From Armatimonadota bacterium (GTDB taxonomy: Bacteria; Armatimonadota; Zipacnadia; Zipacnadales; VGFC01), in NCBI GenBank assembly GCA_016869045.1, contig VGFC01000015.1:1-38984 (forward strand): DNA of 38,984 nt. Reading direction: 5' to 3'. This document shows, one piece after another, positions 1-38,984 of this stretch. Each line of letters begins with the position of its first letter. Position 1 is the stretch's first letter. The notes beneath the pieces were generated by a model, which was given only the letters and a program-made list of their open reading frames with translations, was not told the DNA's origin and made no database searches. A program made the position numbers and the translations under genes.

Positions 1-942
1 CCGCACCTCGTGCAGGCCCGCCTGGGAGGCCGTCATCGGCACCGGCACGCGCACGACGTCGCCCGCTCGCAGAGGCCCGCTGTAGAGCACGCCGCCGGGC
101 TTGTCGATCGTCAGGCCCTCGTCGCCGCTCGCCGTGACCAGCACCCGCGGGATGCTGTCCCGCGCGGAGACTTCGACGGTGCCGCTCACGCTCGTCCCGA
201 CTACCGGCTCGCTCGGGGGCCGGAAGTTGACATCGATCTGCGTCGGGACGTTCAGCGTGGGGATGGTCTCTTGCCCATCCACGGGCGCGCGGAATGTGTT
301 CTCCCGCGTTCCGAGCGGCTCGGTGGGCGCGCCTCCGACTCCCGACGACCGGCCGGTGCCCAGCTCAGGCGGCCACGGCTGCTTGGCGTCGCGACCTTGC
401 ATGGCGGCCTTGTCTTGCGCCTCCCGAATGCGTCGGTTGGCGTCCGCTACGGTCGCGTCGCTCTGCGCGTCGGACGGTCCCATCTTGCTCGCCGTCGGCG
501 GGGTGACGTTAGGCCCAGGCGCGGCGGGGAGGCCCTCCTTGGGTGACTCCACGGCGTTGGTCACCCCCATCGGGACGCGAGCCACCTGCCCCCGGGAGTG
601 GGGCCGCGAGACCAGCGTCGCGAGGCCAAAGGCGATCGCCACCACTGCCGCGGCGGCGAGGTAGGGCCCGGCGACCTCCCACAGCGATCGCACCACCGTC
701 CGTTCCGTCGCCTCGGCCTCCTCCACGGCGTCCAGTGCCAGGCCGATGCGTGCCCGTAGCCCGACCGGCGGCCTGGGCCGCGGCAGGCTGCGCAGGTCCT
801 CGACCAGCTGTCGCAGCTCTCGGTACGCCGCGCCGCAGGCTCCGCATTCGGCCAGGTGTGCGCGGATGACGAGCAGCTCCTCGGCCGGCAGCTCGCCCTC
901 CGCGACCAGGCTCATCTTCTCCCGGACCGTCCCGCAGTTCAT
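1..942 (-). CDS. Zinc-finger anti-sigma factor, C-terminus cut by window edge
   Basis: About 314 codons are visible with no stop before the left edge. The N-terminus has a zf-HC2 pattern: Cys3, His29, Cys33 and Cys36 (HLAECGAC), the zinc site of RsrA/ChrR-type anti-sigma factors. A hydrophobic segment at about residues 90-111 (rich in Ala and Val) would anchor it in the inner membrane. A Pro/Gly/Ser-rich linker and then a beta-rich region follow, which would lie outside the cytoplasm (ending TASQAGLHEV before the edge). The ATG at 942 follows the ECF sigma gene by 52 bases, so the pair is very probably cotranscribed. The inferred role is binding and holding the sigma factor of 995-1579 until an envelope signal is sensed by the outer part. 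The function of the long extracytoplasmic part is not recognised. Confidence 0.85.
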   Translation of the reverse strand, partial: MNCGTVREKMSLVAEGELPAEELLVIRAHLAECGACGAAYRELRQLVEDLRSLPRPRPPVGLRARIGLALDAVEEAEATERTVVRSLWEVAGPYLAAAAVVAIAFGLATLVSRPHSRGQVARVPMGVTNAVESPKEGLPAAPGPNVTPPTASKMGPSDAQSDATVADANRRIREAQDKAAMQGRDAKQPWPPELGTGRSSGVGGAPTEPLGTRENTFRAPVDGQETIPTLNVPTQIDVNFRPPSEPVVGTSVSGTVEVSARDSIPRVLVTASGDEGLTIDKPGGVLYSGPLRAGDVVRVPVPMTASQAGLHEVR

Positions 943-994
943 CAACGACGCTCCCCCCGGATGCGTGACATCGCCGTGTGACAGACGTACGACC

Positions 995-1579
995 TCAGAC
1001 CGCTCCGAAAAGTTCCGCGTCCTCCCGGATTGCGTCCCGCATCGCCAGACGCGCCCGGTTCAGCCGCGACTTCACCGTGCCCAGCGGGACCTGAAGTACC
1101 TCCGCGATCTCCTCGTACGCCAGCCCGTTGAGGTCGAACAGCACGAGCACGGTGCGATGGTCCTCCGACATCCGCTGCAGCGCCTTCAGCACGACCGCCT
1201 GTCGCTCCCGTCGCTCGACATCCCTCTGCGGATCGGCCGAGTGGTCCACGACCTCGATCTCGCGCGGCTCCTCCTCGTCGAAGGCCGCGGTGAGGGGTTC
1301 CGGGGCCCGCGCCCGCCGACGAAGGAGGTCCAGGGAGACGTTTACGACGATGCGGTAGAGCCAGGTGCTGAAGGTTGAGTTGCCGCGGAAGGTGCGCAGG
1401 GAGGCGTAGGCGCGGACGTAGGCGTCCTGGGTCGCGTCGCACGCGGCGTCGGGGTCGCCGATCAGCCGATAGGCGGTCGCGTAGGCCATCGAGTACGTCT
1501 CATCCACGAGTCGGTCGAAGGCTCCGCGATCGGAAGCCTGCGCGCGCGCGACCAGTTCACCGACTTCGGAGGCGTTCAA
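995..1579 (-). CDS. ECF (sigma-70 family, group 4) RNA polymerase sigma factor
   Basis: The 194 residues match the usual ECF length. Region 2 spans about residues 15-85: AFDRLVDETYSMAYATAYRL, then the promoter-melting segment DATQDAYVRAYASLRTFRG with TFSTWLYRI. An acidic linker (residues 98-120) separates it from region 4, about residues 125-180, with EDHRTVLVLFDLNGLAYEEI and the helix-turn-helix VPLGTVKSRLNRAR. The ATG at 1579 lies 6 bases after the pseudokinase stop, and the anti-sigma gene follows 52 bases later. Three-gene translational coupling suggests that the kinase-like protein, sigma and anti-sigma form one signalling unit. No target promoter can be assigned from this window. Confidence 0.95.
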   Translation of the reverse strand: MNASEVGELVARAQASDRGAFDRLVDETYSMAYATAYRLIGDPDAACDATQDAYVRAYASLRTFRGNSTFSTWLYRIVVNVSLDLLRRRARAPEPLTAAFDEEEPREIEVVDHSADPQRDVERRERQAVVLKALQRMSEDHRTVLVLFDLNGLAYEEIAEVLQVPLGTVKSRLNRARLAMRDAIREDAELFGAV

Positions 1580-1585
1580 GATCGG

Positions 1586-3208
1586 TCAAGGTGACGGCTC
1601 AAGATCGTACTCCGCCACCAGCTCCCCGTCGATCAGGATCTGGACCGTCGCTTCGCCGGACGCCACGACGTGCACCGTGCGGCGGTCGCCCGGGCGATGA
1701 ATCCGCTCGTAGACCACGTCATACCGGCCGCTTGGGTAGTGCACCTCCACCTTCACCCGCTGGACCACCGGACCTTCCGGCACGATGAACGACACGTCGG
1801 CGGCCCGCGGACCCGATCGGGTCGGACCCGTGCCCGTGCGGCGGTTGCCTGAGACGATGACATTCACCTCGGTATCGATTGCCACTTCCTTGCCCGGCGG
1901 GGGGTTCTGGGAGAGCACCTGCTCGGCGGGCTTGGGCGAGTCGGGCTTGCGGCTGACCGTGCCGAGGCGTAGACCGAGCGACTCGAGCCGCTCGAGGGCG
2001 TCTGCGCGGGATTTGCCGACGAGGTCCGGCACCTTCGCCCGCGGCGGCCCCAGCGATACCACCAGCTCCACCGAGCGCCCTTCGCGTACGACCTTGCCGG
2101 GATACGGCAGGTGCTCGATCACGCGGCCGGCCGGCACATCCTCGCTATGGGCCTCGCGGCCGATGGTCACTTGCAGGCCCTTGCCCTCCGCGAGCTTCGT
2201 CGCCTCCGCAACGGTCTTGCCCTCCAGGTTCGGCACCGTCACCAGCCCCGGCGTGCTCCTGAAGGCCAGCGCCAGCCCTCCCGCCACGGCGGCGGCGATC
2301 AGGCACAAGGCCAGCAGCAGCGCAAGCCCGCTGCGCAGGACGGTCCACAGAATGAGACCGAACGCCTTGGGGTAGCTCATCTCCGGCACTGCCGGTGGCT
2401 CCGGTTGCTTGGGGGCTCGGCTCCTGGCGGGCTTTCGTGTGGCGGCCCTGGCCTGCGGAGCCGTTCGCGGCGCCGCGACGTTGCGCAGGTGTCCCAGCAT
2501 CTCCTCGGCGGTCGCATACCGTGCCTTCGGGTCGCTCTCGATGGCTCGGCCGAGCACGGTAGCCAACCCGATCCCGGGCACGCGACGGGCCCGCTCCGCC
2601 AGCGACTGCGCGGCGGGGCCTCCGCCGGTCGAGCACAGGTCGATCCCGATGACGCCCAGCGCGTACACGTCGCTGGCGGTCGTCGGCTCGGCGCCCGCCT
2701 TCACCTCCGGCGCGATCTCCGTGACCGCTTGGCTCCGCGCTGCCAGCGTCCCCGTTTCGTACAACGCCGCGCCCACCCCGAAGTCCGCCACCCGCGTGCC
2801 TTGCGGCCCGCCGGAAAACACGCAGTCACGGGTCAGGGCGCCATGGACCATGCCGCGGGCATGAGCGTACGCCAGCCCTTCGCAGACGTGTACGAGCGTC
2901 TCCACGCCGGATTCCGCGGCCTGGCCCGAACCGGGTCCCAGACCCACACTCAGCGGCGCCTCCTGGGCAACGACCAGTCGTCCGGCCTGTGTGAACCCCG
3001 CCGTGGCCGGCGCACAGATGTGCGGATGAACCAGGCCCGCGTAGCGCCGCGCCGCGTCCAGGATGCGCGCCTTCAGGGTGTCATCGAGCCGGCTGTCGTC
3101 CAGGCGGAGCCTCGTCACGAGCAGCGCCTGGCCCGTGGCGGCATCCGACCCGAGGTGCCGCTCACCGAACGGGGTCGTCCCGAGCTTCTCGTGCAGGTCG
3201 ATAGGCAT
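1586..3208 (-). CDS. Membrane pseudokinase with two PASTA domains (PknB/Stk-like)
   Basis: A 540-residue protein laid out like PknB. A kinase-like domain (about 5-245) is followed by a Pro/Lys/Arg-rich linker, one transmembrane segment (about 283-315), PASTA repeats at about 321-387 and 390-454, and a beta-rich C-terminal part (about 470-540). The kinase core is degenerate. The catalytic loop, normally HRDLKPxN, reads HGALTRDC (122-129), so the catalytic Asp is Ala124 and the Asn is Cys129. The VAIK lysine position reads VTRL (Arg33) and the P-loop is eroded. DFG (142-144), APE (166-168) and the SDVYALGV helix are kept. It is therefore probably a non-catalytic sensor or scaffold; PASTA domains in the family bind peptidoglycan fragments. 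The gene sits 39 bases after aroB and 6 before the sigma gene. ATG 3208 is the only plausible start. Confidence 0.88.
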   Translation of the reverse strand: MPIDLHEKLGTTPFGERHLGSDAATGQALLVTRLRLDDSRLDDTLKARILDAARRYAGLVHPHICAPATAGFTQAGRLVVAQEAPLSVGLGPGSGQAAESGVETLVHVCEGLAYAHARGMVHGALTRDCVFSGGPQGTRVADFGVGAALYETGTLAARSQAVTEIAPEVKAGAEPTTASDVYALGVIGIDLCSTGGGPAAQSLAERARRVPGIGLATVLGRAIESDPKARYATAEEMLGHLRNVAAPRTAPQARAATRKPARSRAPKQPEPPAVPEMSYPKAFGLILWTVLRSGLALLLALCLIAAAVAGGLALAFRSTPGLVTVPNLEGKTVAEATKLAEGKGLQVTIGREAHSEDVPAGRVIEHLPYPGKVVREGRSVELVVSLGPPRAKVPDLVGKSRADALERLESLGLRLGTVSRKPDSPKPAEQVLSQNPPPGKEVAIDTEVNVIVSGNRRTGTGPTRSGPRAADVSFIVPEGPVVQRVKVEVHYPSGRYDVVYERIHRPGDRRTVHVVASGEATVQILIDGELVAEYDLEPSP

Positions 3209-3247
3209 GGGGACGTTCGCTGCCTTCGTGCGCCGGGTGGCGCGCGC

Positions 3248-4348
3248 CTACTCCGCCAGGCTCTCCACTTCCCGCACCAGTTCATCCACCGACACGGCGT
3301 TCGTCATCTCGACCGACCCGATCGCGGCAACCACGGGCAGCGCGAGCGCGCCGACGACGATCTTCTTATCGGTCCGCAGCGCTCGCACGGCCAGGTCCAC
3401 GTTGACCTCGGTCCCGGCCAGGGACGTGCGAACGCCCAGGCGCAACAACAGCGCCTCCAACTGGGCGGGCACCTCGGCATCGGACAGGCCGAGCCGGGCC
3501 GCCACCTTCGCCTCGGCGATCATCCCCACCGCGACGGCTTCCCCGTGCAACAGCTCCCACGCGCGGGCGCCTCGTTCGATCGCGTGCCCGACGGTGTGCC
3601 CATAGTTGAGGACAGCGCGGAGACCGCTTCGTTCCTCGGGGTCCCGGCTGACGACCGAGGCCTTGATCTCGCCGTTGCGTGCGACGATGTCCCCCAGGAG
3701 GGAAGTCTGCCGCGCCCTCACCCGATCCGCCTCGCGGCCGAGCGTGTCGAATAGGTTCGCATCGGCGATCGCCGCGTGTTTCACCACTTCGCCCAGCCCG
3801 GCGGCGAAGTGCCGATCCGGAAGCGAGGTCAGAGTGTCGGGATCAACGACCACGGCTCGAGGCTGGTGGAAGGCGCCGACCAGGTTCTTCGCCTGCGGGA
3901 GATCGACGCCCACCTTGCCGCCGACGCTGCTGTCCACCTGAGCGAGCAGCGTCGTCGGCACGGTGACGAAGTCGATGCCGCGCATGTAGGTCGCCGCCAC
4001 AAAGCCCGCCAGGTCGCCGATCACCCCACCCCCGAGGGCAAACACGACCGACACGCGATCCATGCCCGCGTCGGCCAGAGCGGCCCACAGGTGCTCGGCG
4101 ACCGCCAGTGTCTTGCTGGCCTCGCCGGGCGGCACGGTGAGGAGGCGGCAACGCCACCCGCCCCGCTCAAGGCTGTCGGCCACTCGCCCGCCGAACAGCG
4201 CGCCCGTGGTTTCGTCCGCCACCACCGCGGCGCTCTGTCCCTCGGTCGCCGGCTGGACCAGTTCCCCGAGACGCGCCAGCGCACCAGACCCTACGTGGAT
4301 CGTGTATGGGCGATCCGCCAGCGGCACTGCCACCTGCCTTAGCTCCAC
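3248..4348 (-). CDS. aroB: 3-dehydroquinate synthase
   Basis: AroB converts DAHP to 3-dehydroquinate in the shikimate pathway, using NAD and a divalent metal in the cytoplasm. The 366 residues match the family length. Visible signatures are the NAD-binding ALGGGVIGDLAGFVAA, TTLLAQVDSSVGGKVGVD, and the metal ligands in AGLGEVVKH (Glu187), NYGHTVGH (His251) and LLHGEAVAVGM (His268). I chose the GTG at 4348: GGAGG lies 10 bases upstream and the protein then begins directly with the first beta strand. A longer frame to GTG 4429 adds 27 Arg/Gly/Pro-rich residues and would start inside a perfect hairpin (4420-4447), so it is less likely. The gene follows pilQ, as in the proteobacterial pilMNOPQ-aroK-aroB order, but aroK is absent here. 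Confidence 0.95.
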   Translation of the reverse strand: MELRQVAVPLADRPYTIHVGSGALARLGELVQPATEGQSAAVVADETTGALFGGRVADSLERGGWRCRLLTVPPGEASKTLAVAEHLWAALADAGMDRVSVVFALGGGVIGDLAGFVAATYMRGIDFVTVPTTLLAQVDSSVGGKVGVDLPQAKNLVGAFHQPRAVVVDPDTLTSLPDRHFAAGLGEVVKHAAIADANLFDTLGREADRVRARQTSLLGDIVARNGEIKASVVSRDPEERSGLRAVLNYGHTVGHAIERGARAWELLHGEAVAVGMIAEAKVAARLGLSDAEVPAQLEALLLRLGVRTSLAGTEVNVDLAVRALRTDKKIVVGALALPVVAAIGSVEMTNAVSVDELVREVESLAE

Positions 4349-4375
4349 CGGTCCGTCGCCTCCGTCTCGGCCCCT

Positions 4376-4387
4376 CCCCGCGCGGGG
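4376..4387. repeat. 12-bp perfect palindrome upstream of aroB
   Basis: CCCCGCGCGGGG lies 28 bases before the chosen aroB GTG start. It could be an operator or just GC-rich chance; no function can be assigned. Confidence 0.35.
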
Positions 4388-4419
4388 ACCCGAGGGCTTC
4401 GCGCGCCGTCCTGTAATGG

Positions 4420-4447
4420 GAAACGGCACGTGCTACCGTGCCGTTTC
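4420..4447 (-). promoter_or_regulatory. Perfect 11-bp stem hairpin between pilQ and aroB
   Basis: GAAACGGCACG and its exact reverse complement flank a 6-base loop, 56 bases after the pilQ stop. Neither strand has a following T-run, so it is not a typical intrinsic terminator. It may attenuate read-through from the pilus genes or protect the pilQ mRNA end. It argues against an aroB start at 4429, which lies inside the stem. Confidence 0.55.
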
Positions 4448-4503
4448 GGTGCCGGCTCTGTTGCCCATCCTACGTAGGTCGAGACGCGACGTCGTCTGCC
4501 ACG

Positions 4504-6306
4504 TCAGTCCGTCGGAGCCTCACGCAGGATGCGCGGCGTCACGAAGATGAGCAGCTCCGTATCGTTCAGCGTCTTGGAGCGCGAGTCGAACAGCTTCCCG
4601 AGGACCGGGATTCGGCTCAGGAGCGGCGTGTGCAGTTTCGTCGTGCTGTCGTCCTTCGTGATCAGACCGCCCAGGACCATCGTCTCCCCGTCCGGCACCC
4701 GCACCATGGTCATCACGGTCTGGTAGGTGATGATCGGAGCCCGGGAGCCGTCCGGCGCCTCGACGTATCCCGCGACGTTCGAGATGTTCGGCATCAGGTA
4801 CAGGGAGACGGAGTCGTCCGCGTTGATGCGCGGCATGACGTCCAGGTAGTTCTCGACGTCCACGGGTTCCATCTCGAAGTCGACCTGGCGCTGGCCGAAC
4901 TGGTTATACGTGACATTCGCGTTGTAGACGGGGATCGACGTCGAGAACTCGACGCTGGCGTACGCATTGTTCTGGACGGCCACGCGCGGCTCGTGGATGA
5001 CCGTGGCGCGGCTGCTCTTTTCCAGGGCGTTGAGCTGCGTGTCGAGGTTGCCCGTGGCGAAGCGCACGACGCTGTTGATCGCCTGCGGCGGCGCGAACCC
5101 CTGGTTGAAGACCTCGATCCGCGTGTTCTTGATCGCCCAGTCGATACCAAACGCCTCTTCGAAGGTGGTGGTGATCGAGACGAACTTCACCGCAATCTCT
5201 ACCTGCTTGACCGGCTTGTCGAGCAGGGCCACGATCTCCCGAAACTCGTCGATGGCCTCCGGAGTACCGCGCACGATCACGGAGTTGTCGTCAGTGAACG
5301 CCATGATCGCCTCGATGTCCTCCGGCAGCAGCGCGGTGAACCCGCCACCCATGCCGCCGCCCAGACCGCCACCCATGCCGCCACGACCGCCGCCCATGCC
5401 GCCAAGCCCACCACCCAGACCGCCACCCCCCAGGCCACCGCCAAGCCCACCACCACCCAAGCCACCGCCGAGGCCGCCGCGTCCGCCGCCGAACCCTCCA
5501 CCGCCAAAGCCACCACCCAACTGGTTGAAACCGTCACGCAGGGCCTGGCCCCGCGTGCCGCGGAGGCCCGCACTGCCGAACCAGCCGGCGGCTCCCGTCT
5601 CCGACCCGCCCCCCCCGTACTGCCAGGCCGGGCTCGCGCCGCGGCGCCCGGGCCTCACGGGAAAGGCAACCGAGGCATCGGGGGGGACCGTTCCCCCGAA
5701 CATCAGCGCCACTTCGATGCAGTTCAGGTAGTTGAGCGGAACCATTTGGTAGATGAACTCGTCCGGGCTTCGCGGAACTCGCGGCTTGGGTCCGCCCTCA
5801 TCAATCCCCGGCGGCTTCTGGATCACGGTCGTCGGCTCCGGCCGGGGCTGCGTGTCTCCCGCCGAGGTGCCGCCCTCGCCAGGGACGTCCGTCTTGGGTT
5901 GTGGGGGCCCGGGAGGCGGCGGCTCGACGCGGCCGGGCGCGGGTTCACTGGTGATGATGTAGATGTCGTTTTCCTGGTACCAGTAGCAGCCCGCCGCCTG
6001 GACGATCACCTTCAGCGCCGTCTCCACGTCAACGTCAGGGAGGTTCACCGTAATGAGCTTGTCCTTGTCCACGTCGCTGCCGAAGACGATCTTCACGTCC
6101 GCGGCCCGACTGAGCATCCGGATCAGCTCGGTGAGTGAGGCGTCCGTTGCATCGATGGTGACGAGGGCGGCCGCAGGTGGCCGGATCGACGCTCCCCCGT
6201 CGTCTTGGGCGCCCACGACGGGCGACCACAGGATCAGCAGCAAAAGGAGTCCTGCGACGCCCGCGGCGACCAGAGACGAGCGATCAGCTACTGCTTTGGG
6301 GATCAT
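4504..6306 (-). CDS. pilQ: Type IV pilus secretin with glycine-rich insertion
   Basis: This is the outer-membrane secretin pore. The 600 residues comprise a signal sequence (about 1-33, ending VVGAQ), an STN/N0 domain (about 47-120, ALVTIDATDASLTELIRML), a Pro-rich linker (121-182), a secretin N1-type domain that begins at MVPLNYLNCIEVALMF (188-203) and resumes at DIEAIMAFTDDNSVIVRG (330-347), and the secretin beta-barrel domain (about 366-600). The barrel domain ends with VPDGETMVLGGLI and LLSRIPVLGKLF, both secretin signatures. Between the two halves of the N1 domain sits a 59-residue tract of Gly with Leu, Phe, Met and Arg (264-322), an unusual insertion. ATG 6306 has a strong GGGAGGGGA site. 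The STN gene ends 150 bases upstream and aroB follows. Confidence 0.95.
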   Translation of the reverse strand: MIPKAVADRSSLVAAGVAGLLLLLILWSPVVGAQDDGGASIRPPAAALVTIDATDASLTELIRMLSRAADVKIVFGSDVDKDKLITVNLPDVDVETALKVIVQAAGCYWYQENDIYIITSEPAPGRVEPPPPGPPQPKTDVPGEGGTSAGDTQPRPEPTTVIQKPPGIDEGGPKPRVPRSPDEFIYQMVPLNYLNCIEVALMFGGTVPPDASVAFPVRPGRRGASPAWQYGGGGSETGAAGWFGSAGLRGTRGQALRDGFNQLGGGFGGGGFGGGRGGLGGGLGGGGLGGGLGGGGLGGGLGGMGGGRGGMGGGLGGGMGGGFTALLPEDIEAIMAFTDDNSVIVRGTPEAIDEFREIVALLDKPVKQVEIAVKFVSITTTFEEAFGIDWAIKNTRIEVFNQGFAPPQAINSVVRFATGNLDTQLNALEKSSRATVIHEPRVAVQNNAYASVEFSTSIPVYNANVTYNQFGQRQVDFEMEPVDVENYLDVMPRINADDSVSLYLMPNISNVAGYVEAPDGSRAPIITYQTVMTMVRVPDGETMVLGGLITKDDSTTKLHTPLLSRIPVLGKLFDSRSKTLNDTELLIFVTPRILREAPTD

Positions 6307-6456
6307 CTCTTCCCCTCCCTTGTTGGGCCGTTCATGACGCGGTTCCCGAACGCGATCCGCGCCGGTTCACAGCGTGCGGACGATCGTGCCACGGGGCACA
6401 CCGCCGGGCTCGCCATCGGGCAGGCCGGACGTGCGCTCCGCGTGAGTGTAACCCGA

Positions 6457-7197
6457 TCAGAAGCGCCCGCCAAACCCGCCGCCACCGCCGCCACGACCGC
6501 CGCCACGACCGCCACCGAAGCCGCCGCCACCACCACCACGACCACCACCGAACCCACCACCACCGCCTCCACGACCGCCATAGCCACCGCCTCCACGACC
6601 ACCACCACCGTAACCGCCCCCACCGCCAAACCCACCACCACCCATACCCCCACCCATACCACCACCCATCATCATCCCGCTACCAATGCCCATGCCATCT
6701 GAGAAGAGAAGCGGGTCCTGGAAGAAGATCTGGATCCTGCGCAGGATCGTCTCGTCCTTCTCCCCCTCCGCGGCCTGGCCGGTACCAGCCGCGCCGGCGC
6801 CCCCTGTCCGCGTCGGCGGGGGCGTTGAGCCGCTCCCCGAGACCAGGGGTGAGACGGGCGTGGTGCCGGGCCGTGTGCCGGCCTGCCGCGTCGGCTTGGA
6901 CTTGATGTGGTAGATGCCGGTGGCCTCGTCGAACACGTATTGGAGGTCGGCCGCGCCGAGGATGGTCTTCAGAGCCGCGTCAACAGTCTGGTCACGGAGC
7001 TTCACCGTGATCTGCTTGTTGACCGCCTCATCGAAGACGTACTGGATCTTGGCCGTCTCGGCGAACATCCGCATCACGTCGTTGATGTTGGCGTTGTTGA
7101 CGTCGAAGGTGATGCGCTGCTGGTCCTGAGCCCAGGCCGCGCTCACCCCGACGACGACGCACAGTACTACAATGAGTGCCCCTGCTCTGATGGTCAC
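6457..7197 (-). CDS. Exported STN (secretin N0) domain protein with RGG/FGG glycine tail
   Basis: A 246-residue protein with a signal sequence (about 1-23, ending SAAWAQ) and one STN domain (about 28-100: ITFDVNNANINDVMRMFAET, ITVKLRDQTVDAALKTIL, GIYHIKSK). A Pro/Gly/Thr linker and a short helix (KDETILRRIQIFFQDPLLFS, 147-166) follow, then a tail of about 78 residues (169-246) made of Gly with Met, Phe, Tyr and Arg in GGFGGG, GGYGG and RGGG units. There is no secretin barrel. STN domains dock on other envelope proteins at the periplasmic mouth of secretins or TonB receptors. Lying between the PilP-like gene and pilQ, it is probably an accessory ring or plug of the secretin. GTG 7197 is chosen for its AGGAGG site 8 bases away. 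No named family is recognised for the whole protein. Confidence 0.85.
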   Translation of the reverse strand: MTIRAGALIVVLCVVVGVSAAWAQDQQRITFDVNNANINDVMRMFAETAKIQYVFDEAVNKQITVKLRDQTVDAALKTILGAADLQYVFDEATGIYHIKSKPTRQAGTRPGTTPVSPLVSGSGSTPPPTRTGGAGAAGTGQAAEGEKDETILRRIQIFFQDPLLFSDGMGIGSGMMMGGGMGGGMGGGGFGGGGGYGGGGRGGGGYGGRGGGGGGFGGGRGGGGGGFGGGRGGGRGGGGGGFGGRF

Positions 7198-7300
7198 GGG
7201 CGTACCCTCCTAGACTGTCGGCAGTCTGTCGTCTCGGCGCGGCGCCTCATCCTGGATGAAGGAGGCTCCCGCGCCGTCCCAGGGTCGAAGTGATCTACAG

Positions 7301-8296
7301 CTACTGGCGCTGGCCCCCGCCAGCACCGCCCCCCGGGGCCGCTCCGCCTCCCCCTACGCCGGGGAAGGCGCCCGGCGCAGCCCCGCCGGGCCGACGAATG
7401 CCCGGTTGGGTGCCGCCACCGGTTCCGGGCGTCGTGGTGCCCCTGGCCCCCGGGACGGTCACGCCCGGGCGAGTCCCGCCCGTCGTCGGGCCGGTGCCGG
7501 TCGCAGGACGGCCCCCACCACCCACACGCAGACGCAACACCTTGCGAACGATCTGGCCACCCTCCTGCTTGGCGAGCACCATCTCGGTGTTCGTGATCTT
7601 CTCCACGCGGAACCCCTGCCAGCGGTCGCCCACCTGGAGGACCTGTCCCGTCTGCCCGGGGCCCGCCTGCAGCACCACCATGGCTCGGCCCTGAGCGTCC
7701 CGCATGATTGCGGGCACCTGCAGGAACTCCTCGGTCGGCGGTCTCTGCGGCCCGGCCGCGCTCCTGGGCGATGGAACTCCGCTGGGCACGTGGATGCTCT
7801 CACCGTTCGGTCCTAGAACCGGATAGTGATTCTGTTCGCGCAGGCCGACTGGGAAGCCGGCCGGACCGGGCCGGTAAGCCGACTCAGGCCTCACCTTCTC
7901 CTGAGCCTTCCCACCCACGGCGCCCATCGGGGCAAAGGGGTTCTCCCGGCTCGGTTCGAGCGGTTCCACGGCCTTTGCCGAAACCGCTCCGGCCGGTCCG
8001 CCGGGCGCGGCTCCACCCGGCGCAGCTCCTCCCGGGGCACCTCCCATGGCCGGCATCCCTCCCGGCATTGGGCCGGCAGGGGCAGCTCCCGGCGCCCCGC
8101 CGGGTGTCTCGCCCGGGCCGGGCTCCATGCCCATCGCGGGAGACATGGGGCCTGCCCCAACTTGCGCCACCGCGGTCGGCGATCCGCTGCCGCTGTGGAT
8201 GGCCGGAAGCACAACCAGCACCACGACCAGTCCGATTGCCGCGAGGATGAAGAGCCCCGCCGCCATGAGCCCCTTGGCCTTGGTATGATCGTCCAC
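7301..8296 (-). CDS. PilP/GspC-like inner-membrane alignment protein
   Basis: A 331-residue protein with a short cytoplasmic head, one transmembrane helix (about 11-31), a Gly/Pro/Ala/Met-rich linker (about 36-105), the motif ENPFAP (118-123) that resembles the DPF motif of PilP and GspC linkers, and a small beta domain (about 188-258). The beta domain (MVVLQ, GQVLQVGDRWQGFRVEKI, MVLAK) fits the homology region that contacts the secretin N0 domain. A second Gly/Thr/Pro-rich tail ends the protein (259-331). Its position between pilO and the secretin genes supports the PilP role of linking the PilN-PilO complex to the secretin. GTG 8296 is chosen because AGGGGAGG lies 6 bases upstream; the open frame extends 15 codons further without a good site. 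Confidence 0.78.
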   Translation of the reverse strand: MDDHTKAKGLMAAGLFILAAIGLVVVLVVLPAIHSGSGSPTAVAQVGAGPMSPAMGMEPGPGETPGGAPGAAPAGPMPGGMPAMGGAPGGAAPGGAAPGGPAGAVSAKAVEPLEPSRENPFAPMGAVGGKAQEKVRPESAYRPGPAGFPVGLREQNHYPVLGPNGESIHVPSGVPSPRSAAGPQRPPTEEFLQVPAIMRDAQGRAMVVLQAGPGQTGQVLQVGDRWQGFRVEKITNTEMVLAKQEGGQIVRKVLRLRVGGGGRPATGTGPTTGGTRPGVTVPGARGTTTPGTGGGTQPGIRRPGGAAPGAFPGVGGGGAAPGGGAGGGQRQ

Positions 8297-8302
8297 CTTG
8301 AG

Positions 8303-8310
8303 CCTCCCCT
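8303..8310 (-). promoter_or_regulatory. Ribosome-binding site setting the PilP-like GTG start
   Basis: AGGGGAGG on the minus strand with a 6-base spacer to the GTG at 8296. This favours it over upstream in-frame starts. Confidence 0.7.
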
Positions 8311-8371
8311 GAGCGGTGTTCAGCGCGCCAGGCCAGGGCACCTGCCGCGTGCTCGATCGGGCTTGCTGTTC

Positions 8372-9214
8372 CTACTCGTCGCCTCCTGCCTCTGCATCGC
8401 GGCCCTTTAGCTTGCTGCCGGCTCCCCCACCGCCCTCGTCACCCTTCGGGGCGCCGCCACCCTTCGGGCCAGCGGCACCGCCCCCCGGCGGGCCTGCACC
8501 AGGAGCGCCCGGCCCGCCCATCATGCCCGGCATGCCGGGGGCTGCACCCGCCCCGGGGGCCGCGGCACCCCCGGCCGGGGCTGCGGCGGCACCCTCAGGG
8601 CCTTCCGCCAAGATGTACACCACAACGGCGACCTCGGCCTGCAACTCCTCGCCACCGCCGATGGGTTGCAGGCTGAGCGGCTCGATGGTCGCCACCCGGT
8701 CGAACTGGTTCAGGCTCGTATAGAGCTTCCGGAGTTCGGCCTCGGTGCCCTGGACGGTGAACTGGAGAGCACCCGACTGCGGGATCCGGATGAAGTTCGA
8801 GGCCCCGGGAATCGGTGGAGCCATCTGCGGCGCCGGAAGCGCCGCCCCTCGGATGATCCGGCAGCCGCTCGACTCGATGTACTTCTCAAGCGATGGCGCC
8901 AGGTCTTCCTGCAACTCGTACCAGAACTTGATCATCGCTTCCATCGGGAGATAGAGCGAGATCGGGATGCTGCGCGTCTTCATGTAGCGCTCGAGCTTGA
9001 TCGTCTGCTCTTTCAGCTTGCGCTCGGCATCCTCCAGCCGCTTCTCGGCCTGAGGTCTCTCGTCGGCCTTGGCCTGTTCGGTATCACGGTCCTGGGTGAC
9101 CTTCTGGATTTCCTTGTTCACCGGCGGCAGCAGGACGAATACGAAGACGCAGATGGTGGCAATGATCAGCACCACACCCGGGATGAGCACGTATATCGGC
9201 CGTAGCTTCGACAT
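8372..9214 (-). CDS. pilO: Type IV pilus inner-membrane protein PilO
   Basis: A 280-residue protein with a short cytoplasmic N-terminus, one transmembrane helix (about 9-30), a charged coiled coil (about 33-80, KEIQKVTQDRDTEQAKADER) and a periplasmic ferredoxin-like part (about 85-204). The ferredoxin-like part includes LQFTVQGTEAELRKLYTSLN, typical of PilO/GspM dimer domains. The last 75 residues (205-280) are Gly/Ala/Pro-rich and end in KLKGRDAEAGGDE, nearly the same end as the neighbouring PilN. PilO pairs with PilN to connect the motor and the secretin. ATG 9214 follows a GGGAG site; a start 7 codons earlier at 9235 is possible but has no better site. Confidence 0.88.
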   Translation of the reverse strand: MSKLRPIYVLIPGVVLIIATICVFVFVLLPPVNKEIQKVTQDRDTEQAKADERPQAEKRLEDAERKLKEQTIKLERYMKTRSIPISLYLPMEAMIKFWYELQEDLAPSLEKYIESSGCRIIRGAALPAPQMAPPIPGASNFIRIPQSGALQFTVQGTEAELRKLYTSLNQFDRVATIEPLSLQPIGGGEELQAEVAVVVYILAEGPEGAAAAPAGGAAAPGAGAAPGMPGMMGGPGAPGAGPPGGGAAGPKGGGAPKGDEGGGGAGSKLKGRDAEAGGDE

Positions 9215-9280
9215 TGGTCTCTCCCGTTGGATCACCGGGTACGCCGAACAGGCTGGCCGCTTCGGGCCACAACGTCGTCT

Positions 9281-10273
9281 CTACTCGTCCCCGCCCCCGG
9301 CATCCCGGCCCTTCAGACCGCCGCCTTCTGAGCCGCCCTCTCCGCCGCCACCCTTGGGGGCTCCACCCTTCGGCCCGCCGCCGGGCGGCCCGCCGCCAGG
9401 CGGTCCGGCCCCCGGTGGCCCTCCGCCGCCGGGCATGCCGCCACCCATACCGGGCATCCCCCCACCGGGCATGCCGCCACCCGGCCCTCCAGCGCCCATC
9501 ATGCCCGGGGCTCCGCCGGCAGCTGCCGCCGCCCCACCGCCTGGAGCGGGCGTGGACAGCGGTTGGGTCAGGCTCGCGTCAATGGACAGATGAATCGGGC
9601 CACCCGCGGACGAGGCGGCTGCCGGGGCGCCCCCGCCCATTCCGCCCATTCCGCCCATCATGCCCATCTCGGGACCCGCGCCAGCCATCGGCACACCACC
9701 CGGCGCTGGCATCCCACCTCCCATGGCGGGAGCCATCCCCCCACCACCGCCGCCCCCGCCGCCCTGGGCATTCGGGCCAACGCCCGGGCCGCCGGGCGGA
9801 GCGCCGCCCACCCTGATGTTAGAGATGTCTGGGCAGCGGATGAGGTTTAGCACGAACCGTCCCACCGAGGTGGTATCCGGGAGGTTCACCTCGAAGTGCA
9901 CGCTGCTAGGGGCCTGGATGCGGATGGTCGTCAGTTGGGCCTGAGCGTAGATGTAGCGGTTCACCTTCTCGTAGGCCGCCCACCACTGCTCCCCGCAGCC
10001 GTCCGCGTCCTCGATGAAGCGCACCTTCGAGTCGATCGGCGCGGCGAGGTTCTCCTTCTCCTGGGCCTTCGCTTCGATGGCCCGAACCTCGTCCGCCTTG
10101 CGCTTGGCCTCGTCGCGTTCCTGGATGCGGGTCGCCAGCACCGACTTCCTCATCGTCAGGAAGCCGAAGCAGGCCAGGATGACGACCAGCAGCGCGATGA
10201 CCATCAGCACGAGCAAGGTCTTCGCTGCTCGCGCCGCGGCGAAATGTCCGGGGAGGAGGTCGATTCTCAGCAC
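9281..10273 (-). CDS. pilN: Type IV pilus inner-membrane protein PilN
   Basis: A 330-residue protein opening with LRIDLLPGHF, the conserved PilN N-terminal peptide (INLLP in the family) that inserts into PilM. A transmembrane helix (about 19-40), a charged coiled coil (43-78) and a periplasmic domain (about 90-155) follow. A Gly/Ala/Pro/Met-rich segment (about 156-222) precedes a short strand-like stretch (HLSIDASLTQPL), and a second low-complexity tail runs to the end with LKGRDAGGGDE. The low-complexity segment thus seems to split the ferredoxin-like domain. GTG 10273 is chosen because GGAGG lies 6 bases upstream and the INLLP-like peptide must be near the N-terminus. Cotranscribed with pilM (48-base gap). 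Confidence 0.88.
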   Translation of the reverse strand: MLRIDLLPGHFAAARAAKTLLVLMVIALLVVILACFGFLTMRKSVLATRIQERDEAKRKADEVRAIEAKAQEKENLAAPIDSKVRFIEDADGCGEQWWAAYEKVNRYIYAQAQLTTIRIQAPSSVHFEVNLPDTTSVGRFVLNLIRCPDISNIRVGGAPPGGPGVGPNAQGGGGGGGGGMAPAMGGGMPAPGGVPMAGAGPEMGMMGGMGGMGGGAPAAASSAGGPIHLSIDASLTQPLSTPAPGGGAAAAAGGAPGMMGAGGPGGGMPGGGMPGMGGGMPGGGGPPGAGPPGGGPPGGGPKGGAPKGGGGEGGSEGGGLKGRDAGGGDE

Positions 10274-10279
10274 GCCGCA

Positions 10280-10284
10280 CCTCC
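10280..10284 (-). promoter_or_regulatory. Ribosome-binding site setting the pilN GTG start
   Basis: GGAGG on the minus strand, 6 bases before the GTG at 10273. The alternative ATGs at 10294 and 10291 would place it inside the coding region. Confidence 0.7.
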
Positions 10285-10321
10285 GGTGCATCACATGCAG
10301 ATGATCGCTGTATGCAAGCCG

Positions 10322-11677
10322 CTAGCCGGACACCATGTCGCGCATCGCCAGCCCCGTGGCGATCGCGCACAGGGGCCCGATGTCACGCAGGTACTCCAGC
10401 GCAACCGTGTCCGGCGCCATGATGGCGGCGAACGGATTGGCGATCTCGGTCGGAATCGCCAAGTCGGCAACGACGAAATCCACGATCCCCGGGATCAGCG
10501 CCGAGCCGCCGGCCAGGACCAGACGGTCGATGGCCTCGTTGCGGTGCTGGCGCCGGTAGAAGTCCAGGGACCGGCGCAGCTCCGTAGTCAGCTCGCCAAG
10601 GATCGGGGCGATGGCGTCGTAGATCTGCTGCGTCGCCGCGTCCGCCGGAACGCTGGGAGCGTGGGCCGTCATGGCGGTCACGCTGACACCGCTCGGCGGC
10701 GGCGGCACGTGCGCGTCATCCAGCTCCAGGTGTGTGACGCGCTCCCCCGTCGGCTCAAAGTCGCCGCGCGAGTCCACTTCCCCGGTGCTCGACAGCTCGA
10801 ACACCGGCGCGTCGGTGTCATCTTCGGTGCCCGTCGCGATCTGCGGCGGCGCCGGCGTGCCGAGGTCCAGGCTGCCCGTATCCGGGCCGGCCGCCACCGG
10901 ACTGGGGGCCACGTGGCCGCCGCCGGCCAGGCTGTCCACGCGACCGTGCTGACGCTTGATCCGCTCCGCCTCATCGTTGTCCACGACGAACGCCTGGCTG
11001 ATCGCGCGCGTGAGGCTCTCCCCCGCGGTCGGGATCGAGCGCACGAAGCTCAGCAGTCCGCGGCGGATGATGGTGATGTCGCTGAGGTTGCAGCCGACGT
11101 TCACGATGGCGACGGTCTGGTCGGAGAACTGCTCGCCGTAGACCTCGACCATTGACCGCGAGAGGGAGAGGGGCTCGATGTCGATTCCGACCGGCTGCAG
11201 GCCCGCCGCGTGCAGCGCCTCGACATGCGCGTTCACGAGGTCCTCATGGGCGGCCGCGAGGAGGACCTCCATGTTCGGCGCATCCGCCGCCGCGTCCGGA
11301 CGCTCGATCACGCAGTAGTCGTAGATGATCTGATCCGGGGGAAAGGTCGTCTGTCGCTCGAGTTCCCATTGGATCGCCTCCTTGAGGTCGGAGGCGCTCA
11401 TCTGAGGCATCTCGCTGATCCGCACCACCAACGACGACTGCCCGCCTACGGAGCACATGGCGCGCTTGGTGCTGAAGGCCCCCACATGCTCCTTGATCGC
11501 CGCGCCCACGGCCTGGGGCTCAACGACAACGCCGCCCTGCACGGTGTTGGGCGGCGTCTTGAAGACCACGGGGCCGCCAGCCAACTCCACACCACTGCGG
11601 CCAAGCCGTAGCTCAACCATCTTCGTCGCGTCGGAACCGATATCAACGCCCAAGACGTGCGTGAATCGTCGCGCCAT
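10322..11677 (-). CDS. pilM: Type IV pilus assembly ATPase-fold protein PilM
   Basis: PilM is a cytoplasmic actin/FtsA-like protein that binds the N-terminus of PilN. The 451 residues show phosphate-1 VLGVDIGSDATKMVEL (8-23), IQWELERQTTFPPDQIIYDY, a second phosphate motif VAIVNVGCNLSDITII (189-204) and the adenosine motif RLVLAGGSALIPGI. A region of about 100 residues rich in Pro, Thr, Asp and Gly (about 246-346) is inserted where other PilM proteins are compact, making this one longer than the usual 350 residues. ATG 11677 is preceded by GGAGG at 7 bases. It is the first gene after the promoter at 11734-11762, with about 50 bases of leader. Confidence 0.95.
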   Translation of the reverse strand: MARRFTHVLGVDIGSDATKMVELRLGRSGVELAGGPVVFKTPPNTVQGGVVVEPQAVGAAIKEHVGAFSTKRAMCSVGGQSSLVVRISEMPQMSASDLKEAIQWELERQTTFPPDQIIYDYCVIERPDAAADAPNMEVLLAAAHEDLVNAHVEALHAAGLQPVGIDIEPLSLSRSMVEVYGEQFSDQTVAIVNVGCNLSDITIIRRGLLSFVRSIPTAGESLTRAISQAFVVDNDEAERIKRQHGRVDSLAGGGHVAPSPVAAGPDTGSLDLGTPAPPQIATGTEDDTDAPVFELSSTGEVDSRGDFEPTGERVTHLELDDAHVPPPPSGVSVTAMTAHAPSVPADAATQQIYDAIAPILGELTTELRRSLDFYRRQHRNEAIDRLVLAGGSALIPGIVDFVVADLAIPTEIANPFAAIMAPDTVALEYLRDIGPLCAIATGLAMRDMVSG

Positions 11678-11684
11678 GCGGCGA

Positions 11685-11689
11685 CCTCC
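11685..11689 (-). promoter_or_regulatory. Ribosome-binding site setting the pilM ATG start
   Basis: GGAGG, 7 bases before the ATG at 11677. It excludes the 12-codon longer reading that begins at 11713. Confidence 0.7.
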
Positions 11690-11733
11690 AACGAGGCACG
11701 GTAAGCCCCGCAACGGCGGGAACCGTTCGTCGG

Positions 11734-11762
11734 ATTCTATGCTATCGGCTGCGGGCTGTCAA
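11734..11762 (-). promoter_or_regulatory. Sigma-70 promoter of the pilM-aroB operon
   Basis: On the minus strand TTGACA (11762-11757) and TAGAAT (11739-11734) are separated by 17 bases, matching the -35 exactly and the -10 in five of six positions. Transcription would start near 11727, giving a leader of about 50 bases before pilM. It lies in the 152-base gap after the 1850-residue gene and marks the second transcription unit. Confidence 0.85.
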
Positions 11763-11784
11763 GCCGAAGTTGGCGGCAAATCCA

Positions 11785-11801
11785 CCGGCCTGACGAGCCG
11801 G
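11785..11801 (-). terminator. Weak terminator-like hairpin after the giant gene
   Basis: CCGGC and GCCGG pair around a 7-base loop, followed by TGGATTTG on the minus strand. The stem is short and the T-run poor, so this is only a candidate end for the upstream unit. Confidence 0.3.
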
Positions 11802-11829
11802 AGAGTGTTCTGAAATGCGCGTTTCTGCG

Positions 11830-14800
11830 CTAGCGCGAGGGCAACGTGAAGTCCGTCACGGACGTCCCGTACTCCGGGACCACCGTGGCGTAGTACACGT
11901 CCCGCGACTGGTAGAAGTCGCCGCGAAGCAGGGCCCCGGTGTTCTGGTCGAACGTGGGCTCATACCGCCCTCGCGGTGAGGTCCAGAACAGCCAGTAGCG
12001 CGGTATGTACTGGTTCGCCATCGTCCCGGCGACGTCCGTCACGGAGACCGCGTACCATTCCCGCTTCACCAGCAGCGGACCTTCCGCATACACCGTATCG
12101 ACGTTGACCCGCTTCTCTTCGCTCCAGCCCGGCAGTGTGTGATACTCCACGACACCCGTGCCGGCGGGTACGGAGTCGTATACGACCTCCAGTCGGTGAC
12201 CGGCAAGGCCGGCGCCGCCCGCCGCGGCGGGCAGCCCAACAATCCCTGCCGCTGTATCGACCCCGATCGGCGGCACCGGCACCGGGGCGGCGCCGCTGAC
12301 GTCCGTCACCGTCGTCAGCGCGGCGATGGGAGGCTGTCCCACCTGGATGGCGGTCGAGAACGTCCGGTACATGAAGGACGTGCGCCCGAAGTGCGGGGGC
12401 TCCGACGCGCCGTGCGACCGTCGCCAGAAGATCGCGAACCGCCCCAACGAGGCGCGCTGGGCTGGGGTGGCGATCGGCGAGGCCAGCGTCGGGTCGCCGT
12501 AGTCGAAGAACGCCGAGGGCGAGTCGTCGTTGGCGTCGTCTCGGCAGATGCGGTAGACGAACGGCGTGTAGTTGGCCCACAACGCCACGTCATCGAGGCC
12601 CGCAAAGTTGGTGCTGTTGAAGAACGTCGCGGGATCGGCCGGGTCCGACGGGTTGAACAGCGGCACTGAGAACCGCACCAGCCCCGCGGCCGGATCGACG
12701 TACAGCTCCAGCGGCCGACCCGTGCGCGGCTCGACCGGCGTGATCGTGCCCCCGGGCGGGGAGATCTGGGTGAAGGTCAAGCCGCCGAGGCGGTACACGC
12801 CCTCCGCCCGGTTGTACCGGTGCGGGAGCGGGTCGGTCGCCAACGCTTCCTGTGCCCACGTGACCTGGTAGACAACGTGCGTCGAGCCCGTTGCCGACGG
12901 GGTGACCAGGTGGATGAAGAACTGCGGATCGACCGGCGCCACCGCCCGCATGAAGTCGCGGTCCGCGGGCTCGTTCGGCCGCCGGCGCGTCGTGACCCAG
13001 TCCAGGTGGCGCGCGCCGAAAGTCTGACGCGGGCCGTCGGCTCTCAGCTCCTCGCCTCCCAGCGGCCCCTCAATGCGCGCGTGCGGAAGCTTGCCGTAGT
13101 TCGCGTCGGCGTTGGCCAGGTCTGCCATCCTGAAGGCCGCATAGCAGATGTCCGAGTTGCCCTCTTGCGGAACGAAGCCCGTGAAGAACGTGTGCAGCGT
13201 CCAGCGGCCGGTGGCCGGGTCCATCTCCATCACGGGCGCCGGGTCCTTCGCGTAGGTGAACGGGCTCTTCGGCGGCCTGCGGATCCACGTGCCGCTCCCG
13301 TCCAGGTCCACCCAGTCACGCTTGGCGGACGGCGGGACGCCGTTGCTGACGGGCAGGATCTCGTCGGACACCGTGTTCGGGTCCTGGGGGTCGTACCCCC
13401 AGGTCTCGGGGGTCTGTCCGGTCGGAGGTGTGCCGTAGCAGAAGTGGACCTCCTCCTTGCCGCGCTTTCCCGAGTTCCAGAATGACCAGTGGTTGGCCGG
13501 CGCCGTCGCGTTCGGGTTGATGAAGCCGCGGATCCAGCTCTTGTCGAGGCTCGAGTCGAAGATGTAGTTCGCCGTCCCGGCGGCCTGGAAGGAGTCCGAC
13601 ATGTCCCCCGATGCCGACGCCGACCACAGCGTCGAGGCGACGCCGGCATCGGTCGGTGTCAGCTTGTGCCACAGGAGCCAGCGCCTGCTGGCCACCGGGT
13701 CGATGTAGACTTCCGGGCTGCCGTTGACCGTGCCCGGCAGACCATCGGCGGTGACCGGCTGGAGCCACGGGTTGCCCGTCGCATCGGGATTCCAGATGTA
13801 GTCGCGGGCGATGCCGGGCGTTGTCGAGCCGCCTCCGGCCAGCCTCATCTCCGCCAGGCCGGTCGCCGCCTCATAGAGGTTCACCGCGGAGTTCGGCGTC
13901 GCGCCGGGTCGGTTCGACTCCCACACGAGGTCGAGGCGATCGTGCAGCCCGTCCCCGTTGGTGTCCACAAACAGCGGCGCGGGCGAGGCGTCCGAAGCGA
14001 CGAGATCGTTGCCCGGTATACGCGCCTCGGCGACTCTCATCCTCAGCGTCAGCGGGATGACCGGCTCGAGCGCATAGTCCTCGGTCGCGTCGAAGGGCGT
14101 CGCGAGCGAAGTGGTAGCCTGCAGGCCCATGCTTCGGTCGAGGAAGTCCAGTCCGCCGTTGGCATTCGTGTCCACGAACGCCATCGCCGACCCCGAGTAG
14201 TTGCCGGCGCCTTCGCCGATGGGTATCGGGAGTTCGAGCTGCGTCCCGCCACGCATCAGCGCGTGGACGGCCTGCCCTCCCGCCGATCCCGCCACGCCCG
14301 GCGCAAACAGCCTGGCCCAGTCCCCTGCCGCCGGGAATGACGACGGGCGGGCGGCATACACGCGGGAGACCGTGATCGGCAGCGCGCGTACGTTCCGCTG
14401 AGCGCTGCGGTTCTCCGGCGTCGGATCGGCGTCGGCGCGGGTTAGGGCCGGCGTCTCGATCATTGAGGTCGTCACGCTGCGGTTGTCCGGCGCGGTCAGG
14501 GCGGCGGAGGTCACGCCCTGAGTCAGCAGCGGATCTCGCGGGAGGGTCAGGTTGCTCTCATTCGTCAGTGCGACGCGGCTGATCGGTGTTACCTCCACCG
14601 TGGAGCCGACGGACGTGTTCCATGCGCGCAGGACTCGCCCGAGGTTCACGGTCTGGCGGTCGGCCGTCAGCCGCGCCTTGCGCATGACGTTTGCTTGCAC
14701 CACGATGGGGTCGAACTCCTCGGCCGTCAGATTATCGGGCGTCATGCGCGTCTGCAGCGTTCCCGGCGTGACGAGCGTCGTGGCGTCGAAGGGGCAGACG

Positions 14801-17382
14801 GTCAGCGTCATGTTCGACATCTCGATGCCGCTCTCGCCCTCGCCCTGCACTTCCCAGGAGCAGCCGCACGTCGGGCAGAGCTGGTGGCCCGGGCACTCGA
14901 GCGCCGCCGTGTTCGGCGCGGCCGCGCCCACGTTCCGACCGTAGCTGCACTCCAGCTCCGTCGCCCAACCGACGGTCGTCCAGCTGTCCGTGTACACGTA
15001 CGGAGCGGAGCCCGTACCGGTCGTGAACGCCATCGCGAGGTGCTTGTTGCCGCAGTCGGGGCAACGGTAGAGGATGTCCCACCTTCCGTTGCCGTCGCAG
15101 ACCGCGCGCCGGGGCATCGCCGGCAGCAGATTCGCCAGGCGGGTGTGCGCCCCGGTGAGGGGGTTCTCGTACCACACGCCGTCCTCGTCGGCGGTGCGGT
15201 ACGCCAGGAACGCGCCCTGGTACGGCTGGGGCGCACCGTTCGTGAAGAGGCCGCCGACGCCGGGCGCATAGGACGAGAGCTGGAACGCCGGCAGACTCGC
15301 GAACAGGGGGGTCGTGACCGATCTCGGTGTCGAGGCCGCGCCCCCGCTGTTGTAGGTGGCGCCCGGCGCGATGACCCCATCCTTGGTGCCACGCACCGAC
15401 TCGGCGGCCAGCGAATAAACGGCGTCGTTGCGGATGGCGTCGAAGACCGTCGCCCGACTCGCGGTTGCCTGGGGGGCATCGATGTCCACGCGCGCCGTCG
15501 CCCGCTCCAGATCATCGACGGTGGCGCCAAAGCCCAGCAGCTTTGTCCCGCAGTAGTTGCAGTACATCGTGGCCACGATGGCGGGGGCGTGCATCCGTCC
15601 GCACCAGCAGAACGGCGTCGTCCCGTCGATGACGTGCACCGCTCCGCAGCCGATGGTTCGCGTGGGGCTGAGCGGGTCGCCCATCTGCGCTATGGGCGCT
15701 CCCCCGGGATCGAAGGGCGTGTCGCCTCCCGGTCCGACACCGACGACATCGCCGTTGGCCACGATGGTGCTGCCCACCCACCAGGGGTCGATCCACGGGT
15801 CAACGGGGTCGCCGGAGCTGCGCCCGGTTAGGTTCTGCACGTGCAACGGACACCGGATGACCTCACCGATCTGCCGGTTGCTGATCGTCAGACTGCCCCC
15901 GGGGCCGGCGCCCATCTCGGTGGCGCCGCCCGGCGCGCCCGGCGGGAGGTCGATCGTCGGGTTCCCCGTGTCCACTCGGCTGCAGAAGAACCGCGCCGCA
16001 ATCGGCTGAATCCCGTTCGGGTGCGGCGCCTCAGGCATGGTGGACGGCCCGGCCGGCATCGTGTCTTCGTCGTAGCTCCACATGTTCAGAACGCTGTTGC
16101 GCCAGAGAACCGCGACCATCCCCGTGCCGGTCTCACCGGGACGCAGGCGGAGCTGCACGGCGGTCGCGTCGCTCAACGTCGCGCCGCCCGGCAGTGCGTC
16201 CGTGTCGAGGACTCGACCTCGACCGCCCACCATCTGGGCGACGAAGTAGTTGGCCGGCGGAGTACCGGCCGGCGGCAACGGAGTACCGAATATGGGCGTC
16301 GTCGGATCGCTGATCCAGTTCGGATCCCAGCGTGTGGCGGCGTCGGCCATCTGAGTAGGGATGATTCGGGCGCTATTGCAGATGATGAAGTCGAAGGCCC
16401 ACCACTGCGGTGGGTCTACGTCCGCGGGGTTTCCGTCGCTGAACCAGGTGAACGTGTTCGGCGCGAAACTCAGGCGAACGGCCCCGCTGGCGCAGACGAT
16501 GTTGAGCGCCGTGCCCACACCTATCGAGGGGCTCGGCATCATGGTGCTGTATTCCAGACCGTTCGCCTCGCTCCAAACCTCGATGTCAAGGTCCGAGTCC
16601 GCGGGGTCCATGACCCGAACGCGCACGTGATACACGTCGCCGTCGATGGCGCGCCACGGGTGTACGCCGATGCGGACGTCCGCGGGATTCAGAGCCGTGC
16701 CCCATTGGTTGGCTCCCGCCGCGGGCGGCTCGGCCGGAGGCCCGGTGGCGCCCGGCGCCCAAGTCAGGCTGTGGTACCGAGCCGTCGGCCGACTCACCCC
16801 GGGGGGGATCAGCAGGAACCGCACCTGCGACACACCAGGAAACAGCCCGGTCAGACCGATATTGTTGGTGGAGTCGAAGGCAAACCCCACGCGGACGCGC
16901 GAGATCGTGTTCGTCGGCCCACCGACGGCCGTCGGGCTGACCTCCCCCGGCCGAAAGGGAATGCCCCGCACGAGCGTCAGCAGCGGACCCAACCACTCAT
17001 ACCCGACAAACCGCTGCACGAGGTTCGCCCGCACCAGTGGCACCCCGGCGGGGTGATTCGTCGTGCCCCAGGGGTCCGGACAGACGCCGAGCGTTCCGCC
17101 CGCCGTCTCGGCCTCATCGGGGATGCTGTCCCCATTCGTGTCCCACGGGGGCCCGGCCGCGCCGGTCGTGTCCCACGTGCCGCCGGTCGAGTAGCCGCAG
17201 TACGGGCAGCCCCACGGTTCCTTCAGCGTGTTCTCCGTGAAGGGCGCGGTGGCCCCCGGGTAGTAGCTCGTGAGACCCGGTCCGGTGAAGGTCCTGACCT
17301 CATATCCCGGCGGCACGGCAAGGGCGCCGGCGCTCAGAGCGAGCGCAACGCACAGGGCCAGGATGGCAGTGAACGGCCGCAT
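11830..17382 (-). CDS. Giant exported protein with zinc-ribbon-like knuckles and EF-hand-like loops
   Basis: An 1850-residue protein of unknown family. The signal sequence is MRPFTAILALCVALALSAGA (cleavage near residue 22). Paired-cysteine knuckles occur at CPYCGY (59-62), CWCGRMH with CNYCGTKLLG (about 15540-15612 in the DNA), CPDCGNKH (about 15050) and CPGHQLCPTCGC (about 14875). These look like zinc ribbons, which are rare in exported proteins. Asp-rich loops DTNGDSIPDEAE, DTNANGGLDFLD and DTNGDGLHDRLD resemble calcium-binding EF-hand-like loops. The rest is Pro/Thr/Gly-rich and beta-like with many Trp and Tyr. ATG 17382 is chosen because the signal sequence starts there with GAGGTG upstream; the open frame running 79 codons further is only overlap with the previous gene. 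That gene ends 16 bases upstream. A surface adhesin or pilus-tip role is inferred from context only. Confidence 0.85.
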   Translation of the reverse strand: MRPFTAILALCVALALSAGALAVPPGYEVRTFTGPGLTSYYPGATAPFTENTLKEPWGCPYCGYSTGGTWDTTGAAGPPWDTNGDSIPDEAETAGGTLGVCPDPWGTTNHPAGVPLVRANLVQRFVGYEWLGPLLTLVRGIPFRPGEVSPTAVGGPTNTISRVRVGFAFDSTNNIGLTGLFPGVSQVRFLLIPPGVSRPTARYHSLTWAPGATGPPAEPPAAGANQWGTALNPADVRIGVHPWRAIDGDVYHVRVRVMDPADSDLDIEVWSEANGLEYSTMMPSPSIGVGTALNIVCASGAVRLSFAPNTFTWFSDGNPADVDPPQWWAFDFIICNSARIIPTQMADAATRWDPNWISDPTTPIFGTPLPPAGTPPANYFVAQMVGGRGRVLDTDALPGGATLSDATAVQLRLRPGETGTGMVAVLWRNSVLNMWSYDEDTMPAGPSTMPEAPHPNGIQPIAARFFCSRVDTGNPTIDLPPGAPGGATEMGAGPGGSLTISNRQIGEVIRCPLHVQNLTGRSSGDPVDPWIDPWWVGSTIVANGDVVGVGPGGDTPFDPGGAPIAQMGDPLSPTRTIGCGAVHVIDGTTPFCWCGRMHAPAIVATMYCNYCGTKLLGFGATVDDLERATARVDIDAPQATASRATVFDAIRNDAVYSLAAESVRGTKDGVIAPGATYNSGGAASTPRSVTTPLFASLPAFQLSSYAPGVGGLFTNGAPQPYQGAFLAYRTADEDGVWYENPLTGAHTRLANLLPAMPRRAVCDGNGRWDILYRCPDCGNKHLAMAFTTGTGSAPYVYTDSWTTVGWATELECSYGRNVGAAAPNTAALECPGHQLCPTCGCSWEVQGEGESGIEMSNMTLTVCPFDATTLVTPGTLQTRMTPDNLTAEEFDPIVVQANVMRKARLTADRQTVNLGRVLRAWNTSVGSTVEVTPISRVALTNESNLTLPRDPLLTQGVTSAALTAPDNRSVTTSMIETPALTRADADPTPENRSAQRNVRALPITVSRVYAARPSSFPAAGDWARLFAPGVAGSAGGQAVHALMRGGTQLELPIPIGEGAGNYSGSAMAFVDTNANGGLDFLDRSMGLQATTSLATPFDATEDYALEPVIPLTLRMRVAEARIPGNDLVASDASPAPLFVDTNGDGLHDRLDLVWESNRPGATPNSAVNLYEAATGLAEMRLAGGGSTTPGIARDYIWNPDATGNPWLQPVTADGLPGTVNGSPEVYIDPVASRRWLLWHKLTPTDAGVASTLWSASASGDMSDSFQAAGTANYIFDSSLDKSWIRGFINPNATAPANHWSFWNSGKRGKEEVHFCYGTPPTGQTPETWGYDPQDPNTVSDEILPVSNGVPPSAKRDWVDLDGSGTWIRRPPKSPFTYAKDPAPVMEMDPATGRWTLHTFFTGFVPQEGNSDICYAAFRMADLANADANYGKLPHARIEGPLGGEELRADGPRQTFGARHLDWVTTRRRPNEPADRDFMRAVAPVDPQFFIHLVTPSATGSTHVVYQVTWAQEALATDPLPHRYNRAEGVYRLGGLTFTQISPPGGTITPVEPRTGRPLELYVDPAAGLVRFSVPLFNPSDPADPATFFNSTNFAGLDDVALWANYTPFVYRICRDDANDDSPSAFFDYGDPTLASPIATPAQRASLGRFAIFWRRSHGASEPPHFGRTSFMYRTFSTAIQVGQPPIAALTTVTDVSGAAPVPVPPIGVDTAAGIVGLPAAAGGAGLAGHRLEVVYDSVPAGTGVVEYHTLPGWSEEKRVNVDTVYAEGPLLVKREWYAVSVTDVAGTMANQYIPRYWLFWTSPRGRYEPTFDQNTGALLRGDFYQSRDVYYATVVPEYGTSVTDFTLPSR

Positions 17383-17387
17383 GTTGT

Positions 17388-17393
17388 CACCTC
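17388..17393 (-). promoter_or_regulatory. Ribosome-binding site of the 1850-residue gene
   Basis: GAGGTG sits 5 bases before the ATG at 17382, in the 16-base gap after the previous stop. It fixes the start at the signal peptide. Confidence 0.65.
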
Positions 17394-17398
17394 GCGGG

Positions 17399-20300
17399 CT
17401 ATGGACGGACCGGGGGCAGGCTCTCCTGGCAGCGCTGCGCGAACGACGGCTGGTTGATCGGATCGGTCCAGTCCTCCAGCCACGGGTCCGGGATGACCTT
17501 GTGCAAGTCGATGAGGTGCGTCTGCGTCGTCGGATCGTTCGGCGCGTTCGGGTCGTACTGCGTCTCCACCTCGAAGACCTCGGCCGCCAGCGAGGGCGGC
17601 GTCGCGAAGGTCGCCGCATTCGTCGCCGTGGGCACGTTCGGGTGGGTCAGATCCTCGATCACCCCGCGCGAGTTCGTGACCAGGTGCCGCCCGCCGCTGA
17701 GTCGTTGCGCGCAAACCGGGGCAAACGCCTTCGTCACGAGCAAGCCCCCGGCGCCCTCGCCCGGCGGCGTCCAGAGGTGCCCCAACGGCCCCGCAGCGTA
17801 GTCTGCCTCGCTGTAGGACCAGTAGGGGATCGCCGCTCCCGCGGCGCTCGGCAACAACACCCACGTCGCCGGGTTCGCGCTATCGAACACTGGGCTGCCC
17901 ACGCGAAACTCGACGCAGGCCGCTCCGGCTGCAGCGAAGGGCATCCCTGCCGCGTTGACCGGGTTGCCCAACGGACCCCGGTACTGACCGCAGGCCACGG
18001 CCAGGAACAGGAAGCGGTTGCCATATTCGTCGCGGTCGATCGAGACCCGTGCGTCGCGGATGTTCTCGAAGATCAGGCGCTCGTCGTCGGTGGGGTCTCC
18101 GTCCGTGTCCATCTCATACAGCCACGACAGGATCGCCCACGTGCCTCTGTTTCCCGCGGGCGTCGTGCCGAGACACGGTAGCGGATCGCCGCCCGGCGGG
18201 TTGACTCGCTGGGTCCCCGCCTCCACCACGAGCAGCTCGTGCAGGTTGTTCGCCGCACACAGATAGCCGCTGACCGACCCATCGAACGGATGGAACAGGG
18301 GTTGGGCCTTCGTGTAGGCGATGCGGACGAACTCGCCCCTGCGCGGGCCCGTCGTCGCCTTCACGAGCGGCGGCGTCACGATGCGGATGGCGTGCGTCTG
18401 CAGCACCGCGCCGGTTGTCGGGTTGAGGTCGAACGTCGTCACGACGTTGATCACCCGGTAGTGGCCCGGATCGGCGATGACCGTGTGCATCTCCCACACA
18501 AGGCCGGCCGGGTCCCACATCATGTAGCGGTAGGCGTCCGTCGGCCCGTCGAGGTCGAGCACGTCATTCGTCGGGTGGGTGTAGAAGTCGAAGCCCAGCC
18601 CGTCGCCGGGCCGTCGGGTGTTGGTCGCCACGGTGAGCGTGTAGTTCGCCAGCGGCCAGACCTGCCGGCCCTTGCGGTCAACCTCGACGACGCGGTTGTT
18701 GCCGGTATCCACCACCAGGTAGTTGCCCGGCCCGACGCCCGACTCGGGCGGCGGCCAAACCGTGCCGTCCGGGATCGCCCCGGCCGGGAGCAGACCCTCC
18801 GGATCGAAGGTCGGCACCTTGTGCGGCTGGACGACCCCTCCGGCGGTGACGTACGTGGCCAGGAAGTCCGCCGATGACAGGCGTACGGCCTTGGCCGGGC
18901 GGCTGAAGGGCCGCCGTGTTGTCGGCACGTTCAGCGGGTAGACCGCGGCGGCCTCCGCGGCGGCGTTGGCCCACGAGGAGTCCAGCGTGCGCGTGCCGGT
19001 GCATTCCCAGTCCGGCTCAGAGCCGACCGTCTCCACGATCCGCTCGTTGTCCGTGATGACCGTGCGAATCGGCGTCAGCGCGGACGCAAACCCTCCGGGC
19101 GGGCCCGCCGGTGTGCCCTCATAGCTGACCGCGGGCGTGGCGCCCCACTGGTTCGGGCAGGCGCTGATCGTACGACACCCGGTGACCACCGTGTCTCCGT
19201 CCACCGCGGGCGCCGCCGAGACGACCGGCACGCCGGGGATGTTCGGCGGGCCGTAGGCCGGGCGCACCAGCCGCCCGCGCACGAAGTTCGTGACCTTGTC
19301 CCACTCCATGGCGACCAGCGTACGTAACCGGTCCGGCACGAAGCCCCCGGACGAGTAGCCCCCCGCGTGCGGTGTCGCGTCCGGGCTCATGTCGTTGCTG
19401 GCGTCGAGGTTCATGCTCTCCGTGCCGATCAACGCCGCCCGACCGTCATTGGCCGCCGACACGCCCGCGATTGGGCGCCCGAAGCCATACGGGATCTGCT
19501 GGCGCTCCGGCGGCTCGTACCGGTTCGGCACGCTCGTCTGGCCGTTGATGTTGACGCCCGAGTACGAGAAGAGCAACTCGGCCCCACGCTGCAGAGGTGC
19601 GTTGGTGACGCCAAAGGTGCCCGTGTCAGCGTTCAGCAGCCCCGTCGGCAGCCAGTCGATCCCGCCGAACGTCACCAGTTGCTCGCCCGCGACAATGCCG
19701 GCGACCGGCTCACCGTTGGCGAGTGCGATGTTCCACCCGAACCCACCGCCCGTCCACGCCACCGGATGGTTGCGCAGACGGATCCGGCCCGGGCTGTACT
19801 CCCACCGCGCGAGGTCGGGAGCCTGGTAGACCATCCGCTGCCGCTCGTTGGCGGAGATCGCCGGCGGCACCTGACCCGCGGGTATGGTGAGGTCGTCTGA
19901 GAGGTCGTTGGGCGTCACCGGGTTGTTCGCGTCATAGGCGAAGCTGATGATGAGCATCCGCCCGTAGACCGGGCCGAGCTCGACCCCGCTCCACGCGGGC
20001 GGGGAGGCCGAGTTGATCGTCACGGCCCGCACGTTCCCTGCACCGGCCGCCGGGAAGATGATGCGGCGGTTCGCGTAGTCCACGCGGTAGCACGCCGGGT
20101 CGACGATCGGCACGTTCATCGGGTCGGCGTCCCAGTTCAGGGCGACCGACCCGTCCGCCATCTGAACGACTGGTGAGAAGCCCAGTGTGTCAAACGGCGC
20201 CTTCAGCGGCGCCGGCGTCATCTGCGCATCCGCGGGGGACGGCGGGCCCGTGGGCACGCGGACCCGAATCGTGAGGTCCGGCCGCGGGTCCAGCCCGAAG

Positions 20301-23017
20301 GCGCGCCCCAGGTTCCCCTGATCCGGCGACGTGCCCGGGTTGACCGGCTGTGAAGCGGCCCCGATGATCGCCGACCCCGCATCGGCCGTCGGGCCGTCCA
20401 CGTAGACGCGCGCGCCGAAGCCCGTCGGCAGCGAGGTTGCCGTGGTCGGGTTGCCGCCCGGCGCCGTGCGCAGATCGTACTCCCACTTCCCGTCGCCGGT
20501 TGCCGGGTCCAGACCCACCACGCTTCCGCTGCGCCCCGGCTCACCCCACGCCCCCGCGAACACGCCGTTTGGGTTCCGCGTGACCGTGAGTGCGGCGGTC
20601 AGCAGCTCCTCGCCGATGCTCTGTCCGCCTGCTCGGCGCTGGCCGCTGGCTGCGACTTGGGCCCCACTCAGGGTCGTGTCCAGGTCCGCCTCGTAGCTGC
20701 GCTTGAACAGCACCGGCCCGGGCAGCACGTCCAACTCCTGCTTGCTTCCGCCTGGGGTCGAGTATACGAACAGTGTCCGCGCTCCGGCCTCCACGTCGTA
20801 GTAGCCTGTGCTCGCCGACCCGCTCGGGATCGACGCCAGGAACGTCTCCACCGCCAAGGGCGTGTACTGGGCATACGATCCGGAGATCGTCGGCGCCGCG
20901 CCGCCGTAGGACACCGTCTCCGGTCCGGCGACGCCCTCGTAGACATAGGTCGCGGAGGTCACGGCGGTTGGGCCCGAGACATCCAGCATCACGCGGTAGT
21001 GGTTGCGGTTGTGCACGAACGGATCGGGCGACGGCAGGTTGGCCCCATTCGCCGGCGCGGGGACGAGCGCATACTCCGCGCCCCACGGTCGCGTGAGGAT
21101 CACGGGCGCACCCGTCGAGCTGTCCAGCACCCTGGCCACCGGCGTGCCGAAGTAGATGACGGCATCCAGATGTGGGTCGAACGTCGCGGCCGGGCCGGTC
21201 GCGTCCTCCGTCGCCGGGTAGCGCGCCGAGTTGCACACCGACGGCGTCGGCGTGGGCACCGGCGGCAGCAGCGGACGCTGGTTGTCCGCCACCCACGCGG
21301 GGTCATCCATCGGCGGCAGCGCGCGCTCGTACTGCGTCGCGGTTGGGCCCCCGGGTGCCCTGGCCGAATCGGGGTAGGTCCACCAGAACCCGTTCGTGGC
21401 ATCGCCGCCCGTCGCCAGATCGAAGCAGTGCACCCGGCCCTGCGCGTTGTTCACGTTGTTCGGCGGCGCCCGGTATTCGGAGGACAGAGCGTAGACGTAG
21501 GCGTTGTGCACGACCGGCGTCGAGAGCGTGATCACCCGACAGGGGCCCGCGTACCCGTCGATGTCTCGCGTCCAGAGCGTCGCTCCCGTTGCGGCGTTGA
21601 AGCAGTACACATGCCCCCGGTTGCCGTTCTCGTCCACGGTCGAAACCAGCACGACATCCGTCGGGCCGCCGGCCGGCACCGCTGTGGCCGTCGTCGGCGA
21701 CGTGCTCCGGGGCGTCTCGTTGTTGCCGAACCCCGCCGACCACATCAGGTCCGCGCTCCCGGGCCCATCGTAGTCCGGAACGCCGTCATCAGCCAGGGTG
21801 TCGCCGTCGATGTCCTGCTCGGGGTCGGAGTCGAAGCAGTAGAGCGTCGGCGTCGGGTAGTAGGAGAGCACGAACGCCCGCCCGCAGTCGTCGATGACCG
21901 GGGACGCCGCCACCGCCCCGACGTCCAGAGATTGCCACTTGATGTCGAGGTCCGCCCGGACCTCGCCGCTGGAGGCGCCCGCGCCGCGGGCCGACTGGCG
22001 CGACTGCGTCCAGCCCGTCGCCCAGGCGATGACGTTGTAGCCGAACATCACGTCTACCGCCTGGTCCGGAAGGGGATCGGGCAGGTAGACCGGGCTGGGC
22101 GCGGCCAGTCCGCCGTCCCAGCGAGGGTCCTCCGGGTCCGTCCACCGCGCGATCTCCGAGCCGACATCCCCCGCCGTAACCACGAACCCACCGCTGCCGT
22201 AGCGGCCGCACGCCGCGATCGGGGTCGCTGTGCCCCCTCCGCCGCACTGCATCCCGTAGATCACGGGCTGCAAATGAAGCGGGTTGGCCGAGAGGTCGAG
22301 GATGTCCCACGTCCACGTCGGCGGGCAGGGCGCAACTGCGGGAGGAATGCTGACTCCGAGCTTCGGCAACTGCTCGAGACCGATCCGGAACGGCCGGGCG
22401 ACGAGTGCATGGTTGAGGACGGTCGAGCCGGCGTCGTATGCGTCGGAGCTGAGTATGAAGAAGAAGGGCGAGTCCGCCCACGGGGTGCCCGCGCCGGCGG
22501 CGCCGGTGGTCAGCCCCGTCGGCAGCGGCTCATCGATCCAGAGCACCGCGCCCTCGTTGACGGCCTCGAGGATCGAGTCGATCTGGAACGCGTCCAGGAT
22601 CGTGAGGTCGGGAGTGCATACGTACAGGAGCTGGTACCCGCTGAGTTCCGTGTGGACGCCCGGCGCGACCACGACCTCCCAGTAGGCGGGGCTGCCCTCG
22701 GGGGTGTAGGTCCCGCCGATGCCCGTTCCGCCTCGCGGGTTGACGATGTCCCAGCGCGGCGGCCGGAAGCTGGCCCGCCGCAGCCCCTCCATGATCCCCG
22801 CGCCGATTGTCAGATTCGGGTTGGGCGTCGCCGGGTCAACGGTCAAGACAGCCGCCTTCACCGTGACCTTGCCGGGCGCGTAGTTGAACGCCGTCGCCTG
22901 GCCCAACACCGGACCGGCGGCAATCAGGAGGAGGGCGATGCCGAAAAGGGCGCGCTTGTGCGCCGACGGCGGCCAAGCGCTGCGGCCCGCGCCGGCCCCT
23001 TTTCGATCGGTCGTCAT
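17399..23017 (-). CDS. Giant exported beta-propeller-like protein in the PilY1 position
   Basis: An 1872-residue protein with a basic N-terminus and a signal sequence (about 1-39, KRALFGIALLLIAAGPVLG). An alpha/beta segment follows (YQLLYVCTPDLTILDAFQID, LEAVNEGAVLWIDE). PQQ/NHL-type propeller strands are then seen at several places: LYCFDSDPEQDIDGDTLADD (also an Asp-rich loop), HVYCFNAATGATLWTRDIDG, GRVHCFDLATGGD, GSVVGLDPATGDGKWEYDLR and LVVDTGNNRVVEVDRKGRQV. The gene follows the PilV-, PilW- and PilX-like genes by 35 bases, the place that the propeller tip adhesin PilY1 holds in other pilus operons. No VWA domain is visible and the size is larger than PilY1, so homology is not claimed; a tip or surface role is an inference. 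ATG 23017 is chosen for its signal peptide and an upstream GGAGG; the frame runs 28 codons further. Confidence 0.82.
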   Translation of the reverse strand: MTTDRKGAGAGRSAWPPSAHKRALFGIALLLIAAGPVLGQATAFNYAPGKVTVKAAVLTVDPATPNPNLTIGAGIMEGLRRASFRPPRWDIVNPRGGTGIGGTYTPEGSPAYWEVVVAPGVHTELSGYQLLYVCTPDLTILDAFQIDSILEAVNEGAVLWIDEPLPTGLTTGAAGAGTPWADSPFFFILSSDAYDAGSTVLNHALVARPFRIGLEQLPKLGVSIPPAVAPCPPTWTWDILDLSANPLHLQPVIYGMQCGGGGTATPIAACGRYGSGGFVVTAGDVGSEIARWTDPEDPRWDGGLAAPSPVYLPDPLPDQAVDVMFGYNVIAWATGWTQSRQSARGAGASSGEVRADLDIKWQSLDVGAVAASPVIDDCGRAFVLSYYPTPTLYCFDSDPEQDIDGDTLADDGVPDYDGPGSADLMWSAGFGNNETPRSTSPTTATAVPAGGPTDVVLVSTVDENGNRGHVYCFNAATGATLWTRDIDGYAGPCRVITLSTPVVHNAYVYALSSEYRAPPNNVNNAQGRVHCFDLATGGDATNGFWWTYPDSARAPGGPTATQYERALPPMDDPAWVADNQRPLLPPVPTPTPSVCNSARYPATEDATGPAATFDPHLDAVIYFGTPVARVLDSSTGAPVILTRPWGAEYALVPAPANGANLPSPDPFVHNRNHYRVMLDVSGPTAVTSATYVYEGVAGPETVSYGGAAPTISGSYAQYTPLAVETFLASIPSGSASTGYYDVEAGARTLFVYSTPGGSKQELDVLPGPVLFKRSYEADLDTTLSGAQVAASGQRRAGGQSIGEELLTAALTVTRNPNGVFAGAWGEPGRSGSVVGLDPATGDGKWEYDLRTAPGGNPTTATSLPTGFGARVYVDGPTADAGSAIIGAASQPVNPGTSPDQGNLGRAFGLDPRPDLTIRVRVPTGPPSPADAQMTPAPLKAPFDTLGFSPVVQMADGSVALNWDADPMNVPIVDPACYRVDYANRRIIFPAAGAGNVRAVTINSASPPAWSGVELGPVYGRMLIISFAYDANNPVTPNDLSDDLTIPAGQVPPAISANERQRMVYQAPDLARWEYSPGRIRLRNHPVAWTGGGFGWNIALANGEPVAGIVAGEQLVTFGGIDWLPTGLLNADTGTFGVTNAPLQRGAELLFSYSGVNINGQTSVPNRYEPPERQQIPYGFGRPIAGVSAANDGRAALIGTESMNLDASNDMSPDATPHAGGYSSGGFVPDRLRTLVAMEWDKVTNFVRGRLVRPAYGPPNIPGVPVVSAAPAVDGDTVVTGCRTISACPNQWGATPAVSYEGTPAGPPGGFASALTPIRTVITDNERIVETVGSEPDWECTGTRTLDSSWANAAAEAAAVYPLNVPTTRRPFSRPAKAVRLSSADFLATYVTAGGVVQPHKVPTFDPEGLLPAGAIPDGTVWPPPESGVGPGNYLVVDTGNNRVVEVDRKGRQVWPLANYTLTVATNTRRPGDGLGFDFYTHPTNDVLDLDGPTDAYRYMMWDPAGLVWEMHTVIADPGHYRVINVVTTFDLNPTTGAVLQTHAIRIVTPPLVKATTGPRRGEFVRIAYTKAQPLFHPFDGSVSGYLCAANNLHELLVVEAGTQRVNPPGGDPLPCLGTTPAGNRGTWAILSWLYEMDTDGDPTDDERLIFENIRDARVSIDRDEYGNRFLFLAVACGQYRGPLGNPVNAAGMPFAAAGAACVEFRVGSPVFDSANPATWVLLPSAAGAAIPYWSYSEADYAAGPLGHLWTPPGEGAGGLLVTKAFAPVCAQRLSGGRHLVTNSRGVIEDLTHPNVPTATNAATFATPPSLAAEVFEVETQYDPNAPNDPTTQTHLIDLHKVIPDPWLEDWTDPINQPSFAQRCQESLPPVRP

Positions 23018-23052
23018 GCGGTGGAACCTCCGCTCTTCAGTCGGGCCAAGGC

Positions 23053-26000
23053 CTACATCGTCTCGCCGTAATACAGCAGATCCGGACTGACCGGCATGCA
23101 CGGCAGTTTCGGCAGGTTCGCGGAATCGGTGCTGCGCAACAGGAGCGGCGCGCCCAGGCTCCCCGACGCCGAGCCCTGGCCGCCGCGGTCACGCGCCTCC
23201 CGCAGCGCGCTGTCGTACACGTACGAGATCGTGGTCCGCGAGCCGAGCGCGGTCGTCGAGCTGCAGGCCCACTTGTCCACCCACTCCTGCACCGCGTTGA
23301 CGGGGGGCGTGAAGTTCTCCGTGATCGAGCCCCGCACCACGATGTCGTAGTTGTAGCGCAGATACGCGTTGGCCCGCGCGATCTCGTCGGACGTGTCGAT
23401 CCGCCCGTTGATGTTGTCGCCGATCGCCGGGCCAAGGGCGCCGTCGATCGAGTCAATGGTGTCGAACCAGGCGCCGGGGATGACGAACCAGCAGCCCGTC
23501 TCGGCGTAGATGACGGCGCTCACCCGGCAGTGCATTGCAGGCTGGACGGCGGACAGGTCGGTCGGGTCGGACGAGGTGCTCTCGACGATCTTCCACTTCT
23601 TCACCCACGGGTTCGTCGCACCGGCCGAGAACCCGGGGTTCGCCCAGAACATCTGCAGGCTGTTGCGCGCGCCGGCGACGTTCCACACGTAGTAGTCGGG
23701 CGAGTTGGGCGGCGCCGCCGGATACAGGCGCCACGGCACTGCGGGCGCGCCGCCCGTCGGGGGAAGCGGCTGGTAGTTCGGGGTTAGGGCGTTGGAGATG
23801 TTCGCGCTCGAAGCGACTCCGGGCGGAACGAAGTAGAACAGCGGGTCGGCTGCGGCGTAGCCCTGTGCGAAGTCGAACGGCAACCACGCCGAGTTCCAGC
23901 CGCGCTGTAGGCTCATCCCGATCGCCGCCGGGCCCGGGTCGTCGCCACTCACGCTTGCCGCCAGGAAGATGTTCGCGGCCGGCGCCGCGCCGAACTGGAA
24001 GGTGCTGAACAGCCGCGCCCCCGCCTCGGGGGTCAGCTCCCAGTGGTTCGCCTCCGGGCGGGGATCGTCCGTATCGTCGGGTGAGGCGCTGACCAGCGCC
24101 GTCGCCTCCTGCGGCACGATCCGCGTCGTGTTCAGGCACACACAGTCGCGCGCCAGCAGGGACAGCCACGTGTTGCGGTCATCCCATGCGCCGGGCACCC
24201 ACCCCGCGATGCGGTCCGAGGGCTGCAGGATCGAGCCGTCGATGTAGATGGTCCCGCCGCTGACGATCGTCAGGTTGTAGTCCTTGTACGGCGCCGCCGC
24301 CGCCGTCGCTCCGCCGCCCGCGCCGGGCGCCGGGCCGCGGTCCGGCAGGTTCCCCCACACCCGCACGTTCCCCGCGGCGAAGACCACCTGGGTCGTGGGC
24401 CACGTGTTGCGCAGCTTGCACGGGTAATCGATCACCATCGTGTAGCGCCCGGAGTCCGCCCCCGTCGCCGTCAGCCAGTGCTTGTCGTGCCTGCGCAGGA
24501 CGATCTGCGGCTCGCCCGGCACATGCGCGGGCGTCCACAGCACCGTGTCCGGGATGACGATGGGCGACCGCGGATCGGCCTGCGCCGTGCATGTGCCCGC
24601 CGGCAGCTCCGCGCCCACCAGGTAGATCTCCACACCCACCGGCGTGTACGTGGTCTGTGTGCCGTTCCAGCCGCTGTCACCCGCGCGGGCGTCGGTCGGC
24701 GACACGCTGCGCATCCAATCGTCGATGAGCGTGCTGATCTCGCATTCGCCGTGCGCGTTCAGGAACTGGCGGTCACCCTCGTTGTCGATGTAGACCCCGG
24801 AACCGTGACCCCACTCGCCGTTGTTCGTCCAGTATCCCGACGTGGCGACCGGCGTCCCCGAGTAACGCGTCAGCTCCTCGTACACCGTACGGTCGCTCGT
24901 CGGGTCGCGGTGGAACAGGCTCGGCGCGGCCAACGCCGCGCCAAACCGACCGTAACCCAGGTCGTCGGTGCTTCGCTGGCCGTCGGCCAGGGCCGGCTGC
25001 CCGTCACCCGTCAGCGCCCCATAGGTCTCGAAGGCCGGGTCCCCGGGCTGTTGGGGGCTGCTCGGGTTGATCGGCCGCGACACGGTACCCGTCGGGCTGT
25101 TGATGATCACCGTGCCCTGCGAGTCGTTGGGGGTCGCGGCGCGGTCGCGATAGCTGATTCCGCTCGCAGTCTCGAGGGCGTCGCGGGTCACATACGCCTG
25201 CCCGCTGGCGCTCCCGGGCCCGCTATTCGTGGTGAGCGTGATTCGGAGGCTCCCCTCGTTCGCGGGAGCCGGCGCCGGCAGCTCCTCCCCCACCAGGATC
25301 GCCGCGCTGTTGATCTTCAGGGAGCCCGCGTATTGCGTCAGGATGCGGTCGGACATCCCCGCATCCGTCCCGTCGCGGTGGTAGTCCATCACGGGCGGCG
25401 TCCCCAGGTACGCCGGCTGACCCGTTCCGCTCTTGTCCGTCACGAACAGCGCGTAGTCCCCCACTGCCAGCGGTTTGTATGCGACCTGCCGACGGAACGT
25501 GTAGGTCTCCTCCACCACCCCGCCGATCGACTCGATCCGCACCATGCGCGACATCGGATCGGCGTCCTGCCAGTTCAGAACTCCGTCGCCGTTGCGGTCC
25601 TCGTCGGCGGTGCCCTCGAACGGCGGGTCGGGGTCGTACGTGAGGCGCAACAAGACATGACCGCCGCTGATCGCCGCCGGTAGGTCCATGCCCGCCGGGA
25701 TGCCGCGTCGCGGATCGGGCAGGCGGCTGAAGCCACTTCGCAGCGTCTCGTCGCGCGCGTTCAGGTCGGCCGGCAACCGGCTGGCGAAGAGCGGGTTCGT
25801 CGCATCCGGCGGCAACGCCCCACCGTTGCGCAGCGCACACCAGCCTCGCTGCAGCTCTTCGATGGTGTAGTAGTCGTCATCCGTCTCCGGCTGCCCGTCG
25901 GCGCCCCAGAAGCCCGGGTCCCACTCGTCATCGCCGCCGTAGCTAGGGTCCACGACCGCATCCAGCGTGTCGAACGCCCCATCCGTCCCTGCACACCAGG

Positions 26001-26223
26001 CCGGGGGATCGGGCGGCTGCCAATCGGCCGTGTGCAGCTGCAGCATCTTGTCCGCGTACTGGATGCCGCTGTCCGCCAACTGCTTGGACTGGCGCATCTG
26101 CCCGTGGCGCTGCGTCTGACCTTGCAGGTAGATCGTGATCGCCACGAAGATCGCGCCGACCAGCAGGATCACCGTCATGAGGAGCACCGCGATGAGCAGT
26201 GCCTGGCCCTTCTGATTCCTCAT
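23053..26223 (-). CDS. Very large PilX/GspK-like minor pilin
   Basis: A 1056-residue protein. The N-terminus MRNQKG/QALLIAVLLM and the following hydrophobic helix (to about residue 34) match PilX and GspK prepilins: basic leader, Gly at -1 and no Glu at +5. Next come the polar helix QRHGQMRQSKQLADSGIQYA, an EF-hand-like DRNGDGVLNWQDAD (about residues 205-222), and the stretch RIESIGGVVEETYTFRRQVA typical of PilX-type proteins. A long beta-rich body of unknown fold makes up the remainder; known PilX proteins have fewer than 300 residues. In the proteobacterial pilus PilX works with PilV and PilW to prime assembly and hold PilY1. This gene lies between the PilW-like gene and the propeller giant, so context agrees. 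The ATG at 26223 has GGGTGA upstream. Confidence 0.82.
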   Translation of the reverse strand: MRNQKGQALLIAVLLMTVILLVGAIFVAITIYLQGQTQRHGQMRQSKQLADSGIQYADKMLQLHTADWQPPDPPAWCAGTDGAFDTLDAVVDPSYGGDDEWDPGFWGADGQPETDDDYYTIEELQRGWCALRNGGALPPDATNPLFASRLPADLNARDETLRSGFSRLPDPRRGIPAGMDLPAAISGGHVLLRLTYDPDPPFEGTADEDRNGDGVLNWQDADPMSRMVRIESIGGVVEETYTFRRQVAYKPLAVGDYALFVTDKSGTGQPAYLGTPPVMDYHRDGTDAGMSDRILTQYAGSLKINSAAILVGEELPAPAPANEGSLRITLTTNSGPGSASGQAYVTRDALETASGISYRDRAATPNDSQGTVIINSPTGTVSRPINPSSPQQPGDPAFETYGALTGDGQPALADGQRSTDDLGYGRFGAALAAPSLFHRDPTSDRTVYEELTRYSGTPVATSGYWTNNGEWGHGSGVYIDNEGDRQFLNAHGECEISTLIDDWMRSVSPTDARAGDSGWNGTQTTYTPVGVEIYLVGAELPAGTCTAQADPRSPIVIPDTVLWTPAHVPGEPQIVLRRHDKHWLTATGADSGRYTMVIDYPCKLRNTWPTTQVVFAAGNVRVWGNLPDRGPAPGAGGGATAAAAPYKDYNLTIVSGGTIYIDGSILQPSDRIAGWVPGAWDDRNTWLSLLARDCVCLNTTRIVPQEATALVSASPDDTDDPRPEANHWELTPEAGARLFSTFQFGAAPAANIFLAASVSGDDPGPAAIGMSLQRGWNSAWLPFDFAQGYAAADPLFYFVPPGVASSANISNALTPNYQPLPPTGGAPAVPWRLYPAAPPNSPDYYVWNVAGARNSLQMFWANPGFSAGATNPWVKKWKIVESTSSDPTDLSAVQPAMHCRVSAVIYAETGCWFVIPGAWFDTIDSIDGALGPAIGDNINGRIDTSDEIARANAYLRYNYDIVVRGSITENFTPPVNAVQEWVDKWACSSTTALGSRTTISYVYDSALREARDRGGQGSASGSLGAPLLLRSTDSANLPKLPCMPVSPDLLYYGETM

Positions 26224-26276
26224 GCTTCACCCGTCTCCGTCATCGCTGATGCCGCCGTCCCGCCGTCTTTCCGTTG

Positions 26277-26312
26277 CCGTTCCTGTTACCTGTCACCCGT
26301 CACCTGTTACCT
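26277..26312. repeat. Tandem heptamer repeat between PilW-like and PilX-like genes
   Basis: On the minus strand, directly after the TGA stop, come the 7-base units GGTAACA, GGTGACG, GGTGACA, GGTAACA and then GGAACGG. A very similar array follows pilC at 33305-33337. The units resemble ribosome-binding sequence, but the next ATG is 53 bases away. Confidence 0.7.
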
Positions 26313-28127
26313 TCACCGGCCCGCGTTCCTGACCACCAGCGTATCGTGCAAGGCCACCTGCTGCCGCTTGGGCGGCGGCGCCGGCAGCACGTACGTGTTG
26401 GTGGCATCCTCGAAGTACTCCGTGAACTCCGACAGCGTCAGGTTCAGGTCGATCAGGCCGCGCGTGTTGTAGTCCACGCGCACGAGGTCGTCCCGCGCCG
26501 TCGGGGTCGTGCCCCCGCCACCGAAGATGTCCGCGTTCCGGCGCGCCCAGTACTGAATGCGGAGTTCGACGTTCGTGATCTGGTTCAGCGGCACGCCCAG
26601 GGCCGCCGCGAACTTGGCGGGGCCGGGCGGGCCGGTGGTATCGAGGTTGTTGAACAGGAGGTCCATGCTCAACGCCCAGTTCTCGGGCACCCAGGACGCC
26701 CAGTCGGCCGGCGGCAGCTCCCGCTTGACCGCGAACTGCCACTCGCCGATCTGATCCTGCTCGAGCTGGTCGGTCTCCGCGTAGTCGATCCAGCGGACTC
26801 CGCCGCCGTTCAGGTTTGCGACCGCCCGCACCTTGACCGTGTCCGGCAGAATGATCGCGTTGGGCGTCGGGTCAACCCGGTAGCCGTTGGGGGCTGTCGG
26901 CCCCGGCGGATCGAGCGGCGTCACGACCGCCTCGTCGCTGCCGATCAGACTACTGACCGCGCCACCCGAGTCCGTCAGCGTGACCGTCTGCGTGTAGGTC
27001 CGCCCGAACCTCACCGCGCCCGAATCGGCGTTCCACGTCACGTCGAGCCGCGGCGTGCCCCGTCGGGCCGGGTCGTAGCTGTCGTACTGCAGGTCCGTGT
27101 AGCTGCCGCTGGTGGAGTTGTAGCGCCACACGGTCACGCGCGGGTCCATCACCTGCGGGAAGAGCTGCGGGCAGGCCACCGTCGGGTCGCCCTGGGCGTA
27201 GCCGGTCCACGCGCCGTGCTCCGCGCGGTAGACCGTGCCGTCGCGCAGCGGCTGCAGCTGCTCGTTGGCCGCGTGCTGCGGAGAGAACTTCACGCTATCG
27301 AACAGGTACGTGTAGCCCGCGGCGGTGGTGCAGCTCGGGCAGTCCGCACCGTACGCGCGGAAGCCCGGATAGCGCGCGCCGCAGTTGTCGCAGACAGAGG
27401 TGCTGCAGGGCACGTCGTAGCCCCCGGCGAGCGTGAGCGCGTTCTCCGTCTCCGGACGGTTCGAGTAGAAGACCAGGTTGCCGGTCCCGTCGTCCACGAG
27501 ACTCCCAAAGCGGTACGAACGCCCATCGAAACTGTACTCCGCCTGCGCCGGCGGCACCTCGAACAGGATGCCCACCTGCCGGTACAGGATGAAGGGGTCC
27601 TCATACGAGGGGATGTACTCCAGGCCGGTCGCCGGCTGGGAAGGCGACATCGGCGCCGTGGTGCCCGGCGGGAAGGCCGTCAGGTCGATGCCAACGTCGT
27701 TGTTCCGCACGATCCGGCCGCTGGAGGGGTGGACGACGTAGCGCACGGCCTCGATCCAACTACGGTTCCGGGTTGCATCGAACCGGACGGGAGGCTGGAG
27801 CGTGCCGGTCAGCGATCCCGGCACCGGGAGAATGGCCGCGAGCTGGCTGGCCTCCACGTAGGCAAGGGTCGGCGCCGCGGTCGGGGTCACCACGCGGGGC
27901 GGGAGGACGTGAATCGCGTTGGTGATCGTCCGTTGGATGTCCTCCATCGCCTGCCGTGCGGTGTCCTGCATCCGCGCCCGAATCTGGCCCTCCTTGGCCA
28001 TGTCCAGGCTGGTCATCATCGGCGCGAACAGCAGGCCGAACAGCAACACCAGGATCGCCAGAACCACCAGCAGCTCAACCAACGTGAACCCGCTGTGTTG
28101 TCTAGCTCTTGTTAGCACACAGGCCAC
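26313..28127 (-). CDS. PilW-like prepilin with an internal zinc ribbon
   Basis: A 604-residue protein. The leader ends at HSG and is followed by FTLVELLVVLAILVLLFGLL: a class III prepilin site with Gly at -1, Phe at +1 and Glu at +5. The N-terminal helix runs to about residue 75. A four-cysteine ribbon, CDNC (246-249) and CPSC (263-266) with an extra CSTSV just before, lies in the middle of the secreted part. The body is beta-rich. The order after the PilV-like and short prepilin genes and before the PilX-like gene supports PilW, a minor pilin of the initiating tip complex, although known PilW has about 270 residues. GTG 28127 is used, 24 bases after the previous stop; GTG 28118 is an alternative that hardly alters the leader. 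Confidence 0.83.
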   Translation of the reverse strand: MACVLTRARQHSGFTLVELLVVLAILVLLFGLLFAPMMTSLDMAKEGQIRARMQDTARQAMEDIQRTITNAIHVLPPRVVTPTAAPTLAYVEASQLAAILPVPGSLTGTLQPPVRFDATRNRSWIEAVRYVVHPSSGRIVRNNDVGIDLTAFPPGTTAPMSPSQPATGLEYIPSYEDPFILYRQVGILFEVPPAQAEYSFDGRSYRFGSLVDDGTGNLVFYSNRPETENALTLAGGYDVPCSTSVCDNCGARYPGFRAYGADCPSCTTAAGYTYLFDSVKFSPQHAANEQLQPLRDGTVYRAEHGAWTGYAQGDPTVACPQLFPQVMDPRVTVWRYNSTSGSYTDLQYDSYDPARRGTPRLDVTWNADSGAVRFGRTYTQTVTLTDSGGAVSSLIGSDEAVVTPLDPPGPTAPNGYRVDPTPNAIILPDTVKVRAVANLNGGGVRWIDYAETDQLEQDQIGEWQFAVKRELPPADWASWVPENWALSMDLLFNNLDTTGPPGPAKFAAALGVPLNQITNVELRIQYWARRNADIFGGGGTTPTARDDLVRVDYNTRGLIDLNLTLSEFTEYFEDATNTYVLPAPPPKRQQVALHDTLVVRNAGR

Positions 28128-28151
28128 GCTCGTACCCCGCTCTCACTGCGT

Positions 28152-28967
28152 TCAGTATGACGGAGCCCCGCTGTTCCAGCCCGTCTGCCCCGGCCAGACG
28201 CGCCAGGCTTCCTCGGGCGGCGTCGTGCTCGTGTCGCCGCTGCGGAAGAGGGCCTCGTCCATCTGCTCCACCCGTCCATCGTAGAACAGCACCAGGTACT
28301 GTGATCGGCCGCCCTTGGTGATGGTCTTGCGATGGAACGGGCAGTAGGTCAGCACCGTCGTGTCATCCGGCTGATACAGCGTTCCCTGACCATCCTTGGG
28401 AACGCGGTCCGCATCCCGATCCCCCGCCGCGACTCCGCGCCGTGACAGGTAGCGGAAGGCCGGGATGGTGGTCGCGGTGATCGCGTCCGGGTCGATCCAC
28501 TGGTAACTCAGCGGGTCCTCGGCGTCATACGGCACCGGCGCATCGATCGTGAAGTCGCCCGGGCCGTACCCGGGCGGGTAGTCGCGCTCGTCCATCGGGC
28601 ACTCCAGCACCCGCTCGGACCGGATGTACCCCAGGTCCTTCAGCGCCAGCAGGCTGCGACCGTGGATCGTGTTGGTAGCCGGCGTGAAGAAGTACGGCGG
28701 GAAGCCGCCCTCATCCAGCCGGTACATCCTCAGGGCTTGCTGGATCTTGTGCATGTTGCTCTCGCACCCCATCAGGCGGTTCCCCGCCTGCAGGCGCAAC
28801 CCGATCGGCACCGTGATCGCGAGCAGGATCACGATGATGCCGATCACCACCAGAAGCTCGATGAGGGTGAAGGCACGGAAATTAGGGACAGGCCCCAATT
28901 TCCGATATGACGTCCATCGGAAATTGGGGCCTGTCCCTAATTTCCGTGCCACTGTCCCGGTGGTCAT
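28152..28967 (-). CDS. Prepilin whose leader is encoded by a palindromic repeat
   Basis: A 271-residue prepilin. The mature N-terminus FTLIELLVVIGIIVILLAIT has Phe +1 and Glu +5. Then come the pilin helix, GCESNMHKIQQALRMYRLDE and FPPYF, common in short prepilins of this kind, and a late GRSQYLVLFYDGRVEQMD with the usual DG. The leader is 32 residues and odd: residues 7-32 are translated from a 79-base inverted repeat, giving RKLGTGPNF and again RKLGPVPNF. The residue at -1 is Ala (FRA/FTLIE) instead of Gly. ATG 28967 has GAGGG 9 bases upstream and is 17 bases after the PilV-like stop. No start codon in this frame lies between the repeat and Phe +1, so translation must pass through it. Prepilin peptidase may process Ala -1 poorly; the gene could be weakened or specially controlled. 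Confidence 0.82.
   Translation of the reverse strand: MTTGTVARKLGTGPNFRWTSYRKLGPVPNFRAFTLIELLVVIGIIVILLAITVPIGLRLQAGNRLMGCESNMHKIQQALRMYRLDEGGFPPYFFTPATNTIHGRSLLALKDLGYIRSERVLECPMDERDYPPGYGPGDFTIDAPVPYDAEDPLSYQWIDPDAITATTIPAFRYLSRRGVAAGDRDADRVPKDGQGTLYQPDDTTVLTYCPFHRKTITKGGRSQYLVLFYDGRVEQMDEALFRSGDTSTTPPEEAWRVWPGQTGWNSGAPSY
28872..28950. repeat. Perfect 35-bp inverted repeat (REP-pair/BIME-like element)
   Basis: Arms 28872-28906 and 28916-28950 are exact reverse complements around a 9-base centre. Each arm holds its own smaller hairpin, GGAAATT ... AATTTCC with GGG and CCC inside, so the unit is two inverted REP-like hairpins. From memory it resembles REP sequences moved by RAYT (Y1) transposases in many genomes. 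It sits inside the prepilin leader, ending at the codon before Phe +1. Confidence 0.9.
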
Positions 28968-28984
28968 TCCTTGCATCCCTCGAT

Positions 28985-30805
28985 CTACGGCCGGCTGACG
29001 GTCGCGCGCGGTTCTCTGGTCAGGCTCGGCTCGAGCTGTGCCGCCAGCAGGCCCTCGACGCTTGTCGTGCGGAGTCGCCCGCGGTCCAGCCATGTCGCGA
29101 AGGCTCTGACCGACACCCCGCTCACGGAGATGATCCGCGCGGCCGGCTGCGAGCCCGAGACGTCCGGGTCATCCACGGTCACCGTCGCCGGCGATTGCGT
29201 CCCCAGCGTGTGCACTTCGACGAAGCGCTGCTGGTCGCGGCCCACGTATTCCACCCTTACCGTCTGCGAGAGGCAGCAGTCCGGCAGCTTGAGGATCGGG
29301 CTCGTTGGGTCATACGTCGTGCCGTCGCGGCTGGGGAAGTACCAGCGTCCGATCGCCCATCCGGGCACGGGCTGCGCGGGAGACTGCCCGCTCCAGATGT
29401 CCTCGGTGAAGGAGGCCGGCGCGCGCTGAAGCTGCACCGTCTCCCGCGCGAGCGTTCGGTAGTAGAACAGCAGCTCGCGCCCTGCGGCCGGCGATCCGCT
29501 CGGGAACGAGATGCGCCCCTCGTCCCAACCCGGGACCACCTCGCCGTCCGCCGGGTAGTCCACCGTGAGTGTCCCGTCCGCATCGGTGTAGATGTCGCCG
29601 CTTTCCGCGTCTACTGCGAAGACGTGCGTCTGGTCGTACGGCGCCGTCAGTGGCGCGCCGCTCAGGTCCACCGAGAAGAGGGGAACCGCGTCCTCGAGCT
29701 TCCGGTGATCGAGGGCCACCTCGTAGACGCCCGCCGTCGGGTCGGACGGCTGGTCGGGCACGCGGTGCCGCTCCACGATCAGCGGGATGCGCCGCCCGAT
29801 GTCCGGGTCGGTTGGGTCGGCCGGGTTGGCGTACGTCCGGAGGCGGTAGCCGACGCACAGCGTCTTGCCCTGCTCGGAGGCGTTGAACCACAGCGCGTGC
29901 CCGTACCGCTGGTCAACCGCCGCGATCGGCGGGTTCGCCGTCGGCACCGGCGTGCCCAGGTAGTTCTGCACGTTGTAGGGCGACCGGAGGAAGGCGGTCA
30001 CCGAATCGGGCACGATTCCGCCGCCCGCCGTCACGCCGTTCAGGACGCTGCTCGTCCACAGGCCGTTGAGCGCCCCGCTCGGCTGGCAGAGCACGCTCTC
30101 GCCCTGAATCCAGTGCTCTTGCCCGGCCCCATCGACCCACGCATAGGCCACTTCCACCACCGCGCCACCCAACACGGGCAACACCGCGGGGGTGAACGGA
30201 TTCCCTTGCGGGTCCCTCTCCGGCGGCACGAAGCGAAGCGCGCCGCTCGTTTGCGCATAGAACGTCCCGGGCAGCGGCGTGACGACCGTACTCGGATCGA
30301 TGTCGTCGTCTCGCGTCAAGGGGATCGGCTGGTATACCCACCACACCAGCTCCGCGGGCCCGGCCTTCAGGAAGTACGGAGCCTGCGGGTCGGGAGCATC
30401 GGGGCCCGGCGCCGGGACGCGGAACGTCTCTCCCAGCACCAACAGCGTGTTCTCGACCGTGTTCAGCGGGCGGGCCTGATCGTCCCAGTTCGGCTCGTCC
30501 GCAGCGTTGTAGACGGGAGGGAGGCCCTCGGCCAGGCCGTATATGTTACCCAGGCCGACCAGCGCAGGATCATAGGCCGCGACCTGCACGGGCAGCCACT
30601 CGGCCCCGGCGCGGGCGTTCTCCGCGTGCTGCTCGGCCATGCGCGCCATCTGGTCGCGCAGGCGCTCGCCGCGCATGATCTCAGTCAGCTTCGGGAACTT
30701 GGCGGCCACGACCCAGATCCCCACCAGCAGCACGAGCATCGCCACGAGGAGTTCGGGCATACTGGCGCCGCTTCTGGCTCTCAGGCCCACTTGCGTTCTC
30801 GCCAC
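28985..30805 (-). CDS. PilV-like large minor prepilin
   Basis: A 606-residue protein. The leader VARTQVGLRARSG is 13 residues long. It is followed by ASMPELLVAMLVLLVGIWVV, with Gly -1 and Glu +5; Ala rather than Phe at +1 is a less usual residue that minor pilins tolerate. A polar helix follows (LTEIMRGERLRDQMARMAEQ), then a long beta-rich secreted part with Pro/Thr/Asp-rich sequence and several Tyr/Trp. The position after the short prepilin (31689) and before the PilW- and PilX-like genes suggests a PilV-type minor pilin, though known PilV has about 180 residues. GTG 30805 is chosen for the GGAGGGAG site 5 bases upstream; the frame extends to 30835 without a good site. Confidence 0.8.
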   Translation of the reverse strand: MARTQVGLRARSGASMPELLVAMLVLLVGIWVVAAKFPKLTEIMRGERLRDQMARMAEQHAENARAGAEWLPVQVAAYDPALVGLGNIYGLAEGLPPVYNAADEPNWDDQARPLNTVENTLLVLGETFRVPAPGPDAPDPQAPYFLKAGPAELVWWVYQPIPLTRDDDIDPSTVVTPLPGTFYAQTSGALRFVPPERDPQGNPFTPAVLPVLGGAVVEVAYAWVDGAGQEHWIQGESVLCQPSGALNGLWTSSVLNGVTAGGGIVPDSVTAFLRSPYNVQNYLGTPVPTANPPIAAVDQRYGHALWFNASEQGKTLCVGYRLRTYANPADPTDPDIGRRIPLIVERHRVPDQPSDPTAGVYEVALDHRKLEDAVPLFSVDLSGAPLTAPYDQTHVFAVDAESGDIYTDADGTLTVDYPADGEVVPGWDEGRISFPSGSPAAGRELLFYYRTLARETVQLQRAPASFTEDIWSGQSPAQPVPGWAIGRWYFPSRDGTTYDPTSPILKLPDCCLSQTVRVEYVGRDQQRFVEVHTLGTQSPATVTVDDPDVSGSQPAARIISVSGVSVRAFATWLDRGRLRTTSVEGLLAAQLEPSLTREPRATVSRP

Positions 30806-30810
30806 GGCAA

Positions 30811-30818
30811 CTCCCTCC
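30811..30818 (-). promoter_or_regulatory. Ribosome-binding site setting the PilV-like GTG start
   Basis: GGAGGGAG, 5 bases before the GTG at 30805. The upstream ATG at 30835 has no comparable site. Confidence 0.6.
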
Positions 30819-30891
30819 GGAGCTATGCTGCCCATGTCGGCGTCACGCCCAAACCGGGTTTACACAAACGTTGCGGGAGGGCAAGCGGAGA

Positions 30892-30911
30892 GGGGCGCTG
30901 CGCGCAGCCCC
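30892..30911 (-). terminator. GC hairpin between short prepilin and PilV-like gene
   Basis: A perfect 12-base palindrome, GCTGCGCGCAGC, is extended by GGG and CCC. It lies 38 bases after the short-prepilin stop. No T-run follows, so it may be an mRNA-end stabiliser or partial attenuator, not a clear terminator. Confidence 0.35.
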
Positions 30912-30948
30912 AAGGCGCCGATCTCCGGTGCCGGCCCTCTGGGCTGCG

Positions 30949-31689
30949 CTATTTCCGTTGGCCGAGGTACGGCGCGACCTTGGGCCCATTGCCGTCCGGG
31001 TCCTGTTCCATCCGGCCGCGCTTGGCGTTGCCTTCCGCCGTGCCGTCGAGCCGCAGGATCACCTCGGCATCGTCGGAGTGTCGGCCGCAGTGAGTGATGA
31101 TGGTGTTGCCCGGCGCCGTGCGGTTCGCCAGCCGCGGGAGGTCGCGTTGATGGAGGCCCTCAGGCCCATACTCCGACATCACCGCCGCCTTGTACCCCGC
31201 GTCGTTCGTGCCGCCATTGTCCAGCCCGGTCGAGTCGATCGGGCCGCCCGGCGGGCCGGAGAACGTGTACCCGTTGTAGTTGTAGTAGACCTCGCTCAGA
31301 GCCCAGGTGCCGTTCCCCGCGTTGGTGGCCTTGCCGTTGTACGAGGAGTAGCGCACCTGCCGCGCCTGCGCGCGCCGCGCGTCCACATCGACGGGGCAGG
31401 CGAAGAGCTCCATGTTGTCGATGTAGTCGGGGTACAGCGCGCTGATGCCGCCCTCATAGCGCCCGTTCACGAACACCGGGGGCGGGGGGAAGCGGCCGTT
31501 GTAGTCCTCGCTGTACTTCCTCAGGGCGATGGCGATCTGCTCGAGGTGCGCGATGCACTTCACTTTGTTCGCATGGGCGCGTACTCGCGAGAAGACCGGG
31601 AAGAGGATGGCCATCAGAACGACGATGACCGCGATGACGACCAACATCTCGACCAACGTGAACCCGCGTCTCCGCGGCCAATTCGTCAT
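30949..31689 (-). CDS. Short type IV prepilin (possible major pilin)
   Basis: A 246-residue prepilin with leader MTNWPRRRG and mature start FTLVEMLVVIAVIVVLMAIL (Gly -1, Phe +1, Glu +5). KCIAHLEQIAIALRKYSEDY and NGRFPPPP follow, the usual sequence after the helix in prepilins of planctomycete and armatimonad type. The end has GRHSDDAEVILRLDGTAEGN, close to the H-x(9)-DG pattern of that group. It is the shortest and most pilin-like of the five prepilin genes and the first after pilD, so it may be the main subunit or a FimU/GspH-like minor pilin. The ATG at 31689 is chosen for GGAGGGAG upstream and a short basic leader; the frame runs 49 codons further as non-coding leader sequence. Confidence 0.88.
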   Translation of the reverse strand: MTNWPRRRGFTLVEMLVVIAVIVVLMAILFPVFSRVRAHANKVKCIAHLEQIAIALRKYSEDYNGRFPPPPVFVNGRYEGGISALYPDYIDNMELFACPVDVDARRAQARQVRYSSYNGKATNAGNGTWALSEVYYNYNGYTFSGPPGGPIDSTGLDNGGTNDAGYKAAVMSEYGPEGLHQRDLPRLANRTAPGNTIITHCGRHSDDAEVILRLDGTAEGNAKRGRMEQDPDGNGPKVAPYLGQRK

Positions 31690-31710
31690 GCCGGCTCCCT
31701 CCGTCACGTC

Positions 31711-31730
31711 AGGCCCGTGGATTCGGGCCT
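31711..31730 (-). promoter_or_regulatory. Hairpin in the prepilin leader
   Basis: AGGCCCG and CGGGCCT pair perfectly around a 6-base loop, 21 bases before the prepilin ATG and after pilD. It may stabilise the pilin mRNA or limit read-through; there is no T-run. Confidence 0.4.
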
Positions 31731-31843
31731 CCTGAGTGCGTGGGCCAAGCGGCTGAACGATGGGCCCTCCCCGGCTTCGCACCTGAGGAGCGTACCCTCC
31801 ATAGCCGCGGCCTAAACCTCCCGCAGTGGTCCCCAACCTACTA

Positions 31844-32764
31844 CTACGGGAGGTGGTACAACTGCGCGATGAAGCTCGCGATTGGGTCCTTCCAGAAGAG
31901 CATGATGATCCCGCACACGGCCATCATCGGGCCGAAGGGGATCTGGTCTCTCCGCGACCGAATCCGCAGGGCAATCAGCAGGATGCCCACGGCGGCTCCC
32001 AGCACGATGGACAGCAGCGTGTACGCGAGGAAGACGTAGCCTCCCCCGAGCACCGCACCCATCGCGCCGGCGAGTTTCACATCACCGCCGCCCATGGCTT
32101 CCTTCCGGAAGACCTTGCTCGCCGCCCACGAGATCAGCAGGAAGAGCCCGGCGCCCACCAGCATCCCCACCACCGAACGTGGCAGGTACACCCAGTGGAT
32201 GGGGCTCGTCAGGGCATCGACGCTGGTCGGCGGAGCCCCCAGAGGCAAGGGGAAGACCTCCTGGAACCGCACCGCAGTGTTGTGCCAGCCCCGCGTCGCG
32301 AGCAGGTAGGCGTCCAGCGACAGCCCGCAGATGAGGATGATCGCGTTGAGACCATCGGGGATGATGAGGTACCGCAGGTCGATGAAGAAGATCACGATGA
32401 GGGAGCAGCTGACGACGATGGTGACGGCTGCCTCCGGGGTCGGCCCGAAGACGATGACGGAGGCCAGGAAGATCGTGCCCGTGAGCGCCTCGACGAACGG
32501 GTACTGCCAGCTATAGCGATGCCCGCAGTAGCGGCAGCGGAAGCGGAAGATCAGCGCGCTCAGGACGGGAATGAGGTCGATGAAGCCGAGCTGGTGGCCG
32601 CAGCTGCCGCACCGCGAGGGCGGCGAGATGATCGACTCGGCCTCGGGCAAACGGAAGATGCAGACATTCAGGAAGCTGCCGACGACCGAACCGATGGCGA
32701 ACAGCAACACCATGAGGAGCGGGTAGTCGGTGATCGGGCCGGGGGGCATGAGAAGCGCGGACAC
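31844..32764 (-). CDS. pilD: Prepilin peptidase / N-methyltransferase
   Basis: PilD is the inner-membrane aspartyl protease that cuts prepilin leaders and methylates the new N-terminus. The 306 residues include the N-terminal GSVVGSFLNVCIFRLP, a zinc site of four cysteines (Cys52, Cys55, Cys77, Cys80: CGSC and CRYC), the first catalytic Asp in FFIDLRYLIIPD (Asp129) and the second in GGGDVKLAGAMG (Asp228). About eight hydrophobic segments are present. GTG 32764 is used; ATG 32749 is an alternative that removes five residues. The gene ends in three consecutive in-frame TAG codons. It stands between the miniature PilC and the prepilin genes it would process. Confidence 0.96.
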   Translation of the reverse strand: MSALLMPPGPITDYPLLMVLLFAIGSVVGSFLNVCIFRLPEAESIISPPSRCGSCGHQLGFIDLIPVLSALIFRFRCRYCGHRYSWQYPFVEALTGTIFLASVIVFGPTPEAAVTIVVSCSLIVIFFIDLRYLIIPDGLNAIILICGLSLDAYLLATRGWHNTAVRFQEVFPLPLGAPPTSVDALTSPIHWVYLPRSVVGMLVGAGLFLLISWAASKVFRKEAMGGGDVKLAGAMGAVLGGGYVFLAYTLLSIVLGAAVGILLIALRIRSRRDQIPFGPMMAVCGIIMLFWKDPIASFIAQLYHLP

Positions 32765-32833
32765 CTACCCGTAGGCAGCCAAAAGGGACGCCGGACCCTC
32801 GCGGGCCGGCGCTCCCGGTTCGACTGGATTCCG

Positions 32834-32854
32834 CGGGCCGGATCATCCGGCCCG
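32834..32854 (-). promoter_or_regulatory. Strong hairpin between the miniature PilC and pilD
   Basis: Ten-base arms, CGGGCCGGAT and its complement, flank a single central base (about an 8-bp stem when folded). It lies 7 bases after the TAA of the 139-residue gene and is not followed by a T-run. It could slow read-through into pilD. Confidence 0.5.
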
Positions 32855-32861
32855 GACCCCT

Positions 32862-33281
32862 TTACGGCGCGGCCAACTGCGCGTGTATTGAGACCATGGG
32901 CAGGAACAGCGACAACCACACCAAGGGCAGTGCGACTAGGCCAAGCACAGCCCCGCTCACTGCGGCCGCCAGCGCGATCTGCTGTCGGCGCTCCCTGATC
33001 TGACCCCACCAACGCTGCCCGACTGCTGTGCGCCTGACGAGGAGCCTGCCCGCTGACGCCAGACCCATCAACAGGAGCGCGCCCACCCACCACTTGCCAA
33101 CCAGGGCATGGCTGACCTTCAGGAAGATCAGCGTGGGGACCGGGAACTCCTGAACGCCCATCTCCTCATAGAGCGCAATGAACTTCGGATAGACGACCAC
33201 CAACTCGATCAGCGCCAGGCCGAGCAGCAGCGCCGCCACCATCCCCAGCACGATCACCAGCCAGTCCCGCCGCCCGCGCAT
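32862..33281 (-). CDS. Miniature PilC-like membrane protein
   Basis: A 139-residue protein with three hydrophobic segments (about 7-30, 64-80 and 104-130). Residues 31-66, YPKFIALYEEMGVQEFPVPT then KWWV, match PilC 192-227 of the preceding gene (LPKFIALFEELGVKEFPLPT then KWWV). The end, LSLFLPMVSI, matches the PilC end ISMFLPLISI. So it keeps the PilC membrane helices and the loop between them but lacks both cytoplasmic T2SF domains. It has no stop or frameshift and has its own GGAGGGAAG site. It starts 56 bases after the pilC stop and is followed by pilD. It may be a duplicated, internally deleted PilC that modifies the platform, or a decaying copy; the intact frame and conserved core favour a working gene. 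No named family is recognised. Confidence 0.82.
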   Translation of the reverse strand: MRGRRDWLVIVLGMVAALLLGLALIELVVVYPKFIALYEEMGVQEFPVPTLIFLKVSHALVGKWWVGALLLMGLASAGRLLVRRTAVGQRWWGQIRERRQQIALAAAVSGAVLGLVALPLVWLSLFLPMVSIHAQLAAP

Positions 33282-33304
33282 CGCCCGCTTCCCTCCGCCG
33301 TCGG

Positions 33305-33337
33305 CGTTCCTGTTACCTCTGACCTGTCACCTGTTCC
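33305..33337. repeat. Tandem heptamer repeat after pilC
   Basis: On the minus strand, directly after the pilC TAG, come the units GGGAACA, GGTGACA, GGTCAGA, GGTAACA and GGAACG. The same pattern occurs at 26277-26312, also straight after a stop codon. Confidence 0.7.
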
Positions 33338-34561
33338 CTAGCTCTGCGACAGCGAGCCGATGATCGAGATCAGGGGCAGGAACATCGAGATGACGATGAA
33401 CCCAACCACAAACCCCAGGAACACGATCATGACCGGCTCGAGAGCCGCCGTGAGGCTCTCGAGGGCGGACTCGACCTCGCCCTCGTAGAACTCTGCGACT
33501 TTCGAGAGCATGGAGTCCAGCTGCCCCGTCTCCTCGCCGATCGCGATCATCTGCACGACCATCGGCGGGAACATCCGGCTCTGGGCCAGCGGGTCGCCGA
33601 TGGTGTCGCCCTCGCGGATGGCGGTTCGCGAGAGGAGGATCGCTTCGGAGATGATGCTGTTATCGACGGTACCTGCTACCGTCTCCATCGCCTGCAGGAT
33701 GGGGACGCCGGAGCTGAGCAGCGTGCTCAACGTGCGGGCGAACCGCGCCACGGCGATCTTGTGGTTGAGGCTGCCGAAGACCGGCACCTTGAGCTTGACG
33801 ATGTCGTAATACCGTCGGCCCGTCTTCGTGGCCCTGATACGGCCCAGGGCGACCCACAAACAGACGATGATGATCAGACAGACCCACCACTTGCTCGTCA
33901 TGAAGCGGCTGGCCTTCATCAGCATCAGCGTGGGCAGCGGGAACTCCTTCACGCCCAGCTCCTCGAACAGCGCGATGAACTTGGGCAGGATGAAGGTGAC
34001 CAGGAAGGTCACGATTCCCACCGCGACGATCATGACCAGGACCGGGTAGGTCATGGCGGCCTTGATCTTGCGGCGCAGCTCCATGTCCTTCTCAAGGAAG
34101 CCCGCCAGCCGTTCGAGGGTCTCGTCGAGGACACCACCGACCTCTCCCGCGCGCACCAGACCGACCGCCAGGTTCGAGAAGACGCGCGGGTACTGAGCCA
34201 TCGAGCGCGACAGCGTCGCTCCGCCTTCGACCTCCGTCTGGATCTCGCGGATGATCTCCTTGAGGTTCACGCTGTTGGTCTGCTGCTCCAGGACGTCGAG
34301 GCAGCGGACCAGCGATACACCGGCATTGATCATGGTCGCGAACTGGCGACAGAAGATCGAGAGGTCCTTGAGGCCCACCCTGCGCCGCAGGCGGAAGCCG
34401 CCCCGTCGCTGCGGCGCCGCCGCCGCCGCCTCCTGGACCTGGGTGACGATGAACCCCTGGTCCCGCAGCTGTTGGACGACGATCTCGCGGTTGTCGGCCT
34501 CGAGCTTGCCCTTCTTCTTCTTCCCGGTCTTGTCGGCTACGATGTACTCGAAGGTAGGCAT
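33338..34561 (-). CDS. pilC: Type IV pilus inner-membrane platform protein
   Basis: PilC is the rotor platform that PilB and PilT turn. The 407 residues contain the N-terminal MPTFEYIVADKTGKKKKGKL, a first T2SF domain (about 65-190: IFCRQFATMINAGVSLVRCL, GLVRAGEVGGVLDETLERLA), a transmembrane helix with LPKFIALFEELGVKEFPLPT (192-211), a second helix (about 224-240), the second T2SF domain (about 268-390: RFARTLSTLLSSGVPILQAM, MIAIGEETGQLDSML) and the last helix ending FLPLISIIGSL. Length and order match the family. ATG 34561 is preceded by GGGGGA. It lies 136 bases after pilT and is followed by the miniature PilC. Confidence 0.97.
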   Translation of the reverse strand: MPTFEYIVADKTGKKKKGKLEADNREIVVQQLRDQGFIVTQVQEAAAAAPQRRGGFRLRRRVGLKDLSIFCRQFATMINAGVSLVRCLDVLEQQTNSVNLKEIIREIQTEVEGGATLSRSMAQYPRVFSNLAVGLVRAGEVGGVLDETLERLAGFLEKDMELRRKIKAAMTYPVLVMIVAVGIVTFLVTFILPKFIALFEELGVKEFPLPTLMLMKASRFMTSKWWVCLIIIVCLWVALGRIRATKTGRRYYDIVKLKVPVFGSLNHKIAVARFARTLSTLLSSGVPILQAMETVAGTVDNSIISEAILLSRTAIREGDTIGDPLAQSRMFPPMVVQMIAIGEETGQLDSMLSKVAEFYEGEVESALESLTAALEPVMIVFLGFVVGFIVISMFLPLISIIGSLSQS

Positions 34562-34697
34562 TGGTTATCCCCCGCGGGTCGCCCCGCCGAACTGGCTCCG
34601 CCCCTGCCGGATGTGAAGCGACGATCGCTGTCGATCCTAGTGACGCTCCTCGCCCGAATCCGCCTCGCCCCTTCCGCAGATTCCCGCCGGCAGTTCC

Positions 34698-35882
34698 TCA
34701 CCGCTCCTCTTCGCGCCCGTAGATGAGCTTCTTCAGCTCCTCCTGGTTCTGAGCGCGCTGCATCGCCATCTCATACGTCACCATGCTCTGCTGGTACAGG
34801 TCGCGCAGGGCCTGGTCCATCGTCTGCATCCCGTGCTCACCGCTGGTCTGGATGATCGAGGTGATCTGGTGGGCCTTGTTTTCGCGGACGAGGTTGCGGA
34901 TCGCAGCGGTGGCGATCATGACCTCGATCGCAGCGATACGGCCCGGCTGACCGGCGCGGGGCAGGAGCTGCTGCGAGAGTACCGCCAGCAGGTTGTTGGA
35001 CACCTGAATGCGGATCTGCTCCTGCTGTTCCGGCGGGAAGACGTCGATCATGCGGTCCACCGACTCCGCCGCATTGTTCGTGTGTAGCGTCGCGAGGACA
35101 AGGTGGCCCGTCTCCGCGCAGGTGATGGCGAGCGCGATCGTCTCCAGGTCGCGCATCTCACCCACCAGCAGCACGTCGGGATCTTCTCGCAGCGCGACGC
35201 GCAGGGCCGCCTGGAAGCTGTGGGTGTCCTGGCCGAGCTCGCGCTGGTTGATGACGGACTTCTTGTGCGTGTGCAGGTACTCGATGGGGTCCTCAACGGT
35301 GATGATGTGCTCAGACCGCTCGCGGTTGATCTGGTCCACCATCGAGGCCAGCGTCGTGGACTTCCCGCTACCCGTCGGGCCGGTAACCAGCAGCAGGCCG
35401 CGCGGCCGACGCGCCAGCTGCTCGACGATCGCCGGCAGGCCCAGCTCCTGAGGCGTAGGGATGCGCGTCGGGATAAGACGCAAGGCCGCCGCGATGGTGC
35501 TGCGGTCCTTGAAGACGTTCACCCGGAACCGGGCGATCTTCTGCAGCTGGTACGCGCAGTCCAGCTCCATCTCCGTCTCGAAGCGCTCGATCTGCTCGTC
35601 CAGCAGGATGTCGTACATGATCCGCTGGGCAACCTGCGCCGTCAGCGCCTCGTACCGCGTCTTGCGCAGCGACCCGTCCACGCGGATCACCGGCGGCAGC
35701 CCGACCGCCAGGTGCAGGTCCGACGCGTTGTGCTCAACGACGATCTCCAGCAGCTCGTCGATGTGCACGTCGTGGATCGGCTTCAGCTCGACACGCCGGC
35801 GAGGCGCCGGCGCTTCGGCGGGCGGAGCTTGCGCGACCGCTTGCGCGGCCTGTCCGTTGCTCGGAGGCGGTGGCTGACCCAT
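34698..35882 (-). CDS. pilT: Pilus retraction ATPase
   Basis: PilT is the hexameric ATPase that depolymerises the pilus and gives twitching movement. The 394 residues begin with a Pro/Ala-rich extension (1-28) not usual in PilT. Then come HNASDLHLAVGLPPVIRVDG (51-70), Walker A GPTGSGKST (168-176), the Asp box ITVEDPIEY, Walker B DPDVLLVGEMRD (234-245), the His box HLVLATLHTN and the PilT-specific AIRNLVRE motif (327-334). That last motif separates it from PilB. The gene starts 29 bases after pilB, so the extension and retraction motors are transcribed together. Confidence 0.96.
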   Translation of the reverse strand: MGQPPPPSNGQAAQAVAQAPPAEAPAPRRRVELKPIHDVHIDELLEIVVEHNASDLHLAVGLPPVIRVDGSLRKTRYEALTAQVAQRIMYDILLDEQIERFETEMELDCAYQLQKIARFRVNVFKDRSTIAAALRLIPTRIPTPQELGLPAIVEQLARRPRGLLLVTGPTGSGKSTTLASMVDQINRERSEHIITVEDPIEYLHTHKKSVINQRELGQDTHSFQAALRVALREDPDVLLVGEMRDLETIALAITCAETGHLVLATLHTNNAAESVDRMIDVFPPEQQEQIRIQVSNNLLAVLSQQLLPRAGQPGRIAAIEVMIATAAIRNLVRENKAHQITSIIQTSGEHGMQTMDQALRDLYQQSMVTYEMAMQRAQNQEELKKLIYGREEER

Positions 35883-35911
35883 CGAGTTCTCCCCTCGTTC
35901 GGTACGTGGCC

Positions 35912-37729
35912 CTACATCTGCTGGCCCGCCGTGAAGACCACGCGCGTGACCTCCTCCAGGTCCGTGACGCCCCGGAGGATCTTGGCGAAGGCGTCCTGCT
36001 GCAGGGTCACCATGCCCTGCGCGACCGAGGCTTCCTTGATGTCGTTGTGCGACGCACGCCGCACGACCATCTCCTGCAGTTCCGGCGTCATCACCATCAG
36101 CTCGAAGATCCCGATCCGGCCTCGGTACCCCGTATGCCGGCAGGCCTCGCAGCCCACGCCGTGGTAGAAGACCTGGTCCTGGTTCTCCGGCAAGTCCGGG
36201 TCGAACCCGAAGGTGAGCAGCATGTCGCGGCGGGGCTCGTACGGCTCCTTGCAGTTCTCACAGATCCTCCGCGACAGACGTTGCGCCAGGACGCCGATGA
36301 TCGACGCCGAGATGAGGAATGGCTCCACGCCCATATCGACCAGACGCGTCGTCGTGGACGGCGCGTCGTTCGTGTGCAGCGTGCTGAGCACCAAGTGGCC
36401 CGTGAGAGCGGCCTGGATCGCGATTTCCGAAGTTTCCAGGTCGCGGATCTCTCCCACCATGATGATGTCCGGGTCCTGCCGCAAGAAGTACTTCAGCGCG
36501 ACAGCGAACGTCAGACCCGCCTTGCGGTTCACGTGGACCTGGCTGAGTCCGGCGAGCTGATACTCGACGGGGTCCTCAATCGTGATGATGTTCTTCTCGA
36601 CCGAGTTGATCTTGTTGAGGACCGAGTACTGCGTCGTCGTCTTGCCGCTTCCCGTCGGGCCGCAGGAGAGGATCATGCCGTTCGGCTGCACGATCAGCTT
36701 CTCCAGCTCCGCCTGCATGTCCGTCACCAGCCCCAGCGAGTCCAGACCGATGAGAACGCTGGACTTGTCCAGAATCCGCATGACGATCTTCTCGCCCAGC
36801 GTCGTGGGAATCGCCGAGACGCGCAGGTCGTAGTCCTTGTCCCCGTGGCGGATATGGATGCGGCCGTCCTGGGGAACGCGGCGCTCCGCGATGTTCATCT
36901 CGGCCATGATCTTCAGACGGGAGATGAGCGGCGCGTGCACGTAGCGGGGCAGCGGGAGGACCTCGTGAAGGACGCCGTCGATCCGGTAGCGGACGCGGAC
37001 GCCCTTGCGCATCGGCTCGACGTGGATGTCACTGGCCCGTTCGGCAATGGCGCGCTGGATGATCACCTTTGTGATCTTGATGATCGGCGCTTCTTCGGTC
37101 ATGTCCGTCAGGCGGTCGGTGTCGATCCGCTGCTCGGACTCGGATACCACGTCCTCTTCGGTGCCCAGCGAGCGGGAGTCGCGGATGGATTCCGTGAGCT
37201 TCGCGATGTCCACACCACTGAAGTCCCGGCTCCCGCCTCCGCCGGATGAGGCGGCCGTCGCGGTAGCCGTCGCGGTGCCTCCGCGGGGCGCGGATTCGTA
37301 GGCGCGCGAGATGGCCTGGTTGACCGCCTCCTCGACCGCCAGGAACGGCTCCACCGCCACCTGCAACCGCATCTTCAGGTCGTCCAGGGCGATGACGTTG
37401 TCGGGCTCCGCCATCGCGACCTGCATCGTGCCGTCGCCGCGAGCGATGGGAATCGCCTTGTGCCGCTCCGCGGTGGCGCGGTCGAGAAGCTGGGCGATCG
37501 CGGGATCGACGGAGTAACGCGTGAGGTCCACAAAGCGCAAGCCCTGCTGCTCGGCAAGCGCCTCGAAGAGCTGGCGCTGATCGACGTACCCCAGGTCCAC
37601 CAGGACCTCGCCGATCTTCTGCGTCGTCTGCTTCTGCATCTCGAGCGCTTCGTTGAGTCGCTGCTCGGTGATCAAGCCCTTCTGCACCAGAATCTGCCCG
37701 ATCATGAGGCGGCGTGCAGAAGCCCGCAT
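35912..37729 (-). CDS. pilB: Pilus extension ATPase
   Basis: PilB drives pilus polymerisation. The 605 residues include an MshEN/GspE N-terminal domain (about 8-145: IGQILVQKGLITEQRLNEAL, IGEVLVDLGYV) that binds c-di-GMP in some relatives, a Gly/Thr/Ser-rich linker (148-168), the second N-terminal domain ERASDIHVEPMRKGVRVRYR, Walker A GPTGSGKTT (357-365), the Asp box ITIEDPVEYQ, Walker B DPDIIMVGEIRD (419-430) and the His box LVLSTLHTND. A four-cysteine zinc site follows (CENC 490-493 and CEAC 527-530). ATG 37729 has AAGGTGG 7 bases upstream. It is the first gene of the main pilus transcript. Confidence 0.97.
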   Translation of the reverse strand: MRASARRLMIGQILVQKGLITEQRLNEALEMQKQTTQKIGEVLVDLGYVDQRQLFEALAEQQGLRFVDLTRYSVDPAIAQLLDRATAERHKAIPIARGDGTMQVAMAEPDNVIALDDLKMRLQVAVEPFLAVEEAVNQAISRAYESAPRGGTATATATAASSGGGGSRDFSGVDIAKLTESIRDSRSLGTEEDVVSESEQRIDTDRLTDMTEEAPIIKITKVIIQRAIAERASDIHVEPMRKGVRVRYRIDGVLHEVLPLPRYVHAPLISRLKIMAEMNIAERRVPQDGRIHIRHGDKDYDLRVSAIPTTLGEKIVMRILDKSSVLIGLDSLGLVTDMQAELEKLIVQPNGMILSCGPTGSGKTTTQYSVLNKINSVEKNIITIEDPVEYQLAGLSQVHVNRKAGLTFAVALKYFLRQDPDIIMVGEIRDLETSEIAIQAALTGHLVLSTLHTNDAPSTTTRLVDMGVEPFLISASIIGVLAQRLSRRICENCKEPYEPRRDMLLTFGFDPDLPENQDQVFYHGVGCEACRHTGYRGRIGIFELMVMTPELQEMVVRRASHNDIKEASVAQGMVTLQQDAFAKILRGVTDLEEVTRVVFTAGQQM

Positions 37730-37848
37730 GAGTTACCACCTTCTCGCCACGTGGCGTGTAGTCGAGGTCCCCTCGTGCGAAATGCAGACGAGCACGGACG
37801 GCAGACCGCCCGCGCTATGCGATGAGCGCAGGGAGTACAGTAACCCTA

Positions 37849-37860
37849 CCCCATATGGGG
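37849..37860. promoter_or_regulatory. Palindrome in the pilB leader, possible operator
   Basis: CCCCATATGGGG is a perfect 12-base palindrome about 25 bases downstream of the predicted pilB transcription start. The position would suit a repressor site. No family can be named. Confidence 0.4.
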
Positions 37861-37890
37861 CCACTTCTCATCCTACCATGCGTCAGTCGG

Positions 37891-37920
37891 ATTATACCTA
37901 TACCCTGAGTTGGGTGTCAA
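37891..37920 (-). promoter_or_regulatory. Consensus sigma-70 promoter of the pilB operon
   Basis: On the minus strand TTGACA (37920-37915) and TATAAT (37896-37891) match the consensus in all twelve positions with an 18-base spacer. Transcription would begin near 37884 and give a leader of about 155 bases before pilB. Such a strong site in a GC-rich genome suggests high basal transcription. Confidence 0.88.
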
Positions 37921-38018
37921 CAAACCCGCTTGCCGACGCCATGCTGCCTGCCGCATTCCCCGGACGGGCAGGACGCCCCTCCTCTGACGGCGAATCCGAT
38001 TTCGACTGATGGACGCCC

Positions 38019-38023
38019 GGGAG
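38019..38023 (+). promoter_or_regulatory. Ribosome-binding site of the hydrolase-like gene
   Basis: GGGAG lies 6 bases before the ATG at 38030. It selects this start over the in-frame ATG at 38009, which has no site and would put a charged stretch before the signal peptide. Confidence 0.6.
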
Positions 38024-38029
38024 CCCACA

Positions 38030-38984
38030 ATGACGCCAAGTGTGATCACGATCACGTCTGTGCTGGTGATTTGTCTCCCCGCCGGGGCCGAGGACATCTG
38101 GCGTACGACGTTCGACGGCGCCCCCGCCCAAGACCTCCTTGCGCACACGTGGGGCGACAAGCCAACCGAGGTCCTGGCGAACGGCGCGGCGGAGAACCTC
38201 GGCCGCGAAGGCTGGGGCGGCCGACTCCATCTTCGCTTCGGCGACGAGACGCCCAATCACCTCTCCTACTGGAACCTCAAGCCCGACAGCCCGGTCCCGA
38301 TCATACCGCAACTGGAGGAGATCTCCTTCTGGGTGAAGACGAACGTGCCGGTCAGCATCAAGATCGGTATCGGCACCTTCGGCTTCATCTACCACGGCCC
38401 CACCGTGCAGCCCTCCGCCGAGTGGCAGAAGCTTGCCGTGTCGAACGCCTACCAGGAACTCAAGGCCTGGTGCGTTCGCGGTGAGCGGAACGCCGACGAT
38501 GGGTTCGTCACCGACATCATCGTCGCGGTAGGCGCCTCGCCAAACGTCGAGGCGGACATCGCCATCGACGACGCCGCCTTCGTCGGCCCCGACGGAGCGA
38601 ACCGGACGATCCAGGATGAGGCGCGCAAGCGCCGCTTCAAGCGCATCCGCGCGAGCGTCGTCACCCTTCCCTGGAGCGACGAGGGGCGCTCGCTCGACTC
38701 GGTGCTCGATCGCCTCGACGAGGCGGGAATGGTCGGCTCGGACATCGTGTGCTTGCCGACGGAGTGCGTCAAGACCGAGGGCGAACCGATCCCGGGCCCG
38801 CTCAGCAACGCCATCGCCGAGAAGGCGAAGCAGTACGGCATGTACGTGATCGGCAACCTGCGCGAGGTCGAGGCTGCCCGCCTCACCCCCCGACCCCCTC
38901 TCCTGAAGGGAGAGGGGGCAACGCCAACGGCTCAGCCCAGCGTTGCTCTCCCCCTCTTCCTTCAGGAGAGGGGGTCGGGGGGTG
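38030..38984 (+). CDS. Exported protein with carbon-nitrogen hydrolase-like domain, cut by window edge
   Basis: About 318 codons are visible and the frame is still open at the right edge. Residues 1-20 (MTPSVITITSVLVICLPAGA) form a signal peptide. Residues about 24-190 are beta-rich (WRTTFDG, ISFWVKTNVPVSIKIGIG, ADIAIDDAAFVG), like the carbohydrate-binding or jelly-roll domains attached to secreted hydrolases. From about residue 205, FKRIRASVVTLPW, VGSDIVCLPTECV, IPGPLSNAIAEKAKQYGMYV and IGNLRE match the start of the nitrilase (CN hydrolase) fold, with the first catalytic Glu near CLPTE. The Lys and Cys of the triad would lie beyond the edge. The last 34 codons are a palindromic repeat (38884-38984). 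It is transcribed away from the pilus genes and has no evident link with them. Confidence 0.72.
   Translation, partial: MTPSVITITSVLVICLPAGAEDIWRTTFDGAPAQDLLAHTWGDKPTEVLANGAAENLGREGWGGRLHLRFGDETPNHLSYWNLKPDSPVPIIPQLEEISFWVKTNVPVSIKIGIGTFGFIYHGPTVQPSAEWQKLAVSNAYQELKAWCVRGERNADDGFVTDIIVAVGASPNVEADIAIDDAAFVGPDGANRTIQDEARKRRFKRIRASVVTLPWSDEGRSLDSVLDRLDEAGMVGSDIVCLPTECVKTEGEPIPGPLSNAIAEKAKQYGMYVIGNLREVEAARLTPRPPLLKGEGATPTAQPSVALPLFLQERGSGG
38884..38984. repeat. Palindromic repeat inside the hydrolase-like gene
   Basis: The outer arms (38884-38909 and about 38959-38984) are exact reverse complements beginning CACCCCCCGACCCCCTCTCC. Inner arms GCAACGC and GCGTTGC surround a short centre. It resembles the widespread CCCCCTCTCC-type intergenic palindromes of several phyla (from memory). 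It probably continues past the window edge. It is in frame with the gene and has no stop. Confidence 0.85.

Follow-up and report, generated by a model that had tools for sequence, protein, structure and literature searches.

A REPIN-like palindrome read in frame through a prepilin leader, and copies of its family in other predicted export signals of an Armatimonadota genome

How does a type IV prepilin come to carry a long perfect palindrome in its leader, and does the repeat do anything for the gene that holds it? The question is posed by a gene for a 271-aa protein (28152..28967, minus strand) in the window, here meaning the entire 38,984-nucleotide stretch of DNA that was analysed. The gene is recognized as a prepilin gene by its open reading frame and start context, by matches above cut-off to the N_methyl model PF07963 (25.7 bits, cut-off 21.2) and to TIGR02532 (20.8, cut-off 16.3), and by full-length homologs within the order at about 35-43% identity. 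The start with the best fit is the ATG at 28967 on the minus strand, with GAGGG ~9 nt upstream; a second in-frame ATG at 28976 is an alternative. The frame reads MTTGTVARKLGTGPNFRWTSYRKLGPVPNFRA/FTLIELLVV (the slash marks the predicted cleavage site), giving a leader of 32 residues (M1 to Ala -1, 28872..28967, minus strand) followed by the Phe +1 codon at 28869-28871. The upstream gene (616 aa; 28985..30835, minus strand) yielded no match in Pfam and NCBIfam scans, and its TAG stop (28987-28985) falls 34 nt before the palindrome. A probable prepilin peptidase gene, named from the CxxC and GGGD motifs of its sequence, occupies 31844..32764 on the minus strand.

The palindrome itself (28872..28950) is 79 nt long and consists of two 35-nt arms (28872..28906 and 28916..28950) that are 100% complementary and separated by a 9-nt spacer. 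It codes for residues ~6-32 of the prepilin, and its last codon, GCC (Ala -1), abuts Phe +1; since there are no start codons between the palindrome and Phe +1, the reading frame must enter via the palindrome. As RNA, the 79 nt are predicted to form a hairpin of 36 bp with a folding energy of -71.8 kcal/mol (z -15.3 versus dinucleotide shuffles) that begins ~17 nt past the A of the likely start codon. An earlier sequence-only reading of the locus had described a perfect inverted repeat translated in frame up to Ala -1 and a very stable stem soon after the start, and both descriptions are borne out.

The same reading proposed that the repeat had turned the usual Gly -1 into Ala. Ala -1 is real and is unusual within this genome, in which Gly -1 was found in 28 of 28 other prepilin N-termini matched (a sample biased to top scorers). 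The protein has the N-methylation domain, Phe +1 and Glu +5 (FTLIE) of a type IV prepilin but not Gly -1; this alone does not exclude it from the class, since three orthologs (L023, L026, L030) natively have Ala -1. On account of the same three orthologs, the claim that the repeat made Ala -1 was dropped as unproven; the residue may or may not stem from the insertion. Among relatives, this element is missing from the leaders of ~30 prepilin homologs, almost all of which have Gly -1, so that the element-free leader anticipated earlier does occur; it is seen only at ~40% protein identity, the contig of the sister species (G001) ending inside the upstream neighbour gene. The palindrome looks like an addition between an apparent original short leader (MTTGTVAR) and Phe +1. 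The suggestion that a mobile repeat was adopted as a leader survives as regards the mobile family, described below, and needs modifying as regards the leader, which the repeat did not create.

The repeat belongs to a large family. A 17-nt arm pattern gave 83+84 matches in the genome versus 1+2 for a control pattern, and the fetched loci contain at least 69 elements, so that the palindrome copy number is far beyond chance and the expectation of other genomic copies of a REP-pair-like repeat was correct. A 55-nt core is common to most copies (48 of them in the first set), and a shorter class is missing 9 central nt; because the central difference is 9 nt, both size classes are equal in length modulo 3. 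The arms have in turn the form of a REP (GGAAATTRGGG-loop-CCC.AATTTCC), and the element is therefore a head-to-head REP pair, REPIN-like in the sense of PMC3116915, with two inverted REP units able to form a single hairpin and at least 69 copies dispersed in one genome. The arms covary within copies: at variable stem positions agreement is 0.86-1.0 between the arms of one copy versus 0.30-0.91 between copies, and central loop positions are asymmetric in the palindrome copies. Two 93%-identical copies of a phosphodiesterase gene, which may be paralogs or a strain mixture in the metagenome-assembled genome (MAG), carry the element at the same site (L049:1555-1625 and L153:277-347), and these two elements are distinguished by a change that is matched in the two arms.

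Two further features of the stems were noted. The outer 3 nt vary between copies yet are self-complementary within a copy (e.g., L072, L063, L042:12557), and in a few copies inverted symmetry extends 5-6 nt further into the flanks than expected. These features may result from foldback copying, from correction of one arm by the other or from insertion at sites that were already small palindromes.

The family is narrowly distributed. Copies were found in only one of the 60 relatives searched, the sister species G001 of the same genus, where they are ~75-86% identical where full length, and the core pattern matched a single contig among named genomes (VGFB01000224, an Armatimonadetes MAG of the sister species). 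The search for a RAYT (Y1) transposase that had been proposed returned one gene (L042:1088-1942, minus strand), with E 1e-18 against the REP_Tyr_transpos model, below the curated cut-off. Palindrome copies adjoin it at both ends, one overlapping its 3' end (1213-1285) and the other 23 nt upstream of its start (1966-2036). This resident RAYT-type Y1 transposase (C183) probably moves the palindrome in trans. The 3' copy has TTGGGG in place of TTAGGG, and the RAYT frame consequently reads through it instead of stopping at its TAG.

The placement of copies was assessed with genes called by codon usage, using a score that the fetched loci served to train, and the counts are accordingly approximate. 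About 48 of the 69 copies lie between genes or at gene ends, as is characteristic of REPINs, and the majority adjoin gene 3' ends. At some 33 gene ends the stop codon is a TAG that belongs to the element (in GAAATTAG), and other genes end a few nt ahead of the element. At some convergent gene pairs (e.g., L067, L069, L074) the entire spacer is the element, its two TAGs serving as both stops. The remaining copies (~21 of 69, ~30%) lie in frame inside genes, 12 in protein bodies and 9 in export signals. All of these except one (L149) share the frame encoding the basic peptide KLGTGPNFR..RKLGPVPNF, and the consensus element has stops in the remaining frames. The duplicated RKLG..PNF remarked on earlier in the prepilin leader is present and is simply this common frame. 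Such use of one conserved open frame in unrelated genes is also the mark of the Rickettsia palindromic elements.

The hosts of the twelve protein-body copies include a type I phosphodiesterase (two gene copies), a DNA methylase, a Y-family polymerase, a DUF5693 protein, a radical SAM protein, a glycyl-radical enzyme, a GDSL hydrolase, an ABC-transporter-like protein (Walker motif by eye) and three others. Some Pfam domain matches continue across the insert, among them those to DUF5693 (2e-140) and PFL-like (2e-139). In the polymerase the insert occupies the same site in this genome and in G001 (L053:4738-4803 and L156:2533-2599), where it shows 73% DNA identity, remains in frame and has paired arms; given the shared site, this in-frame insertion outlived the species split. 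Together, the twelve copies show that the element's frame is tolerated.

All copies were also inspected for an open frame that begins at a start upstream, passes through the element and continues into a gene without a usable later start. Nine such N-terminal copies were found, in the prepilin and at L056, L061, L062, L063, L072, L075, L083 and L085, and all nine lie in export-like leaders, one prepilin and eight Sec-type signal peptides, with signal peptides and gene starts assigned by visual inspection and simple rules. A rough rule of the same kind classes 21% of genes as having export-like N-termini, and nine out of nine is therefore unlikely by chance (0.21^9, ~1e-6, with starts predicted and the rule crude). 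In each leader the element begins 3.7-8.7 codons past the start, just ahead of the hydrophobic stretch, and thus sits between the start or n-region and the hydrophobic core. When the flanks are joined without the element, ordinary leaders result (e.g., MKSLHRT/VFLLAACALAS and MRSCKKT/VLALLLAASAQ, the slash marking the junction). In the sister species, the orthologs of L056, L062 and L075 lack the element and begin with what look like signal peptides, that of L056 at 83% identity and with the same ATGAGCTGTAG start/stop overlap with the upstream gene. The element-free count comprises these three; L061 was unaligned over the leader, and L063, whose G001 ortholog agrees with the element-free state in a poor alignment, was left out together with L085, for which the comparison was ambiguous.

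A second repeat occupies the same prepilin leader elsewhere. In two genomes of another genus (L142 in G004 and L143 in G028), this leader holds an unrelated palindrome, AGTCGGGCTGGAAGCCCGACCTACG, whose reverse complement starts with CGTAG, as in GTAG REPs, and which has 139 and 138 matches in the two genomes versus none for the control. Three members of that genus (G022, G018, G025) have no GTAG-type repeat in the prepilin leader. Unrelated repeats appear to have entered the same prepilin leader independently.

The locus is probably explained by a selfish REPIN-like element that inserted in frame in a normal prepilin leader and survives because the n-regions of export signals tolerate basic residues that are later discarded. 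A RAYT-associated REPIN of this kind would settle close to gene ends and, where the next gene starts nearby, could fall into the N-terminus of that gene. Here the palindrome would have inserted between the n-region and the cleavage site, adding, once translated (through its hairpin), ~26 residues of basic sequence. Prepilin peptidase would cut off the leader, element included, after Ala -1, leaving the mature pilin unchanged, and signal peptidase would do the same for the Sec-type leaders. The extra basic, hydrophilic residues would be tolerated in the n-region and then discarded, allowing the insertion to survive with a near-neutral effect. Translation through the hairpin, cleavage after Ala -1, transposition by the RAYT and near-neutrality are all inferred steps; the stable hairpin could block translation of the prepilin, and Ala -1 might slow its processing.

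Adoption rather than tolerance would mean that the element-encoded KLGTGPNFRHDVRRKLGPVPNF provides a useful basic n-region and that positive selection favoured it in some genes. A positively charged N-terminus is required of Sec and prepilin leaders, the element contributes a basic peptide, every N-terminal case is an export signal, and the short n-regions of L083 and L085 have a net charge of 0 without the element. Against this, most of the nine leaders already have a basic n-region without the element, the sister-species orthologs function without it, and the twelve protein-body copies are tolerated without any such role. Adoption is possible for some genes, if unlikely, and is unneeded to explain the pattern.

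Alternatively, the element might be untranslated 5' sequence, with the prepilin starting at a TTG in arm 2 (MGPVPNFRA/FTLIELL) and the repeat working as an mRNA element, as gene-adjacent REPs often may. An in-frame TTG does lie inside the element, and many N-terminal REPs have been cautioned to be extragenic, with mis-annotated starts (PMC3733652). That TTG, however, lies within the stem and has no spaced ribosome-binding site, in-frame upstream ATGs are present in all nine cases, some with good Shine-Dalgarno sites, and the sister-species ortholog of L056 retains its upstream ATG overlapping the end of the upstream gene, all of which makes an untranslated element quite improbable.

On/off control of one pilin, whether by a stem that blocks translation, by slow cleavage at Ala -1 or by loss of the element through slippage, draws on the very stable hairpin just past the start and on the rarity of Ala -1 in this genome, but the switch and slippage idea found no support beyond the hairpin itself, the length classes of the family differ only by a frame-neutral 9 nt, Ala -1 is native in three orthologs, and nothing about the element is pilin-specific because eight unrelated signal peptides and the bodies of twelve proteins contain it as well. 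This proposal is rejected as very improbable.

Insertion and tolerance of a selfish element, the reading preferred here, have a wider implication. The persistence of some in-frame palindromic insertions had lacked a clear reason, and a rule is now visible in one genome, where every in-frame copy found at an N-terminus lies in a cleavable export leader, in which positive charge is wanted and the residues are thrown away. Tentatively, and with the balance still tilting somewhat against so broad a statement, export-signal n-regions may be a general preferred refuge for in-frame REP/REPIN insertions, such that one selfish family has come to supply numerous exported proteins with their n-regions and the same leader is entered by unrelated families in different lineages, as in G004 and G028. 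The pattern connects selfish DNA with the evolution of signal peptides in a way open to direct testing, and it cautions annotators that long odd leaders or REPs at gene starts are not errors by default. The literature searches made for this analysis returned no report of one repeat family repeatedly occupying export-signal n-regions, and a search on prepilin processing at Ala -1 yielded nothing specific.

Several known systems resemble this family in part. REPs and REPINs with their RAYTs (Bertels & Rainey 2011, PMC3116915; Nunvar et al. 2010, PMC2817692) share the inverted REP pair forming a hairpin and the tens of dispersed, mostly intergenic copies with one RAYT-type gene adjoining copies; they differ in that the present family is new in sequence and found in Armatimonadota, with ~30% of its copies in frame in genes and nine in export leaders. 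The GTAG and CGTC REPs and TIR repeats (Di Nocera et al. 2013, PMC3733652) are similar in their head-to-head dimers, their intragenic copies and their placement at gene 3' ends, where some donate TAG stops, and the element TAG as stop codon and the GACGTC centre recur here; the minority variant GGGGACAG fits the TIR motif GGGGWSAS. Armatimonadota are absent from the phyla listed in that study. Filing the family as a CGTC REP was considered, and the fit is mixed: the GACGTC centre and 5-nt loop agree with the published description (CGTC tag, 8-9 bp stem, 4-5 nt loop, CCA tail; PMC3733652), but the REP stems here are 11 bp, there is no CCA tail, and the transposase gene is flanked by copies, an arrangement that the study did not find for CGTC repeats. 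Intragenic REPs and Rickettsia palindromic elements are themselves established (PMC3733652), and the latter (PMC10969869, PMC3733652), compared by description, are likewise in-frame palindromic repeats in many unrelated genes with one open frame and a conserved peptide; the present family differs in its free-living lineage, its REPIN/RAYT setting and its repeated position in cleavable export leaders. Finally, the enterobacterial RU elements in genes (Delihas 2007, PMC2759123) represent an isolated case, compared with nine cases here from one family at one leader position, at least three of them with element-free orthologs.
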